The notes under the pieces are model-generated. The model saw nothing but the letters and a program-made list of their open reading frames with translations, searched no databases and was not told the origin of the DNA. A program made the position numbers and the translations under genes. Below, one piece after another: positions 1-64,000 of a stretch of 64,000 bases of DNA. The stretch's first letter is position 1, and each line of letters begins with the position of its first letter. The stretch spans positions 3,936,492-4,000,491 of the forward strand of contig NZ_WUTY02000001.1 in assembly GCF_009828925.2 (NCBI RefSeq). Reading direction: 5' to 3'. Source of the stretch: Methylicorpusculum oleiharenae (lineage in GTDB: Bacteria > Pseudomonadota > Gammaproteobacteria > Methylococcales > Methylomonadaceae).

Positions 1-213
1 CCTGTTTTTATACACTGGGATCCAATCCATAGACGATCGATTCAATGCTTTTATCGCCGCTTTTATGATTGTGATCAAGGCTTGCTCTTGGGTTGCGACA
101 TTATAGCGGGCCAGCATTTTATTGACCCTATAAAGTTTAAGAGGCGGCAACTACGTTGACATTTATCGGATCCGCTAATCGGACCTACGCGGGCTAATGA
201 TGAATAGCAAATT

Positions 214-282
214 GTAGGATGTGGTGAGGAACGAACCGCATCTTTCGCGATTGATGCGGTTCCTATTGTCACCGTACCCTAT
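214..282. repeat. Dispersed palindromic repeat, family 1, copy 1
   Basis: About 69 bp, nearly identical to the copy at 1473-1540 and related to the one at 27752-27889. It begins with AGGATGTGGTG and ends with the inverted counterpart, with an internal inverted pair GAACCGCATC / GATGCGGTTC around TTTCGCGAT. No protein is supported here. The rest of 1-511 contains nothing I can recognise. Confidence 0.75.
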
Positions 283-511
283 GGACTTTCATTTCCCTTT
301 CTCACGGACAACGGCAATCTATCAACTGATTCGGAAAATCGGGTAATATGTCTTCAGACTCTAAAGGATTACAAATCTATATCAGCTTAATTGGTAGAAA
401 ACGAGCAATCGAACACCGATAGCATGCCGGTTTTAATGAAAATGCCTTTTTAATTTAATTGCCAAACCTAACTGTTCTTTATTCTTCATCTCTCTCGAAA
501 AGTGGAATTTC

Positions 512-1267
512 ATGTCTAAACCTTTTAAAGCTTTAATTTTAGCTGCCATGGTCGGCGGCCTGGTAACGCTGACTGGATGTATTGTCACTCCCGACGGCAA
601 TCAGCAATATTATAACGATAACACTGCCCAGAATCAGACCCAGCACTTGAATTCTCAAAAGGATGCCGTCAATGCAGAAGAGGCGGATAGAGGTTGTGCC
701 GATGCGAAAGTGGGCTCTTATGATCGTAGTGGCAATGCTGGATCCGGTTATGAAGAAGGCTGGCAAGCCTGTAACAATAATAAGCACCATAACAACCAAC
801 TATCAAAAAATTCTAAAGACAAGGAATGGAACCGCGGTTGTGCCGATGCGGAAGCAGCTAGCTACGACCGTAGCGGCAACGCCGGTGCGGCATACGAAGA
901 AGGCTGGCATTCTTGTGATAAACATGCAAAACAACAAAATTTCAACCGTGGCGACAAAGAATGGAATCGCGGTTGCTCAGATGCTAAAAATGGCAATTAT
1001 GACCGGAGTGGTAATGCAGGCCCAACTTACGAGGAAGGTTGGCAAGCTTGCAATAAAAAGAACCCGTCTGGATATACACCAGCGGGTGGCGTTGAGGCCG
1101 CGAAACAAATCTGCCTGAATAAATTGGGCGACTCAGCCCATATCCAGACCATTTCAGCTCTAAAGCCAGGATTTTGGGAAATTATTATGATCTCTACTTC
1201 GGGCCGTAAAGTGGCATGCACAGCCGATACTGCCGCCGGTAATGTCGCGGATTGGGTGGAAATGTAA
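512..1267 (+). CDS. Outer-membrane lipoprotein with three 28-residue repeats
   Basis: The 251-residue product has a lipoprotein signal ending in LVTLTGC (lipid-attached Cys23, Ile at +2, so outer-membrane sorting is expected). Three copies of a 28-residue unit follow at about residues 60-87, 108-135 and 153-180. Each starts RGC(A/S)DA and contains YDRSGNAG and YEEGW, with one Cys near each end, so each copy could close a disulfide. Copies 2 and 3 are preceded by DKEWN. The C-terminal 60 residues form a separate non-repeated segment with two more cysteines. No family was recognised. A 68-bp piece of repeat 2 recurs at 17624-17691. Function is unknown; a periplasm-facing surface or binding role is only a guess. 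Confidence 0.8.
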   Translation: MSKPFKALILAAMVGGLVTLTGCIVTPDGNQQYYNDNTAQNQTQHLNSQKDAVNAEEADRGCADAKVGSYDRSGNAGSGYEEGWQACNNNKHHNNQLSKNSKDKEWNRGCADAEAASYDRSGNAGAAYEEGWHSCDKHAKQQNFNRGDKEWNRGCSDAKNGNYDRSGNAGPTYEEGWQACNKKNPSGYTPAGGVEAAKQICLNKLGDSAHIQTISALKPGFWEIIMISTSGRKVACTADTAAGNVADWVEM

Positions 1268-1472
1268 TCCCTTTGTACAAGTGGTATGGGCGATCCGACG
1301 AATGGTGGCTATCTAAGGGGTGGATCGCCTGATCGTACTTTTCGACAAGCCGGCATTTGACAATGCTTAGCTTTAATTCGCAAAATAATTACGCTTTTAT
1401 TTTCGAGTACCCAAATTCCAGTTTGGGTACTCAGACCTACGCAGGCTAAACCAATCATCAAGGTCAACTTTT

Positions 1473-1540
1473 TAGGATGTGGTGGGGAACGAACCGCATC
1501 TTTCGCGATTGATGCGGTTCCTATCGTCACCGCATCCTAC
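1473..1540. repeat. Dispersed palindromic repeat, family 1, copy 2
   Basis: This is a second copy of the 214-282 element, with the same AGGATGTGGTG start and CACCGCATCCTA end and the same internal inverted pair. Both copies are preceded at about 30-40 bp by GACCTACGC(G/A)GGCTAA, so the homologous unit is somewhat longer than the palindrome. The two copies flank the triple-repeat lipoprotein gene in the same orientation. Confidence 0.75.
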
Positions 1541-1618
1541 TCACTTGGGCTGCATGAATTATCGACAGGGTCTGCATAAACGGTGGCAAACTTTTTAATA
1601 AAACACTGTTCGCGTTAG

Positions 1619-1815
1619 GCAGCGGCGTCATCCCGGCAGGAATTGCCGGAGCCGTTAGACCGCGTAAGCGAATTCAGTGCACAAGGACGTGCTACAGCCT
1701 TTGCCATCCATGGCTTCTGGGTTCCTGCAATCCCTGCCTGAACGACGGCAACTATTAAGGCAAACATGGTTCTCTGACAAGCCTGGACAACCTTATAAAA
1801 ACTGGGAAACTTCAG
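1619..1815. repeat. Dispersed repeat, family 3, copy A
   Basis: Read on the minus strand it starts CTGAAGTTTCCC, passes through TTAATAGTTGCCGTCGTT and then a block with AAGCCATGGATGGCAAAG and GTAGCACGTCCTTGTGCACT. The same order is found at 39823-40016, and the first part at 6026-6146. It fills most of the gap 1541-1857, in which I see no gene. Confidence 0.7.
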
Positions 1816-1857
1816 ATTTATAATCAAGTCAGTTTTTTTGATTTTGTGCCCTCCCCT

Positions 1858-2091
1858 TCAACTTTTATCCTGCGTCCACTCGGTGTTGACAAACAGCGAC
1901 TCCACTTTTTGTCTTGCCCAAGGCGTCTTGCGCAAAAACGTGAGGCTGGATGCAACGCTTGGATTACTGGTGAAACATTTGATGTTGATTAGACTGCCTA
2001 ATTCTTCCCAGCCGTAATGCTCGACCAAGCGGGTAACGACCCTTTCCAGAGTAACGCCGTGCAGTGGATCGGTAATCTCGGACTTAGGCAT
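1858..2091 (-). CDS. VF530-type small DNA-binding protein (DUF2132)
   Basis: The 77-residue product begins [16 protein letters not shown] and contains [11 protein letters not shown] and [12 protein letters not shown] followed by FLRKTPWAR, the signature of the VF530/DUF2132 family. That family is named for a small Vibrio protein with a structure resembling DNA-binding domains; no pathway is established. The ATG at 2089-2091 lies inside the end of the upstream RRM gene (8-bp overlap), so the two are probably translationally coupled. Longer in-frame versions would run antisense-like through the RRM gene and are rejected. Confidence 0.8.
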
Positions 2092-2365
2092 TGGACGGGG
2101 ATTTTCCAGGTTTGCTGTCATCCTTTTTGGGCTCGGCTTTTTTAACGCGTATCTTGTTACCGGCGACATTTTTGCCGTTAAGAACAAGAACGGCCGCTTT
2201 GGCTTCACCCGGATTAGGCATTTCAACATAGCCAAACCCTTTGGACAAATGGGTTTCTTTATCTTTAACCAGGGTACAAGATTGGACTTTACCGTGAGCC
2301 TGGAACATGACCAGCAGTTCGGCTTCTGTTGTGGAACGTGCAAGATTGCGGATTAATAATTTCAT
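2084..2365 (-). CDS. RRM-domain RNA-binding protein
   Basis: The 93-residue protein is a single RNA recognition motif plus a basic tail. RNP2 is visible as KLLIRNL at residues 2-8 and RNP1 as KGFGYVEM at about residues 42-49. The C-terminus is rich in Lys, Asp and Ser. Proteins of this size and layout are the bacterial single-RRM proteins, thought to bind single-stranded RNA; targets are unknown. It is the first gene of a two-gene unit with the VF530-type protein. Confidence 0.88.
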
Positions 2366-2496
2366 GTATTCAATTCGTTAGGGTGGAGAGCTGCACTATA
2401 CAGTTTCTGAATCAATCATTCACTTCTAATGATACGACCTGAATCGATTCAAAACAGCTCACTGATGTTATTAAGAACTGCTGCGTCGACCCCCTG

Positions 2497-3186
2497 CTAT
2501 TCGTTGAGTGTGATGACCTTGCGTAAGCCTTGATGATCGAGTACTTCTACCGTTTTACCGTTGACGCTAATCAGTTGCTGCCTTATCAACTGCTGAAGTA
2601 TGCGTGAAAATGTTTCAGGCCTTACGGACAGCCGGGAAGCCAGCACCTGTTTAGGCGTGTCCCATTCAAGGGTATAGCGATCCGGCTGGCCGGGTGGTGC
2701 TGATTGTAACAAAAACTGAATCACGCGAACGCTGGCGTTTTGTAAGGTCAACTGATCAATTTCCTTGATGGCGTTGTGCAAGCGCCGACTCATATCACCG
2801 AGCATGTGCAAACAGAGCTCATTGGATTCCTGTAAAAACCCCAGAAATACACTCATGTCGATCATCCATAATTGACTGTCGCGAACCGTTTTTGCGCCGA
2901 CCGGGAATTGATTATGTTTAAAAAACATAACCGCTTCTGCAAACGTTTGACCCGCTTGAATAAGATCAATGACTTTTTCTTCGCCCGCGGGTGATAACCG
3001 GTACAGTTGAACCAACCCCTGCTGTAACCAAAAAAAATGGCGGGCGACATCGCCACAATGAAATAAATGCTCACCTTCTTTAACTTCAAGCAGACGAGCC
3101 GTCTCCCGAATTTGTTCAAATTGTTCATCGTTTAATCCGGCAAATAAAAAATTACGCCGTAAATCATTCAGACCTTGTTCATTCAT
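2497..3186 (-). CDS. Crp/Fnr-family regulator, Dnr/NnrR-like
   Basis: The 229-residue protein has an N-terminal cyclic-nucleotide-binding fold (about residues 15-130), a long dimerisation helix and a C-terminal winged helix (TPKQVLASRLSVRPETFSRI, about 174-193). The N-terminal cysteine cluster needed for the FNR iron-sulfur centre is absent, so oxygen sensing like classical FNR is unlikely. This pattern, together with norCB 700 bp away on the other strand, points to the Dnr/NnrR group, which responds to nitric oxide, in known members through heme. A perfect FNR/DNR box sits 12 bp before the ATG. Assignment as NO-responsive is inference from context. Confidence 0.8.
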   Translation of the reverse strand: MNEQGLNDLRRNFLFAGLNDEQFEQIRETARLLEVKEGEHLFHCGDVARHFFWLQQGLVQLYRLSPAGEEKVIDLIQAGQTFAEAVMFFKHNQFPVGAKTVRDSQLWMIDMSVFLGFLQESNELCLHMLGDMSRRLHNAIKEIDQLTLQNASVRVIQFLLQSAPPGQPDRYTLEWDTPKQVLASRLSVRPETFSRILQQLIRQQLISVNGKTVEVLDHQGLRKVITLNE

Positions 3187-3197
3187 TTGAAACTCAC

Positions 3198-3211
3198 TTG
3201 ATTTAGATCAA
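3198..3211. promoter_or_regulatory. FNR/DNR box TTGATTTAGATCAA
   Basis: A perfect TTGAT-N4-ATCAA palindrome, the consensus for FNR and Dnr proteins. Its inner edge is only 11 bases from the regulator's start codon, so it lies in the leader or over the transcription start of that gene, which favours autoregulation by repression. It is about 280 bp from the nor-side genes, too far for ordinary class II activation unless their leader is long. The rest of the gap up to 3487 also holds an inverted pair CGTTGA / TCAACG at 3321-3339; its arms are 7 bases apart rather than the spacing expected for this box. Confidence 0.75.
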
Positions 3212-3487
3212 GGACAATGTAACCGCAGGGCCGTTATTCTGACAATTAAAAGATGGTCAGCCTTAATCAGAGGCCTAGCAAAGTGATGCTGGATTGGTTG
3301 AAGATACTGTTCGCGTTAGTCGTTGAAAGGGCGTCAACGCCGTCATTAAGAAGTACGTACGTATTAGTACGCATAGTTTTTTCAAATTGACTTCTTATAA
3401 TCAACCGAACGGTGCAAAACCATTTCAACAAGCCGCAAAAAATCGAATCCACTTCCTAACCATGGCTCAGGCCGGGAGATTCATCCA

Positions 3488-3808
3488 GTGATGCTCGAAC
3501 CTGTTGCACTTAAAGATTTTTTTATTACTTTTTTTTCATCGGCCCTGGTCATTCTGGCGGGAGCGAGTTACGCCCTGCTCTATGCCTGGTCGCATCTTTC
3601 ACAAAAAAGGACTTACAGACTCTTGTCCTATCTTGCGTATGCCGTATTAGTGATTGCCGTCGTGGTGTTAAGTCGGGCAGCCAATTTTTCAGGGTATTGG
3701 TTACTGATTTCAGTAGCGATGCTCGTGGGTTATTTTTTTGCACCGATCGGCATTTGGCATCTTTGCATTAAAACGCACCCGTCTGAACAAGCACCGGCCG
3801 ATCGATAA
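3488..3808 (+). CDS. Small membrane protein upstream of norC
   Basis: About 106 residues with three hydrophobic segments (roughly residues 10-30, 43-62 and 70-92) and a short hydrophilic tail. GTG at 3488 and ATG at 3491 are both possible; GGGAG at 3474-3478 is better spaced for the GTG. I do not recognise the family. It lies 82 bp before norC on the same strand and is probably co-transcribed, so a role in assembly or stability of the nitric oxide reductase, or in handling its haem or iron, can be proposed only from position. Confidence 0.7.
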   Translation: MMLEPVALKDFFITFFSSALVILAGASYALLYAWSHLSQKRTYRLLSYLAYAVLVIAVVVLSRAANFSGYWLLISVAMLVGYFFAPIGIWHLCIKTHPSEQAPADR

Positions 3809-3890
3809 CTATTTAGCCCAGCAAAAACGTGTTTGTTAGCAACCGCCTTAATACCTTCACCACCAATCTAACCCTACAGGAGAACATCCG

Positions 3891-4490
3891 ATGACTGAAA
3901 CCCCACCCCTTTGGGCCTCAGAGTCATTCTGGAAAAAAACGGCCATCTGGGTCACTGCAGGATCATTTTTGATTCTGGTTGTTTTGACCTTTGATTCTTT
4001 AAGTCAAACTACGGCCGGCAGCAAGCGTGTGCCCGGCTATGCCGTAATCAATAAGAAAATTGATTACCGCTTTGATAAAGCGGTTAACAAGTTTATGCCG
4101 GTCATAGGCGATGATGAGTTGCTGTTCGGTCAAGCCTTGTCTGAAGAGGACGCCAAAGCCTTGGTCGACTTGGGCAAAAAAACCGTGCAATCCAAAAACT
4201 GCATGAACTGTCACACCTTGTTGGGCAACGGGGCTTACTATGCACCCGATCTGACCAAAGCCTGGCTGGATCAGGGCTGGGTATCGCCAGAACTGCGCGA
4301 GGACCTCATGGTCAAGTTTCTGATGGATCCCGAAAAAAACGCCAGGACCTTCGGCAGTAACCGGAAAATGCCGAATCTTAAAATTACCGAAACGGAAGCA
4401 AAAGGCATCGTGGCCTTTTTAAAGTGGATGTCCAGCATCGACACCAACGGCTTTCCATATAACTTTAAAACCATTGAAGCAGAGGAGTGA
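3891..4490 (+). CDS. norC: Nitric oxide reductase, cytochrome c subunit
   Basis: NorC carries electrons from periplasmic donors to NorB. This 199-residue protein has one N-terminal membrane anchor (about residues 17-36), the c-type haem site CMNCH at 104-108, the family sequence LLGNGAYYAPDLTKAW just after it, and a probable distal haem ligand Met160 in RKMPNLK. Typical NorC proteins are about 150 residues with the haem site near residue 60, so about 40 residues are added between the anchor and the haem domain. AGGAG at 3878-3882 supports the ATG. The stop codon lies 3 bases before the norB ATG, so the two form an operon. Confidence 0.93.
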   Translation: MTETPPLWASESFWKKTAIWVTAGSFLILVVLTFDSLSQTTAGSKRVPGYAVINKKIDYRFDKAVNKFMPVIGDDELLFGQALSEEDAKALVDLGKKTVQSKNCMNCHTLLGNGAYYAPDLTKAWLDQGWVSPELREDLMVKFLMDPEKNARTFGSNRKMPNLKITETEAKGIVAFLKWMSSIDTNGFPYNFKTIEAEE

Positions 4491-4492
4491 TC

Positions 4493-6004
4493 ATGAGCAC
4501 AGAAGGATCAGAAGCGGTCATTCAACATACCTCGGGGTGGCTTGATAAAGCACGTACCCAATGGCAGAATTTCAATACCTGGCTGGAACTGGACAGCAGT
4601 CATTTAAGCCCGGGCAGGCAGCTATCGGTCAAATACTTTACCGTGGCCGTCATCCTGTTTTTTGCGCAAATCCTATTTGGATTACTGGCGGCAACACAAT
4701 TTCTAGCACCTGGATTTTTGTACGAAATTTTGGATTTCAGCGTCAACCGGATGGTGCATATCAATGCCATGGTGGTATGGATGCTCTATGGTTTTATAGG
4801 CTGTGTCTACTGGCTGCTGGAAGAAGAAAGCGGCACCGAGATCGTCGGATTAAAACTCGGCAATATCGCATTTTGGGTACTCACCTCAGCCGTCACGCTG
4901 GTTGTCCTGGTTTATTTGCTGGTACAGATCGGTCCCGGCAAAGATTCCAGTCTCTGGCTGATCAACGAGGGCCGCGAGTACATTGAAGCACCAAGATGGG
5001 CTGATATCGGCATCGTCGTCGTTATTTTGATCTTTTTCTATAACGTGGTGGCAACTTTCAGCAAAGGCAAATGGTCCGGCATCGCCGGGGTATTGACCCT
5101 GGACTTGATTGCGCTGGCCGGTCTTTATGTCGCGGGCATGTTTTATATGACCAACATTACTCATGACCAGTACTGGTGGTGGTGGGTTATTCACTTATGG
5201 GTTGAAGCAACCTGGGAAGTGCTGGTTGGCGTTATCATGGCCTGGTCGTTGATGAAGCTGTTGGGCGTAAAGCGCAAGATTGTCGAGATCTGGCTCTATA
5301 TTGAAGTCGCATTGATGTTCGGCTCCGGTATTCTCGGACTGGGGCATCATTATTTCTGGATAGGCACGCCGGAATACTGGCTGACCATAGGCGGCTTTTT
5401 CTCAGCGCTGGAACCGATTCCTCTGGTGGCAATGGTCGTCCATGCGCTTTATGACGCCGGTACGCATTCGTTTAAAAACAGCAATCATCCTGCGGTTGCC
5501 TGGATCATAGCCCAAGCGTTCGGAAATTTTTTCGGTGCCGGTGTCTGGGGTTTCATGCATACCCTGCCGCAAATCAATTTGTATACGCACGGAACACAAT
5601 GGTCCGCATCGCATGGCCATCTGGCATTTTTTGGTGCGTATGCAACGATCAATATCGCTTTTTTCTATCTGGCAATCCAGCATTGGCGGGGTAATGTCTG
5701 GATGGGCGGCGGCATGGTCAATAACTGGCGCTGGAAATGGGCGTTAGGCTTGTTAAACGCCGGCGTACTGGGCATGACGATTGCGTTATTGATTGCAGGC
5801 TATGAACAATCGTTTATCGAACGTGCAGTGGGCGGTTCGACATGGGGCGGTTACTTCGATGCTCAAAATCATCCTGCGTTTGTCAGTGCAATGGCGTGGC
5901 GGTTATTTTTCGGACTGGTCACCGCAGCAGGCTTTGTTCTGCTGGTCTGGGATTTGATGACCATAGGCAAAACGGAAACCCGGAAAGCCCAAGTCATTGA
6001 GTAA
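4493..6004 (+). CDS. norB: Nitric oxide reductase, catalytic subunit
   Basis: NorB is the membrane subunit that reduces two NO to N2O at a haem b3/non-haem iron centre. The 503-residue protein has about a dozen membrane helices. Diagnostic sites are visible: HINAMVVWMLYGFIG for the helix with a low-spin haem ligand, HLWVEATWE carrying the metal-site His and the conserved glutamates, LGLGHHYFW with the paired histidines, and SHGHLAFFGAYA for the haem-ligand helix. There is no N-terminal quinol-binding extension, so this is the cytochrome-c-dependent type, in agreement with the adjacent norC. ATG 4493 is preferred to GTG 4487 because the latter lies inside the ribosome-binding sequence AGAGGAG. 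Confidence 0.95.
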   Translation: MSTEGSEAVIQHTSGWLDKARTQWQNFNTWLELDSSHLSPGRQLSVKYFTVAVILFFAQILFGLLAATQFLAPGFLYEILDFSVNRMVHINAMVVWMLYGFIGCVYWLLEEESGTEIVGLKLGNIAFWVLTSAVTLVVLVYLLVQIGPGKDSSLWLINEGREYIEAPRWADIGIVVVILIFFYNVVATFSKGKWSGIAGVLTLDLIALAGLYVAGMFYMTNITHDQYWWWWVIHLWVEATWEVLVGVIMAWSLMKLLGVKRKIVEIWLYIEVALMFGSGILGLGHHYFWIGTPEYWLTIGGFFSALEPIPLVAMVVHALYDAGTHSFKNSNHPAVAWIIAQAFGNFFGAGVWGFMHTLPQINLYTHGTQWSASHGHLAFFGAYATINIAFFYLAIQHWRGNVWMGGGMVNNWRWKWALGLLNAGVLGMTIALLIAGYEQSFIERAVGGSTWGGYFDAQNHPAFVSAMAWRLFFGLVTAAGFVLLVWDLMTIGKTETRKAQVIE

Positions 6005-6025
6005 AGACTAAGGAAGATTTTTTAA

Positions 6026-6146
6026 CTGAAGTTTCCCGGTTTTTATAGGGATAGCCAGGCTTATTAGTTTGCTTTAATAGTTGCCGTCGTTCCGGCAGAG
6101 CCTGCCCCGGTCGGGGAATGCCGGGGCACGCTCTGCCGGAGTGACG
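6026..6146. repeat. Dispersed repeat, family 3, copy B, with strong hairpin
   Basis: It starts CTGAAGTTTCCC and runs through TTTAATAGTTGCCGTCGTT as in copies A and C, but its second half is replaced by a GC-rich hairpin. TCCGGCAGAGC (6091-6101) pairs with GCTCTGCCGGA (6130-6140), with CCCCGG / CCGGGG inside. It lies between the 3' ends of norB and the convergent lipoprotein gene. There is no T-run, so it is not a standard intrinsic terminator, though the hairpin could still affect transcript ends. Confidence 0.7.
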
Positions 6147-6187
6147 CTTCTGTCAAACGATCAACGCCTCATGCTAACAGTGACTTA

Positions 6188-6982
6188 TTAATTGCCATGC
6201 CGGTCTCTGCCGAATTTTAATATCAGCGGCGTACCTTGATTATGGATGGTCATTTGTTTGCGCGGTTCTTTTTCGACACGGATATTTTTAACCGGTTCAG
6301 CGGTTTTAGGTAACGGCTCCTCTACCTCTAACGGTGTTTCAACTTCAATCAGCACATCGGGTGCCCAGCCTGGTTTAATGGTTTGCTTGCTTTGTTCATC
6401 CGGTGTGGTCACGTTGATCTTGTTGATATTGAGTTCTTTGAGCTGATTAAGACAAGTGGTACTGACCCAGTCAATCAACTTGTCTGATGTCATGCTCAGC
6501 TCAGTGCCGCTCCAACCCGATGCTGCGCTGAATTCCATCGTATAAGTATCAAGCAGCTCGCCATTGCCGATGGCAATTAAAGAGCAGCTTACCGGTACGA
6601 TCTTGGCTTTTTGAAAATCCAAGGCTCGAGGATCTGAATTTCCGGATGAGAAAGAAAAACCGGTCGGTGTCGAGCTTTTTTTGATTTCACCGACACTGCC
6701 TTCCAATCGGTGCGTCGCCTGCGAACCCGAGATTTCGCTTACCGAATAGCCCCAAGTTGATAAATTGGCAGATACTTGTGCTGCGATGGCTTGATTGTCA
6801 CTTTCAGAAATATCCTCAGTGACTGAATTGCGCTGTAAGGCAAAGACCATGCCCTTGACTGAAGCCGCATCAAATGTGACCGGTTTGCTTGAAGAAAATC
6901 CCGTACAACTGATCGTCAATGCTGCTATCACCGTACTTAAAAAACCGGCTTTGACAATTTGAACGTGGAATGAAGAAATCAT
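6188..6982 (-). CDS. Predicted lipoprotein of unknown function
   Basis: The 264-residue product starts with a basic, hydrophobic segment ending LTISC (Cys26, Thr at +2), a plausible lipobox. Two regions can be seen. The first, about 35-190, carries an alternating beta pattern and ends near two cysteines. The second, about 195-264, is rich in Pro, Glu and Lys and ends in basic residues. The first part resembles the small-domain lipoproteins of the DUF4136/DUF3313 kind in style, but I cannot assign a family. GAGG about 10 nt before the ATG supports the start. The gene is 200 bp downstream of the DUF4136 lipoprotein on the same strand. Confidence 0.65.
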   Translation of the reverse strand: MISSFHVQIVKAGFLSTVIAALTISCTGFSSSKPVTFDAASVKGMVFALQRNSVTEDISESDNQAIAAQVSANLSTWGYSVSEISGSQATHRLEGSVGEIKKSSTPTGFSFSSGNSDPRALDFQKAKIVPVSCSLIAIGNGELLDTYTMEFSAASGWSGTELSMTSDKLIDWVSTTCLNQLKELNINKINVTTPDEQSKQTIKPGWAPDVLIEVETPLEVEEPLPKTAEPVKNIRVEKEPRKQMTIHNQGTPLILKFGRDRHGN

Positions 6983-7183
6983 GAAGTTAACCTCTTAAAC
7001 AGTAAAGTCTACTTTACGCTGACGCCGGATTTATCCCTATACGTCATTTAACGCATTGTCCAAAACGTTGTTTACAGGTAAGAAAATCAGTCTCGACAAA
7101 GGAGTTCGTCGTGACGAATGGTCTGAAAATAAGACGACCGATGCCTGATCGGCCGTCCATTGAAATCTTAAACCGGGCAGTGC

Positions 7184-7714
7184 TTAATCTTTCGGCAGTT
7201 TTTTAAACATTTCTGTAACGGCATAATCCAGACGTTTACGTAACGTATCTTCGCTTGGATTTTCGGTCAGATCACTGCTTGCTTCACCCACCCAGATCGC
7301 GTATTCGGTTTTTGCGTCAATTAGAGCAACCACCAGTGACGCACCAGGGACTTTTTTAAGAATATTCTTTTTGGTTTTCGGATCGGTTTTCAATTTCATC
7401 GCTTCCATATCAACGCCCATAAAATAGATGACGGCTAAATCAGGGTTTTCCGCGTGGTTAACCAGACCACGTTTACGCAATTCACGGTCAATAAGGAATT
7501 TTATGTCTTCAGCGACATTCATTTTCGGCGGTTGCCATTTGTTTTCCGGATCGTCTAAAACGGCTACATCACCGATCCAGGCATAACTTTTATAACCACT
7601 GAATTTTACCGTTTCGTCGACTTCAGCACTGACGTTGATACCTGATGTAACAGAGGTGCATCCGGACAGTACCAGCAGAAAAGCAAACATTGCGAGAAGA
7701 GAGATTTTTTTCAT
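7184..7714 (-). CDS. DUF4136 lipoprotein
   Basis: The 176-residue product has signal sequence MKKISLLAMFAFLLVLSGC with the modified Cys19 and Thr at +2, suggesting the outer membrane. The mature part contains FSGYKSYAW near its start, a helix with IDRELRKRGL, and NPDLAVIYFMGV, the conserved elements of the DUF4136 family. The function of that family is unknown. In this protein the usual terminal helix is LRKRLDYAVTEMFKKLP. It may be transcribed with the lipoprotein gene downstream at 6188. Confidence 0.8.
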   Translation of the reverse strand: MKKISLLAMFAFLLVLSGCTSVTSGINVSAEVDETVKFSGYKSYAWIGDVAVLDDPENKWQPPKMNVAEDIKFLIDRELRKRGLVNHAENPDLAVIYFMGVDMEAMKLKTDPKTKKNILKKVPGASLVVALIDAKTEYAIWVGEASSDLTENPSEDTLRKRLDYAVTEMFKKLPKD

Positions 7715-7781
7715 TATTATGTTCCAAATTAATAGGCGAGTTTTGAAAGGTTTACAGCCTTTCAGTACTCAATGTCTGGTA

Positions 7782-8039
7782 TATACTTCGCGCGACCACA
7801 TTTGAGGTTTTCTGACGCGCTCTTTTGTCCGATAGCGGCGTTACCTACATGGATGTAGGTAAGGAGCGTGAGCAGGGAACGGAAGCTTTGCGAAAACAGT
7901 TACAGAGCTTGCAATGCGCCTGTTTCCGCGCCTTGCTCTCGACTGCCAGTTCCCGACGCAGTCTACCGCTTACATCCCTGTAAGCGTCAAACAAAATAGC
8001 CTTGTCATATAAGCCGCAAACATGACCGCGCGAAGTATA
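7782..8039. mobile_element. MITE-like element with 13-bp terminal inverted repeats
   Basis: A 258-bp segment starts with TATACTTCGCGCG (7782-7794) and ends with its exact reverse complement (8027-8039); similarity continues inward for about 15 more bases. Inside are two hairpins, ACCTACAT/ATGTAGGT near 7842-7859 and GCTTACA/TGTAAGC near 7968-7985. No credible protein is encoded. The build, with terminal inverted repeats and no coding capacity, is that of a MITE or other non-autonomous element; no clear target duplication is visible. Confidence 0.6.
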
Positions 8040-8097
8040 GGTATAACCAGAAGGACTAAAACAACCATTCACTATTGAACAACAGCGCATGAGTTGC

Positions 8098-8107
8098 TGA
8101 TTAACAG
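8098..8107. other. Left attachment core (att)
   Basis: TGATTAACAG, identical to 14773-14782. The right copy is the anticodon-loop edge of the tRNA-Asn fragment, the usual crossover place for tyrosine integrases. The left copy is not within a tRNA. Confidence 0.65.
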
Positions 8108-8199
8108 GTAACTGGGTCTTAATTTAATTTTAACGATTAAGCTGATATTGCTGAGCAAGGCATTAACAGTCCCATGAAGTCAATAAACCGTAAATTATC

Positions 8200-8308
8200 A
8201 CAACAAATAACAATAGATAATTCAATACTTTGTCTATTTTGTTAGTTGTGGTTTGCTGTTAATAATTGCCCTTATTTTCTGGCAAGTGTCCCGCCAGTGT
8301 CCCATGGG
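8200..8308. repeat. Left-end candidate integrase arm sites
   Basis: Two sequences recur in the same orientation near the other end. ACAACAAATAACAAT at 8200-8214 matches 14430-14444. The motif GTGTCCCG-N2-AGTGTCCCATGGG at 8286-8308 matches 14672-14694. Here the second is extended to a palindrome, GTGTCCCATGGGACAC. Positions 90-200 bp inside the attachment core suit integrase arm-type or excisionase sites. Apart from these, 8108-8470 shows no gene. Confidence 0.5.
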
Positions 8309-8470
8309 ACACTAAAGTTTTGAAAAAATGTTATGCGGGGTAGTGCTTCATTTGGTTGACAATCGCCTATTACATTAATCATGCCAGCCTGTAGGCCTTG
8401 ATATTATTAGGTTTTAGCGTCTTGGCATGGTTTATAGCTAGGGAATTGATTGTTTACTAAATATTGCACA

Positions 8471-8896
8471 TCACAGCGCCTCAAAAGCCGCATCTTCAGC
8501 GTCATATTGCTCAATCTGCTTGATACCTGCCGCACCTCTCGGACTCAATCCAAACTTGTTACTTAATGTCACAAATTGCCGGTGTGCTTCGTTGTGAAGT
8601 TGCGCCAATGGGTGAGGCTTTAATAAATCGCCGTTTCTGCCGCCCTCGGTTTTGAAAGTCCAACCCTCAGCATCAAGTTGTTGTCTGAATTTCAAAAGCC
8701 TGGGCCGCAATTCGCACAGCTCGCCAAAGAGTTCTGCATAGTCTCCATTTAACCGGCCACTTGCAACGCAACCCGGTGCCCACTTATCCCAAATCTTTGA
8801 CGCATCACCTGTTAGCCAATCCGGTTTAATGCGCTCGGATGTCAAGGCGTCATCGTCACTAAATGATTGATAGGGTGTTTTCTTTGATGTAGTCAT
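8471..8896 (-). CDS. Phage terminase small subunit, P27 family
   Basis: Small terminase subunits recognise the packaging site on phage DNA. The 141-residue protein has the P27-family layout: an N-terminal segment with IWDKWAPGCVASGRL, a middle helix with ELCELRPRLLKFRQQL, and the conserved end HPLAQLHNEAHRQFVTLSNK followed by FGLSPRGAAGI. No large terminase is next to it, which is normal for satellites that redirect a helper phage's packaging machine and abnormal for a full phage. It is the last gene of the element. A GAGAG sequence before the ATG supports the start. Confidence 0.85.
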   Translation of the reverse strand: MTTSKKTPYQSFSDDDALTSERIKPDWLTGDASKIWDKWAPGCVASGRLNGDYAELFGELCELRPRLLKFRQQLDAEGWTFKTEGGRNGDLLKPHPLAQLHNEAHRQFVTLSNKFGLSPRGAAGIKQIEQYDAEDAAFEAL

Positions 8897-9048
8897 TTTT
8901 TATCTCTCGGTTTGTTGTTAAAAATCTATTGGGTTTTTTCCCCTAAACGCATAAGCCGCGTGGAAAGAGTTTCGGGCGTGGTCAGGATAAAACAACTCTT
9001 TGATTTTTTACCCTGGTAGGGGGGGTATAGCCCCTGTCATTCTCAAAT

Positions 9049-9064
9049 CGGACACGCGTGTCCG
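9049..9064. promoter_or_regulatory. Perfect 16-bp palindrome CGGACACGCGTGTCCG
   Basis: A perfect palindrome between the primase and terminase genes of the element, followed on the plus strand by TTTTT. On the minus strand, the direction of the element's genes, it lacks a good T-run, so an operator for a repressor or activator of the terminase gene is as likely as a terminator. It lies about 150 bp upstream of the terminase start. Confidence 0.45.
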
Positions 9065-9116
9065 TTTTTAATCTTTCCATCGTGTAACGATTTAATCTTG
9101 TTCCGTTCTGCTTTCA

Positions 9117-9357
9117 ATTCAGTAAAAAATTTCCCTGGAATTGCTAGAGTGCCAACCTACTAAACCTACAAAAATAATTCTGTAGTTTTTGTAGGTTCAT
9201 GCTCTAGGGATTTACAGGAAAAAATATCGTTCTCTCATTCTGCTATTCAGTAAAAAATTTTCCCTGGAATGTGCCTAGTAGCAACCCGCTAAAATGGCTA
9301 AAATAATTTAGCGGTTTTAGCTGGTTCATACTCTAGGGTTTTACGGGGAAAAACGGG
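9117..9357. repeat. Two homologous hairpin units, candidate replication origin
   Basis: Two units of about 110 bp start about 128 bp apart. Each opens with TCAGTAAAAAATTT(T)CCCTGGAAT and closes with GGTTCAT(A/G)CTCTAGGG followed by TTTAC and a G/A-rich run. Each centre is a hairpin. Unit 1 pairs AACCTACAAAAA with TTTTTGTAGGTT. Unit 2 pairs AACC, GCTAAAA and GCTAAA with TTTAGC, TTTTAGC and GGTT, and contains the last codons of the DUF3987 gene. Related motifs recur at 14521-14635. Iterons just after a replication gene resemble satellite replication origins; function here is inferred. Confidence 0.5.
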
Positions 9358-11526
9358 GTGAATATGATATTCCGGTAAAGGGGGCCGCCCTCTGCTTCCT
9401 GTCATCGGTTTGCGTATCACCACTAACCAATTTTCTTCAATCAAAACATTACAAGCCGCCTCGATTTCCTCTTTATCCTTCAGCCCATGCCAGCCTTTGT
9501 CATAAACATGTTTCCGGGTAAACGGACTAGGCAAGGCTTTTGCCCGTATCTTTTCAGCCAGCCTTAAAGCCGCTTCATGCTCGGGACTTTGAGCCATGGC
9601 ATAAACTCGCCGCGCGTGACTTTCCAGATACTTGCACCATTCAGCCGCCAGCAATGCCGCCCGCTCTGTAACCGGGCCGGGGGCTTTGCCGTCTGCAACC
9701 TCAACCAGATGGAATATAACGGCAAGGCTAGGCATCAAAGAACCGTACTTTCCAAGGTGTTCAATCATTACCGGGTGTTCATCGCCTCGAATCTTTACGG
9801 TTTGCAATTCAGTCAGCCAGCTATTGAAAACAGCTTGCCCGGCATCGTCGAATCTAAAAAATGGCCGGTCGTCATCGTCCCCTTGATTAGCTCCATATCT
9901 GGTAAAATCAATTTCAGCCAATACTTTAAAAATGTCATAAACTCGATTCTTTGCGGCATTGTCTGGCTTGGTGTCTACCAGCTCCCAGGTTTCAGGTTCA
10001 TCAGGCCAGACGGCTAACTGTAGGCGTTGAACTAAGCCATCGTTAAGCCCCTTCATTGCTTGATATAAATAAATCTTTAGCTTATCCGGCTGTATGCCTC
10101 CCAGTAACGATATGCAAACGTTTGGACAGTCAGTTAAGCCCCTGCCGATTTTGTTATCGGTATAACTGCCATATCCATTAAATCCCGTCATGAAGTAGGT
10201 TCTTTCGTCCGAATGTTCTTCCCGCTCCCATCGTGCAAGTAAGCCGGTGAGTTCATCCCGGAAAAACAGTAAGCCCCTCGGGTTTTGGTTCTGTAAAACA
10301 GTCATTGACTGTATGCTGGTTTCATTCGTCTTGAATTGCCGCCTAACTGGTTCGGGTGGTGTTTTTTCTTTCAGGCTTAGGTAATCCGCTTCCAGTTTTG
10401 CCATTTCTTCATCCGAAATAACGCCGTCTTTTTTCGTGCCCTTTGCCGCCTTGCTGGTTCTGGCTTTAATATCCTCTTCAACGGCTTTGTATTTAATGTG
10501 CTCAAATTCCATAGCCGCAATACCTTGCTCGAATTGCTTCGAATAATCAGCTTGCAAACGTTCCAGGAACTGCATAGGTTCTTTCATGCTAGGCGATTTC
10601 AAGACAACCGAAGGCCTGCCGATACATGCCCCCCATAGATTCGGGACAACCTCCCAACTATCGAAGCGTTTCGGCTTGATAGAACAACCCGCGCCAATGA
10701 GCGAGCCAATAACCGTAACAAGGCTAATCGCCGCAAAGTCAGCCGGTGATTGCATACGATGACTAACATCAGCCAGCCAAGGCCGGAAAGGTTCCGGCAT
10801 TATTTCAAGCCGGAACGCATCAACCGGGGGCGTGTTGCTTTCAATTTCGCCCGGAGTTTCCCAGATAAAGCCGGTGTTATCAGCTTTGTCAGTCATGGCC
10901 CATTCTTCAGGAACGGGTTCAGCCTTTTTCAGCTCGGCTTTGAAGTCAGTAAGCGCCCATGCTTTTTCGGTGTCAGGGAATGGTTGCAAGCCGTCCCAAT
11001 CGGGGGAAAACTCTTGTAACCAGTCCACCACGTCACCGCCTTCAGGTAAGTCGGAAAGCCTAAGCAGTTTAACCTCTGGGGACTCTTCCAAGCGCATCAG
11101 GGCCGCGTAAACGTCCCGGGCATAGTGTTGCCCTGGTTCGTCGTTATCAGGCAAAATAAACACGGTTTTAAAGCTGTTTAACGGCTGCCAGCTAGACTTT
11201 AAAGCCGATTGAGAACCGCCCAAACTGGTAACCGCGCAAACGCCTAAGCTATGCAGGGCCGCCGCTGGTTTTTCACCTTCACAAATAAAAACAGCCTTGT
11301 TTTTTGGGTGAGCTGCTAACTTATCCAAGCCAAACAAGGGCCGCGGGTTTAACTCGATACCGGCCGCAAAACCGGAGCCGTTCCGCTTAAAATAGGGAAT
11401 GATTTCTTTTTTATCGCTGCCGTTCTGGTATCGGCCAACAATCCCTAAAAGTTCGCCGTCCTGGTTAAGATAATTCCAGCTCGCCTTTAATGGCTTTCCT
11501 TCAAACGTTCGGGGTATCGTGTTCAT
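9298..11526 (-). CDS. TOPRIM plus DUF3987 replication protein (primase/helicase-like)
   Basis: The 742-residue product has an N-terminal TOPRIM region (about 70-165) with acidic motifs FICEGEKPA and FILPDNDEPG, then a DUF3987 region (about 240-620) with LISLLGGIQPDKL-like sequence. This build is typical of replication proteins of phages, satellites and plasmids. The ATG at 11524-11526 overlaps the stop of the zinc-finger gene (ATGA), and the two together would reconstitute a DnaG-like zinc finger plus catalytic TOPRIM core as separate chains. The last codons fall within the hairpin repeat at 9250-9357. It probably primes replication of the element at that array. Confidence 0.82.
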   Translation of the reverse strand: MNTIPRTFEGKPLKASWNYLNQDGELLGIVGRYQNGSDKKEIIPYFKRNGSGFAAGIELNPRPLFGLDKLAAHPKNKAVFICEGEKPAAALHSLGVCAVTSLGGSQSALKSSWQPLNSFKTVFILPDNDEPGQHYARDVYAALMRLEESPEVKLLRLSDLPEGGDVVDWLQEFSPDWDGLQPFPDTEKAWALTDFKAELKKAEPVPEEWAMTDKADNTGFIWETPGEIESNTPPVDAFRLEIMPEPFRPWLADVSHRMQSPADFAAISLVTVIGSLIGAGCSIKPKRFDSWEVVPNLWGACIGRPSVVLKSPSMKEPMQFLERLQADYSKQFEQGIAAMEFEHIKYKAVEEDIKARTSKAAKGTKKDGVISDEEMAKLEADYLSLKEKTPPEPVRRQFKTNETSIQSMTVLQNQNPRGLLFFRDELTGLLARWEREEHSDERTYFMTGFNGYGSYTDNKIGRGLTDCPNVCISLLGGIQPDKLKIYLYQAMKGLNDGLVQRLQLAVWPDEPETWELVDTKPDNAAKNRVYDIFKVLAEIDFTRYGANQGDDDDRPFFRFDDAGQAVFNSWLTELQTVKIRGDEHPVMIEHLGKYGSLMPSLAVIFHLVEVADGKAPGPVTERAALLAAEWCKYLESHARRVYAMAQSPEHEAALRLAEKIRAKALPSPFTRKHVYDKGWHGLKDKEEIEAACNVLIEENWLVVIRKPMTGSRGRPPLPEYHIHPVFPRKTLEYEPAKTAKLF

Positions 11527-11879
11527 GTAAGCCCCCAATCATTAGCCAGCTTTTCCAGCGAATCAGTAAAACTTAACCCGTAACGGTTCATTGTGAAGGC
11601 GATAATATCCCCGCCAGCCGCACCACAAGCAAAACACTTATAACCGCCAGTCTCAAGGCTAACGTGAAAACTACCCTGCCTTGTATCGCTATGAAAGGGA
11701 CATAATCCCCCATTATTCCAGCCGGGCCGCTTGAACTTTGCCCCTGGTAATTCATGGCGGTAAAAGTCTATTGGCTTTAAATTTTGTTTGATATAATCAG
11801 GCCGCCGATTGATTTTGTTTTGATATATGCCGTTCCGGGTTTCGCTCGCCCGGTTCGGTTTTCGTTTTAAATAGCTCAT
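11523..11879 (-). CDS. DnaG-like CHC2 zinc-finger protein
   Basis: The 118-residue protein carries the CHC2 zinc-finger signature of bacterial primases: LCPFHSDTRQGSFHV (Cys and His ligands) and YKCFACGAAGGDIIAF (paired Cys), followed by a helix and ending LANDWGL. The zinc finger in DnaG reads the template for primer synthesis. The catalytic part is absent and is supplied, in all likelihood, by the TOPRIM protein whose start overlaps this stop by ATGA. Its own ATG overlaps the preceding gene in the same way. Confidence 0.87.
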   Translation of the reverse strand: MSYLKRKPNRASETRNGIYQNKINRRPDYIKQNLKPIDFYRHELPGAKFKRPGWNNGGLCPFHSDTRQGSFHVSLETGGYKCFACGAAGGDIIAFTMNRYGLSFTDSLEKLANDWGLT

Positions 11880-12205
11880 TCGCCCGCCTCAAATTTCTGA
11901 ACCGCATGAATGAAGTTAGTGACTCGTTCAGCTCCTAATTCAGCCTTAGCCAATCTTAAAACATCCTTTTCAATTGAATAACGCGCGTAAGTTGCTTTAC
12001 GGCCCTTATCATTTGTTGGTGAAGTTTCTTTAATTGCCTCAACCTGCCAGCCATGCCGGTTCCGAAGATTCAAGATATAACCTGAAAGTCTGTAGCTTGC
12101 TGTTTCGCTAAAAAAGTCCCTATGCGTAAATTTTTTTCCCTGTAATAGTCGCATCAATGCGCGGCCTGTTAATGTGTTGGTTTTAGGGAATGACGGCGCT
12201 CTCAT
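11876..12205 (-). CDS. Small element protein, possible winged-helix domain
   Basis: This 109-residue basic protein has sequence such as LTGRALMRLLQGKKFTHRDF, then YRLSGYILNLRNRHGW with a following EAIKE segment, which could form a helix-turn-helix with a wing. The segment YARYSIEKDVLRLAKAELG follows. Similar small proteins with a winged-helix look sit before primase genes in satellites and prophages. I cannot name the family. ATGA overlaps on both sides place it firmly in the replication operon between the AlpA-like and zinc-finger genes. Confidence 0.65.
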   Translation of the reverse strand: MRAPSFPKTNTLTGRALMRLLQGKKFTHRDFFSETASYRLSGYILNLRNRHGWQVEAIKETSPTNDKGRKATYARYSIEKDVLRLAKAELGAERVTNFIHAVQKFEAGE

Positions 12206-12438
12206 TTTGAACCGCCGTTATTCCGTTCAACACATGCGAAAAATTCAGTCTCATCAATCAGAACGCGTTTACCAACCCGCTTAAACGCAGTTTTGAACCC
12301 GTTTGTTTTTTCGTTGAATATTAAGTGACGTAAGCCGCCGATTGGGGGCCATGGGTGAAAGTCGTTCCAGTTGGTAACAGGTATTAACCGGCTTGGTTTT
12401 TGTGTAGGTTCTTGGGTGGTTTGTATCTGTGCGTTCAT
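12202..12438 (-). CDS. AlpA-like regulator/excisionase
   Basis: The 78-residue protein has the compact MerR/AlpA-like DNA-binding sequence: WPPIGGLRHLIFNEKTNGF followed by FKRVGKRVLIDETEFFACVE. In satellites such as P4 and gram-negative PICIs, AlpA proteins act as activators or as excision factors. A perfect 12-bp inverted repeat at 12499-12542 lies just before its start. The stop overlaps the next start (ATGA). Confidence 0.78.
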   Translation of the reverse strand: MNAQIQTTQEPTQKPSRLIPVTNWNDFHPWPPIGGLRHLIFNEKTNGFKTAFKRVGKRVLIDETEFFACVERNNGGSK

Positions 12439-12498
12439 AATCGCCCTTGTTCGTTATTCGCCGTCATTTACGGCTTGGGGCAATTGTTACTTGTGACT

Positions 12499-12542
12499 TT
12501 TGCGGCTAAGCTTGCATTGCAAAATGTTCTCTTAGCCGCAAA
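12499..12542. promoter_or_regulatory. Perfect 12-bp inverted repeat before the AlpA-like gene
   Basis: TTTGCGGCTAAG (12499-12510) and its exact reverse complement (12531-12542) flank a 20-base loop that holds a second small palindrome, TTGCATTGCAA. It occupies most of the only gap in the element's operon apart from the primase-terminase gap. There is no T-run in the direction of transcription, so an operator or attenuator controlling the AlpA-replication genes is favoured over a terminator. Confidence 0.55.
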
Positions 12543-12546
12543 TGTT

Positions 12547-13188
12547 TTAGATAGGTGGGTTTCTTTTCAGTCGACTAATTACGCTGTTTAAGCCCGTTTT
12601 TTTATTTCTCCGCTCAGTTCCGTAAGTTGATATCCATAAAATCTCTTGAGCCGTTACTTCTTGAATAATTTCTTCAGTGTCGTATTTTTCGTAATTTTTC
12701 TGCAATTCATTCCAAACTCGATTCACATTTGCATGCCCGTCTTTGTTAAGGGATTGCCAAACGCGCCAAATCAAAGAATGAAGCTGATGTTCTCGTTTGC
12801 TCTTGGTGGTTATTTTGGGCAAAACATCTGGCTTTTCCAGGCTCCACCAATTAAACAACAACCCATTAGGGGGCCATTGTCCGGAACTTTGAAGGAACTC
12901 TTTGTATTTTTGCCGGGTAAATCCTTTTAAAAGTCCATGCCCTTCTTGAATTTCTTGCTCTTCAAATTCAACCCCTGAAAGTCTGATTATGCTTTCTAAC
13001 GCCCCTGTGTAATGGCCGGAAAGGGTAGCAATGTCATCAATACATAAAAATTCAGGTAATAATTTATGTGTAGCCATTAATTCAAGTTCGTCTTTTTGAC
13101 GGTTACGCCATGCGCTGAATAACCGCTGTTGTTTTTCCCTTTCTTTTGGGCGAATTTCGCGCCGCTTTAAATTCTCGTCTAGCTTCAT
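12547..13188 (-). CDS. Element protein of unknown function
   Basis: The 213-residue product is highly charged at its N-terminus (KLDENLKRREIRPKEREKQQ), then has a possible helix-turn-helix near LPEFLCIDDIATLSGHYTGA and a C-terminal half rich in Trp and Glu. I recognise no family. The ATG shares one base with the integrase stop (TGATG), so it is translated with the integrase. Position between integrase and AlpA gives a weak hint towards regulation of excision or replication. Confidence 0.65.
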   Translation of the reverse strand: MKLDENLKRREIRPKEREKQQRLFSAWRNRQKDELELMATHKLLPEFLCIDDIATLSGHYTGALESIIRLSGVEFEEQEIQEGHGLLKGFTRQKYKEFLQSSGQWPPNGLLFNWWSLEKPDVLPKITTKSKREHQLHSLIWRVWQSLNKDGHANVNRVWNELQKNYEKYDTEEIIQEVTAQEILWISTYGTERRNKKTGLNSVISRLKRNPPI

Positions 13189-14255
13189 CAAGCGCCCCCG
13201 AATATCTTATCGTTCATTCGACTAACTACGCTCGAAACATGACCGTCTGATAGGTGGGCGTAACGCTTAACCATGGATAAGGTTTTGTGCCCTAAAATCT
13301 CGGATATTTCAGCCAGTGACGCGCCGCTCATGGCTAAATAAGACGCGGTGCAATGCCTTAAGTCATGCCAATGAAAATTGGTTATTTCTGCCGCTTGTAG
13401 GGCGTTCTCGAATGGCCGTCTAAGGCTTACCGGCTTATTTGCGTGAATGGTTCCAGGAAATAGTAAATCAGTATCAAGCCGCCTAACTTTGGCGTGTTGT
13501 TTCAGCAATTCAAGGCCATGGCCGGAAAGTGGAACGCGCCGCCGTTCGCCGTTCTTGGTTTCATGAAGGATAATAAAACCGTCTTTTAAGTTCACGTCCT
13601 GCCATTTCAGGCCCATTAGTTCAGCCTGTCTCATTCCAGTGCTAAGCGCCAAAATTACACACAAATAAAGTTCTTTGCTGCTAGATTCTTTGCAAGCGGC
13701 TAAAAAGCGTTCACGCTCGGCATCATCCAGGTATCTAACCCGCCCGCGTGACTCTTTAGGCTTTTTAACTTTCCGCATGGGGTTATCATCAAGCCAACCC
13801 CATTCATTAACGGCAATTGTGAAGGCGTGGCTTAGCGCTGCCATGTATCGAACCACAGTGGCCCCGCTTCGTTGTGTTCCTCGGTAGGTTTCGCCGCTGG
13901 CTAATTCGTCGCGGTATTGAACAATTAAAGCCGGGGTTATATCAGCCAGGACATAAACGCCCATTTTTTCGGCCCACCATTCAAGCTGCTGCTTTTGTTT
14001 GACGGCTTGCTTAGGTTTGCCGGGTAAAACATCCTTAACGTATCGGTTCACCATTTCGGAAAATGTATGCTTTTTGCTTTCGGCGGTTTTGAAGTGTCGA
14101 TTCTCGCGAATTGCTGATTCAGTCGAAGCGGCCCATTTGCGGGCATCAGTTAAGCGTTCGAAAGTTGCGGCTTGTGGTGGAAAGCCTTTTAACCGGACTT
14201 TTACGCGATAGCTTTTTTCCCCGGTGTCATTGGTGCGGGTTTCGATAGTTGCCAT
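13188..14255 (-). CDS. Tyrosine-type site-specific integrase
   Basis: The 355-residue protein has an N-terminal arm-binding domain (about 1-65), a SAM-like core-binding domain (about 70-155) and a C-terminal catalytic domain. Catalytic residues are visible as the Arg in STGMRQAELMGLKW, HDLRH in NFHWHDLRHCTASYL, the His in LGHKTLS, and the nucleophilic Tyr in MVKRYAHL near residue 332. It catalyses integration and excision of the element. Its start is 518 bp from the right attachment core, with paired arm-type repeats in between. GGAG before the ATG supports the start. Confidence 0.93.
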   Translation of the reverse strand: MATIETRTNDTGEKSYRVKVRLKGFPPQAATFERLTDARKWAASTESAIRENRHFKTAESKKHTFSEMVNRYVKDVLPGKPKQAVKQKQQLEWWAEKMGVYVLADITPALIVQYRDELASGETYRGTQRSGATVVRYMAALSHAFTIAVNEWGWLDDNPMRKVKKPKESRGRVRYLDDAERERFLAACKESSSKELYLCVILALSTGMRQAELMGLKWQDVNLKDGFIILHETKNGERRRVPLSGHGLELLKQHAKVRRLDTDLLFPGTIHANKPVSLRRPFENALQAAEITNFHWHDLRHCTASYLAMSGASLAEISEILGHKTLSMVKRYAHLSDGHVSSVVSRMNDKIFGGA

Positions 14256-14429
14256 GCTACTTGCTCCAATATGAAGGCAAGCAATTAGCGTTTTTTGATA
14301 AGATACGTTTAGCCATTTGCTTAACCTATGCCGTTAAGTGAATCGGTAAGGGCTTGGTGGTGTTGGTAGCACTTCCAGGCCCGTTTTTTTTGCTTCGAAA
14401 AAGATACTACAACAACCCTCGAAAATTAA

Positions 14430-14694
14430 CAACAAATAACAATCACTTGTACATTGCTGTTTTTCCCTTGATATTCAAAGCCTGAAAGTAAAACGGTTCC
14501 CCAATGGGGCAATAAAAAAGGGTTTTAGCTGGTTTAGCTGGTAGGGGGTAAGCGCATTTGAAACTTTTTTAACAGGGGTTTTAGTAGGTTTTGTAGGTAG
14601 GGGGTAGACGTATTTACAGGAAAATAAAATACCTGTAATTATTGCCGTTTATTGTGGCTTTTTTTTCCTGAGTGTCCCGTGAGTGTCCCATGGG
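14430..14694. repeat. Right-end arm sites and iteron-like repeats
   Basis: ACAACAAATAACAAT (14430-14444) and GTGTCCCGTGAGTGTCCCATGGG (14672-14694, two GTGTCCC units) match the left-end copies in the same orientation. Between them, GGTTTTAGCTGGTT at 14521-14534 is identical to 9313-9326. GGTTTTGTAGGT with GTATTTACAGGAAAA near 14588-14625 matches the other left unit. GGTAGGGGG occurs twice here and once at 9016. No gene is seen in 14256-14937. Confidence 0.55.
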
Positions 14695-14695
14695 C

Positions 14696-14726
14696 AAAAA
14701 AAAAGGCCTAGCAATTTTGCTAAGCC
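14696..14726 (-). terminator. Intrinsic terminator after the tRNA-Asn half
   Basis: On the minus strand GGCTTAGC, a six-base loop and GCTAGGCC are followed by nine T. It lies 13 bases past the CCA end of the tRNA fragment, as expected of a tRNA gene's own terminator, and so was probably picked up with the tRNA half. Confidence 0.75.
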
Positions 14727-14738
14727 CTTGTTTTGATT

Positions 14739-14782
14739 GGCTCCCCCGGACGGGCTCGAACCGCCGACCTAGTGATTAACAG
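14739..14782 (-). tRNA. Partial tRNA-Asn(GTT), 3' half only
   Basis: On the minus strand the sequence starts at the anticodon loop CTGTTAA (anticodon GTT), continues through a T arm (GGCGG-TTCGAGC-CCGTC) and ends with an acceptor strand CGGGGGA, G and CCA. The matching 5' half, which would start TCCCCCG, is absent beyond 14782. The break coincides with the attachment core. The element therefore carries the 3' half as its attP, meant to rebuild tRNA-Asn on integration, but here joined to unrelated DNA. It cannot give a working tRNA. Confidence 0.85.
14773..14782. other. Right attachment core (att)
   Basis: TGATTAACAG, identical to 8098-8107 and coinciding with the anticodon loop of the tRNA-Asn half. 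Confidence 0.65.
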
Positions 14783-14937
14783 AAAAAGGTAACTCAGGTG
14801 CTTTAGTTGCATGATAATTTCCTCATTATAAATAACCCAATCTGGTTGATCACGGATTAGTTATTCCGAAGACAACCTCCTTTTCATTTGCAAGTCATCG
14901 GAAATCTGCTGATCAATCACTTTCAGACTCATTCAAA

Positions 14938-17322
14938 TTACAAATTGTGATAGCGATTCATATCCAGAAGCCCGGCTTCCAATCCTCTTTCTTTTCGATG
15001 CTCACGATTAAACCAGTCTGAATAGGGCCAGATAGCGGAGTTAGTCCTTCGTATTCCCATGTCACTGTAGAATTTTTCCCGGTCAGCCTCAGTTCTGGTC
15101 GTTCGTGTCATCTGAATAAATTCGCCGAGCCGGTTTTTATCGACACTAAAGAAAAAATTGGGATAACTGCCGATAAAGCCGGAAACCACTGTTAATGTGT
15201 CGTATTCCGGAACACGGCGGGAATCCTGAAAGAGAATTCTTGATAGACTGCTATAGGCCCTGTTGACAATCAGTGTATATACCAGATCCCCCTGCGGTTC
15301 GCCAGTTTTTACTCGCAGCAAAGACATTTCCGGCAAAGCACTTAACTCAAGACCTTTCAATCTTGCCAGTTGACGCAGTTGGCTATCGACGGAGCGCTGA
15401 ACAGCATTAACACCTGTCCTGACGCAATCGGCTTGCTCGCACCGGTTGATAGTATCGGCCAAACCGGCTGCATTGCCTAATCTCAACCGGACCTGATCAA
15501 AAAATTCTTTTTTATAATCAGTAGTTTGGTATTGGACTGTGGTTTCATGGTCAATATTGAACAAAGGATCAGCGGTCAGCATTCCTTTTGAACCCATATA
15601 CCAGCTGTCATATATAACCTGTCTTTGCATGGCCGGCATAAACCGCAAAAAATTATTTTCGGCATCCTGACGCAGGATATCCATATAGGTTCTGCTGGCT
15701 AATTGATGGCCCGCCGTACCATAAACATTATAACCAGCCACCAATAAGTAATGCAGACGTTCAAGTATCGGGTAATCGACCACCCATCCGGTATGCGGCG
15801 TATCGCCAACCAGACCTTTGGTTACCGTTGCGCTATCGAAATGTCTGAAAACGGTGAGCGCCGCATTCGTATTTTGACCCTCACCGTCCCATATGTTATT
15901 TAAACCAAAACCCTGGCTGCCAGGAAGAACCTGTTCATAAAATTCATTTTTTCTATACAGATATTGCTTGCCGAATTCGTCATATTTGCTCCATCCGAAC
16001 AAACCAATCCCATCGGATTCTTCCCCAGGCAAACCCAATATCTGATTATTTTCAGCTAAAGCCTTGCTGACTTTTTCCGGATCCATCTGGCCCGGCTGAT
16101 TAAAAACAACCCAAAAGTGATCACGGATACTGCCTGTTGCCGCTTCACCGCGGCATACAGGCCCTTTGATAAATCCCGACACAAAATAATAAGCATCATC
16201 CAGCAGAAATTTATATCGTGCTGTCAGAGGTATCTGATGGAATGCTCTAAACGGGTTTGCCGCTATCTCTGCTTTATAGTCCGGTAAATCGGTGACTTCA
16301 AAAGGGGTAGTGAAAAACAGCGCCTCATAACGCTTCATCTTGTCATGGCTTAACTCATAGACAAAATGGTTTTTGTCTACAATCGTCTCAGTCACACGCT
16401 TCAAGCGATAGTAAAAAGGATCCGGCCCAGGATTGTCATAGGGCCGGATAGTGTTAATTTCCACGATAGGTTGCCCTGAAGGCGTTTTAGAACGCACCCA
16501 TTGGAAAAACTCATTATCAGGATGGCCCTTAAAATGAATGTGTCCAATAAACAAATGTTCATACAGGTAACGAAAAACAAGCTTCTGTTTCAGGCTGGAG
16601 CCGTTGAAATAATTTTCCCATTTTTTTACAGCATTAATCGCCTGATTGGACAAGGGTTCCAGAGGTTCCACTTTTGCCCCTTGTTCTAACCATCGCAAAA
16701 TGATGTTCTCCTCTTTCAGAGACAGACCGGGCATGGCGTAAGGCATTCCCCAATTTGGATGCTGATGCTGGTATTGGGTAAATTCATCCATGTTTGGGCA
16801 TTCCAGTGAATGATCAAATCCCAGATCATAATCATTACTCAATTTTCCTGCTACAGGCTGGGGATTAAGGCGTTTCAACTGAATTAACTTAGCCAGAACA
16901 GAATTGTCCAGATTGGCGTCTTTTGAATCATTGCGCTCATTTAATACCGAGTGAAAACCTTTTTTCCTCCAGGCGGCAGTATCTTGAGCATCAACAAATA
17001 AACGAGTTGGATCAGCCGCTTTAAGCCGGGCAAAATCGTAAACAACTTGTTTGCTTGCACCTCTGTCGATGCCGTCGATTGATCCCAGCTTTAACTGGCA
17101 AGGTGCATCGTAACAGCCGTGGCAAACGACACAACGGGAATCGAGTATGGGTTTGACGTCTTTGGAAAAAGAGACGCTTGAAGCAAGCCGCTCATTTGGG
17201 GTAATCAATCTTGTTTTCGGCGCTGAAGGGCCATATAAGGCAGCATAATCGGTGGTTTTATAAAGAACCGATGCACAACCGGAAATAATAAGTAATACAA
17301 GCGGAATCAAATACTTCATCAT
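14938..17322 (-). CDS. cti: Fatty acid cis/trans isomerase
   Basis: Cti converts cis to trans unsaturated acyl chains in membrane phospholipids without a shift of the double bond, stiffening the membrane under solvent or heat stress. It is a periplasmic haem protein. The 794-residue product fits the family length, has an N-terminal hydrophobic segment with possible lipobox ISGC (Cys16), and carries the haem site CVVCHGCYDAPC at about residues 64-75. Motifs typical of the family, such as NWGMPYAMPGLS and the GLNNIWDGEGQNTNAALTVF region, are present. It stands alone, 155 bp beyond the right end of the satellite element. Confidence 0.93.
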   Translation of the reverse strand: MMKYLIPLVLLIISGCASVLYKTTDYAALYGPSAPKTRLITPNERLASSVSFSKDVKPILDSRCVVCHGCYDAPCQLKLGSIDGIDRGASKQVVYDFARLKAADPTRLFVDAQDTAAWRKKGFHSVLNERNDSKDANLDNSVLAKLIQLKRLNPQPVAGKLSNDYDLGFDHSLECPNMDEFTQYQHQHPNWGMPYAMPGLSLKEENIILRWLEQGAKVEPLEPLSNQAINAVKKWENYFNGSSLKQKLVFRYLYEHLFIGHIHFKGHPDNEFFQWVRSKTPSGQPIVEINTIRPYDNPGPDPFYYRLKRVTETIVDKNHFVYELSHDKMKRYEALFFTTPFEVTDLPDYKAEIAANPFRAFHQIPLTARYKFLLDDAYYFVSGFIKGPVCRGEAATGSIRDHFWVVFNQPGQMDPEKVSKALAENNQILGLPGEESDGIGLFGWSKYDEFGKQYLYRKNEFYEQVLPGSQGFGLNNIWDGEGQNTNAALTVFRHFDSATVTKGLVGDTPHTGWVVDYPILERLHYLLVAGYNVYGTAGHQLASRTYMDILRQDAENNFLRFMPAMQRQVIYDSWYMGSKGMLTADPLFNIDHETTVQYQTTDYKKEFFDQVRLRLGNAAGLADTINRCEQADCVRTGVNAVQRSVDSQLRQLARLKGLELSALPEMSLLRVKTGEPQGDLVYTLIVNRAYSSLSRILFQDSRRVPEYDTLTVVSGFIGSYPNFFFSVDKNRLGEFIQMTRTTRTEADREKFYSDMGIRRTNSAIWPYSDWFNREHRKERGLEAGLLDMNRYHNL

Positions 17323-17449
17323 TTCAAATAGGCCCAGTTTTAAAATATGGAAAATTACCGGTCTGATCAGCCAATTGATTCCAATTGGGGCTTATTATCT
17401 GTTCTGTCATCGAATATATCAACAACCCAGGTTCCTGTGTTGCTAACAC

Positions 17450-17899
17450 TTAACATTCCAGGGTCGTGACAATCGGTGATTGCCCCTTCTCTTCCTCCTC
17501 AAACATAGGCCTAGAAATTATAGTCCAGGAGTCGGTTCCGATCGGCGTGCGTTGGAGCCGCACTCGAGTCCTGCGATTTCCAATGAGTTCCCGTGGAGGT
17601 GAAGGATACGCCGTACCTCCTGATACGAAGAAGGCTGGCATTCTTGTGATAAACGTGTAAAACAACAAAATTTCAACCGTGGCGACAAAGATCGTAGCCG
17701 GATACTGTTCCGGCCTTATCCCCAGTGCCTTGGAAACGGCAGCCAAGGCATGCCGCCGATCTGCACACCAAAGTACATCATCGTTCCCAAACATGCCGAG
17801 CTGTTCTCGCTTACGCATTGGCGGAATACGCTGTCCACACGCTCGCAATCTTCGGTAATGTTGATCAATTTCCTCTTCTGTAAAATGGGGTTGGAGCAT
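17450..17899 (-). CDS. Chimeric ORF of unknown function containing a pasted gene fragment
   Basis: A 149-residue open frame. Its first 70 residues (with TEEEIDQHYRRLRACGQRI and DVLWCADRRHALAAVSKALG) and its last 55 residues (with RRTRVRLQRTPIGTDSW) look protein-like, but I recognise neither. Between them 17624-17691 is a 66/68-base match to repeat 2 of the lipoprotein gene at 893-960, here in antisense. The whole may be a composite of debris rather than a working gene. It lies between cti and the beta-barrel gene. Confidence 0.35.
   Translation of the reverse strand: MLQPHFTEEEIDQHYRRLRACGQRIPPMRKREQLGMFGNDDVLWCADRRHALAAVSKALGIRPEQYPATIFVATVEILLFYTFITRMPAFFVSGGTAYPSPPRELIGNRRTRVRLQRTPIGTDSWTIISRPMFEEEEKGQSPIVTTLEC
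17624..17691 (+). repeat. 68-bp copy of part of the triple-repeat lipoprotein gene
   Basis: Bases 17624-17691 match 893-960 at 66 of 68 positions in the same orientation, with sharp loss of similarity on both sides. The two differences are both C/T or A/G changes. Confidence 0.85.
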
Positions 17900-17991
17900 G
17901 TCTTTGAAACTGTAAAATCGTCCGTTATTCCCCTATCATTTTCCGCATGCTTGACCGCGCTCGGTATAGCTAGGTTAGAAACAACCGTCAT

Positions 17992-18795
17992 TCAGAAAAA
18001 ATACCCGACACGGAGCTGTGTCTTGACTTCATATAAATCCAGATCATCGATGATCGGATATGAAACTTCAATCGATGAAATTAAGTCGCCCCAACGTTTA
18101 CCGTAGGTCACATCGATTGGCAAGAACCATTTTTTGTTATTGAAGTTGTAACGAATATCGGCATTGCTTAAAAAAGTCAAAAATTGAACTTTCGGTAGAC
18201 CGACATGAAGAGTCGGCTGAATGCGAAGCACACTGATTGCTGAACTCGAAGGATCTCCGCCTATATCAAAATTGTACTGCAACTGCGGCGCGATAAAGCT
18301 GCCGGAACTGATTTCCGGCAGCATTACTCGACCGCCGCCGCCAATCAATAACTGGTATTTTCCGGTACCGAATCGATCATCGGATGCGGTAGGAAAAATA
18401 CCTCGAACGCCACTGCCCATTGCAAAACGCGAATTGAACGTATGAATCAGGCCCATTTGGACATCGACATTACCTAATCCCCACTTTCCTTGGTTATCGT
18501 TCGGTAGCGTTTTGTAAATACCGGGAATATCAAAGCGCGTATTCAGTTTCCATTGATCCGACAGATCCCAGGGTTGTTCTGCACGCAACGTTGTCGTGTG
18601 CGATTCCACGCCATCAGACAGATCCCGATAAGTCCAGCGAACATCAACTCTCCCCAGCGGCCTCGTAAAATCCTGTCCGGCATTACCCGCATTTTCATCC
18701 GCCTTAGCTGTCGGCATTGCATATAAAACCGATAATAGAAGAAGCATCATCATCAAAAAAAAGTGAGTTGATACATTCCATGAGTCCATAATCAT
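17992..18795 (-). CDS. Predicted outer-membrane beta-barrel protein
   Basis: The 267-residue product has a signal peptide ending about AMPTAKA, then alternating strands rich in aromatic residues at regular spacing and a C-terminal YFF, the usual ending for outer-membrane barrels. Glycine-rich turns such as GKYQLLIGGGGRVML are seen. It may belong to the transporter/porin-like barrels of the phenol MetA type, but I am not certain. The ATG overlaps the stop of the MscS gene (ATGA), so the barrel and the channel are co-translated. Confidence 0.7.
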   Translation of the reverse strand: MIMDSWNVSTHFFLMMMLLLLSVLYAMPTAKADENAGNAGQDFTRPLGRVDVRWTYRDLSDGVESHTTTLRAEQPWDLSDQWKLNTRFDIPGIYKTLPNDNQGKWGLGNVDVQMGLIHTFNSRFAMGSGVRGIFPTASDDRFGTGKYQLLIGGGGRVMLPEISSGSFIAPQLQYNFDIGGDPSSSAISVLRIQPTLHVGLPKVQFLTFLSNADIRYNFNNKKWFLPIDVTYGKRWGDLISSIEVSYPIIDDLDLYEVKTQLRVGYFF

Positions 18796-21221
18796 GCTTC
18801 CGTCCTATCGATTGTGCATTTCAATTTGGATGGTGTTTCGTTCTCCGACTTGACAAGCTCTACTTTGAATGGCTTTGAACTATCCAAATGTATGTCACGC
18901 TGAGGAAACGCAATCTCGATACCTCGTTCGTTAAACAGTTTGACGATGCGATGGCGGATATCGCTCATCACGCGGCGGCGGTTGATTTGTTTCAAATTTC
19001 CGACCCAAAAGTCCAAGGTCAAATTGAGCGCATCGTTACCGAACTCCTCCAGATAGACTTCAGGAGCAGGCGATTTGAGCACCAATCCATGTTCACCGGC
19101 CGCTTGCCCAACCAATAGTAACGCTTCGCGAACCGACGAACCGTAAGCGATGCCGACGGTAATCGAGCAGCGGATAGACTGATCGGAGAGCGTCCAGTTT
19201 GTGACGCTCTTTTCTAAGAAACTGCTGTTCGGTATCAGCATATCGATACCGTCGAAACAATGCACTTGACAACAGCGACTGCCGATATGCGTTATCGTAC
19301 CTCGTACTCCCTCAACATCGACGATATCACCCAACTTAATCGGGCGTTCCACCAATAAGATCAAGCCGCTGATAAAGTTATTGATAATATTTTGCGCGCC
19401 GAACCCGATGCCGATTGCCAATGCGCCACCGAAAAATGTAAATACTGTGAGCGGTATGTGAACTCTAACTAACGCATACACGACGATTGCGATGACTGCG
19501 AATAACGTAAATAACCTTAAGCTTAGCAGTATCCCACTTTCTCGTCCGGGCAGATATTTCAACATCAACTGATTGCCACAATCGGCTATTCTGGCGACTA
19601 GCCATAATCCGATTCCCAAAATCAATAACATACGGACAATCTTGCCAACAGTTACGCTGCGCTGGCTGACAATCTCCCTACCTTCGGCAACGATTTTGTC
19701 GGCAACCGTAAAAAGCTCAAAATCCCACAAGTTACCGACCAAACCGCCAACATTGATATAGAGTTCATTCAGACGTTCGCTTAAAGTAATGCCTTCATAA
19801 CGCAATTGAACCGATTGCTTCAAACTGCGCAGCATCGCATCCAACTCATCAACTTCGCCGGCTATGCGCCGTAAAACCGACTCTTGCAGGGAATAAGCCA
19901 GCCTCTCTCGCTCTGCCAATTCGCGATCGCCGTATTCGGGTTTCCAATCGGCTAGCTTTTTTTCCTGATTGTCCAAAAGGCTGCGCGTTTTATTGAAACT
20001 GGAAAGGAAAAACTGCTGCCATAATATTAATTGATCATGTCCTTTATTAATCTCATCCAATGCATCCTCAAGCGTTTTTGGATCGCTGTCGTTTTCGATT
20101 CGATAGCGTGTTTCCCAAAGATGACGGCGAGCGACCACTATTCTGCCCAACAACCGCATGACCTTGAGCGTCGAACTCGATGCCTCGGCTTCGATGACTT
20201 GCGTACTTAATGCGGACTTCAATCGTTCGATATTATGCTTCTGCTGTTCGGCCACCTCCGGAAGTAGGGCGCTGGAGAATGCCTCAGCCTCCCGTATTCG
20301 CTCGCTGGTTTGATGCCATTGCTTCTGAAGCATCCGATCACTTTCAATCGCTTGCTGAGTTTCTTTATCCAATTCAAACTGCAGCTGAGTTAAGACCGCT
20401 AGCTTGGCGTCGCGATCCTGTTCGCTAAGAGGCGATACCAAACTTGCGGTCCTCACTTGGCGAAGCAGCAGTTCATTTTGACCACTGCGCAAACTCAACA
20501 TTTCGTCCCGAAGTTCGCGCTCGGTATCGATTGATGCGACGCGCGCTTGATCAAATTGATTGCGAAGCGCGCTCAGATCCCTATACCAACGCAAACGGTC
20601 AGCCGCTGCAGGTAAGGCCGCTTCCAGTTGTTCTTGAGCTTTCCTTAACGCCTGTTCGGAACTACGAAGCGCAAGCCGTCGAGATTCTAAGAGACTGGCA
20701 TACATCGCTTGTTCGATACGGACTGCTTCGATTTCTCGCTCCTTGGCTCGCAGCTGCTTCCATAAATCATCGACAAAATCGACAGAATAAGGTCCGGGGT
20801 CCGGAAAACCCAACCAAGCCGATGCTTGCTGATTAAAATCTTGCCGAGCAATGCGCACAGCATTCAATTTATTCAAAGCATCAAGATGAGTTTCATAGGT
20901 ATTGGCGATCAGGTTAAGCAATCGCTTGTACTCTGACCATTCGTCGCCATCCGCTTCCGGAGGGGCCGCCAAGCCATCGGCAGCCAGAGTGGACAGATGG
21001 CTTTGTATTTGTGCAAGCCTTGACTTGATTGAGGCTATGCGTTCGTCGCCGGTCGCATCCACACCCTTGCGCACCGCCGAATCACCTGCACCCCAAGCAT
21101 AAGGAATCAGCAAAGTCAAACAAACAACGACAACCAAACGCACCGACACCCGAGAAGTCAATCCTGTTTGAATCGCATTTCTCGGATCCGCTCGCAATTT
21201 GTTCGAATTAAGATTATTCAT
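18792..21221 (-). CDS. Large MscS-family mechanosensitive channel
   Basis: The 809-residue protein has a signal-like N-terminus, a long periplasmic coiled-coil domain (about 60-480, heptad-rich and Leu/Glu/Gln-rich), several membrane helices (about 520-620) and a C-terminal MscS core. The pore helix and beta domain are seen in IGIGFGAQNIINNFISGLIL followed by LVERPIKLGDIVDVEGVRGT and DGIDMLIPNSSFLE. This layout is like MscK/MscM-type channels, which relieve osmotic downshock. The downstream outer-membrane barrel gene is translationally coupled, which is unusual for such channels. Confidence 0.9.
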   Translation of the reverse strand: MNNLNSNKLRADPRNAIQTGLTSRVSVRLVVVVCLTLLIPYAWGAGDSAVRKGVDATGDERIASIKSRLAQIQSHLSTLAADGLAAPPEADGDEWSEYKRLLNLIANTYETHLDALNKLNAVRIARQDFNQQASAWLGFPDPGPYSVDFVDDLWKQLRAKEREIEAVRIEQAMYASLLESRRLALRSSEQALRKAQEQLEAALPAAADRLRWYRDLSALRNQFDQARVASIDTERELRDEMLSLRSGQNELLLRQVRTASLVSPLSEQDRDAKLAVLTQLQFELDKETQQAIESDRMLQKQWHQTSERIREAEAFSSALLPEVAEQQKHNIERLKSALSTQVIEAEASSSTLKVMRLLGRIVVARRHLWETRYRIENDSDPKTLEDALDEINKGHDQLILWQQFFLSSFNKTRSLLDNQEKKLADWKPEYGDRELAERERLAYSLQESVLRRIAGEVDELDAMLRSLKQSVQLRYEGITLSERLNELYINVGGLVGNLWDFELFTVADKIVAEGREIVSQRSVTVGKIVRMLLILGIGLWLVARIADCGNQLMLKYLPGRESGILLSLRLFTLFAVIAIVVYALVRVHIPLTVFTFFGGALAIGIGFGAQNIINNFISGLILLVERPIKLGDIVDVEGVRGTITHIGSRCCQVHCFDGIDMLIPNSSFLEKSVTNWTLSDQSIRCSITVGIAYGSSVREALLLVGQAAGEHGLVLKSPAPEVYLEEFGNDALNLTLDFWVGNLKQINRRRVMSDIRHRIVKLFNERGIEIAFPQRDIHLDSSKPFKVELVKSENETPSKLKCTIDRTEA

Positions 21222-21799
21222 TCAGTTAACCGACTGGTTCATAAATTTGCCCATCAAAATCAATATGGGGCTGGGTCTTGCAATCAAGCGTTTTTGAGCG
21301 AAGTTCTTTTGAAGGCTCTGCTGAAAGAAAAATAATGTGCATTTTTACACTGTGTAATTACCCGCCTCATAAATGCCTTCTTCAGTACCTTACTTGGAAT
21401 TTGGGAATGCTTCAACCTCAGAACTTTGGAAGTACGATCTTTTTAGGACTGAAGCTATGGTCTACGTAGACGACAAAAAAATCACCATGAAACGCAGTCG
21501 CTTAAATTTTGGAGGGTGCCACAGGCACACAAACTGACGGTGATACGTGGGCGGAGTTGCTCGTAGTAGCGAGGAACCATTTGTACTCTAAAGGGCAAAA
21601 ATAATGAATGTGGACAGATTTTTGCCCCTGCAAAATCTGTATTTCCGCCATCCGTGGCGGCCAGCGAAGGCGCAACATCAGGCAGTCTTTATTGCTATCG
21701 CAACTGTTAAAAAGCAGCAGGATGAGGTGAGCGAGGCAAAGCCATTTATCATTAAGTTGCTCAAGTTATGCGGCATCAGATCTCAGCCAGGACTATCAG

Positions 21800-22705
21800 A
21801 TGAGCACACCGACCCAAACCAGTTTTGCTGAACTTGAATACGCCAGTAAAAAGCGCCAAACCCGGCGGGAAAAGTTTCTGGCGGAAATGGAGCAAGTGGT
21901 GCCATGGGCGTTATTGTTACTCCAGCTCGAACCCCATTACCCGCAAAGCAGTCGCCGAGGCCGACAACCGATGTCATTGGATTGCATGTTGCGCATCCAC
22001 TGCATGCAACAATGGTTCAGATATTCGGATCGTCAAATGGAAGATGCATTGTATGAAATCGACAGCATCCGTCGTTTTGCCGGCTTCGGCAGTGTCACCG
22101 AAGCACTGCCGGACGAGACGACGATTCTGAATTTTCGGCATTGGCTAAAGCACAAGCTGACGGAGGTGCTATTAACGAACACCTGAAGGATCAAGGCTTG
22201 TTGGTTTCCAATAGCGTGACGGTGACGGCGGCGAAAACCACTGACAACGCGGAACTGCCCAAGCTACTGCGCGAAGACGATCAAGTCATCTTTGGGGATG
22301 CTGGTTACACCAGCGATGAGTATAAAAAAGGCTCACGCCATCAGGGTCTCAGCTGGTGCGTCAACGACAAACGCAAGCCCGGTAAAAAACCTGTCGAGCA
22401 GCCAACTTAAGCGCAACCGCCAATACTCGCCTGTCCGCGCCAGAGTTGAGCATATTTTTCGAATCATCAAATGCCAATTCGGCTTTCGCAAAACGCGTTA
22501 TCGGGGCTTGGAGAAAAACACCGTCCAAGTGAATTGGCTGGTGGGATTGGCAAATTTGTATCTGTTGCGCCGCCAATTGATGGAGGCCTATAGGCCGAAA
22601 TCCGTCTACCGTGCGCCCAAACGCGCTAGACGGCGACAAAAGGTGGTGAATGAGGGCTATTTGCCCAAACCATCCGCCGCATTTTTTAAAAATACTGCGT
22701 TTTAG
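21800..22705 (+). pseudogene. Decayed IS5-family transposase
   Basis: Three frames carry successive parts of an IS5-type transposase. 21800-22186 holds the N-terminus with MSLDCMLRIHCMQQWFRYSD and PDETTILNFRHWLKHKLTEV. The middle resumes at about 22170 with INEHLKDQGLLV and contains [11 protein letters not shown]. The third part, from about 22400, has the DDE glutamate region [19 protein letters not shown]. Besides two frameshifts, about 50-60 residues between GLLV and SVTVTAA are lost, including the first catalytic Asp. It cannot be active. The gap 21222-21799 before it shows no other gene I can support. Confidence 0.85.
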
Positions 22706-22735
22706 CAGACAGGAATGGCTAGGATTATGATTTGT

Positions 22736-23080
22736 TCAGCGATTCCCTAAAGTACCCATCGTGTTACGCAGATTGGTTTCATAGTCGCGAGGGTCGATGC
22801 GGGCAAGCAGATCGCCTTTTTTGACGGGTTGACCTTCCTTGACCGGTAATTCAATCAAGGGGCCTGACACCTGAAAAGCAAGATCGACACGATCCGAAGC
22901 TCTTACGGTCCCTGGCATTTTTAGGGATTTATCGGAGGAGATGTCACCAATTGTTAGTAACTTAAGGGGTCTAACCGGCGGCTCATTGGCTACCGTGTCT
23001 TGTTGTTCCTGACAACCCTTCAAAACCACGGTACTGCAAAATACCAACGCCGACAAAAACGTTTTTTTCCGATTCTTCAT
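22736..23080 (-). pseudogene. Truncated RND efflux membrane-fusion protein
   Basis: 114 residues remain: a lipoprotein signal ending VVLKGC, the segment PGTVRASDRVDLAFQVSGPL and the lipoyl/hairpin start GQPVKKGDLLARIDPRDYE. Full adaptors have about 350-400 residues. The frame runs into the end of the IS5-type element (GTTCAGCGATTCCCTA, 22736-22751) and stops. The IS has therefore removed the rest of the gene, and no partner pump gene is present. Confidence 0.85.
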
Positions 23081-23098
23081 CCTGATGCAGATTGTTAA

Positions 23099-23275
23099 TG
23101 TGTTGCCGTAGAGATTGTCTTGATTCTGATAATTGTCTATACCCCTTGGGGACAATTCGTTTTTGGCACTGCCCCTTTTGCCCCGGAATTTTGGTTGTTC
23201 ATGATGCCTTGTGCAATCGGAATGCTGCTGCTTGTGGAAGAACGAAAATGGCTGGTTGTTCGCTGGAACCACTAA
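23099..23275 (+). pseudogene. C-terminal remnant of a P-type cation ATPase
   Basis: Plus-strand codons read YTPWGQFVFGTAPF, then FWLFMMPCAIGMLLLVEERK and WLVVRWNH before a stop. That is the last membrane helix and tail of cation-transporting E1-E2 ATPases, which commonly end in LLVEE-RKW. A stop codon in frame at 23096-23098 and the start of the divergent adaptor gene show that the rest is gone. Only about 58 codons remain. Confidence 0.65.
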
Positions 23276-23404
23276 TTTATTCAGCAACTCATTACCCAAT
23301 AGCTCTCTTCAAGCTCAAACAGCAGAGCTTCAAATGCATTAAAATGAAATAAACCGCACCAAGCTATGTGGATGAATTTTTCGAACCGACAGGAGTATCA
23401 AAGC

Positions 23405-24061
23405 ATGAATGACTTTTTCAGCCCTCAGCAACGCCAAATGCAGGACGAGCACGACACACGCAAATTGGCGGACAGACTGCAGCAGATCATCGTTGAACGG
23501 CACGTCAATGAGCAACATCAACCCTTTATAGAAAGCCGGGATTTTTTCTTTCTTACCACGATTGATCATAGAGGCTACCCCACCTGTTCTTATAAGGGCG
23601 GCAATCCAGGTCTTGTAAGAGTGGTCAATCCCGGTGAACTGGCTTTTCCCAGCTACGACGGCAATGGCATGTTTCTTTCAATGGGCAATATTCAGGGCAA
23701 TGCCAAAATCGGCATGCTGTTTATCGATTTTGAAACACCGCACCGTATACGCGTTCATGGCGATGCATCCACGCATTCAGACGATTCTCTTTTAGCGGAA
23801 TATCCGGGTGCAGAATTGATTGTCCGGGTAAAAATAAGTGAACTCTTCATCAACTGTCCACGTTATATCCATAGAATGAGCCGCATCGCCTCGTCAAGCT
23901 ATGTCCCTCAGGAGGATAAGGAAACACCCCTGCCCCAGTGGAAACGCATCGATCTATTGCAAGATGCGTTACCCGCCTGTGACCGGCACATTGCCGAGCG
24001 TTTGGGCGGCATCATCACTATCGAAGAATATAGCGATAGGGTCGTCAAAAGTGATGATTGA
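23405..24061 (+). CDS. Pyridoxamine 5'-phosphate oxidase-family protein
   Basis: The 218-residue protein has the split-barrel flavin-binding fold of the PPOX family: FFFLTTIDHRGYPTCSYKGG near the N-terminus, LAFPSYDGNGMFLSMGNI, and IGMLFIDFETPHRIRVHGDA. Members include flavin- and haem-binding oxidoreductases, so the substrate cannot be told. AGGAG 10 bases before ATG 23405 fixes the start; an upstream in-frame start lacks such a site. Confidence 0.82.
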   Translation: MNDFFSPQQRQMQDEHDTRKLADRLQQIIVERHVNEQHQPFIESRDFFFLTTIDHRGYPTCSYKGGNPGLVRVVNPGELAFPSYDGNGMFLSMGNIQGNAKIGMLFIDFETPHRIRVHGDASTHSDDSLLAEYPGAELIVRVKISELFINCPRYIHRMSRIASSSYVPQEDKETPLPQWKRIDLLQDALPACDRHIAERLGGIITIEEYSDRVVKSDD

Positions 24062-24341
24062 TTTTTGAGGCTGGAATATACCCATATATGGACTTCGTAG
24101 ATCGAAATTCGGCACCGGGGTGCCCGTCAAAGGACACCGTAAAACCATCCCTGTAGGCTTTATGCCAGCATCCATGCTGGCAAAGCCTTTGCCGAACATT
24201 CGCTGAAAATCTTGGAAACGGAGCTTTAGCGAAGTGAAGATTTTTAGTCCCCGATAGCCGTAGCGCCGGGCGGGTTTTCGTAGCGTGCGGAGAAAACCTG
24301 CAAGGCATCGCGAAACGGCGTTAAGTCATGCGAGAGCCAAT

Positions 24342-24367
24342 GTTTCGACCCCTTGTTGGGTCGAAAC
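24342..24367. other. Hairpin with perfect 10-bp stem
   Basis: GTTTCGACCC and its exact complement GGGTCGAAAC flank six bases. It lies within the gene-poor stretch 24062-24647, where I find only short hairpins and no supported ORF. Confidence 0.45.
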
Positions 24368-24647
24368 GAGGCGACGCGGACGAATCGGGGCCGCCGGAGG
24401 CATCAGTGGTCGCGTAATTTTTGCTGCTTGATTGGGCTGGGATGCCCAAAACAAGCTTTCGCAAAAATAGCGACTCCCCGACTGTTGCCTCCTTAGGCAC
24501 TGCCGAAATTTGAAGTGCGAAACGTATAAAATCAATACGGCTAATGGACCACTAAATTTTAGTGCTGCGCCTTAAAAGTTTCACTCTACAAATAGTTATC
24601 TGTAAAATCCACCGCTTTATTATTGTTGTCAAAGGAGCAACAGCCAA

Positions 24648-25364
24648 ATGGGTAGAGCGTATCAAAACCGAAAAGATTCCATGGCTAAAACGTCTGATGC
24701 CAAGGCGAAGGTCTACAGCAAATATGGCCGTGAAATCTATGTGTGCGCTAAGTCAGGGGGCATTGACCCGCTCGGAAATTTAGCATTACGCGGACTGATT
24801 GAGCGGGCCAAGAAAGATCAAGTGCCTACTCACGTTATTGAAAAAGCCATAGACAAGGCAAAAGGCGGTGGCGGTGAGGATTTCGCGCCGGCGCGCTACG
24901 AAGGTTTTGGCCCGGGCGGTTGTAAAGTGATTGTGGATTGTCTGACCGACAATCCTAACCGGACGTTTGGGGATGTTCGCCAATGTTTCACCAAAACAAA
25001 ATGTAAAATCGGCACCCAAGGCACCGTCAGTCATATGTTTGATCATGCCGCTATCCTGGCCTTTAAACAGGATGACGATGAAAGTGTTCTTGAAGCCTTA
25101 CTGGCCGCCGATGTTGATGTTATTGATATCGAGACGGACGCCGGTAAGATCACCGTTTTTACTCCCCAGGCCGACTACTTTAAAGCCAAACAAGCCTTAA
25201 CGGATGCCTTGGGCGAAATTGATTATGATGTGGACGAAATTCAATTTTTGCCAAAAGGCACAACGCTTCTTACGGGCGATGATGTGGCAATGTTTGAAAA
25301 GTTTTTAGACATGCTCAATGAATTGGATGACGTGCAAAATGTTTTCCATGATGCCGAATTTTGA
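24648..25364 (+). CDS. YebC/PmpR-family protein, YeeN-like subgroup
   Basis: The 238-residue protein begins [15 protein letters not shown] and has the family blocks [46 protein letters not shown] and [13 protein letters not shown]. YebC-type proteins are DNA-binding regulators or, in more recent work on some members, factors that help ribosomes through proline stretches. The insert-bearing N-terminus marks the YeeN-like paralogue group. AAAGGAG precedes the ATG. The gene is monocistronic and converges with the lipoprotein region. Confidence 0.92.
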
Positions 25365-25388
25365 TGTAAAAAGCCTTCGTCACTCATG

Positions 25389-25427
25389 ACATCGTGCCCC
25401 CGGCAAGGTCTGCCGGGGGCACGATGT
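25389..25427. terminator. Perfect 17-bp hairpin between convergent genes
   Basis: ACATCGTGCCCCCGGCA (25389-25405), five bases, then its exact complement (25411-25427). It lies between the 3' ends of two convergent genes, so a bidirectional terminator is likely, but T-runs are missing on both strands. The GC-rich stem also resembles the hairpin in repeat family 3 copy B. Confidence 0.5.
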
Positions 25428-25451
25428 CAACCAATTACACGAACAATGCGA

Positions 25452-26234
25452 TTAATAAGGCGGTGCTACAGGCATATAAATCACACCGTTACTGCCATAA
25501 GCCTGGGTATACCAGGATGACCCGCATTGATAATAGGTAACGCCTTCCACAACCGTGGTATTAGGTGTACAAGGTAGCCCCGCATTTCCGGCAGGAGCAG
25601 GCGCAGGATAAACAACCGTCGTTGACGGTGCGGGTGCCGCAGTTTGCGTGGTGTTGGATTCGCCGGAAGCATAACCCGCCATCGCACCAATGGCAGCCGC
25701 GCCAATGGCTACAGCGGCGACTTCGCCATCATCCCAGTTATTATCATCATGGTAATCGGAGGAGTAGCCGCCATGATAGGACTGCGCAACCTGTTGACGA
25801 TCTTGGGCTCGAGTCGTTGCTCCTTCCTGCCGTGTCTCTACATTTTCATTCGAATATTGCTGCCGCTGAGATTGATTCTGAGACTTTGAATCCTGTCTCT
25901 GAGCCTGGTTCCCCGTCGAAGTGGTCTGACGGCTTTGTTGAGTCGCGGCCCTGTTTGCAGAGGCTGTAGAATAAGCCTGGGTTCGATCTGCAGAAACCGA
26001 TTGAGCGGCCTGCGTCCGACTGGAAGTCCTGGAGGCAGATGCAGCAGAAGCACCGGTGCTCATGGAACTGCGTGCGGCACCGGAAGAAAAACTGCCGCTA
26101 GCCGCAGCGCCACCGCGGGAAAAGCCTCCACCGCCCCCCCCTCCTAACCCACGCGCCGCGGCTTGATCGGCACCCGTCAAAATCACAAAGGTCGCTGTAA
26201 TAGCCATAACAATCGGAAGAAGTTTCGTATTCAT
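25452..26234 (-). CDS. Exported Gly/Ser/Gln-rich low-complexity protein
   Basis: The 260-residue product has a signal peptide (cut after about QAAA), a poly-Gly stretch near residues 32-38, and a long Ser/Thr/Gln/Arg-rich low-complexity section to about residue 150. A short glycine-zipper-like helix AVAIGAAAIGAMAGYASG follows. The end contains two cysteines in PCTPNTTVVEGVTYYQCGSS. No enzyme domain is visible. The start overlaps the DUF2092 stop (ATGA) with GGAGG just upstream. A role in the envelope together with the DUF2092 protein is likely but undefined. Confidence 0.72.
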   Translation of the reverse strand: MNTKLLPIVMAITATFVILTGADQAAARGLGGGGGGGFSRGGAAASGSFSSGAARSSMSTGASAASASRTSSRTQAAQSVSADRTQAYSTASANRAATQQSRQTTSTGNQAQRQDSKSQNQSQRQQYSNENVETRQEGATTRAQDRQQVAQSYHGGYSSDYHDDNNWDDGEVAAVAIGAAAIGAMAGYASGESNTTQTAAPAPSTTVVYPAPAPAGNAGLPCTPNTTVVEGVTYYQCGSSWYTQAYGSNGVIYMPVAPPY

Positions 26235-27082
26235 TGTTTACCTCCAGAATGAGCCGGGGTTATAGCCGTGCCGATGGGTAATTGGGCGACAAAAGAAATT
26301 TTCCGGGCTCCCTCGGGTGGCGTAAATGCAAACTGTTTATCGCTGATTTGAGGCGTCAGATTCCAATCAGAAAATTGCGCTCTGAACTGAGGCTGGCCCT
26401 CTGCATTTTTGTAGGTCAACACGATGCGGATGGGTAAGGGTTGAGCACCGTCTGCAATCCAAACCTGATAATCCACTGTTTCAGTGCGTCCGGCCAGATG
26501 ATGAGTAGGTATCCCGTGTATTGAAGTCATCTCCACATAGTCCAGCGCTTGGGTGCGGCTTTCAATTTCGGCCGGAAAGCGGGAGGTTAACAGCATGGCA
26601 AGCGGCAAACGCATATGCAAATCCCTTAGAAAATACATGACCGCCTCGTCGATACCGCCTGGTTTGGCAGTCTGTGCATAAACGTTTTGAGATGGATTGA
26701 ACACGGTGATGTCCTTGCCGTCATAGACAACGGTATGCTTTTCACCACTGCTTTCTTCAAGCTCGACACGCAAACCGTTAGGTCTACTGACGGTAATTTT
26801 CCGGCTCTCGCCGAACTCGATTTTTTGGCCTGTGTCCTGAATGACGTCAAAATTATCGGTTAAATTAACGGTAAATTGCGGAGTTTTGGCCAGATAATCT
26901 GCCATGCGCTTGAGTATGTTCCCGGCTACCGGGGGCTGCAGTTCGACAGACTTGGCAGCAGGCAGGGCGTCCGCCAGCGTTTCGTGGCGCATCACTTCCT
27001 GCTCACCAACACAGCTGATGGTGGAACTCAAAACCGCCGCGTAGAGGGCCGTCCTGAGTAACGATTGTTTATTTGTTTTCAT
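26231..27082 (-). CDS. DUF2092 periplasmic lipoprotein
   Basis: The 283-residue protein has a lipobox-like end ISCV of its signal (Cys24). The mature domain shows the DUF2092 pattern: LKRMADYLAKTPQFTV, then KITVSRPNGLRVEL and HTVVYDGKDITVFNP, IHGIPTHHLAGRTETVDYQV and PLPIRIVLTYKN. The family is related in fold to the LolA/LolB and MucB/RseB outer-membrane lipid-binding proteins, so lipid or lipoprotein binding is possible. It is coupled to the low-complexity exported protein downstream. Confidence 0.8.
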   Translation of the reverse strand: MKTNKQSLLRTALYAAVLSSTISCVGEQEVMRHETLADALPAAKSVELQPPVAGNILKRMADYLAKTPQFTVNLTDNFDVIQDTGQKIEFGESRKITVSRPNGLRVELEESSGEKHTVVYDGKDITVFNPSQNVYAQTAKPGGIDEAVMYFLRDLHMRLPLAMLLTSRFPAEIESRTQALDYVEMTSIHGIPTHHLAGRTETVDYQVWIADGAQPLPIRIVLTYKNAEGQPQFRAQFSDWNLTPQISDKQFAFTPPEGARKISFVAQLPIGTAITPAHSGGKQ

Positions 27083-27204
27083 CGGTCACCTCCTAGGGGT
27101 GATGGCATGATCAGTTTGCTTCCGGCTCAGACATGCTGCTTGCTCAATTTATTGAACTCTTTTAGCCAACCGGCAAAGTCTAACTTTCCCTACTATCCGG
27201 GCCA

Positions 27205-27672
27205 TCAATTGACTGTATATCCCAGTGCTCCCAGACAGGACTTCATGCCCCGGTTATAGTTATCTAATCCGGGAGGCGGTGCTGACGCGGCTTGTTTCTG
27301 ACGGTCGCGCTCCTGAAATCCGCGTTTCATCCCCCCTGCGGCCGCGCCTATCGCGGCACCTTTACCTGCATCGCCGGCAATCGCGCCGATAGCCGCGCCT
27401 GCAGCAGCACCGCGAGCACCCCCTCTGAGCGTTTCCGGTAAAGCAGCTCCTCGCTGAGTTGAACTTTGCACAGGCGGATTACTGGGATCATAACCGGACT
27501 GTTGAACAGCCCAGTTATGGCATTGATACCGGTCTTGCTGTTGTTGTTGAGGACTTTGCCCGGCAGCAGGGTAAATCATCAAATTCTGTGCCCAGGCATT
27601 CATTGATCCTGCGGCCAGCAACAAAGCACTGATCATCAGCGTGTTACGAATTTTTTTGCTAGTTGTATTCAT
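27205..27672 (-). CDS. Glycine-zipper outer-membrane protein
   Basis: 155 residues: signal peptide ending about NAWA, a segment RYQCHNWAVQQSGYDP, the glycine-zipper helix pair GGARGAAAGAAIGAIAGDAG followed by KGAAIGAAAGG, and a C-terminal part with a second Cys. This YMGG-like layout is widespread in proteobacterial envelopes and function is not settled. It is separated from the DUF2092 pair by about 120 bp and probably has its own promoter. Confidence 0.8.
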   Translation of the reverse strand: MNTTSKKIRNTLMISALLLAAGSMNAWAQNLMIYPAAGQSPQQQQQDRYQCHNWAVQQSGYDPSNPPVQSSTQRGAALPETLRGGARGAAAGAAIGAIAGDAGKGAAIGAAAGGMKRGFQERDRQKQAASAPPPGLDNYNRGMKSCLGALGYTVN

Positions 27673-27751
27673 TGTTTTTTCATCCCCTATTTAAATCAAT
27701 AGTTCAACTTTATCGGGCCCACTCCAGCCATTTTAACGACTGAAAAACACT

Positions 27752-27889
27752 TAGGATGCGGTAAACAAGGTGAATCGCATCGTTCGCGCCATTAACCTGC
27801 GGGTACCTGCTATAAGTTTTTTTCGTCACCCCAATGGACGAGATACAGATCCCGTCGCGATTGATGCGGTTCGTACCTCACCGCATCCT
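27752..27889. repeat. Dispersed palindromic repeat, family 1, copy 3 (interrupted)
   Basis: The ends AGGATGCGGT and ACCGCATCCT are perfect 10-base inverted repeats, and the inner pair GAATCGCATC / GATGCGGTTC matches copies 1 and 2. Some 70 bases are inserted in the middle, between two CGCG tetranucleotides. No gene is seen in 27673-27910. Confidence 0.65.
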
Positions 27890-27910
27890 TCCGGGCTTAA
27901 GCCACTGTCG

Positions 27911-28615
27911 TTACTCTTCAGGAGGTCTTTGGCCGCAATTTACCAATCGGTAGGCCAATCGACCCGACCATGCATCAAAGGCTCTGGTGACATCGTCCCA
28001 TTGACTGGTTACGCCGGTTACCGATTTGGCGCCTACGATACTGTCAACAGCCGCAGCAAACCGTTCGCCGGTTACGGCATCAGTAATTTCGGCTTCCCCG
28101 CTGGCCCGGCCAACGAAGGTTGCCGTTCCGGTAGCTATTTCCTTCAATTTTGACATTACCAACAACTGGGGTACAAATGAAGAGACAGTATCGAGGACCA
28201 CCCACGATCCTTCGGCTTCGGTAATTGCTGTTCTGATCCGCAAAGTTCCTGGTTGCGGCGTGTTGACGATCTGGTAATGTTTACCCAACTCGTTCACCAG
28301 TGAACCGTGCAGATGATTTACCAGTGTTGACCTTTCTTCTGAATCAAGATCCGCCAGATCGCTGTTATCTCGAACCCAGAGACTGACCGGCTCAATCAGC
28401 ACTTTGTTATACGTATTACAGGATTGTTGATAACTCGGGTTGATATAAAGCTTGAGCGCCTCACCGTCCTGTCCTTCCTTCAGCTGCGAATAATCACCCA
28501 AAAAACTGGATTCGGTAACATTGCGTGCCTGTTTAATTGGGGAACATCCCGATAGGGTTAAAATCAGGGCCAGCCCGAAAATACTGACGATGTTTTGATT
28601 AAGGTTACCTGCCAT
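27911..28615 (-). CDS. DUF3313 lipoprotein
   Basis: The 234-residue lipoprotein (lipobox LSGC, Cys24, Ser at +2) contains the DUF3313 elements: FLGDYSQLKEG near the N-terminus, YNKVLIEPVSLW, TLRIRTAITEAE and a C-terminal AFDAWSGRLAYRL. A second, more distant member is at 31617. DUF3313 proteins are of unknown function. AGGAG before the ATG fits the start. Confidence 0.85.
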   Translation of the reverse strand: MAGNLNQNIVSIFGLALILTLSGCSPIKQARNVTESSFLGDYSQLKEGQDGEALKLYINPSYQQSCNTYNKVLIEPVSLWVRDNSDLADLDSEERSTLVNHLHGSLVNELGKHYQIVNTPQPGTLRIRTAITEAEGSWVVLDTVSSFVPQLLVMSKLKEIATGTATFVGRASGEAEITDAVTGERFAAAVDSIVGAKSVTGVTSQWDDVTRAFDAWSGRLAYRLVNCGQRPPEE

Positions 28616-28691
28616 TTTTAGATCTCCTGATGAATAAATAAAGCAATAATTAACTATTTTTCTATGCTTACTGCCATGGTGTCAGATTTGT

Positions 28692-29309
28692 TTATGGATT
28701 TACCCGGGTAATTTTGGAACCTTGTAAACCCAATCCTGCCATGAGGCCTCGCTGCCCGAATACAAAAGCGTAGACATCATCGCGAAGCGTAGTGCTGGTG
28801 ACTTTCTTGGCCATACCTTCATCCAGAACCACAATAGACGGACCCACGCCGATTTCCAGTCCCCTGCTACTGTCAAGACTCGCTAATGCGGTATCGTTCA
28901 TGAAAAACATCGCGTATCCGAACGATTGCACGCCGGCTTGCAGACCATAAGAGCCGGCAACGATATTATAATAGCCGCTGGTTCTGCCTTTTTTTCTCAT
29001 AGCACCCTTGCCGTATTCGGCACCCCCAATAAATCCGGCCTTAATAACATTCGGAAATACCAGTATCCCCTTGGCTTTAGCCGCAAGATGCCTGGCCGAA
29101 GGCGTTGTTTCGTAAAGCTTGGCCAGGGCAGCATCCACTTCACGATCAATTTGAGCCGCATTGGTCCTTGAGCCTGAATCATTCCCACCCATGGATTGGC
29201 AGCCAGTCAGTATCGATAAAGACACAAGCAAAAGGCCAATGATTGGCCAGGATTGGCGCTGCGCCTGATTTTGAGGCGGGCGATTAGTAATGAATTGCAG
29301 CTGTATCAT
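28692..29309 (-). CDS. SYLF-domain (Ysc84-like) lipoprotein
   Basis: A 205-residue lipoprotein (LTGC) with the SYLF lipid-binding domain: AAKAKGILVFPNVIKAGFIG, SGYYNIVAGSYGLQAG, and VYAFVFGQRGLMAGLGLQGSK. In eukaryotes SYLF domains bind phosphoinositides and actin; bacterial ones are envelope proteins of unclear role. The long polar stretch before the signal helix is unusual, but GAGGA at the right distance supports this ATG. Confidence 0.87.
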   Translation of the reverse strand: MIQLQFITNRPPQNQAQRQSWPIIGLLLVSLSILTGCQSMGGNDSGSRTNAAQIDREVDAALAKLYETTPSARHLAAKAKGILVFPNVIKAGFIGGAEYGKGAMRKKGRTSGYYNIVAGSYGLQAGVQSFGYAMFFMNDTALASLDSSRGLEIGVGPSIVVLDEGMAKKVTSTTLRDDVYAFVFGQRGLMAGLGLQGSKITRVNP

Positions 29310-29475
29310 AAATTTTTCCTCTGTGATGAATGGATCATTCGGTACATTAATTCAGATTTCATTCTGAGACCTAACCTAAATGTATTTACCGTCCGGCTAG
29401 GTTATTGAATAGAAAATGAATGTCTCTATTAATTTTTGCGGTCTTTTTAGTCGCAATGAATCAATAAGCAGTAAT

Positions 29476-29536
29476 GTAGGAGCGGGCCATGCCCGCGCAC
29501 TACAGTGGTTCAATCGCGGGCATGGCCTGCTCCTGC
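29476..29536. repeat. REP-like palindrome
   Basis: GTAGGAGCGGGCCATGCC at the left and its near-complement at the right form a 22-bp stem with two mismatches around a 17-base loop. The GTAGGAGCGRGC start and mirror layout match the REP/BIME repeats of gammaproteobacteria. It lies between the SYLF and monooxygenase-like genes, in a gap with nothing else recognised. Confidence 0.65.
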
Positions 29537-29599
29537 AAAATATACTTAACTTAACGGCATTGGGCTTGCTCCCACTCGGACTGATGCCGTCTCGTCTAT

Positions 29600-29932
29600 C
29601 TAATCGTTGGCACAACCTCTGACCTGCTCGGCAAAATCCAGCCCATAAGTTTTGGTAATGAAACGGAATTCACAGGCTGGCGGCTCACTGGATAACTCCA
29701 TCAATGATGCCAGCTGACTGAAATGCCTGGAGGTGATCATGCGACGCAGTACAGCTTCCGACTCCCAAATTTCGTCATAACAAATGTAGTGTCTGCTATC
29801 TGCTGTCTTGTAAACCTCGACTGCAATACAACCTTGAACCAGACGCGCGCTTTTGGCGAGCGCTTGCAAGGCGTCAATCATGGTGCGAGTTTTTTTGGGA
29901 GTCACCCTTAGGACAAGATGTAGTTCGATCAT
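29600..29932 (-). CDS. Antibiotic biosynthesis monooxygenase (ABM)-domain protein
   Basis: The 110-residue protein shows the ferredoxin-like ABM fold: LHLVLRVTPKKTRTMIDALQ, GCIAVEVYKTADSRHYICYD, EIWESEAVLRRMITSRHFSQ. Small ABM proteins act as cofactor-free quinol monooxygenases or haem-degrading enzymes. Nothing here indicates the substrate. No signal peptide, so it should be cytoplasmic, unlike most of its neighbours. Confidence 0.75.
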   Translation of the reverse strand: MIELHLVLRVTPKKTRTMIDALQALAKSARLVQGCIAVEVYKTADSRHYICYDEIWESEAVLRRMITSRHFSQLASLMELSSEPPACEFRFITKTYGLDFAEQVRGCAND

Positions 29933-30040
29933 AGCTTTAATAACAGCAGTAATTGAGCCATATTCAACAGACTCAAAACCAGATTGATAAAGGTTTAGTT
30001 AACAATTGCTTACAATCAAATAAGAAAACAGTGTAAAAGG

Positions 30041-30078
30041 AAGAACAACGGACAATCCACGAAATATCGTGGTTTATC
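30041..30078. other. Nested hairpin with CCACGA-AATA-TCGTGG core, copy 1
   Basis: The core at 30057-30072 is flanked by GGACAAT on the left and TTTATCC on the right, extending the stem beyond an internal loop. The same core at 37041-37056 has GGG / CCC in the outer stem. Both lie about 40-70 bp past the 3' end of a minus-strand gene. Confidence 0.5.
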
Positions 30079-30140
30079 CGAAAAAACCGTTATAACGTTA
30101 TCAAACCACAGGACACCGATGATTTTATGACAAGACTGCG

Positions 30141-31439
30141 TCATCTAACTTCTTTGGTAAACTCACAGCGCTGATTGACTAGCGGCGAGGCATTCGGATG
30201 GCCGATGCCTTTGGCTATCAAAGCGATCACCCGATCATCCTTGTCATAACCGACATGAGCTTCCAACGGATTGGCAAGATCAGTCAAACCAAAGGCGTCC
30301 ATCACACTGGCGATGTTGATATTGACATTGGTAATACTGGGACACAGCCTTGTGTCGATATATTGCTCAGCGAATCCGGACGGTATTCCATAGCTTAACA
30401 AGTCGTTAGGATCACTGAACGCAATAATTTCAGTTTTACTGACCATTCGCTTGTTATAGTTTACACCGCTAACATCGCAGTAATCCGAGGGTGCCCCTAC
30501 CACTTCAGGTAATTCTCGGCCCAATTGCAGCATCGGCAACTGATTGGACAGCATGTAAATAGGTACCTGTTTATTCTGCAAGGCGGCAATCGCACTATCA
30601 GCGATATTCACGTTCTTGCCGGCATCCGCGTATTTGGCAACATTCGCCAGAATATGGGCGATGCGTTGCATGCCGTCAATGGTGATTCGACTCCCCAGGC
30701 TGTGTGAAATAAACACATACTCATCATGGGCGATGTAATCGGCACTTGAATCGTTGAGCCCCGAACAGGCGTGAATGCCGCTATCGGGAAGATCGTCCCA
30801 ATCGCCGGTAGCCATCCAGCAAAACGACTGTGTAAACGCAGCCAGAATTGCATCGCGACTGTCTCCCAGATAAATAATGGGATCAGGACCGGTATCGTTA
30901 CTGAATTTTTTTAACAAGCTGTTAATCTTGGCTCGCCGAAAATCGTAGTCACCGGAATTATCGAAAGCCAACAGCTCTTTGTGTTTGCGCGTGATTTCCG
31001 ACCAGGTCAGTTCATAAAAAGTCAGGTCTATGCCGCGTTCTTCGTTGAGCAGATGAGTCACCCGCAAGTTGCCCAACTCTTTTCTACCAAGTAAAGGCGC
31101 CGATAACGCGATATTTTTTTGGCTATGGGATCGCGCAGTCAGGTTCAGTTCCTTTGCTAACTTTTCCAGGAACTCAGTGGTATAACCCGGCATGTGATCG
31201 CCCACACCATGAACGAATAAAATCTTGGTTTTACCCTTCTGCTTGCCCAGACCTGCCTGAATGCCGGTAAAAGGTTGCCCCCATACCTGACATTGCCGTG
31301 CATCTTCAGTTTCGGATTTTTCCAAAACAGCTTCGGCTATACCCTTGCCGATACTGGAACAACCGGATAACAGCATGGCAATTGAAAGCGATGACAACAG
31401 GTATCGGATTTTTAAGAGCACGTTAGCACTGAGTTTCAT
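30141..31439 (-). CDS. Predicted alpha/beta-hydrolase lipoprotein
   Basis: The 432-residue lipoprotein (LSGC near residue 27) has two features of an alpha/beta hydrolase: KILFVHGVGDHMPGY (oxyanion strand, about 71-85) and the nucleophile elbow VFISHSLGSRIT with Ser in SHSLG. A late His in the HVGYDKDDRVIALI region may complete the triad. Substrate unknown; an outer-membrane-anchored lipase or esterase is likely. Flanked by DUF3313 and ABM genes on the same strand. Confidence 0.72.
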   Translation of the reverse strand: MKLSANVLLKIRYLLSSLSIAMLLSGCSSIGKGIAEAVLEKSETEDARQCQVWGQPFTGIQAGLGKQKGKTKILFVHGVGDHMPGYTTEFLEKLAKELNLTARSHSQKNIALSAPLLGRKELGNLRVTHLLNEERGIDLTFYELTWSEITRKHKELLAFDNSGDYDFRRAKINSLLKKFSNDTGPDPIIYLGDSRDAILAAFTQSFCWMATGDWDDLPDSGIHACSGLNDSSADYIAHDEYVFISHSLGSRITIDGMQRIAHILANVAKYADAGKNVNIADSAIAALQNKQVPIYMLSNQLPMLQLGRELPEVVGAPSDYCDVSGVNYNKRMVSKTEIIAFSDPNDLLSYGIPSGFAEQYIDTRLCPSITNVNINIASVMDAFGLTDLANPLEAHVGYDKDDRVIALIAKGIGHPNASPLVNQRCEFTKEVR

Positions 31440-31616
31440 GGTTTTTAGTCCATAGAATTATCACGAAGCGAAAATCAATTGGTTTTTAAAAAAAGATTGC
31501 ACCTTCAAAACGATACTGAGATGGTTTTCCCATTTTTTCAAATGAGGTTCTGTAAGGGAGTCCAAGACAAATGAACTCCCTGTTTGCAAGGATGTATGGC
31601 CTTATTCAAACGGGCC

Positions 31617-32411
31617 TTAGAAAGGTTTCAAGGTATAAGGAACCGGATCGATTACCATCTCGCCGGGTTTACGGTTGGCGATTTTTACGAACTGCTCTGC
31701 CCAACGGTCCATAATCCCCTTGGCCGGACCGTACCAGGTCAGCCGTGTCAAATCCAGTGGGCCTGCATCCTGCATATCCCTATCGGCAAATGTGGCAACC
31801 ACTTCACCGGTTTGCATATCGCGAAGCCGGCCTTCAAATGCTGCCCGCCGCTGGTTAATTGCACCTGCGGCTGTTCCGCCTCCCACTTGCAACCAGCCTA
31901 GGGCGTGCAGTACCGGTTGTGATGGGTCTATCTGTATCAGTGCCAACTCCAACCGCAATGCCGGCTCTTTATGTTGACCCGCAAACTCGATCAGCCGAAA
32001 ACGCTGATTTGGATCCTCCTTGAATTCCTTGACCACTTGATCATGGAAATAGTGAGCTAATTCCGCAATATCTTTTTTGACATCACTTAACCAACTCGCA
32101 GACCCGGCTTTATGTAGCCAGTCCATTTCCATGACGTACTGTGTATTGACGGGCGCAACGACCAACTCTTTATAGGCTGAAGCATCAAAATCGGGCTTGA
32201 TCCAAACCTTTTGAAAAGGCAAATCGGCACGTCGGGTCTGCCGCTCGGGATTATCAATAAACCCGGCGTCAGGGGCTGGCGTGACTACCTCGGACTTCAG
32301 CGTATTAGTTTCCTTGATGCCGGTTGAGCAACCTGTCACTGCAGCCATGACGCCTAATAAAACACCTAGTCCGGCTGAATGTATTTTTATTTTTCGCCTA
32401 TCTATGTTCAA
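31617..32411 (-). CDS. DUF3313-like lipoprotein
   Basis: 264 residues, lipobox VTGC (Cys28). The mature part has VWIKPDFDASAYKELVVAPV, LRLELALIQIDPSQPVLHAL, and FEGRLRDMQTGEVVATFADR, the same order as DUF3313 proteins. The start is TTG at 32409-32411: AGGAG lies 6 bases before it and no in-frame ATG gives a complete signal peptide. Function unknown. Confidence 0.75.
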   Translation of the reverse strand: MNIDRRKIKIHSAGLGVLLGVMAAVTGCSTGIKETNTLKSEVVTPAPDAGFIDNPERQTRRADLPFQKVWIKPDFDASAYKELVVAPVNTQYVMEMDWLHKAGSASWLSDVKKDIAELAHYFHDQVVKEFKEDPNQRFRLIEFAGQHKEPALRLELALIQIDPSQPVLHALGWLQVGGGTAAGAINQRRAAFEGRLRDMQTGEVVATFADRDMQDAGPLDLTRLTWYGPAKGIMDRWAEQFVKIANRKPGEMVIDPVPYTLKPF

Positions 32412-32463
32412 AGTTTTCTCCTGATGTAAAAAGTGAATTGTTTATTTTTTAGTAATTTATCAG

Positions 32464-32552
32464 CGTAGGTTGGGTTGCATGCTTTTTGCAACCCAACAAT
32501 CAAGACCATATCCTTGAAATGTTGGGTTGGCTATCGCCAACTACAACCTACG
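32464..32552. repeat. Dispersed repeat, family 2, copy 1
   Basis: 89 bp with terminal inverted repeats CGTAGGTTG / CAACCTACG and two internal hairpins, GGTTGGGTTGC / GCAACCCAAC and GTTGGC / GCCAAC. Related copies are at 39111-39203 and, in part and inverted, 62541-62584. Fills the gap before the PPK2 gene. Confidence 0.7.
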
Positions 32553-32618
32553 CGGTTTACAATCTTTGTGAAGTTTCACCGCTAAATAGTGACATTTTTT
32601 AAAAACAGCTCGCGGAAG

Positions 32619-33518
32619 CTATTCTTCTTCTAAAGTCTTTTTAGCGGCTTCCAACAAGGCGCGCTGTTCCTCATTCATTTCAGGAAAACTAAGATCCAGT
32701 TTATCCAACGTTGACGAAATGATATCGGCCACGATGGCCCGCGTCGCCCATTTATCGTCTGCCGGAATGATAAACCAGGGTGCCCATTCGGTACTGGTCG
32801 CACTGATGGCTTTTTCAAAAGCAGCGACATAATCATCCCAATAGCTTCGCTCGTTAAGATCAGCCAATGAAAATTTCCAGTTTTTTTCAGGGCGCTCCAG
32901 TCTGTCCATAAATCGCCGTTTCTGTTCCTTTTTGGAGACATTCAGAAAAAACTTTAAGACGATCGTCCCGTTGCGTACCAAATGCTGCTCAAAAGCATTG
33001 ATATCTTCATAACGCGACTGCCAAAATGCTTTTCCGATCTTTTCTCCGGCCAGCTTTTGACGCTCAAGGAGTTCGGGATGGACTTTGACAACCAAAACAT
33101 CTTCGTAATAGGAACGATTGAAGATGCCGATCCTGCCGCGTTCCGGCAAGGATTTCATGTAGCGCCACAAAAAATTATGATCCAGGTCTTCCGCAGATGG
33201 CTTTTTGAAACTGAATACCTGACAGCCCTGAGGATTTAATCCGGACATGACATGCTTGATAGTGCCATCCTTTCCTGCGGCGTCCATGGCCTGTAAAACG
33301 ATCAATAATGAATAGCGATCATCGGCGTAAAGCAGTTCCTGAGAACTGGACAACTCTTCAATACTTTTTTGCAGAATTTCGCTTGCTCGCTCCTTGGTCG
33401 CTTTTTTGCCAAAAGCTTTTAACTCCTTAGTTTGATCCCAACCGGTGTGGTAATCCTTTAGGCGGATTTTTTTATCCGGTTTAACCTTGAATAAATCGAT
33501 GATTTCTTCTTTGATCAT
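32619..33518 (-). CDS. ppk2: Polyphosphate kinase 2 family phosphotransferase
   Basis: PPK2 enzymes transfer phosphate between polyphosphate and nucleotides. The 299-residue protein has the Walker A motif MDAAGKDGT at 78-86, the Walker B-like IGIFNRSYYEDVLVVKVHPE, and lid residues in KKEQKRRFMDRLERPEKNW. Its length and single domain match the short PPK2 group that phosphorylates AMP and/or ADP. GGAG before the ATG fixes the start. It is the only metabolic enzyme in a run of envelope proteins, perhaps tied to stress through polyphosphate. Confidence 0.92.
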   Translation of the reverse strand: MIKEEIIDLFKVKPDKKIRLKDYHTGWDQTKELKAFGKKATKERASEILQKSIEELSSSQELLYADDRYSLLIVLQAMDAAGKDGTIKHVMSGLNPQGCQVFSFKKPSAEDLDHNFLWRYMKSLPERGRIGIFNRSYYEDVLVVKVHPELLERQKLAGEKIGKAFWQSRYEDINAFEQHLVRNGTIVLKFFLNVSKKEQKRRFMDRLERPEKNWKFSLADLNERSYWDDYVAAFEKAISATSTEWAPWFIIPADDKWATRAIVADIISSTLDKLDLSFPEMNEEQRALLEAAKKTLEEE

Positions 33519-33656
33519 GTTAATTCTCCTTATAGCATATGGCTGATTGACTGGGCATTTTTAGCCAGCAAAAATTGACCGGCGAGGTGTTTATTTTTAG
33601 TTCATATTTGGAGGAACAGCATTTACAAAACAGGGTTAATAGATTACTACCGAGAC

Positions 33657-34625
33657 TTATTCGGCGGCCTGGAACGCTTCCCAGGTCGAATCAGGGTTGT
33701 ACTCATTTATCTTTTCGACGATTGCAGCAGTTTTAGGTCCCAAGTCTTTCTGGTAAATCTTGCCCTGGTGATTGACCACAAAAGTCATGATGCCGGAGGA
33801 GCCATACTGAGCGGGAAAAGCCACTAGACCGAAACCGGCAATCATGTTCTTGTTGATGATATAGTCATATTTGCCACCGGGTGCATTCCGGCCCTGCCGT
33901 GTCAGTATCCGATAGTAATAGCCATGGTAAGGAGAAGGCTTTTCGGCTCCGGATTTGGCCTTGTAACCCACGGCCCTTGCTTCGGCAATTAGCGGTCCAA
34001 GCGGACTTTGGGGCTGCCCTTCTTCCACTTCCCAAAACAGACCGTCAAATTTGCCTGGCTCGCTATGCAATTTTTGCGCATATTCCGATACATCATCATC
34101 GTCTCTGTCTGCATTGGCGTATTCAAACTGAGCTTCTATATAGCCTTTAATGGCGCCGATTGTACTGAGTTCGTTACGCCCAATACGCCGATTGAGAATT
34201 TCCTGACGGCCCTGTTCGGCATCAAACAACCAGTTATCTCCTTTTTTGACAATCGGAATGGGAAAAGGCCAGTCTGTATTGCCTAAGTGGATGATCGCTT
34301 TGTCTTCCCCTATCAACTCAATCCCCATTTTTTCCTGTCCCAAGGCAACAAAATTCAAACGGTTGTTTTTGTCCTCTACCTCATCTCCGGATGATAGAAG
34401 TTCTGCTTCATCACTTCCGAACAAAGCGATAAGCTGATCAGTGCCCTCACCACTGACGGCTTCCAGTAAAGCCTTGGCCGCATCATCGGGATTCTGGAAG
34501 CCTTTAGCTTCTATGCTCTTGGCTTCGGCCGGAACAGCCGCAGCGGCTGGCGGAGGTGCTGCATTTGCGAACAAAGGAGCTGAAATAAGTGCGGCCAGAA
34601 GTATGTTTTTAGTTTCGCGATACAT
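33657..34625 (-). CDS. DUF2950 exported protein
   Basis: The 322-residue protein has a signal peptide MYRETKNILLAALISAPLFA and the DUF2950 blocks: KGFQNPDDAAKALLEAV, VKKGDNWLFDAEQGRQEI, YHGYYYRILTRQGRNAPGG, and MIAGFGLVAFPAQYGSSGIM. DUF2950 genes are commonly next to DUF3300 genes, as here. GAGG 9 bases before ATG 34625 and the signal peptide favour this start over one 33 codons upstream that would overlap the DUF3300 stop. Function unknown. Confidence 0.85.
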   Translation of the reverse strand: MYRETKNILLAALISAPLFANAAPPPAAAAVPAEAKSIEAKGFQNPDDAAKALLEAVSGEGTDQLIALFGSDEAELLSSGDEVEDKNNRLNFVALGQEKMGIELIGEDKAIIHLGNTDWPFPIPIVKKGDNWLFDAEQGRQEILNRRIGRNELSTIGAIKGYIEAQFEYANADRDDDDVSEYAQKLHSEPGKFDGLFWEVEEGQPQSPLGPLIAEARAVGYKAKSGAEKPSPYHGYYYRILTRQGRNAPGGKYDYIINKNMIAGFGLVAFPAQYGSSGIMTFVVNHQGKIYQKDLGPKTAAIVEKINEYNPDSTWEAFQAAE

Positions 34626-34720
34626 TGTGGGAACCTCGGTCTTGACTGCTTGAATAAAATATAGGGGTATCTGCGTTCCAAAATCGGACGCACAATTTCC
34701 AGGATTGATGAGTTTTTCAA

Positions 34721-36640
34721 TCATCGCCGCCGGCCTCCACCGCCACCGCCACCAAGTCTGCCGCCCCCTCCACTGCTTCTAGCGCCTCCGCCAGCTCCGG
34801 AAGCACGCAGATTTCCGGAACTGGCCGCCCGGTCTCTGCTAGATGCGCCACGCTGGCTAAAGTTCTTGGTGGCACCGGCATTGCGTGGTGCTTCAAACGC
34901 ATTGGGCCTGGAAGCTTCCGAACGGCGCTGTGTCGCCATCTGTTGCTGGGTCCTCTCTCTTCCCCCAAACGATTGTGTCCGTGCTGGCATTTTTGATTGA
35001 TCGAATCGCCCTTGCGCCATCTGAGGCTGCTTATTCGTAGCAGATGTCCTTGGCCTTGCTGTTTGCCCTCCGCGCATGGCCGATTGAGCTGATTGCCGGC
35101 TGTTTGATCCCCTCTGACTTTCCAGCCGAGAAGCTTGACCTGAAGTTTTAATACCCTGCAAAGCATTGCCCCGGCTGCCCTTTGCTAGCTGTGCTTGAGT
35201 GTCACGAACCGCAGGCCTATTGTCGTTGAGTTTCGAACCAGGCTTGCCCTGAGTCCCGGGCTTTTGACCAAGTTGTTGGCGTATGTCGGCAGTGGACGGC
35301 CTTTTTTGGGCCGGTAAGGTGCCGGCGGATGGGCGTTGCCCGGCTCCGTCAAACCCTCTCGCTGTCGCCGGAAGCGTTTGGGCTGCGCCGAGTCTCTGCC
35401 CTGCTAGCGCCGGTTGCTGGATTTTCCCCAAGCGATTTTGCGTCGCCTCCGGAAAAGCCTGTCCGCGTCTATGCTGCGGGTCAGGCCTCCAGCCCGTGGG
35501 TTGTTGTGCGGGCCTTAGATTGTTCTGACTGAATTTATTGCCTCCGCCGACATTGATTTCATTGCCGGAAATATTGACGTTCTTGTTGTAATTGACATTA
35601 CCGCGGTCGCCGTAATAACCGCCACCGCCTCCATGCCAGCAATTTCCACTGTGGCATACGCTGTTGCCGTAATAATGGCTAACATGGTGATAATCATCCC
35701 AATCATCGTCATCGGCCCATTCCATTAGCCCCCAAGTCAGAAGACCGCCAACCACGGCACCCGTTGCGAAGTTAGCCCAGGAGTCATCATTCGATGAGGT
35801 TGTTGTAGCCGGTGGTGGATAATAGGCGGGGTAATAGCTGGGCGCCGGCGCAGCATTGACATTTACTACGGTTGAACCCGGATAAACAGTAGAGGTGCCT
35901 GAGGCAGGCGGTGGAGCCATCGCAGCCTGATAAACGACCTCCGGATTATATTGAGGTACGTAAATCGTATCGGACTTGGCCGGCGCGATGGTGATGATTT
36001 CTTTTTTCAATACAGCCGGAGTCACCAACGATGCATTCGACTCAGGCTTGCTGTCGTCAACTGACACCGTTTGAGCGGTTACTTTCTGTTCAGGGGTATC
36101 TTTCAGGTACCCTGAGTCCACTGCACGTTTACGCAGTGTTTGTATCACACCCATAACCTCTGAAGGTTTAGCCAGAAAGGCATCTCCAAGCTGAGTTGTC
36201 CAGTCCAGATGATCATTCATCATCTTGATAACCAACGGCACGCTGGCAAGTCGCATAATGCTGGCATCCCAATCCTTGGTGTTGAGCGTTGCAATATCCG
36301 GCTTCGTTTCAAGCCACCGGGCAGCCTGCACGACCTCCAGTGGATACGTCGAAGCCACCAGCATTTCGGCCAGCAACGGATCCGGATACAGCGCAATCGG
36401 CGCTACCAGAGATTCCAGACTGGTCATCGGCTGAAGCGGTGCCACGGGCGGCGGTTCAGTCGGCACGGGCTCGGCAGGCGGCAAGCTCTGCGTAGCAGAA
36501 GGTTGAGCGGACGGCGCTTTACTTGGCTGTTGCTCTTCCTTATTGCATCCCACGGGTAAAATGATCAGCGCCATCAGTAGTGCTCGACATAAAACAACGC
36601 GGCAATAAGAGTGATCGTTGGATGATTTTAAATGTTTCAT
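34721..36640 (-). CDS. DUF3300 lipoprotein with low-complexity tail
   Basis: The 639-residue product has lipobox PVGC (Cys32), a Pro-rich linker, and the DUF3300 domain (about 65-230): LVAPIALYPDPLLAEMLVAS, TYPLEVVQAARWLE, and IYVPQYNPEVVY. A tryptophan- and Asp/His-rich segment follows near 300-345. The last 270 residues are a Gln/Arg/Ser/Gly-rich disordered tail ending in poly-Gly and Arg. The tail could bind nucleic acid, polyphosphate or the cell wall; this is speculation. Paired with DUF2950 downstream. Confidence 0.85.
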   Translation of the reverse strand: MKHLKSSNDHSYCRVVLCRALLMALIILPVGCNKEEQQPSKAPSAQPSATQSLPPAEPVPTEPPPVAPLQPMTSLESLVAPIALYPDPLLAEMLVASTYPLEVVQAARWLETKPDIATLNTKDWDASIMRLASVPLVIKMMNDHLDWTTQLGDAFLAKPSEVMGVIQTLRKRAVDSGYLKDTPEQKVTAQTVSVDDSKPESNASLVTPAVLKKEIITIAPAKSDTIYVPQYNPEVVYQAAMAPPPASGTSTVYPGSTVVNVNAAPAPSYYPAYYPPPATTTSSNDDSWANFATGAVVGGLLTWGLMEWADDDDWDDYHHVSHYYGNSVCHSGNCWHGGGGGYYGDRGNVNYNKNVNISGNEINVGGGNKFSQNNLRPAQQPTGWRPDPQHRRGQAFPEATQNRLGKIQQPALAGQRLGAAQTLPATARGFDGAGQRPSAGTLPAQKRPSTADIRQQLGQKPGTQGKPGSKLNDNRPAVRDTQAQLAKGSRGNALQGIKTSGQASRLESQRGSNSRQSAQSAMRGGQTARPRTSATNKQPQMAQGRFDQSKMPARTQSFGGRERTQQQMATQRRSEASRPNAFEAPRNAGATKNFSQRGASSRDRAASSGNLRASGAGGGARSSGGGGRLGGGGGGGRRR

Positions 36641-36672
36641 TACTCTTCTCTCAAAAAGGCATTCCCGGAAAT

Positions 36673-36822
36673 CTATTCTGCCGGTTTCAGCAGCCTGCCG
36701 GTTTTAATATTTTCGTCTTGACCGATAGCGTGTTTCAGTTCGTCTTCACTTAAAGTTTCAAGCAATAACAAGCCGTCACGAAGTATTTCACTTTTTTTGC
36801 CTGAATGGCAATATCCAGACAT
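36673..36822 (-). CDS. Small 49-residue ORF, possible gene remnant
   Basis: An ORF with an ATG at 36820-36822 encodes a peptide with SEILRDGLLLLETLSEDELK and DENIKTGRLLKPAE. The second part reads like the C-terminus of a larger helical protein; the first ten residues look unrelated, as if joined by a frameshift. It is 32 bp before the DUF3300 start. It may be a relic. Nothing else is seen in 36823-37093 apart from the hairpin noted at 37029-37068. Confidence 0.3.
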   Translation of the reverse strand: MSGYCHSGKKSEILRDGLLLLETLSEDELKHAIGQDENIKTGRLLKPAE

Positions 36823-37028
36823 CTAGTCTTAAGCTCAGAGATTTTCAGGTATTCTTGATTTGGGGCCGGAATGATGGCTTGGAGGTAGCTCTAAAATTGA
36901 TCAAAACTTCGACATGGTTTAGACATCAGCAGAAATCAAGCCAATTTAAATACACTCAAACTCAAAGTGATAAATTATCAATTAACAATAACTTACCATT
37001 AAACCAATGAAATATTTGTTGATAAGTT

Positions 37029-37068
37029 CGGGAACAAAGCCCACGAAATATCGTGGTTTACCCGAAAT
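37029..37068. other. Nested hairpin with CCACGA-AATA-TCGTGG core, copy 2
   Basis: Core at 37041-37056, outer stem TTCGGG / CCCGAA at 37027-37032 and 37061-37066. Same core and TTTA(C/T)CCGAAA context as copy 1. It lies about 40 bp past the stop of the sigma-54 regulator. Confidence 0.5.
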
Positions 37069-37093
37069 CTCACTTCCGATCAAGAAGATGACT

Positions 37094-39082
37094 TTATGAT
37101 GAAGAGGGCCGCCGGATTCCTAACTTGCTCATCCGGCTTTCAAGTGTGCTGGGCTTGAGTCCAAGTGTTGTGGCCGCCCCTCCTATACCTCGCACTCGCC
37201 AGCCGCAGGCTTCCAAAACGTGAAGAATATGCTTGCGTTCGATCTCCTTCAGAGAGTCTTGATGGGAGTTAGCAGGCATCGTTGACGCGGATGTGCTGAC
37301 CGGCAGGGCGATTTTGAGTACAGGCCCTTTGGCAAGAATCACCGCGCGTTCGATCACATTGCGCAATTCCCGAATATTACCCGGCCAATCATAACCACAG
37401 AGCATTTGCAAACTGGTTTTGTCGACGCTATCAATGGATTTGTCCATGATCCTGGCAAACTCCTCTATGAACGACTCTACCAGCTTGGGAATATCTTCCC
37501 GTCTGTCGCGCAGTGGCGGAACCTGAATCGGAAAAACATTCAGCCGATAATAAAGATCCTCTCGGAAGCGGCCCTCGGCCACTTCTTGAGACAGGTTACG
37601 GTTAGTAGCAGCAATGACCCGTACATCCACATTGATCGGCTTGGGATTGCCCAAGCGTTCAATCTGCTTTTCCTGTAAGACCCGCAGCAGCTTCACCTGA
37701 GCATCCAAAGGTAACTCTCCCACTTCATCGAGAAACAAGGTTGAATGGTTGGCCAATTCAAACCGGCCGATTTGCTTGGCAAGCGCCCCGGTGTAAGCCC
37801 CTTTTTCCCGGCCGAATAGCTCGCTTTCTATCAATGCCAAAGGAATGGCCGCACAGTTCACGCGGATCATCGATCTGTTTTTCCGGGGGCTCGCTTCGTG
37901 AATAGCGGTTGCCAACAATTCTTTGCCGGTACCCGTTTCACCCATAATTAGCACCGTAGCCGGTGTCGGAGCGACTTGCTGGACCTGTGACAAAATAGAC
38001 TGCATTGCCGCGCTGCCTTTTACGACTTGAGTCCCTTTGCGCTCTGATATTTCGCGGCGCAGGTAAATATTCTCCTGATGAAATTGGTCTTTAAGTTGGC
38101 GAATTTCCTCGAAGGCCGTTTTGAGTTCATCGTTGGCGCGTTCAAGCTCAATCTTGGTCCGGCGAACATCGGTTATATTCAGGCTGGCTCCCATCATGCG
38201 TTCAGGGAGACCGGTATCGCCGAGCTGTAATTTACCGGTAGCGCAAACCCAATATTCAGTACCATCGGAATGCACAACCCGGTATTCTTCCCGAAAATGA
38301 CTGACTTCTTGAAAGGCTTTTTGAACGCCCACCTTAACTCGCTCACAATCCTCGGCGTGAATACAGGCTAAAAACCGTTGCAAATCCAGCTTTTCCTCAT
38401 TCGGTACGCCGTAAATCGCTCGCGCCCTGTCGGTCGCCCAGATGGTATCCTGAGGAATATTCCAAACCCAAAGACCTATGTCAGCCGATTCAGCCGCCAG
38501 TCTCATCTGCTCTTCTTTCCATTGAAGCTCTTTCATGTTTCTCTTGCGTTCCAGGACATTGGCATAAACATCGGCGATAAGACCCAGACCCTGTATCACA
38601 TGCTCCGGCCATTGCCGCGGGCGAACAGATCCGAAGCCAATGCCCCCGGACAACGCTCCGCCGACGATAAACGGAAAAACCAAAGCGGCTCTGGTCCCGT
38701 AGCGAAGAAAACCTTCCCTGTCTGTCGATGCCTCCTGAGGCAAAGCATCGACATCATGCATGATAAAGGGTTTGCCGGCCAGCAGCGTTCTTGTCAGAAA
38801 GGGTCCTTCAGATAGCAGAGAATCGGCTTGCCAAGCCTTCTTACAAGGTTTTGCGAATTGATATCGGGAGTAAAAATCTTGGCCATCGCCGGTTATTAAT
38901 CCCAGCACGATACTGTCCAAATCCAGATTTTCGGCAATACGCTGTAAGCTTTCCTGTATTTCCTGATCGATCCTATCTGCTGAAACATGGACAAAACCGG
39001 CTGAAAGCTCAGCTAACAAAGACTGAAATTGTAAATGCTGTTCCAGTTGAATTAATGCCTGATGGTTATCGTGATTGTCCAT
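37094..39082 (-). CDS. Sigma-54-dependent regulator with GAF and PAS sensors
   Basis: About 662 residues: GAF domain (20-185), PAS domain with PAC end (195-310), a coiled linker, the AAA+ domain with Walker A GETGTGKE (about 381), the sigma-54 contact loop as GAYTGA (about 428; the common form is GAFTGA) and Walker B LFLDEVGE, and a C-terminal helix-turn-helix ending GLKPSTLESRMSKLGIRR. It opens promoters bound by sigma-54 RNA polymerase in response to a signal sensed by GAF/PAS. ATG 39082 is preferred to an upstream TTG. It heads the same-strand envelope gene series. Confidence 0.9.
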   Translation of the reverse strand: MDNHDNHQALIQLEQHLQFQSLLAELSAGFVHVSADRIDQEIQESLQRIAENLDLDSIVLGLITGDGQDFYSRYQFAKPCKKAWQADSLLSEGPFLTRTLLAGKPFIMHDVDALPQEASTDREGFLRYGTRAALVFPFIVGGALSGGIGFGSVRPRQWPEHVIQGLGLIADVYANVLERKRNMKELQWKEEQMRLAAESADIGLWVWNIPQDTIWATDRARAIYGVPNEEKLDLQRFLACIHAEDCERVKVGVQKAFQEVSHFREEYRVVHSDGTEYWVCATGKLQLGDTGLPERMMGASLNITDVRRTKIELERANDELKTAFEEIRQLKDQFHQENIYLRREISERKGTQVVKGSAAMQSILSQVQQVAPTPATVLIMGETGTGKELLATAIHEASPRKNRSMIRVNCAAIPLALIESELFGREKGAYTGALAKQIGRFELANHSTLFLDEVGELPLDAQVKLLRVLQEKQIERLGNPKPINVDVRVIAATNRNLSQEVAEGRFREDLYYRLNVFPIQVPPLRDRREDIPKLVESFIEEFARIMDKSIDSVDKTSLQMLCGYDWPGNIRELRNVIERAVILAKGPVLKIALPVSTSASTMPANSHQDSLKEIERKHILHVLEACGWRVRGIGGAATTLGLKPSTLESRMSKLGIRRPSSS

Positions 39083-39110
39083 AAAAAAGTTCAATTTTGT
39101 AATTATTCAG

Positions 39111-39203
39111 CGCAGGTTGGGTAGCCAGCTTTTCGCAACCCAACAATTCAGGCCATGTGACCTTGAAACGTTGGATTGGCTCTCGCTAACCGCAAACTAC
39201 ACC
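39111..39203. repeat. Dispersed repeat, family 2, copy 2
   Basis: It begins CGCAGGTTGGGT and follows the order of copy 1, with TTCGCAACCCAACAAT, CCTTGAAACGTTGGATTGGC and a degraded right end. It abuts the C-terminal end of the glycogen phosphorylase relic. Confidence 0.65.
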
Positions 39204-39819
39204 GTGCATGACCTGTGTTTACCTGAGAGGCCACATAATCGGCCAGCACCTGAAAAGGATCATGCCGGCACAGATTATCCAGTAAAGGACGGAACACATG
39301 GGTGTCGCCATGAGAAAAATGCCCCGAAGCAATAAGATGAATAATCTCCGACAACTGAGGGTTTTTTTCGATATTGGCCGATGGATTATAGCCTTCGCGC
39401 TGGATTCGACCGACCTCTTTCTCCGTTAAGCCAAACAGAAAGAAATCCTCCGCGCCAACTCCTTCCCTGATCTCGATCATTCTCGCCATTGAGCGTACCG
39501 AGATAGTCAACGCACCATTCTGCGTGAATTTCATTTTACCGATGCCTGATGCTTATTTGCCAGCCTCGGTTCGGGTTATCCAGGTGTCGCCCATTGAGCG
39601 TGTAGATAAATCGCTTAGCCTGGGGTTAGATAGCACAATGATCAGGTCATCAAGATATTTAGCGAGTTCTGCAACCGCAACGCGCACTTCCTGTTCGATA
39701 CCGAGATTGACGAGACTGCTGCCCAATTGTGATCCCATCAGAAATTCGGCTGAAAAATTACAAGCCACTTTAATTACATCTTCCTCAAGAAGTTTCCAAG
39801 TTTGAATAGGGACATCCAA
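39148..39819 (-). pseudogene. glgP: Glycogen phosphorylase relic with a large internal deletion
   Basis: The N-side part (39553-39819) has IQTWKLLEEDV and SAEFLMGSQLGSSLVNLGIE, then LDDLI. After a short unrelated stretch it goes straight to EAGK, a TAA in place of the Glu codon, then ASGIGKMKFTQNGAL, IEIREGVGAEDFFLFGL, GYNPSANIEKNPQLSEIIHL and LLDNLCRHDPFQVLADY. Real enzymes have about 800 residues with some 500 between these parts. There is a further frameshift near IGTLDGAN. The relic runs from family 3 copy C on one side to family 2 copy 2 on the other. Confidence 0.85.
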
Positions 39820-39822
39820 GCT

Positions 39823-40016
39823 TGTTAGGGAACTGTATTTGCATTAATAGTTGCCGTCGTTTCGGTAGGAATTACCGGAACCCAGAAGCCATGGATGGCA
39901 AAGACTGTAGCACGTCCTTGTGCACTGGATTCGCTTACGCGGTCTATCGGCTCAGGTAATCCCTGCAGCCCAAGCCTAATGGCACAGTCCGTTTTTGAAA
40001 TTATTGGGAAACTTCA
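39823..40016. repeat. Dispersed repeat, family 3, copy C
   Basis: It contains TTAATAGTTGCCGTCGTT, GAAGCCATGGATGGCAAAG, GTAGCACGTCCTTGTGCACT and TTCGCTTACGCGGTCTA, as copy A does in reverse orientation. It ends with GGGAAACTTCAG, the mirror of the family start. Nothing else is recognised before the SulP gene. Confidence 0.7.
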
Positions 40017-40143
40017 GCTCAAAATAACAGAGGATCGCCTTAAAAGCTTAAAATGGATTGTCATTGAACCGGGCATCAAAGGGCTGCATAATCCCGCTCA
40101 ACAATAGCCATCTGATTTAGCGTTGTAACTGGAGACAATACGC

Positions 40144-41808
40144 ATGAACCTTCATACGAATACACCGGAGGCAAGCCAGTCCATTCGCTTCGATGTGGTA
40201 GCGGGCCTCACCGCCGCCGCAGTGATTCTTCCCAAGGCAATGGCCTATGCAACTGTAGCAGGCTTGCCCGTTGCAGCGGGGCTTTATACCGCTTTTATCC
40301 CAATGATTATCTATGCGCTGATGGGTTCATCAAGAGTACTCAGCGTCAGTTCCACCACCACCCTGGGTATTCTGACCGGAACACAACTGATGATGGCAGT
40401 GCCGGACGGCGATCCAGGGAAATTGATCACTGCCGCGGCCACACTGACGGTTTTGGTGGGCATCTTGCTGATAGTCGCGTCGCTGCTGCGCCTGGGATTT
40501 GTAGCCAACTTTATTTCCACTCCGGTACTGACCGGTTTCAAGGCCGGGATAGGCCTGGTAATTGTATTTGACCAGTTGCCAAAACTGCTGGGCATTCATA
40601 TTACAAAACAAGGCTTCTTTCGCGATCTGTTCAGTATTGTGCATCTTCTGCCGGAAACGTCACTGATCACAGTGGCCGTGGCCGCAGCAACGCTGCTGGT
40701 GCTGATTGGCATGGACCTTCGCTGGCCGCATTCACCGGCACCTCTGGTCGCAGCCGGAGGCGCGATAGCCGCCTCATGGTTCTTCGGCCTGCCGGAACAG
40801 GGCGTCTCGACGGTAGGCATAATTCCGCAAGGACTCCCGTCACTGACGTTGCCGGACCTTGGGCTGATCGAACAGATGCTGCCGGGCGCGCTGGGGATCG
40901 CATTGATGAGCTTTACCGAGTCGATCGCAGCAGCGCGTGCCTTTACCGCCAGCGCAGATCCTCCAATAAATGCAAATCGAGAGTTACTTGCCCTGGGTGC
41001 GGCTAATCTGGGTGGGGCTTTATCAGGTGCGATGCCTGCCGGAGGCGGCACCTCACAAACAGCTGTTGTGCGAGCTGCCGGAGGTCAATCGCAAAAAACC
41101 TCACTGGTTACTGCAGCTACTGCAGCGGCAACCATGCTGCTGATTGCGCCGTTGATTGGTTTACTGCCCCACGCAACGCTTGCTGCCGTCGTTATCGTCT
41201 ATTCGGCGGGACTGATCCAGCCTGTGGAATTCATCAATATACTCAAGGTTCGCACGATGGAGTTTCGCTGGGCTGTCGTGGCTTGTCTCGGCGTTTTAAT
41301 TTTTGGCACTCTGCAGGGAATCGTTGTCGCCATCATTTTGTCAGTTATCGGATTAGCCGGTCAGGCGGCCCATCCTCACATCTACGTCATCGGACGAAAG
41401 CGAGGAACATCGGTGCTTCGGCCGCTGTCGCCCGAACACCCCGACGATGAAACCTTCGACGGTCTGTTGATCGTGCGTCCCGAAGGACGGCTTTTTTTCG
41501 TAAATGCGCAGTTGATTGCTGATCAGATCCGGTCTCTGGTCGAGCAACATAAACCGTATGTATTGGTGCTGGATATGAGCCGTGTTCAGGACATCGAATA
41601 TTCGGCGTTGCAGATGCTGATAGAACGCGAAAAACGGGCAACTGAAAACGGTGCTACGCTCTGGCTGACAGGGCTTAACCCCAGTGTACTTGAAGTTGTT
41701 CGACGTTCCGGATTGGCCGATCGCCTGGGCCGTGAACGCATGATGTTCAATGCGAGCACCGCCATAGAACGCTACCAGATGCGGCAATCAGTAAAATCTG
41801 ATGCGTAA
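40144..41808 (+). CDS. SulP-family anion transporter with STAS domain
   Basis: SulP (SLC26) proteins carry sulfate, bicarbonate or other anions. The 554-residue product has about 12-14 membrane helices, beginning DVVAGLTAAAVILPKAMAYA, and a C-terminal STAS domain (about 430-545) with IVRPEGRLFFVNAQ and VLVLDMSRVQDIEYSALQML. Substrate cannot be told; the companion bicA/carbonic anhydrase or sulfur genes are absent. GGAG before the ATG supports the start. It converges with the exopolysaccharide locus. Confidence 0.9.
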   Translation: MNLHTNTPEASQSIRFDVVAGLTAAAVILPKAMAYATVAGLPVAAGLYTAFIPMIIYALMGSSRVLSVSSTTTLGILTGTQLMMAVPDGDPGKLITAAATLTVLVGILLIVASLLRLGFVANFISTPVLTGFKAGIGLVIVFDQLPKLLGIHITKQGFFRDLFSIVHLLPETSLITVAVAAATLLVLIGMDLRWPHSPAPLVAAGGAIAASWFFGLPEQGVSTVGIIPQGLPSLTLPDLGLIEQMLPGALGIALMSFTESIAAARAFTASADPPINANRELLALGAANLGGALSGAMPAGGGTSQTAVVRAAGGQSQKTSLVTAATAAATMLLIAPLIGLLPHATLAAVVIVYSAGLIQPVEFINILKVRTMEFRWAVVACLGVLIFGTLQGIVVAIILSVIGLAGQAAHPHIYVIGRKRGTSVLRPLSPEHPDDETFDGLLIVRPEGRLFFVNAQLIADQIRSLVEQHKPYVLVLDMSRVQDIEYSALQMLIEREKRATENGATLWLTGLNPSVLEVVRRSGLADRLGRERMMFNASTAIERYQMRQSVKSDA

Positions 41809-41845
41809 TTAACAAGCGGTTTTTGACCGGTAAATTTAAGATCTG

Positions 41846-42769
41846 TTACGACAAGTTGCCTAGCCAATAGGCTTTATGCAGGCTAAAGCAGCTGCGAAGG
41901 GATTGCGGTATTGATGAATGGAGCGCGCCCAATTTAAATCCCAGCCATTTCAAGCCTGTCCTAAAAAAAGCAGAAGGAATCAGCCAGGGTGCCTGCCTGA
42001 TCAGGTAACGGGTTTCCGAAAGCACGTACCGCAAACCTTCACCGGAAGCACCGCCAAATGTCTGCTGCAACCATGAACTACGGGCATGGAAAACGCCTAT
42101 ATCAAAATACCGCTTAAATTCGTCCCAAAAACGGTAATCGTGAGAGTGGAATACTTGAGCATCCGCACAATAGGCTATCTTCCAACCTGAAGTCAGCATT
42201 TTTCCGGCAACAAAGGTGTCTTCATTCATGATCGTATCAACGGGAAATCCGCCAGCCATCATCAGTGCGTTTAGCCGGTAGGCGGCAAATGAATTGGATA
42301 TAAAAACAGTTTTTAATCCGTACTTTTTTTTATCATCCATACTTCTCAGCTGACTTTCAGGCGGATAGTTGAAAAACCGGGCGTGAGCGGCAATGGGGCC
42401 TGCGTTCTGGTGCGGAAGCTGGCGTCCATAGGCTGCTCCGACACGGTCATCATCGAATGCAGCCAACAACCGGTCAATGGCCTCGGGACTGGCTAATAGA
42501 GCATCCTGAGTCAGAAATACGATAATATCCGGATCAGGCAGCATACTGACCCCTGCTTGCCGGGTACCGCCATGGTTAAACTCGGCCTTGGCAATGATTT
42601 TTACGGCAAAACCGCGAGCAAGCGCCATGGCAACCGTATTGTCGCGCGATGATGAGTCGATCACTAGCAAGTAATCCGGCTTACGGGTCTGTTGTTCAAA
42701 AGCGATAAGCCAGGACTCCCAGAGATGGCCCGCATTAAGCGTGGGCACAATCAATCCGACCTTATTCAT
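41846..42769 (-). CDS. Glycosyltransferase family 2, rhamnosyltransferase-like
   Basis: 307 residues with the GT-A fold: LIVPTLNAGHLWESWLIAFE, the nucleotide-binding VIDSSSRDNT, and the metal-site region FLTQDALLASPEAI. NEDTFVAGKML is the likely catalytic/acceptor segment. The sequence FNHGGTRQAGV is common in rhamnosyl-transferring members. Last gene of the leftward exopolysaccharide unit; 8-bp overlap with the preceding glycosyltransferase. Confidence 0.87.
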   Translation of the reverse strand: MNKVGLIVPTLNAGHLWESWLIAFEQQTRKPDYLLVIDSSSRDNTVAMALARGFAVKIIAKAEFNHGGTRQAGVSMLPDPDIIVFLTQDALLASPEAIDRLLAAFDDDRVGAAYGRQLPHQNAGPIAAHARFFNYPPESQLRSMDDKKKYGLKTVFISNSFAAYRLNALMMAGGFPVDTIMNEDTFVAGKMLTSGWKIAYCADAQVFHSHDYRFWDEFKRYFDIGVFHARSSWLQQTFGGASGEGLRYVLSETRYLIRQAPWLIPSAFFRTGLKWLGFKLGALHSSIPQSLRSCFSLHKAYWLGNLS

Positions 42770-43964
42770 AAGAGGATCTCTCGGCTGCAGGCTGCTGTAG
42801 ATGAGCGGGGGCCTTTTGGGTCAATACCTGCCAGACCTGCTCTCCGAGTTTAACCGGATCGAGTTGCTGCTCAACAAACCGGCGGCCATTCAGCGATAGC
42901 CGCTCCCACTCCGGTCGCGTCATGGACTGTGCATTACGAAGTATTTCAGCTACCGAAGCTTCGCTTCTTTCAAAAACCAAACCGGCGTTCATTGCTTCCA
43001 GATGGTCCCAGGCCAGGCCTCTGGCCACCAATACCGGCCGCCCTGCAGCCATTGATTCTGCCACCACGTTGCCGAAGTTTTCCCGCATACCTCCTGCCTC
43101 TTCCAATCCGGACGGCAATACCAAAAAATGACTGGAGGACAGCAATTCTTTAACCTCTTCGCGCTCCAGATAACCGCGATAACTGATGGCACCTTGAGAC
43201 TTTTTAACCAAATCCTGAAACTCTTCGAAATATTCACCATCAACGCTTCTTCCTGCGATCACCAACCGATCAGCCGGTCTGCGCACTTTCAGCCAGGCTT
43301 TGATAAAGGCGTTAATGCCTTTTTCCTGCTGTACATGACCCAGAAAGCATAAATTCAAGCCTTCTCCTTCAGGATAGCCGCTTACCATGAAATCACGACT
43401 GTCGATGCCGTTTGGAACCAACAGTATTCGGGCATTTTCTCCAAGTACATTCCGAACACCTTCCGCCTCTGTTTCGCTGGTGCAATGCACAGCGATGGCA
43501 CGGCTTAAGGTGGGGAAGGTCAACCCTTTATAGAACAGCCATTTATGAGGCTTTTTTCTACGAATCAGGTCAACGTGTTCGGGCATCAATCCGCCATGAA
43601 CGGCCACCATGAAAGGTCGGCGCAGCAAAACACAAAAAACAGCCGCAAGGGTGGACGGCCAGGTTGCAATGCCATGAACATAAACTACCGGTGCCTTCAG
43701 ACATAATTTGAATAATGCAGTCATCGCGCCCAAGCCAAAGCCCCACCGCCTGAATCCGTAACACCTGTAAAGTTTCACATCCGCATGTTCACCCAATTGA
43801 ACCTGTTCAGGCCGCAATCGCCCATCAATGGATTCATCGGACGCAACCAGCAACATTTTATGACCGGCCACGGACCATGCTTTGCTTAAAACAGCTGCGG
43901 TAACTGAAACACCGCCGTACCCTTTAGCCGGTGGTATATGTGTAGCTACTACTCCCACATCCAT
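42762..43964 (-). CDS. Glycosyltransferase family 4
   Basis: The 400-residue protein has the GT-B fold: N-terminal VGVVATHIPPAKGYGGVSVT, middle YVHGIATWPSTLAAV, and C-terminal LCFLGHVQQEKGINAFIKAW, VIAGRSVDGEY and the EX7E-type region GMRENFGNVVAESMAAGRPV. It transfers a sugar with retention during assembly of the repeat unit. AGGAG 7 bases before ATG 43964 decides the start against an upstream in-frame one. Confidence 0.9.
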   Translation of the reverse strand: MDVGVVATHIPPAKGYGGVSVTAAVLSKAWSVAGHKMLLVASDESIDGRLRPEQVQLGEHADVKLYRCYGFRRWGFGLGAMTALFKLCLKAPVVYVHGIATWPSTLAAVFCVLLRRPFMVAVHGGLMPEHVDLIRRKKPHKWLFYKGLTFPTLSRAIAVHCTSETEAEGVRNVLGENARILLVPNGIDSRDFMVSGYPEGEGLNLCFLGHVQQEKGINAFIKAWLKVRRPADRLVIAGRSVDGEYFEEFQDLVKKSQGAISYRGYLEREEVKELLSSSHFLVLPSGLEEAGGMRENFGNVVAESMAAGRPVLVARGLAWDHLEAMNAGLVFERSEASVAEILRNAQSMTRPEWERLSLNGRRFVEQQLDPVKLGEQVWQVLTQKAPAHLQQPAAERSSYE

Positions 43965-44060
43965 AATAATTCTCCTGAATCTGACTGTGAATAAATAAAT
44001 AATCGATATCCGCTCACCCCCCTCCAATTTTAGTGGGTGTAAGTGGTTGATTGAAAAGGC

Positions 44061-44084
44061 TTCTGCAACAGGGATGTTGCAGAA
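44061..44084. other. Perfect 10-bp hairpin inside the glycosyltransferase cluster
   Basis: TTCTGCAACA and TGTTGCAGAA flank the tetraloop GGGA in the 225-bp gap between two glycosyltransferase genes. It lacks a T-run but could be a partial terminator or a stabilising element separating the last two genes from the rest of the operon. Confidence 0.5.
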
Positions 44085-44189
44085 AGCTACAGGAACGTAT
44101 TGATGCGTCCTTTGAAATCAAGCACCTATAACCTTAATTCAAACCGGGCGAGTAGTTACAAAAACCGGTACATAAGCGGCTTGGTCAAG

Positions 44190-45044
44190 CTAACGCCCAT
44201 AAGCCAGGAACCCGCGCCAGATACCGATAAGATTGTAAAAAGAATAAGCCAGCTTTTTGGGGTTCAATAACAGCAAGGCCAGCATCATTTTTAACAGCGG
44301 TGCGACAAACATCTTGCGGACGATGTAATAAAGAATGAAGACATCCCGTTGATTGGTGAATTTTCTTATGTAAGCCCCAATACCCGTGGAATAGATCAAC
44401 ATTCTTCCGGTTCCCAGCTTGTAGTGATCTTTATCCGGGTGATAGATTTTAATGTCGGGATTATAAAAAGCCGAACTGCCAGACCTGAGCAAGCGATATA
44501 ACAGTTCAAAACCTTCTGCGCCTGAGTACTTGGAACCGATGCCAAAGTCGTGATCAAAATAAAACTGTTTACGATCGATCCGGTTCAGATCAAAAAACTG
44601 CGTAAACTCTACGCCCATCATTCTGAACCGGGAAAAGTAACAGGCTTTGGGGCTGTTAACGCCGATACTGAAACGGCTGGATGAAAACTGATAAGATCCG
44701 GCAACCAGAATGGCGAGGCTCTCGTTGGTTGAAAACTCATTGACCACTTTTGAAAGCACCTCTTTGTCGTAAGCACAATCGTCATCAGGAAAGGCGATAA
44801 TTCTGCCTTGAGCCTGGCCTATTCCATAATCCCTGGCTCTGGCAATCCCGGTAAAATTAACTTTGACGTGCTTGATAGTAAGACTGTGTTTAAAGGATTC
44901 GACGATTGCATCAATTTTGCCATCCGTGTTCTGATCGATGATGATCAGCTCAAAGTCTTTATATGTCTGCTCACGGACAGATTCCAGAAAATCCTTGAGC
45001 TCGCGATCTCTGCCCAATGTTGCTAAAACCAGTGAAACTTTCAT
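44190..45044 (-). CDS. Glycosyltransferase family 2
   Basis: 284 residues: KVSLVLATLGRDRELKDFLE, the nucleotide-binding LIIIDQNTDGKID, and the DXD-type FPDDDCAYDKEVLSKVVNEF. ARDYGIGQAQGRIIAF is also characteristic. The C-terminus has a hydrophobic segment. ATG 45044 is used, with AGGAAAGG upstream; a GTG three codons earlier overlaps the previous stop and cannot be excluded. Confidence 0.87.
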   Translation of the reverse strand: MKVSLVLATLGRDRELKDFLESVREQTYKDFELIIIDQNTDGKIDAIVESFKHSLTIKHVKVNFTGIARARDYGIGQAQGRIIAFPDDDCAYDKEVLSKVVNEFSTNESLAILVAGSYQFSSSRFSIGVNSPKACYFSRFRMMGVEFTQFFDLNRIDRKQFYFDHDFGIGSKYSGAEGFELLYRLLRSGSSAFYNPDIKIYHPDKDHYKLGTGRMLIYSTGIGAYIRKFTNQRDVFILYYIVRKMFVAPLLKMMLALLLLNPKKLAYSFYNLIGIWRGFLAYGR

Positions 45045-45049
45045 ATCAA

Positions 45050-45853
45050 TCACCTTTCCTGAGTTTTGGCTTTGGCCTGCACATAGATGGTTGCCTCATA
45101 CCAGGTAAACATCAACGCAAACTCCAAGCCCGCAAAGCCATCCAAAAAGCCACCCCTAAATACAAAGTGGTATAAAAAACGGGCCATAACTCTTAACCAG
45201 GAACGACCCAGTAATACGCTTAAGCGTCCGCGATGCGTCATCACTGCGCCTGCTGCCGGTTGAAGAACGACCTCTTGCGCCGCCTTATCAACGTGCTTGT
45301 GCATCCATTCAATGATTTCGCCATGATAAAAATAATGTTCATAGGCAATCTTGGTAAAACCGATCCGGCAGGAATCAATGACGGCTTCCCCATGCCCGGT
45401 ATGATTACGAACGAAGCAGGTTGTTGCCCTGCGCACCAGTCTGGGATGATAAATGGGATAACCGGGTGCGTAATTGAGCCGCTTGCCCCTGAGATAAAGA
45501 ACTGAAGGCACCATAATCACATCCAGTTCATCGTTACGGCTCATTTCTGCTTCAAACCAGTCGTAAAAAGTCTGTGGATAGATTTCATCCGCATCAACAA
45601 ACAAAATCCAGGGCGTGCTGATCGCGCATTGCCTGATGGCAAAGTTGCGCTGTTCGGCAAAACCCGGCCATGGATTACTGAAGATGCGGCAACCCCGGTT
45701 TTGCGCGATAGCAAGCGTATCATCGGTGCTTCCTGAATCGACAATGACAATCGGATAGCCTGCCGGAATAGCCGCAAGACATGCAGGCAGATTGCTTTGT
45801 TCGTTTTTAGTCAAAATTACAAGGGTCAGCATAGGATTACTGCTTGACCGCAT
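45050..45853 (-). CDS. Glycosyltransferase family 2, WaaE-like
   Basis: The 267-residue protein has LTLVILTKNEQSNLPACLAA, VIVDSGSTDDTLAIAQ and WILFVDADEIYPQTF, and then the WaaE/KdtX-type block HTGHGEAVID...YEHYFYHGEIIEW. Such enzymes add a glucose-like sugar to lipopolysaccharide core or exopolysaccharide. The start overlaps the methyltransferase end by 17 bp; a second Met seven codons later is possible. Confidence 0.85.
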   Translation of the reverse strand: MRSSSNPMLTLVILTKNEQSNLPACLAAIPAGYPIVIVDSGSTDDTLAIAQNRGCRIFSNPWPGFAEQRNFAIRQCAISTPWILFVDADEIYPQTFYDWFEAEMSRNDELDVIMVPSVLYLRGKRLNYAPGYPIYHPRLVRRATTCFVRNHTGHGEAVIDSCRIGFTKIAYEHYFYHGEIIEWMHKHVDKAAQEVVLQPAAGAVMTHRGRLSVLLGRSWLRVMARFLYHFVFRGGFLDGFAGLEFALMFTWYEATIYVQAKAKTQER

Positions 45854-46781
45854 ATAAATTGATGTAAATGCCTAAACCGAAGCAATGCATTAATGCGGCA
45901 AACGGCTTTTGCACAGAGTTGACCAGCCCATCAATGACAGACGCCGTCCTTCCCTTAAGCCTCAGTCGTTTGGATAGGGCATTGAAGGGGATGCGGGTGA
46001 TTTGTTCGACCTTGATAACCCGGAAGCCATTACTTTCGACCAGGGCTTTTAAGCCTTTCACTGAAAAGTAATTCACATGCTCAGGGACCCACAAACAGGC
46101 GTTATCTTTTGTTCCCAACAATTTGACCAAAAACGAATGGTAATTGGGCACCGCGCAGGCCAATACACCTCCCGGCACCATCATCCTGGATACCTTGTTG
46201 ATCGCTTTATCCGGTTCGAGAAGATGCTCCAGCACCTGAGACATCATCACGATGCCAAACTGCCCGGACGCTTCGTAGTTTTCAAGCATCACCGGCAGGG
46301 GAACATCACCGTTCAATTCTCTGAATACCTCGTTTTCATAAGTACCGGGATTAATGCTGGCGGTGCGGTAACTCAGCTGTCTGAGTGCCTGTGTATAAAA
46401 ACCGAATCCGGAACCTATATCAAGCGCCAGAACATTACCCGAATGGTTGAAACTGTCGGCCTGCCGGCTCATTCTTGCTGCATCAACTGTGCAGTTAGGA
46501 AATTCGGCTTCTCTTGCCAATACGTCTTCAAGCGTAATGGACTGGGTCAAGGCCTGACCCGAATACTGATAAATGGACTGTAACCATGCCAGGTGCGGAG
46601 GTCGATTCAAGAAACCGGTTCCGCAGGAATTACAACGGTAGATATGAAATTCTTCGTTATTGGCGTTTTCCGTATACTGAAAGTTTTTCCTTCGCCAATA
46701 GCTGATTTCCTCAGCCTTACAGGCCACGCATTCATGCAAAACATCTCCATACTGTGCTGAAACGGCTGATACAGTCGTCAT
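45837..46781 (-). CDS. Zinc-finger class I SAM methyltransferase
   Basis: 314 residues. The N-terminus has two Cys pairs, CVAC (18-21) and CNSC (50-53), which probably bind zinc. Then the SAM site LALDIGSGFGFYTQAL (about 118), and downstream motifs FGIVMMSQVLEHLLEPDKAI and GGVLACAVPNYHS. The arrangement suits sugar methyltransferases of exopolysaccharide clusters (the N-terminal finger and Methyltransf_23-type core). AAGGGG before the ATG supports the start. Confidence 0.85.
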   Translation of the reverse strand: MTTVSAVSAQYGDVLHECVACKAEEISYWRRKNFQYTENANNEEFHIYRCNSCGTGFLNRPPHLAWLQSIYQYSGQALTQSITLEDVLAREAEFPNCTVDAARMSRQADSFNHSGNVLALDIGSGFGFYTQALRQLSYRTASINPGTYENEVFRELNGDVPLPVMLENYEASGQFGIVMMSQVLEHLLEPDKAINKVSRMMVPGGVLACAVPNYHSFLVKLLGTKDNACLWVPEHVNYFSVKGLKALVESNGFRVIKVEQITRIPFNALSKRLRLKGRTASVIDGLVNSVQKPFAALMHCFGLGIYINLYAVKQ

Positions 46782-46897
46782 GTTGATCCCCTTGATTCCT
46801 CTAAAACGTGTTCACTCAGAAATGAATTAAAAATGTGTCTGCTTTGCCTATCCGATAAGCCTCTCATCATGGGTATAGCAATAGCTGTAACCTTTAC

Positions 46898-48235
46898 CTA
46901 CGCTGAAACTTTGCACCCAGTCACCGCCTCTCCCACCGGGTCTTGGTCATCGCCATTTTCAAAACCGCCAGTCATCCGCCAGGGTTTGGCAAGCATCGCC
47001 AACACTATCGCTTCAACACCAAAATAAATGCAATTGGCGAATGCGGCGCCCGGCAAACCATAATGCATTACCATCAACGGAATACTGACTGCCGCCGTCA
47101 AGGCCCCGCATAAACGTCCGGACAATAACCACCGTGTCTGTTTGTTTGCCAACAGCGGTTGGGACAGTACCATCCCCAAAGCGTGCAGCGCGCATCCAAC
47201 TGCAATGGCGGGTATTAACTCGACTGAAGAATGATACGATTTGGCGAGCAACCAGGTGGTCACCCAGCCTTTGGACAACACCAATAAGGTCACGCCGGTG
47301 ATCCCTAAGATCACGACGCACCCTATCCAGATCCATAAAATCCTGAAGCCTTCCCTGGCCTGATTACGGGAAAAGCACTGAAAATAAACCGGCTGAAAGA
47401 TACGTAACAAAACCATAGCGCTGCGATTGAACGCTTCGTTGATGATCAGGTAAGTCGCTGCATATAAACCGACTTCCGCCGCCGACAATAAATAACCGAT
47501 CACATAGCGATCACCCATGCCGTTAACCCAGGCTATCAATTCCATAGGAACCAGTGGCAACGCATAAGTCCAAACGTCGGCCTTGAAATTGCGGACCCTG
47601 GCCGGGCGCTTGTGCTTGACGATTTTAGTGCGATGAACAAATGACCAGACCTGATTGGCAATGAAGCTGGCCAGGATATATCCCAACAATACCCATTCCG
47701 GTTTTTGGCCGCCCCACACGACCAGCGAAACCGCCAATAAAGGGCGTAAAAGACTGTCACTGGTCTGCCACAAACTTGCGCTGCGTTGTTTGCGGCCTCC
47801 TATAAGTAACTGAATGCCTAATTCCCGCCTGACTGTCACGATCAAAAGTAAACCGGCAAGAAGATAAAGACTAAAATCGCTGTGGTAAAAATGACGGTAG
47901 ATCAGGCCTCCGACGAGCAGCAGCGCTACCGCCAAAGCTGTTGATCGGGCCGCATAGCCTGCTACAACCTGGTGCAAATCGGCACGTTCCCATTCATTCT
48001 GACATTCAGGCATTATCCTCATGCCCGCGCAAATAAAGGGGTAAGAAAACAAAGCAACACCCAGCGCAACAAAACCATTCAACAAAGCAACCTGTCCGTA
48101 TATTTCAGGACTTACCAACTCGGTCAACATCCGGGTGCCGGCCAGTAAAGCCATTGCCGACACTATTTGGCCCAGAATGACCCAGAAGGCATCACCGAAT
48201 AGTTGTTTTTCTCTTAAAAACCGAAACAGAGTCAT
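46898..48235 (-). CDS. Wzx-type polysaccharide flippase
   Basis: 445 residues and about 12-14 membrane helices; N-terminal FWVILGQIVSAMALLAGTRM and LTELVSPEIYGQVALLNGFV are typical of the PST/MATE-related flippases. GMGDRYVIGYLLSAAEVGLY lies at the middle, as in Wzx. It moves undecaprenyl-linked repeat units across the inner membrane. 17 bp after the polymerase gene. Confidence 0.9.
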   Translation of the reverse strand: MTLFRFLREKQLFGDAFWVILGQIVSAMALLAGTRMLTELVSPEIYGQVALLNGFVALGVALFSYPFICAGMRIMPECQNEWERADLHQVVAGYAARSTALAVALLLVGGLIYRHFYHSDFSLYLLAGLLLIVTVRRELGIQLLIGGRKQRSASLWQTSDSLLRPLLAVSLVVWGGQKPEWVLLGYILASFIANQVWSFVHRTKIVKHKRPARVRNFKADVWTYALPLVPMELIAWVNGMGDRYVIGYLLSAAEVGLYAATYLIINEAFNRSAMVLLRIFQPVYFQCFSRNQAREGFRILWIWIGCVVILGITGVTLLVLSKGWVTTWLLAKSYHSSVELIPAIAVGCALHALGMVLSQPLLANKQTRWLLSGRLCGALTAAVSIPLMVMHYGLPGAAFANCIYFGVEAIVLAMLAKPWRMTGGFENGDDQDPVGEAVTGCKVSA

Positions 48236-48252
48236 TTTCTAAAATACCGTAG

Positions 48253-49494
48253 TCAGGACAGTCTTGAGTAATAAGAACCGGAGGCAGCCTGCCAAGCCGG
48301 AGTTTTCGACCGGTATCCGGTACCTAATACCGCTCCCCACAGAAACATCAACATTGCGTTTTGAGGAAAATATTCCCACATGTTAAAAGTAAGCCCGGCA
48401 ACAAAAATGAACATCACGACCAAGAATTTGTTGGGATGAACCGACAGCTTTGCCGTTGCCCAAAGAAATGCCAGATACGCCAGCAGACCCAGTAACCCGT
48501 AACCGTTCAATAGAAATAGATAAAGGCTGTCCGAATCGAATTGACCATGAAAATGCTCGGCACCAAAAAGAATGTTGATGGTATTGGAACTCAAACCCAA
48601 GCCCCAGCCGAACAATAAATCCGCAGGCCCATGGATTTGCTCGGAAAACACCCGCTGCCAAAGATCGATACGTCCGTCTTGGGTGGGATCGGCATCATCA
48701 CGGCCGCTGAGCAAAGGACTGGACGCCAGGATCAGCGCGCCGACGGCCAGCAGTGGCGCAGGCATGATCATGGCCCAGCGGTCGCGAGGGCGAAGTGCCG
48801 TATAAATCTGAAAATAGATGACCAGCAAAGAACTGATTAAAGCCGTGCGGGAACCGCTCAACAAGGCCAAAAACACACTGACCGCCATCCATTTACGCAT
48901 GGACGGAACCAGAGAAAACAGCAGCGCACAAGTCGCCATGGTTGCGCCAAAAAGGTTGGGACTGACAAAAGTCCCAAACGGACGCCCGCCCCCCAGAATT
49001 GACACGCCAAATAAAGGCGGCGCCCACAAAGCCTGCGCTATCGCCAGAACTGCCTGAAGAACCAGGTAATAGCGCAGATAATATGCAAAGCGGAAGATCA
49101 CGGTTTCACCCGCCCCCAAGCGGCTGACCGCAAAACCGATCAAAGCAACCGGCAGGTATTCAAAAACTCTCAGTCCGGCCATGGGCACTACCAGCGGCAG
49201 GTCCAGGTACAGCGCATAAGCCACTTCAAACAGGACATAAGTGATCATGATTCCCAAAAACGCAAATACCGGTCCTGTCAGGATGCCATTGCGCAACCGG
49301 GGCTCAACAAACGCATAGCCGATCAAAACAACCAGCATCAGTTCGCGAAGAATACGCAAACCAAAATCCTGTTCTCCATACACTTCCTTCACCCCATTCC
49401 AGGCAGACTCGACCTGAGGTAACGAAGCCAGGGTCGACGCACTGACCAGAGCAAACAACAGAACCGGTAAATCTTTTTCAAAGCTTATTCTCAT
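48253..49494 (-). CDS. Wzy-type polysaccharide polymerase (O-antigen ligase family)
   Basis: 413 residues with about 10-12 membrane helices and the ligase/polymerase signature: SRTALISSLLVIYFQIY, then the large periplasmic loop with RIDLWQRVFSEQ, GWGLGLSSNT and FDSDSLYLFLLNGYGLLGLL. It joins repeat units in the periplasm. GAGG inside the end of the Wzc gene provides the ribosome-binding site, with only 3 bases between genes. Confidence 0.87.
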   Translation of the reverse strand: MRISFEKDLPVLLFALVSASTLASLPQVESAWNGVKEVYGEQDFGLRILRELMLVVLIGYAFVEPRLRNGILTGPVFAFLGIMITYVLFEVAYALYLDLPLVVPMAGLRVFEYLPVALIGFAVSRLGAGETVIFRFAYYLRYYLVLQAVLAIAQALWAPPLFGVSILGGGRPFGTFVSPNLFGATMATCALLFSLVPSMRKWMAVSVFLALLSGSRTALISSLLVIYFQIYTALRPRDRWAMIMPAPLLAVGALILASSPLLSGRDDADPTQDGRIDLWQRVFSEQIHGPADLLFGWGLGLSSNTINILFGAEHFHGQFDSDSLYLFLLNGYGLLGLLAYLAFLWATAKLSVHPNKFLVVMFIFVAGLTFNMWEYFPQNAMLMFLWGAVLGTGYRSKTPAWQAASGSYYSRLS

Positions 49495-49497
49495 CGC

Positions 49498-51870
49498 TTA
49501 GGCCTCTGCTATCTCATCGGGGTTTTGATCGATCCCTGAAGCCAACAGAAAATCAGGATCCTTATTTCTACCGAACCAGCCGCCCATCGCCTGATAGCCG
49601 GCCGTCCATAATGGCACGCTTTTAGACTCTTCACCGGCGCGGTTATAAGCGTAGCCGTAGTAGGGATAGTATGACGAGCCTTCTTTCAGATCATTGATAA
49701 TAAATCCGTTCGGTTTGACACCGACCTGCTGGAATCGTCTAAAACTGACTTCCAATTCCTGCGCCGTATAACGGCCTTCCTTGACAACTAAAAATGTGGC
49801 GTCGGCGAGCTTGCTGATAATGGCCGCATCGGTAGCCGCCAGAATGGGCGGTGAATCAATAACAATATGGTTGTAAAAACTTTTCAGCTGATCCAGCGTT
49901 TCTTCCAGATTCCCCATCACCAGCAGTTCTGCGGGGTTCATGACCATATTGCCCCTGGGAATAAAATCCACGCCAACGTCCGGCAAACTGACGATAATGT
50001 CGCCCAGCGAAGCCTTACCGGCCAAAAGATCTGACAGTCCAGGCTGGTTTTTTATTGAAAAAGTCTCATGCAGACGACCGTTACGCATATCGGCGTCAAT
50101 GATCAACACACGCTTTTTGATGCTGGCCAGGAGTGCCGCCAAATTACTGGAGACAAAAGACTTGCCCATACCCGGTGCGGGACTGCCGACCATAATGACT
50201 TTGCTTTCACTACTGGCCAGTGTTGCCTCCAAATTGGTCCGGAAACTGCGCAAAGACTCGACAGAAATATCAAGCGGATCCTGGCTGACCAGAATACCGG
50301 ACTGACGGTCCTTGCCCTGATCAATGAGTCTAGCCAGACGGTGTTGCTTCTTGCTGTGCGGAATGGCGGCATATAACGGCAACCCCACCTGATATTCCAG
50401 CAAAGCCGGATAATTATCGTGGCGTTGCAACGAATAACGCAGAAACACCAGCGCCGAACCGGCTGTCAATCCCAGTAAACCGGCAATAGCCAGCATCAGT
50501 CCGGGTTTTGGCCAATACGGTTTTTCAGGAGTCACAGCGTAATCGATGATTCGTGAGTTACCCAAGGAACCTGCCGCCGCTATACGCTGTTCCTGAGCGC
50601 TGTTCAACAACGAGGTATAGAGTTCGGTGTTGACCTGAACATCCCGCGATAAGCTGACCATGTGCTGCTGAGTACGCGGTAAATTTTTGATCCTTTTTTC
50701 CAGATTGCCCAACTTGCCGTCAATCCGTCTGATCTGCGCCTTCGTTGCAATCATGTCCGGATGAGCCGCTTCCAGATGCTGATTTTGCTGTTCGTACTTT
50801 TGTTTGAGCTGAATATTCAGCGTCTCCATCTCGGCAGCCTGTTTCAACAATATTTCAGCTTCGGCCGGAATATCGACGGCGCCGTGTGTTTGCCTGTAGG
50901 CGCTCAAACTTTGCTCCGCCTTTTCCAGCCGTTCTTTGACAACCGGTAACTGACTTTCCAGAAAAGCCAGCTTTTGACCGGCTTCCGCAGACTCCCAATT
51001 CACCGTTGCGTTGACATAGAAAGAGGCGATGTCGTTAACCGACTTGGCCAATTGCTCGGGATCCCGGCCCTTCAGTTCTACACTGAGAATATCGGTATCC
51101 TTGGAAACCTCTCTAACGGTAAAGGCTTTCTGCAATGTTTCTATGGCAGCCAATGTGGTGGTTCTACTCAATTCAAAATGGGTACCGTGATTGGCTTCAA
51201 GCTCAATAATCTTGATGACGACAGGCTCAGTCTCGCCGATGTTGATTGAAACAGTGTCGCCTACAGATCCATCAACCAGCGTTTCATCTTTGGGACCCAG
51301 CAAGCGAAAACGACCTGATTCCAGAGCAACCAGCGTAAACTCTTTATTCAAAAACCGATCCGGCACGGTAAAGGTTGCTATTTTTAACTTTTCCCCGCCC
51401 CAGGCCCAACGACTGAAACCCCACCATGGCTCGGCAATGCCGTCATCGGCGTTATGCAACCTGGCCAGCGTCTCACCGATAACCGGAAAGTAAGCAGGAG
51501 TATATTCAACCACCAGATTCAAATCATCCACTACCTTGCCGAGCACCGAGCGGGATCTGAGAATTTCCACTTCGCGCTGCGCTCTGGGACTTTCAGTTTC
51601 AGCCGACGCTCCGTTCGTGTCGCTTCGCAGTGGCGCCGCCAATAAAGCCTTGTTCTTGTCTATCCTCAACAAGCCATCGGCTTTATACGTGCGAGGCGCC
51701 AGAACTAAATAGATCAGGGTGATGATCAGCACGGTGAATAAAGTCTTGAGAATGGTCTTTTTACCTTCCAGCAATAAATCGACATAGTCTCTGATACTGA
51801 CACCCTGCTCTTCTAATCTGGACGCATTAAGCGGTGGTAATTCAGTACTGGCTTGATTTTTATAATACAT
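49498..51870 (-). CDS. wzc: Polysaccharide co-polymerase / tyrosine autokinase (Wzc-like)
   Basis: The 790-residue protein has two membrane helices (about 39-58 and 457-477) around a periplasmic Wzz domain with coiled coil (about 300-400), and a cytoplasmic bacterial tyrosine kinase domain. Walker A is VGSPAPGMGKS (561-571), Walker A' VLIIDADMR (588-596) and Walker B IVIDSPP (669-675). A Tyr cluster YYPYYGYAY is at 734-742 and is the likely autophosphorylation site, though some 48 residues follow it. It controls chain length and export with Wza. No Wzb-type phosphatase is seen here. Confidence 0.92.
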   Translation of the reverse strand: MYYKNQASTELPPLNASRLEEQGVSIRDYVDLLLEGKKTILKTLFTVLIITLIYLVLAPRTYKADGLLRIDKNKALLAAPLRSDTNGASAETESPRAQREVEILRSRSVLGKVVDDLNLVVEYTPAYFPVIGETLARLHNADDGIAEPWWGFSRWAWGGEKLKIATFTVPDRFLNKEFTLVALESGRFRLLGPKDETLVDGSVGDTVSINIGETEPVVIKIIELEANHGTHFELSRTTTLAAIETLQKAFTVREVSKDTDILSVELKGRDPEQLAKSVNDIASFYVNATVNWESAEAGQKLAFLESQLPVVKERLEKAEQSLSAYRQTHGAVDIPAEAEILLKQAAEMETLNIQLKQKYEQQNQHLEAAHPDMIATKAQIRRIDGKLGNLEKRIKNLPRTQQHMVSLSRDVQVNTELYTSLLNSAQEQRIAAAGSLGNSRIIDYAVTPEKPYWPKPGLMLAIAGLLGLTAGSALVFLRYSLQRHDNYPALLEYQVGLPLYAAIPHSKKQHRLARLIDQGKDRQSGILVSQDPLDISVESLRSFRTNLEATLASSESKVIMVGSPAPGMGKSFVSSNLAALLASIKKRVLIIDADMRNGRLHETFSIKNQPGLSDLLAGKASLGDIIVSLPDVGVDFIPRGNMVMNPAELLVMGNLEETLDQLKSFYNHIVIDSPPILAATDAAIISKLADATFLVVKEGRYTAQELEVSFRRFQQVGVKPNGFIINDLKEGSSYYPYYGYAYNRAGEESKSVPLWTAGYQAMGGWFGRNKDPDFLLASGIDQNPDEIAEA

Positions 51871-51980
51871 AGTCTTTCATGCCTCACTCGTTTGAAAAGC
51901 TGCAACTGGCGAGTCAAACGCTACAGTGCTGACCCTGCCGGATGCGTTCTTTTTGTGATGACTCATGCGGTTGAATTCCA

Positions 51981-53081
51981 TTACAGCCCCATCATTGCGG
52001 CTTGGGACATGATAGCCGTGAAGGATGACGGTAAAATCTGGTTCAGCACTCTGGACCACTGAGTCACCCCGGCGGTACCTACGAAAACGGTATCATGCGG
52101 TTCCAAAGCAAACTGATCGGCAAGAATCAACGCGTCGGGTGATTCGGCATTCAGCTGAAATATTTCAGGATTCATATCTCCCGAACGAATAACATAAATT
52201 TCTTCCGGCCTGGACATGTTGAAGTCAACCCCATAGGCTTCTGCCAGCGCTTGAGCCAGGGACATCTTGCCTTTATTGATAGGCAATGCCTGCTGTCTGC
52301 CGACTTCGCCCATAACAAATACCTTGTTATCCTTACTGTCGGGGATATTCAGCACATCACCGGCTTTAAGCAGCAGGTTTTGGGTGGTATTGCCCTGTTC
52401 ATAAAGCGCCAGCACATTGATCTTGTATAACTTGCCATCTCTGGCCAGCGATACATTGCTCATATCGGCATCTTGCGTCACGCCACCGGCTCGGCTGATC
52501 GCTTCAGCTACCGTCAAAGGCGTTTCAGTTAACGGCTGTATTCCCGGCATTTTGACTTCACCCACAACAGCGGCACGATGACTCTGGAAAGAAAGCACCC
52601 GGACATCGAGTTTGACTCTTTTGAAATAGTTGGAAAGCTCTCTGGTCAGCAGACTTCTGACTTCGCTGACCGTTTTTCCTGCAACCTGCATAGTGCCGAC
52701 ATAGGGATAATACAGCTGGCCATCGTCATCAACGACTTTACCGGCCAATTCGGGAAGTATCTTTTCACCGCCAGGATCATTCAGCTCGGGATGATCCCAG
52801 ACGGTAATCAGCAATCTGTCGTGCGGACCGATCCGGTAAGTGGCCTGATTCAAGTCCACCGGAGGCAGATTATTGACCGCCTGGCGCCTGGAGTTTTCCC
52901 TCTCTATGATCAAATCTGCAGTAATAGGCACAATCCGGGTCTTTTCCTTGAGCATCCGGCCATCTTTCATAACCGGCACCTCAAGATCCGATAAATTGTT
53001 ATCGGCTTGCATTGTCATGCCGGGCGTCAGAGAACAGGCCGGCAACAGTAAAACCAACATCAATGGGAGTAATCTGGTCAT
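51981..53081 (-). CDS. wza: Outer-membrane polysaccharide export lipoprotein
   Basis: 366 residues, lipobox LPAC (Cys16, Ser at +2). It contains the Poly_export domain with YRIGPHDRLLITVWDHPELN (about 80-100), LDVRVLSFQSHRAAVVGEVK and the SLBB-type repeats with GDVLNIPDSKDNKVFVMGEV. The C-terminal segment is amphipathic, as in the Wza pore helix. 110 bp before the Wzc gene; 12 bp after the initiating transferase gene. Confidence 0.92.
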   Translation of the reverse strand: MTRLLPLMLVLLLPACSLTPGMTMQADNNLSDLEVPVMKDGRMLKEKTRIVPITADLIIERENSRRQAVNNLPPVDLNQATYRIGPHDRLLITVWDHPELNDPGGEKILPELAGKVVDDDGQLYYPYVGTMQVAGKTVSEVRSLLTRELSNYFKRVKLDVRVLSFQSHRAAVVGEVKMPGIQPLTETPLTVAEAISRAGGVTQDADMSNVSLARDGKLYKINVLALYEQGNTTQNLLLKAGDVLNIPDSKDNKVFVMGEVGRQQALPINKGKMSLAQALAEAYGVDFNMSRPEEIYVIRSGDMNPEIFQLNAESPDALILADQFALEPHDTVFVGTAGVTQWSRVLNQILPSSFTAIMSQAAMMGL

Positions 53082-53093
53082 GGCTGGGTTTCC

Positions 53094-54515
53094 TTAGTAG
53101 GCGTTCTTATTGATAAAACCAGTCAACAGGGTGCGCAGAGCAATCTCCAGATCAAACCACACCGACCAATGCTGGATGTAATACAAATCATGTTCAATGC
53201 GCCGGTTCAAATCGGTATCACCGCGCCAGCCATTGACTTGAGCCCAGCCCGTAATACCTGCTTTGACCATATGTTTCTTCATGTAATTGGGCACTTGGTC
53301 TTTGAATACTTCGACAAAATCAGGACGTTCCGGGCGAGGCCCTACCAGCGACATATCCCCCCTGAGCACATTGATCAGTTGCGGTAGTTCATCAAGACTG
53401 GTTTTTCGCAAGAATCCGCCAAATCGTGTCGCACGGTTTTCGCCGGGTTTTGCCCAGACCGCGCCGGTTGCTGCTTCTGCATTCACCGGCATAGACCGGA
53501 ACTTCAACATCGTAAATGAATGATTATTCCAGCCCACCCGTTCCTGCCGATAAAACACCGGCCCTGGTGAACTCAGCTTGACGCCGATAGCAATGAATAA
53601 CAGTAATGGACTGATCAGCACGAGAAGGATTAATGCCGACAATCTGTCCATGATTTCTTTGACATAGCGATTAATTCCATCCAGGGGCGATACCGAAAAA
53701 TCCAAAGTCGGAATACCGGCCACCGTGTTCAAACTGAGGAATTTACTGTGCTTGAAAGCAAAACAATCGATAACCAGACGAATACTGACCGGTAAATGCC
53801 TCAACTGATATTGCGCTCGTTCGGCAAGTGATTCACCTGGAAAGGCAATCCAGACTTCGTCAATGGCTTCGCGGGTGACAATCGCATTGAGATCCTGTAA
53901 TTCACCAAGCCTGATCAGCGATAAATCACCCACCGATTGCCGGTTTTCGGACCGATCATCGACATAACCGACCACTTGTAATCCTGCCCAGGAGGAATTA
54001 TTCAATTGACGACTGACGGCAACCGCCATTTGATTCAAGCCTACCAAAAGGATACGGCCCTGAGACCAGCCTCGAGAACGTAACCAATGCAGTAATTGGG
54101 ATAGAAGTCCTCTAGCCGTGAGAATAAACAGCAGACCCAGCGACCACCAAGTGATGATCCAGCGGTAACTGGAGCCGAACCAAAAATGCAGCCGTATCGA
54201 TGCCACGATCGTAATCACCGAGACAACGGCAAATACCCAAGCTCTAACGATACGTGCGATTTCTCCGCGCATGACATCATTACGCCAGGGCCGGTAAACC
54301 TGACCCATTTCAAAAAAGATAATGGCCGCCAAAAGCCCTAATGCAATCACAATCCGGTAATCCTGATCGATCACCACCTGCCGCAGCCAAAAGTAATGAG
54401 ACACCCAAGCCGCCCCCATCAGCATCGCCAGATCGACGAAACGCAACAAGAGGATTACAGTGTGGCCATATTGCTTGAAGAGCCCGTTGAAAATGTTGCT
54501 CAAACCGAGTGGCAT
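53094..54515 (-). CDS. Undecaprenyl-phosphate sugar phosphotransferase (WcaJ-like)
   Basis: This enzyme starts the repeat unit by moving a sugar-1-phosphate (often glucose) to undecaprenyl phosphate. The 473-residue protein has four N-terminal helices, a CoA-binding-like domain with GRILLVGLNQMAVAVSRQL, and the catalytic domain with MDRLSALILLVLISPLLLFI, GPVFYRQERVGWNNHSFTML, KFRSM, RKTSLDELPQLINVLRGDM and SLVGPRPERPDF. AGGAG precedes the ATG. It is the promoter-proximal gene of the locus. Confidence 0.92.
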   Translation of the reverse strand: MPLGLSNIFNGLFKQYGHTVILLLRFVDLAMLMGAAWVSHYFWLRQVVIDQDYRIVIALGLLAAIIFFEMGQVYRPWRNDVMRGEIARIVRAWVFAVVSVITIVASIRLHFWFGSSYRWIITWWSLGLLFILTARGLLSQLLHWLRSRGWSQGRILLVGLNQMAVAVSRQLNNSSWAGLQVVGYVDDRSENRQSVGDLSLIRLGELQDLNAIVTREAIDEVWIAFPGESLAERAQYQLRHLPVSIRLVIDCFAFKHSKFLSLNTVAGIPTLDFSVSPLDGINRYVKEIMDRLSALILLVLISPLLLFIAIGVKLSSPGPVFYRQERVGWNNHSFTMLKFRSMPVNAEAATGAVWAKPGENRATRFGGFLRKTSLDELPQLINVLRGDMSLVGPRPERPDFVEVFKDQVPNYMKKHMVKAGITGWAQVNGWRGDTDLNRRIEHDLYYIQHWSVWFDLEIALRTLLTGFINKNAY

Positions 54516-54873
54516 ATTCGTTAAACTCCTATTATGTCTATGATCAATGATAAAGAGCTAAAACCCTTCATCGCCAAAGTCATCGCGAGCTGCGTAATGC
54601 ATAAATCGCTTTGATTGAGGTATAGATTACAGAAACAAGATGAGAGAAAACCCTTAGGTTTGATTAAGATTTGATGAAGATCGAATTAATAGAGGGTGAG
54701 AACCGACAAACGATGGATCGTGCTCGATGAGCAAAGCACCGCGTGCCTATAAAATGCGCAGTTACTTAATCCCGTATAGGTAAGAAATAATATTAATCTT
54801 TGTATACCGTCCCAACATTCATAGCTTCAACTATTATTCTGCACAGCTAGATGATAAACGTTTGAGGTTTTCT
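54516..54873. promoter_or_regulatory. Divergent control region of the exopolysaccharide locus
   Basis: 358 bp between the initiating transferase (minus) and the PilZ gene (plus). It must hold the promoters of both. I see no clear operator, riboswitch or sigma-54 promoter; an A/T-rich stretch lies at 54600-54700. A GEMM-type c-di-GMP riboswitch was looked for and not found. Confidence 0.4.
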
Positions 54874-55794
54874 ATGAATACAGTGAAGGTAAACGGCAAA
54901 AAACTAAATCGAAGAGTTGATTTTCGAATTTACGAGCAGGTAAATCTTTACTTCCATAAAGTCGACAGTAGCCAAATCAATGAATTCCAGCCCGGTTTTG
55001 ATAACATTCTCACTCTATCTCTTTCGACCCAGCCGGTTGCACAAATTAACGGGCAGTCAGCAGAGCAATCACTACCCTATTCTCAAAGCCGCGAAAATGA
55101 CACGCTCAATGTCAACATCAGTTCCAGCGGCATCGCATTTACCAGTAAAGAGGAATTAAATCCCGGTGATTATCTGGTAATCAGACTATTTTTGTTATCC
55201 AGCCTGACGGTTATTATGACGTGTTGCAAAGTGGTTTATTGCAAACCCAGCAACCCTTATGAAAAAAATCGCTACCCGCATCTGATTGGCGCACATTTTG
55301 TCAACATGACTGCGGAAGACAGTGAATTATTGGAACGGTTTGTTGCCAGGAGAAAAAAACAGCAGATGATTGCGAGCGGGTTGCTACTCAGTCTTCTAAT
55401 TACAATTCTTGCGGTGCCTGATGTATTAACTGATTTATTCCTGGATCTTTGCGATCAGGCGATTGACCTGTTTCTGGAAGCGCTATCCATAGCCTACGAT
55501 TACGCAAGTATGGGCCTGGATTATGTTATTGAACATCTATTCGATACTGACCGGCACCAAACTCAAGTCATTGAATTTTACACCATGACCGTTTTCGGAC
55601 TTGTCTTGTTGTATGAATTGTGGCGTCATTTACCCCGATTATGCTTGCACTTAATTGATAAACAGCGTGAATTCTGGTTTCGCAAGAAAGCAAGTCTTCT
55701 TTACTTTTGGGGAGAGCAATCCTTGTTGAATAAAGTCAAAATCGCCGGAATGGGCATTGTCGCGATCACCTGTTACGGCTACTTTGCGATCTGA
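54874..55794 (+). CDS. PilZ-domain membrane protein
   Basis: The 306-residue protein has c-di-GMP-binding residues: the basic pair in KLNRRVDFRI (about 11-20) and NISSSGIAF (NxSxxG type, about 91-99), then ending GAHFVNMTAEDSELLERFV. Three C-terminal membrane segments follow (about 163-185, 235-250, 285-303), separated by an amphipathic stretch. GAGG 6 bases before ATG 54874 decides the start. Divergent from the exopolysaccharide operon, it may couple c-di-GMP to polymer production; that link is inference. Confidence 0.78.
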   Translation: MNTVKVNGKKLNRRVDFRIYEQVNLYFHKVDSSQINEFQPGFDNILTLSLSTQPVAQINGQSAEQSLPYSQSRENDTLNVNISSSGIAFTSKEELNPGDYLVIRLFLLSSLTVIMTCCKVVYCKPSNPYEKNRYPHLIGAHFVNMTAEDSELLERFVARRKKQQMIASGLLLSLLITILAVPDVLTDLFLDLCDQAIDLFLEALSIAYDYASMGLDYVIEHLFDTDRHQTQVIEFYTMTVFGLVLLYELWRHLPRLCLHLIDKQREFWFRKKASLLYFWGEQSLLNKVKIAGMGIVAITCYGYFAI

Positions 55795-55879
55795 AAAAGC
55801 TGCAGCAGGTTTATGTGGAAAGAGGCGCGCCTCACTGTTCGTTCGGCGCACCCCAATATTGCTGTTTTTACAAAACGAA

Positions 55880-57415
55880 CTAATCTAGCCGCATCGTCGT
55901 TTTGAACCGAGCAGAGGCTCCCAACAGACCCAGCACGAAGAAAGACGTGCCAACAAGCGTAAAACGCAGATTGATCTCTTCGATGATCATGTCGTCAGTA
56001 GCATAAAGCATGATAATCACAGCAATTGACCCCCAGGCAAGAAAACGCAAGAATGCCTCCAAAATCAGTTTGCCCAGATCTTCCTTTTCACTTGCAGGAG
56101 TATCCATTCGATAAGCGACAAAACAGGACATCAGTGCCGGTAAAATTCCCCACCGCATATGTTCCATGAAGCTTTCCAGAAAATTGAAATATTCTTTACG
56201 GTAATGCGTGAGTTCAAGCACAAGCACTGAGGACGTGGTACTGACAATGAATCCGAGTATCATCATTGCCAAATAAAATCCATAGTTTCGATCGGATTCG
56301 TTCTGTTGGTATTTCAAAGCCAGTGTCCGAGAAATAAACACCAGTGTTATCGGCAGGACATAGATCGGGATGACGTACGCAATCCAGCGCAAGGTATTAC
56401 CATCAAAATGCGGCAATGGATTATCGGGAAACAGAAACGCATTATGCAATGAAACAGAAATCTCCCGGCCTAACATCACCCCGATTGTGGTGGCGGCCGT
56501 AAACAACAGAACGTACTTATAAGTATGTTTCAGACGGGCCTCATGAACCCTTCCGCCAAGCTGCTTTACGGATGCCCAGATATCATTCTCGCTGGCGCTA
56601 CCGAACACAACCAGAGAGGCCAGTAAGCGGCAGAGCAGACCGGTGAGATTATCCAGTTCCTTGATCAGGTTTAAGGTTTTGGTGTAGTGCGGTTCCGCTT
56701 CTTTCCAGACGATCACTTTTTCCGACATTGCATTGTAGGAAATACAGATTTCCCCCCATTTCAACGACGGCTCATTGAAAAAACGACGGTAGGATGACTG
56801 GTTGGCGTAGTTTTGTATCTGGTCAAAAAGAAGACAGTTATGTGCCCATTTGTATTCGACCGTGGCACTGGATTTGTCAAAATCGCCCGGATCGATACTC
56901 TGTACCAGTAAGCGATTCGCTATTTGCGCTTTTAATTTATCGTCGATCGCCGATAATCTGGATGAGATTAAAGCATTGTAGACCTCTACCGCCTTGGTAG
57001 GAATTGCAAAAGCGTCATGGATACTGTCTCTTAAAATCAACAAAGGGTTAAATTTGTTTTCCCAGGCGATAAAAAAAAGAAACAGACCGGCGGCTATCAA
57101 AGGCATGATCGTGCTGCCATCCAGTCCATTCAGAAGATTCAGCAATTCTCCGGAACGAAGGTTCTCCACGGTATGTGTGACCAGTGGTTCAAGGGGCAGC
57201 CAACGCCAGGTAAGCAACAAATAAAGCGCTGTCATAAACAGGCAGTAAGAAGCCATCCCCGCCCAGTAAGTACTCCTGCGAATAAAGTATTGTGGAAGTG
57301 TTGGTTCTGCACCTAACTGAATCCGGCGTTTCTGAAATGACCGATAGGCGAGTAAAAATACCGCCCCGGCTCCAAGAAACTGTAAAACAAAGTTAATCAA
57401 GAATTCGATAGTCAT
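55880..57415 (-). CDS. Multi-pass membrane protein of unknown function
   Basis: The 511-residue product has about ten hydrophobic segments in three groups: two or three at the N-terminus (to residue 120), two near 295-370, and the rest from 380 to the end. A soluble region of about 160 residues lies between, with the sequence FDQIQNYANQSSYRRFFNEP. I recognise no family. AGGAG before the ATG supports the start. It converges with the PilZ gene, so they are not an operon. Confidence 0.7.
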   Translation of the reverse strand: MTIEFLINFVLQFLGAGAVFLLAYRSFQKRRIQLGAEPTLPQYFIRRSTYWAGMASYCLFMTALYLLLTWRWLPLEPLVTHTVENLRSGELLNLLNGLDGSTIMPLIAAGLFLFFIAWENKFNPLLILRDSIHDAFAIPTKAVEVYNALISSRLSAIDDKLKAQIANRLLVQSIDPGDFDKSSATVEYKWAHNCLLFDQIQNYANQSSYRRFFNEPSLKWGEICISYNAMSEKVIVWKEAEPHYTKTLNLIKELDNLTGLLCRLLASLVVFGSASENDIWASVKQLGGRVHEARLKHTYKYVLLFTAATTIGVMLGREISVSLHNAFLFPDNPLPHFDGNTLRWIAYVIPIYVLPITLVFISRTLALKYQQNESDRNYGFYLAMMILGFIVSTTSSVLVLELTHYRKEYFNFLESFMEHMRWGILPALMSCFVAYRMDTPASEKEDLGKLILEAFLRFLAWGSIAVIIMLYATDDMIIEEINLRFTLVGTSFFVLGLLGASARFKTTMRLD

Positions 57416-57747
57416 TGTGCGGCTGCTCCTACATCCTTTTCACAAAATTTCGAGTTGTGGTAAAAATCAAGTCTCGCGTGATTATATACTGGCTTATCAA
57501 ATAATTCCGGTCGTTTTTTAAGGCTCTGACACATAATGCCGCGGAGTCGGAGTCATAATGTTCATGAGAACTTTCTTTTGCTTAAGCGCACCAGAAAACG
57601 GTGTATTTTCTATCAAATTAATAGGATCAATTTACCTAATGGACAACTCTTTTATTTTTAGCGGGAAACTATAACATCTTAACTTTATTTAATGCGTTGC
57701 ATTTATTATCATTACATTCACAACTACTAATACCCAAAGATAACTTT

Positions 57748-58032
57748 ATGAAAACATCAGATGATTTAGGCGTTATTTCGGTTCTTCTCGAGCGTTTTGA
57801 AAAGCAAAGACTACCCCGCGCTTTGTCAATTAAAGAAAAAGTAGATAGAGGCGAATGTCTTGAAGACTATGATATCGATTATTTGAAAGAAGTCTTTGCA
57901 GATGCCCAAGATATTATGCCGACGGTTCACAAACACCCCGAATACCAAGAGTTAATAGGGAGAATAACCAGCCTTTATCATGAAATTACCGAAAAAGGCT
58001 TAAAAAACCAAGAACTTAAAAACGGACACTAA
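57748..58032 (+). CDS. Small soluble protein of unknown function
   Basis: 94 residues starting MKTSDDLGVISVLLERFEKQ, mainly helical and acidic, with RALSIKEKVDRGECLEDYDI and HKHPEYQELIGRITSLYHEI. I do not recognise the family. An earlier in-frame Met adds a sequence that does not look protein-like, so ATG 57748 is chosen. In the gaps 57416-57747 and 58033-58452 I see no gene; a short CCCTGAGTATGTCGAAGGG (58078-58096) resembles a common intergenic repeat. Confidence 0.65.
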   Translation: MKTSDDLGVISVLLERFEKQRLPRALSIKEKVDRGECLEDYDIDYLKEVFADAQDIMPTVHKHPEYQELIGRITSLYHEITEKGLKNQELKNGH

Positions 58033-58444
58033 CGTCAGTCATGCTCATTTTGCCGGGTAATCAAGGTGATCCATTGACCCTGAGTATGTCGAAGGGATTA
58101 AATATGCATGTTCTGAGCAAAACCTGAGAGCACACCATGAACGTTTTTCAGTTTCCCGTCAAAACTAAATTGTCTGACTACTGTTCATCCATGCGCTTTT
58201 TTACAAAACGCAGGTTAATGAATGGTAAAGTCATTGCGCATTCCACATGTTTTATTGGGAACATAAAATCTCAATTGTTTTATCAATAAACCGCGCTTTA
58301 GGGCTAATTGGCGCCGAATACGAAAGAAGTTTATCGTCGAAAATCCTGCTCCACATTAAAGCTAGTGAAGACTGAGACGGGTCCGGCCAAACTTACTCGC
58401 ATCAATAAACGATCAATAATGCGCTACGTCTGTAAGATCAATTG

Positions 58445-59874
58445 AGTATGAGCCAGCAATTCCCAATTTAAAACCCTGATAAAATAAGGGGCACTTAAAA
58501 TCAATCAATCGCAACATTAATAAAGCCATCGGTAGATACAAATGGACTTGGAAATAATTGACCTGATACGCCGCACCTTCGAAGACTTACCGGACTCCCG
58601 TAAACCCGGCAACAATCAGAAATACAGGATAGAAGATGCCGTTCTGAGTGCCTTCTCGGTGTTTTTCACGCAAAGCCCGTCTTTTCTGGATTATCAGCGA
58701 CGGATGGAAAAACTCCACAATCGAAATAACGCACAATCGATTTTTGGTGTTCATCAAATTCCTTCGACCAGCCAAATCGGCAACTTGCTGGATCCCATTG
58801 CACCGGAAACACTCTATCCGGTGTTGGCCGAAGTGGGTGACAGATTGTACACACAAGGTTGCCTGAAGCCGTTCGTGAGTGTTGGCAGTACTTTGTTGGT
58901 GGCGCTGGACGGCACCGATTCCTTCAGTTCGGAAAAAATTTCCTGTCCATGCTGTACCCAACAAACGCTGAAAAACGGTCAGACCTTATACCGTCACACG
59001 TTGGTGACACCGGTCATTGTGGCTCCCGGACAAAGCCAGGTAGTGCCTTTGCCGCCGGAATTTGTTCGCGTCCAAGATGGCGTGGACAAACAGGATTGCG
59101 AACTGGCGGCGGCCAAGCGCTGGCTGACGAATTGGGGGCCTCATTACGCGCCCCGCGGCATTACGGTGCTGGGTGACGATTTATATTGTCACCAGCCGTT
59201 TTGTGAGGCCGTGCGGGCGCAGAACATGGCTTTTCTGTTTGTCTGCAAGCCTGATTCGCATGAGCTATTGTACGAATGGCTCGACGATTTTACCCGAATC
59301 GGTGAGATTCAAACGCTCGAGAAAAGCCGTTGGAACGGAAAACAACGATTGACCGAACGCTATCGGTATTTCAATCAAGTCCCTCTCCGCAATAGCGACG
59401 ATGCATTAATGGTTAATTGGTGCGAAGTGACGATCCTCAATGCCAAACAAGAAGTGGTCTACCGCAATGCCTGGGCAACGTCACACACTCTCGACGAACA
59501 CAATGTGATCGAGATGGTCGCCGCGGGCCGCGCTCGTTGGAAAATAGAGAACGAAAACAACAATGTCCTCAAGAACCATGGCTATCATTTCGAGCATAAC
59601 TTTGCCCACGGCAAACAGCAGTTGTCCAACTTCTTGGCAACCCTCAACTTATTGGCTTTCCTCACTCATACGGTGCTTGAATGGCTCGACGAGGCTTACC
59701 GTGCCGTCCGCAATGCCGCACCTTCCAGGCGGACATTCTTCGAACAATTCCGAACCTTACTTCAATTTATGCCTTTTGATAATTGGCAGCATTTGATGCG
59801 GTTCATGCTCTATGGAGAAAATCAAATACCTAGAAAAACGTAAGGTTTTAAAATGGGAATTGCTGGAGTATGAG
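58445..59874 (+). mobile_element. Complete insertion sequence with 8-bp target duplication
   Basis: The IS spans 58453-59866 (1414 bp). The 23-bp terminal inverted repeats start CCAGCAATTCCCA at the left and match the right end with one mismatch. AGTATGAG is duplicated directly outside both ends (58445-58452 and 59867-59874). One intact transposase gene fills it. The exact duplication and intact frame suggest recent insertion. Confidence 0.92.
58542..59843 (+). CDS. DDE transposase of the 1.4-kb insertion sequence
   Basis: 433 residues. Likely catalytic residues: Asp in VALDGTDSFSSEKI (about 128), Asp in GITVLGDDLYCHQPF (about 222), and Glu in ARWKIENENNNVLKNHGYHF, which resembles the YREK-type glutamate block of IS4-like enzymes. 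A CPCC motif follows the first Asp and may bind zinc. I place it with the ISNCY/IS4-like DDE transposases without naming a family. The stop is one base from the right inverted repeat. Confidence 0.88.
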   Translation: MDLEIIDLIRRTFEDLPDSRKPGNNQKYRIEDAVLSAFSVFFTQSPSFLDYQRRMEKLHNRNNAQSIFGVHQIPSTSQIGNLLDPIAPETLYPVLAEVGDRLYTQGCLKPFVSVGSTLLVALDGTDSFSSEKISCPCCTQQTLKNGQTLYRHTLVTPVIVAPGQSQVVPLPPEFVRVQDGVDKQDCELAAAKRWLTNWGPHYAPRGITVLGDDLYCHQPFCEAVRAQNMAFLFVCKPDSHELLYEWLDDFTRIGEIQTLEKSRWNGKQRLTERYRYFNQVPLRNSDDALMVNWCEVTILNAKQEVVYRNAWATSHTLDEHNVIEMVAAGRARWKIENENNNVLKNHGYHFEHNFAHGKQQLSNFLATLNLLAFLTHTVLEWLDEAYRAVRNAAPSRRTFFEQFRTLLQFMPFDNWQHLMRFMLYGENQIPRKT

Positions 59875-59978
59875 CTCATTTGCTCATCCCTTTTAACTAA
59901 CGATGGTATACGTTTGATAATTGATTTAAACTCGAGCCCCTAACAAACGCGTCAATCAAATAATGGAGTCGATTTTCT

Positions 59979-61154
59979 ATGGAAACCTATCCTACTGAAC
60001 TTCTGTTGATTGCATTTATTGCAATGATGGCTCCTCTCATTACCGAACTGCCTAAGGGGTTCCGTTTACCTGTTGTCGTTCTTGAAGTCATTTTGGGGGT
60101 ACTGATTGGTCCTCATGTCTTCAACTTTTCTAGTCCAACCGGACTGATCGGGTTATTAGGAGATCTGGGGTTGACCTTTCTGCTATTCATGGTTGGACTT
60201 GAGATCGATTTCGAAAAGATTCACGGCAGACCTTTCTCTTTGGCAGTCGGCGGTTGGTTTGTTTCGTTATCGGTAGCCATGATTTGCATGTATTTCTTTA
60301 ATTCCATCGGCCTCATTCAAACGCCTCCTTTTTTAGCAGCGGTCGCCATGTCAACTACCGCACTGGGTATACTGGCTCCCATTCTGCGAGATCGCGGACT
60401 GCTGGATACGGACTTTGGGACGTATTTGATTGCTGCCGCAGCGGTCGGTGAATTCGGACCCTTAGTCATCATTTCAATGCTGTTGATACCAACTCACAGC
60501 ACCATTGTACATACGTTGTTTATGGTGACCTTTATTATCATCGCTCTAATAGCCGCCTATGTTGCCCTAAATATGCGCTCATCCCGGTTCATTGAAATAC
60601 TGACGAAGACTATGCAAAGCAGTGGTCAGTTGCCGGTGAGAATTTGTATTTTGGTGCAGATCCTGTTCGTCGCTCTCGCTGCCAAATTTGGTTTAAATAT
60701 CGTCATCGGAGCATTTACAGCTGGAATAGTCGTTGGGCTTGCCATTAAAGGAGACGGTGGCGACATGTTGCGACATAAACTGGACGCTATTGGTTATGGC
60801 TTTCTGATACCTATATTTTTTATTGTCGCCGGCATGAGGTTCGAAGTCAGTGCCTTATGGTCAGTCCCTTTAGCACCTTTACAAGTAGTTCTTTTATCAG
60901 GCCTTTTGGTCTTGGTTAGAGGCTTGCCCGTCTTCTTTTATCGAAAGATTCTCGTTCCCGAAGACCAGCTATCATTCGCATTTTATTCGGCCACAGGTTT
61001 ACCATTAATCGTCATTATCAGTGAAATCGGCGTTTCTTCCGGACTAATGCCTCCTGACAGGGCGGCCATCCTGGTAAGCGCGGGTATGGTTTCGATCTTG
61101 TTATTCCCTATCTTGGCTATTAAATTGCGTGGAAAAGCAATTCTGCCGTGGTAA
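59979..61154 (+). CDS. CPA2-family cation:proton antiporter
   Basis: 391 residues and 12-13 membrane helices with LPVVVLEVILGVLIGPHVFN and the conserved LGDLGLTFLLFMVGLEID near the N-terminus, as in KefB/KefC and GerN. The ion-site region is AAAVGEFGPLVII. The cytoplasmic RCK (TrkA-N) domain of Kef proteins is missing, so this is the short type. TGGAG 11 bases before the ATG. It is 27 bp from the ClC gene and probably co-transcribed. Confidence 0.88.
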   Translation: METYPTELLLIAFIAMMAPLITELPKGFRLPVVVLEVILGVLIGPHVFNFSSPTGLIGLLGDLGLTFLLFMVGLEIDFEKIHGRPFSLAVGGWFVSLSVAMICMYFFNSIGLIQTPPFLAAVAMSTTALGILAPILRDRGLLDTDFGTYLIAAAAVGEFGPLVIISMLLIPTHSTIVHTLFMVTFIIIALIAAYVALNMRSSRFIEILTKTMQSSGQLPVRICILVQILFVALAAKFGLNIVIGAFTAGIVVGLAIKGDGGDMLRHKLDAIGYGFLIPIFFIVAGMRFEVSALWSVPLAPLQVVLLSGLLVLVRGLPVFFYRKILVPEDQLSFAFYSATGLPLIVIISEIGVSSGLMPPDRAAILVSAGMVSILLFPILAIKLRGKAILPW

Positions 61155-61181
61155 GGCTCAAAGTCATAGCCAGCAGGGCAA

Positions 61182-62501
61182 TTGAGCGATGAAACTATAA
61201 TTTTGGAGAAGCACCTTTCATTCCTGTCATTGATTGCCTGGAAACAACGGTTGGTTTTCTGGATAGGCGCTATCGTAGTCGGCCTGGTTATTGTGTTGTT
61301 GACATGGCTCAGTGAATGGACCACACATACTTATCTTTCGTTTTCCCTCCATTATCCTTGGTTTCATTTTATCATTCCGCCTTTTGGCATGGGATTGACA
61401 GCATGGATCACGTTTCGTTTCTTTCCAGGCAGCGAACGTAGCGGTATACCTCAGATTAAAGCGGCACTCGAAATATCAAATACTCTTGCAGACAGAGCCA
61501 AATTGGTTTCGTTAAGAATTTCTTTCGGGAAAATACTTTTAACTATGATGGGGTTACTTTGCGGTGCATCGGTTGGCTTGGGTGGTCCCGCTATTCATGT
61601 GGGTGCTTCTATAATGTTATCCTTGGGCAGGGTAACTCAATTCCCATCTCATTACATGGAAAAAGGTTTAATTCTTGCCGGGAGCGCGGCCGGTTTCGCG
61701 GCGATGTTTAGTACTCCTCTGGCGGGTATTATTTTTGCCATTGAAGAAATGGGGCGAAACATGGAAGAGCGCTTGAGCAGTCTGGTATTGACTGCGATTA
61801 TTTTTTCCGGTGTTACGGCTTACGCTTTAATAAACCGTTACATTTATTTCGGGGATGAATCTATGCTCAATATGCCTTGGGGAAGAAGCTGGTTAGCGGT
61901 TCCGCTGTGTGGGGTCGTAGGTGGGTTTCTGGGAGGGCTTTTCAGCAAAATTATTATTCTTGGCATTCGATTCTTTAATCAATTCCACATTTCAATTATT
62001 TTATTAGCCGTAATCTGCGGCGGTTTGATTGCTGTTGTCAATTATTTATCGGGTGATGTGACAGCAGGAACCGGCTATCAACAAATCAAATTGATTTTAA
62101 AGGGTATTCAGCCAATGGAGCCTTCTTATCCGTTCCTAAAGATGATAGCAACCTGTGCCACTTTTTTTAGCGGAATACCCAGCGGAATTTTTGTTCCTTC
62201 ACTTGCAACAGGCGCAGGAATTGGCGTCAATTTGGCTAACTGGTTTCCCATCGCGCCCCTATCAGCTATGATTTTGTTGACCATGACTGCTTATTTTTCG
62301 GGCATGCTTCAGTCTCCACTGACGTCATTTGTTATTGTCATGGAAATGACCAATAGTCATGAAATACTCATTCCTTTAATGGCAGCCGCGTTTTTAGCGA
62401 ATGGGACATCGAAACTTATTAATCCTGTACCTTTGTATCTTGCATTATTTAACGCCTCTAAATACCAATTAAACAAGCAAGTTAAGATCAATGAAAGCTG
62501 A
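61182..62501 (+). CDS. ClC-family chloride channel/transporter lacking the gating glutamate
   Basis: 439 residues with the ClC fold. SGIP in GSERSGIPQIKAAL and GIFVP in SGIPSGIFVPSLATGAGIG are conserved chloride-site elements, and the inner Glu of FAIEEMGRN is present. In the third element GASVGLGGPAIHVGASI the gating Glu of the usual GREGP is Gly. This would favour uncoupled conduction over 2Cl-/H+ exchange. TTG at 61182, preceded by CAGGG, seems the start. It follows a cation antiporter, so the pair may move K+ or Na+ with chloride. Confidence 0.87.
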   Translation: MSDETIILEKHLSFLSLIAWKQRLVFWIGAIVVGLVIVLLTWLSEWTTHTYLSFSLHYPWFHFIIPPFGMGLTAWITFRFFPGSERSGIPQIKAALEISNTLADRAKLVSLRISFGKILLTMMGLLCGASVGLGGPAIHVGASIMLSLGRVTQFPSHYMEKGLILAGSAAGFAAMFSTPLAGIIFAIEEMGRNMEERLSSLVLTAIIFSGVTAYALINRYIYFGDESMLNMPWGRSWLAVPLCGVVGGFLGGLFSKIIILGIRFFNQFHISIILLAVICGGLIAVVNYLSGDVTAGTGYQQIKLILKGIQPMEPSYPFLKMIATCATFFSGIPSGIFVPSLATGAGIGVNLANWFPIAPLSAMILLTMTAYFSGMLQSPLTSFVIVMEMTNSHEILIPLMAAAFLANGTSKLINPVPLYLALFNASKYQLNKQVKINES

Positions 62502-62540
62502 CCTTGATCTGGTTTCAGCGGAGCAACAAAACACAGCGTC

Positions 62541-62584
62541 TAGGTTGCGGTTGTCGATAGCCAACCCAATATTCAAGGCCATGG
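62541..62584 (-). repeat. Dispersed repeat, family 2, partial inverted copy
   Basis: TAGGTTGCGGTTG-CGATAGCCAACCCAA-TTCAAGGCCATGG matches the reverse complement of the right half of family 2 copy 1, with a few differences. Lies between the convergent ClC and GH5 genes. Confidence 0.65.
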
Positions 62585-62635
62585 CGTTAGCCGAACTAAT
62601 AGGCTCTACCCCCTCAAGAATCAGCATGGACTTAA

Positions 62636-63973
62636 TTAATCAAAAGCGGCGATTGGCTCAGCGACGTCACCGCTGTTTTCCGCCAGTTTTTCAGATTTAG
62701 CAGTAAAAGCTTCAGTAGGCCGTTTCAAGTCTCGGCCTAAGGTTGCTTTTCGCATGGCGTTGATGACGGTAGGGTTGGGAGAAAAATATTCGGGTGTATT
62801 CCATTGACTCCATTTGTTTTTTATCGTGTTTAAATCATCCGAAGCAATATCGGCAACATTGCTGTTTTGCGCTTCTGTGTTATACATGCCCCAGTTATTG
62901 CGTCCCATCACCTTATAAGTCCACGTTGTCCAGTGGCTGCCGGTTTCTGTAAATTGCTGAAGTCCGTAATCCCAGGAATCGGCATTAGCGAACAATGTAA
63001 ACTCCCCTATAAAATGCGGTACGTTATATTTTGAACCCCAATTTTGAGCTTCCTGTATCCACCCATCCACAGCATTTTTCATCACTGTAAAATCTTCATT
63101 GTTTTGCCATTGGTAGTAGTGCAAAGAATAGACGACATTCTCCCAATTTTTCTCTTGGGGATTCGGAAGCGTATCCCACCACCAAATTGCTTCCATAAAT
63201 ATGATGTGGTCGGGATCAATCGCTCGGATAGCCTGATACAAGGAGTCATAAAGGTTAACTACCTCAGACCCCATCCTCCCTGGAAAGGTTTCGGAGGGTT
63301 CATTTATCAGGTCATAACCGGCCACAGCGGCATTGTCTTTAAAACGCGTGGCAAGGGTTTCCCAAAATTCTATCAGTTGATTCTGATAAAGCGGGGTGGA
63401 ATAAAGCAGCGGACCGTTTTGCCGTCCTGAATGATGGGCTCCGTTTTGTGAACCCGGCGCGCCATGCAGATCAAGTATGGTGTAGAGCCCATACTCAAGC
63501 GCTTTGTTTACAGTCCATTCAATCCTGGATAAATCAATGGCGCCTGTATCGTCCAGTCTCCAGTTGCCCTCATCATCCATATGATTAAACGCATAGACTG
63601 GCAAACGGATACAGTTGAGGCCGGCTTCGGCGATGTTCTTGAAATCAATTTCTGTGATCCATGAATCCCAGTAAGCGTTATATAACTCCCAGACAGCATC
63701 TTTACCAAAACGATCGGTAAGAATATTTCGCGCATCCCATTCATTTGATGCACCGGTTAAAGGCGACATCCAGGGTTCGTGCCCCCTCCAACCTCCCAGA
63801 TTGGTGCCGTAAAGATGAACATTTTTACCTTCACCATAATTGTCTCTGATATCCGGGCCATCGACTTTAAGAAAATCGGAAGCGAAACAACATAAAGGGG
63901 ACAATATTATCAAGGTCGAGAGTAAAACGGGGATTCTAGGTAAAATTGAGAGGAAATCAGATTTTAGTTTCAT
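62636..63973 (-). CDS. Exported glycoside hydrolase family 5 enzyme
   Basis: 445 residues with a signal peptide (MKLKSDFLSILPRIPVLLST onward, cut after about CCFAS). The GH5 fold shows LYGTNLGGWRGHEPWM at the N-side, GLNCIRLPVYAFNHM, the acid/base Glu in YDLINEPSETF (about 226) and the nucleophile Glu in VPHFIGEFTLFAN (about 329). The closest look is to exo-beta-1,3-glucanase or endoglucanase-like members; substrate is not certain. The C-terminal 40 residues are polar. The start at 63973 is the first Met giving a proper signal peptide. Confidence 0.87.
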   Translation of the reverse strand: MKLKSDFLSILPRIPVLLSTLIILSPLCCFASDFLKVDGPDIRDNYGEGKNVHLYGTNLGGWRGHEPWMSPLTGASNEWDARNILTDRFGKDAVWELYNAYWDSWITEIDFKNIAEAGLNCIRLPVYAFNHMDDEGNWRLDDTGAIDLSRIEWTVNKALEYGLYTILDLHGAPGSQNGAHHSGRQNGPLLYSTPLYQNQLIEFWETLATRFKDNAAVAGYDLINEPSETFPGRMGSEVVNLYDSLYQAIRAIDPDHIIFMEAIWWWDTLPNPQEKNWENVVYSLHYYQWQNNEDFTVMKNAVDGWIQEAQNWGSKYNVPHFIGEFTLFANADSWDYGLQQFTETGSHWTTWTYKVMGRNNWGMYNTEAQNSNVADIASDDLNTIKNKWSQWNTPEYFSPNPTVINAMRKATLGRDLKRPTEAFTAKSEKLAENSGDVAEPIAAFD

Positions 63974-64000
63974 AAATATCACTATGGCTATTTTTGCCAA

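Follow-up and report, generated by a model that had tools for sequence, protein, structure and literature searches.

Among the genes in the window that we analysed (64,000 nucleotides of the Methylicorpusculum oleiharenae genome, G000; 5.8 Mb, 3 contigs), a short run of phage-type genes stands without virion genes beside it. This raises the question of whether the locus is a satellite that borrows the particles of another phage or what is left of a single prophage. The element, which we call element 1, extends over 6.6 kb, from 8163 to 14782, and is a genuine integrated mobile element. We hold it to be, with high confidence, an integrative phage satellite of the Gram-negative PICI/PICMI type, packaged by a helper through its own terminase small subunit (TerS). 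We infer its dependence on a helper, its induction, its replication origin and the packaging role of a 44-bp site described below.

The seven genes form one series on the minus strand, from 14255 down to 8471, as the preliminary description had stated, and this unidirectional layout is that of Gram-negative PICIs. All are intact, with operon-like overlaps (Table 1). Profile searches confirmed the earlier labels of integrase, CHC2 zinc finger, TOPRIM/DUF3987 and P27 TerS, and PHROGs agreed with the assignments of the phage-like genes. On the other hand, the 78-aa protein called AlpA-like had no family match in the profile search and no significant match in the fold search, and its label rests mainly on position and size. 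The gene at the same position in element 4, a relative described below, weakly matches the excisionase family TIGR01764 (0.086), and element 3 has HTH_17 in this place. The 109-aa product of the small ORF is probably, by its profile match, a winged-helix protein. The 214-aa protein occurs only in elements 1 and 2 among 274 genomes and gave no match in the defence-gene search; the primase has no close relatives in IMG/VR. Between 8163 and 14782 we found no capsid, portal, tail or large-terminase genes or remnants of them, including the own capsid genes that are the criterion for cf-PICIs, and no capsid-size or interference genes were recognised in the element. What it carries are genes for excising and copying itself and, probably, for steering its DNA into the shells of another phage.

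Table 1. Features of element 1, in positions of the window.
Feature	Position	Strand	Evidence or remark
att core, terS-side end	8163..8170	.	ATTAACAG = CTGTTAAT of tRNA-Asn anticodon loop
P27-type terminase small subunit (terS), no large-subunit gene after it	8471..8896	-	PF05119 3e-13
Conserved block upstream of terS	8952..9103	-	96% identical to element 3; contains 3' remnant of a small gene intact in element 3
44-bp invariant core, candidate packaging (cos/pac) site	8997..9040	-	ATGACAGGGGCTATACCCCCCCTACCAGGGTAAAAAATCAAAGA, alignment of four elements
Palindrome beside invariant core	9049..9064	.	CGGACACGCGTGTCCG; a different dyad in its stead in element 4
Two ~110-bp imperfect repeats with iteron-like motifs, candidate origin	9117..9353 (9117-9224, 9245-9353)	.	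at 3' end of primase gene
Toprim + DUF3987 primase/helicase	9298..11538	-	PF13148 7e-69, PF01751 1e-5
CHC2 zinc finger of split primase	11523..11879	-	PF01807 5e-17
109-aa probable winged-helix DNA-binding protein	11876..12205	-	HTH_91 PF22324 3e-5, just under curated cut-off
78-aa small protein, AlpA/excisionase position	12202..12438	-	32% identity to same-position gene of element 4
214-aa protein without known family, overlaps int stop codon by 1-4 nt	12547..13191	-	ORF call
Tyrosine integrase (int)	13188..14255	-	Phage_integrase PF00589 3e-33
Second set of both iteron-like motifs, between int and att site	14525..14597	+	motif search
Displaced 3' half of tRNA-Asn(GTT), carried by element	14738..14782	-	matches native tRNA-Asn at C1:4785385
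att core, int-side end	14775..14782	.	ATTAACAG

The borders differ from those proposed before. We find the 10-bp direct repeat that had been taken to bound the element, yet its left copy, at 8098, belongs to the host DNA: positions 8041-8157 are collinear with the genome of a sister species (G032), which is without the element, and this rules out a left border at 8098. That genome also supplies evidence on the empty site, not at 8098 but on both sides of the site at 8163-8170. At the place of the terS-side att core it reads AAAGGCGTTAGCAGAAAAAGG with no interruption, and its uninterrupted AAAGGCGTTAGCAGAAAAAGGTAATTC is what results when AAGGCATTAACAG of the window (8158-8170) is fused to AAAAAGGTAACTC of the right flank. 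Since G032 has about 630 bp of extra sequence between the two flank-matching stretches, the match represents the two sides of the site rather than one short empty site. In the alignment of the near-identical copies, the homology of copy 2 to element 1 stops at 8168; combined with the flank matches in G032, this end defines the core ATTAACAG at both borders. An excised circle would show the junction ...TTCATGGGACTGTTAATCACTAGG....

The right end also records where the element came from. Read on the minus strand, it gives CTGTTAATCACTAGGTCGG...GGGGGAGCCA, the 3' half of tRNA-Asn, and the 5' half is absent there, so that element 1 came from a tRNA gene and occupies a secondary site now. Judged by this displaced half, it is derived from a tRNA-Asn site, and its present position, intergenic between the DUF4136 and CTI genes, has only the anticodon-loop core in common with that gene. 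A second displaced tRNA-Asn 3' half lies outside any tRNA gene at G000:C1:4623857-4623890 (L023 ~13858). In its neighbourhood are an integrase and genes that by eye look BREX-like (PglZ/BrxL-like), and we take it to have been left by a further tRNA-Asn element at a secondary site.

Three related elements (1, 2 and 3) reside in this one genome, and none of them has capsid, portal or large-terminase genes. Element 2 (L004 3092-10320) is 95-99% identical to element 1. It lies cleanly inserted in tRNA-Leu(UAA), where 58 bp reaching from the anticodon stem to the 3' end are duplicated. That two almost identical copies occupy different att sites demonstrates the mobility of the element. Their integrases differ at 15 residues, 14 of them within the first 146, a distribution consistent with a change of site. 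Directly adjoining copy 2 (L004 10481-17700) is another island, which is headed by an integrase and contains a small ORF in the AlpA position as well as a Toprim-like one, and this tRNA-Leu has two islands in tandem. Element 3 (L005 9234-15135) is a neighbour of trmE. Its integrase is a different one, and it combines an HTH_17 protein and Toprim with a DUF3631 helicase; its P27 TerS is 41% identical to that of the window. Element 4 (L029), from the same genus, occupies tRNA-Arg(CCU) and has no terS; its integrase gene has 112 identical bases in common with that of element 1, and its replication genes are those of element 3 (87% over 3.1 kb). Elements 3 and 4 are both ordered int, orf, AlpA-position gene, Toprim, DUF3631, with TerS following in the former and absent in the latter. 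Elements 1-4 are mosaics of one satellite population, seen so far at tRNA-Leu, tRNA-Asn and tRNA-Arg, and the set shows primase, helicase and terminase modules swapped between satellites. In element 4 the place of terS (L029 10400-10592) holds a short remnant (...SQSQAAELLNVSERS...), which recurs beside the capsid gene of an island at C1:3265215 and in L106.

These relatives bear directly on the origin of the locus. In favour of a deletion remnant of a single prophage that retained int, primase and terS, both P27 TerS and primases of the Toprim type belong to families found in phages. We consider such a remnant very improbable. A near-identical copy occupies another att site, the same genus has relatives that resemble it in size and gene order, and the genes are intact with operon-like overlaps. 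Moreover, in a tree the satellite TerS proteins form their own clade (support 99/97), apart from the phage TerS. The independent copies and the separate TerS clade rule out a derivation by prophage deletion. The earlier reading of the locus as a PICI-like satellite without structural genes is thus borne out by two near-identical copies, a third mosaic relative, the empty-site evidence and the lack of a neighbouring capsid or large-terminase gene.

Such a satellite would need a large terminase (TerL) and capsids from elsewhere. In all 15 IMG/VR contigs with a related TerS, TerL adjoins it or follows after a short distance; HK97-like portal and capsid genes are present in most of these contigs, and most have HNH upstream where they extend far enough. 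In element 1, the short open stretch behind terS is unlike the starts of phage TerL genes, and we rejected the idea that the 3' end of this terS contains a vestigial TerL start. The TerS profile gave no match to solved structures. The preliminary description had proposed to look in the host for a P27-type helper prophage with a matching large terminase. PF03354, the family paired with P27 TerS and the only large-terminase family searched, had no match in the whole host genome (5.8 Mb, 3 contigs), with control searches positive in E. coli, Caulobacter and Lactococcus. The single Phage_capsid match of the genome lies in another satellite-like island, and a resident helper prophage was rejected on these two results. 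That island (G000:C1:3258624-3270000, L133/L134) contains, besides an integrase and an HK97-type Phage_capsid gene (PF05065 8e-27), a primase-like ORF with a zinc finger and further ORFs, and a large terminase was not found there; by its gene content it is possibly a capsid-forming satellite. Islands in another genome (L123 and L124 of G609) combine P27 TerS with an HK97 capsid gene and replication-type genes, with no large terminase adjacent; L123 also has an integrase, and on this content both look like capsid-forming satellites.

A candidate packaging site lies beside terS. About 155 bp upstream of terS are 96% identical between elements 1 and 3, though their TerS proteins are only 41% identical; beyond this block, conservation between the two is limited to 51 bp at the 3' end of terS. 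Part of this identity could come from recent recombination. The 44-bp core is kept in element 4 although terS is lost. Among 311 Methylococcales genomes the block is confined to this genus; a search of GenBank phages did not find the site, IMG/VR gave no exact match to it, and no such site is shared near the HNH-TerS of prophages L021 and L022. From the alignment, we regard the 44-bp invariant site as the best candidate for a packaging site.

The same block might instead be the replication origin, or the promoter or operator of terS, a reading that we find less probable than not, yet deserving of real weight. Its position 3' of the replication genes resembles that of the origins of Gram-negative PICIs, 3' of the rep gene (PMC6092414), and a palindrome adjoins the block. 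It is, however, retained in an element without terS, it is common to elements with different replication proteins (DUF3987, DUF3631), and a separate candidate origin stands next to it. The iteron-like motifs of the latter have five matches in the element against a mean of 0.04 in shuffled sequence, and further copies of the ~110-bp repeats occur in copy 2. Present at the 3' end of the primase gene as well as in the gap between int and att, they constitute a candidate origin distinct from the 44-bp site. It is also conceivable that TerS mainly interferes with the packaging of the helper, as competition or defence, rather than packaging the satellite. The element is compact and interference is frequent in PICIs (PMC6092414), but an adjacent invariant DNA site better fits a target of TerS, and we judge this role of TerS improbable.

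For the preferred reading, that of a helper-packaged satellite, the cycle would run as follows. Upon infection by a helper phage, the integrase and the AlpA-position protein, perhaps with the int-overlapping protein, would excise the element. The CHC2 protein and the Toprim/DUF3987 primase-helicase would then replicate it, starting from the iterons where the primase gene ends. Its own TerS would act on the conserved site beside terS and have the large terminase and capsid of the helper package the satellite DNA. A wider proposal, which we advance tentatively and expect to be wrong somewhat more readily than right, is that of a methanotroph satellite lineage. Its long-separate P27 TerS and private 44-bp recognition site would form an exchangeable packaging cassette, and its integrases would switch between tRNA anticodon loops (Leu, Asn, Arg), letting several satellites coexist in a cell.

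The layout is not unique. Four TerS-bearing satellites resemble element 1 in the series int, orf, AlpA-position gene, primase/helicase and TerS with no nearby TerL. Three belong to other gammaproteobacterial families: L125 (int, AlpA PF05930, Toprim/DUF3987, P27 TerS on the opposite strand), L122 (int, 64-aa ORF in AlpA position, P4-type primase, P27 TerS) and L069 (int, AlpA-position gene, Toprim, DUF3987, Terminase_2 TerS; order as in element 1). The fourth, L102, is from the host family (int, AlpA-position gene, Toprim, DUF3631, p99 homologue), and the HTH protein at its terS place is read as a different TerS type; it carries a type IIG restriction-methyltransferase as cargo (1635-5519; PADLOC 3e-122). 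In another family, L127 combines int, an AlpA-position gene, a Toprim-sized ORF, a DUF3631-type helicase and p99 beside tRNA-Leu(UAA). The search for the same design in other genomes thus succeeded with L125, with partial likeness in L122 and L069. L125 also combines Toprim/DUF3987, AlpA and P27 TerS without structural genes, published PICMIs unite int, AlpA and a DUF3987 primase (PMC10803314), and terS is known from some Gram-negative PICIs (PMC6092414). The claim that the layout was previously undescribed is thereby weakened, and in place of a new satellite group we see a local variant of the known PICI/PICMI design. HK97-like phages with HNH, P27 TerS and TerL in a row (L021, L022, L076-L090) have the same TerS family (29-38% identity) together with a packaging and head module, whereas the satellite TerS proteins stand alone in a separate clade.

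The satellites available for comparison are known from work on enterobacteria, Pasteurella, Vibrio and Gram-positive cocci (PMC6092414, PMC10803314). Here, three related satellites in the genome of one methanotroph, together with a TerS clade that stands alone and a short invariant site, offer a concrete, testable packaging signal, and suggest that undiscovered phages carry DNA between methane-consuming bacteria. Gram-negative PICIs such as EcCI and PmCI (Fillol-Salom et al. 2018, PMC6092414) have their genes in one direction, with int, alpA, pri-rep and a 3' origin in which two iteron sets flank an AT-rich region, and with terS in some. Element 1 is like them in this one-way series from int through an AlpA-position gene and primase/rep to iteron-like repeats, in the optional terS and in having no structural genes. 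It differs in its Methylococcales host, in having no recognised interference or capsid-size genes and in an AlpA-position protein that profiles do not recognise; its own TerS is of the P27 type. PICMIs of Vibrionaceae consist of int, an int-overlapping gene, alpA, at least one small gene and a DUF3987 primase (DUF3987 or DUF5906 by their criterion), with no terS, and have as their hallmark the fis site, with at most one element per genome (PMC10803314). Element 1 matches them in size (~6 kb), in int, the DUF3987 primase, an alpA-position gene that profiles do not recognise and an extra small gene, and in the order of these, and its int-overlapping 214-aa gene parallels their iolg. On the other hand, it has terS, its sites are tRNA-derived rather than adjacent to fis, and three related elements share one genome. 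Element 1 combines the gene order of a PICMI with a PICI-like terS while departing from PICMIs in two of their defining traits, and is a PICI/PICMI-like satellite.
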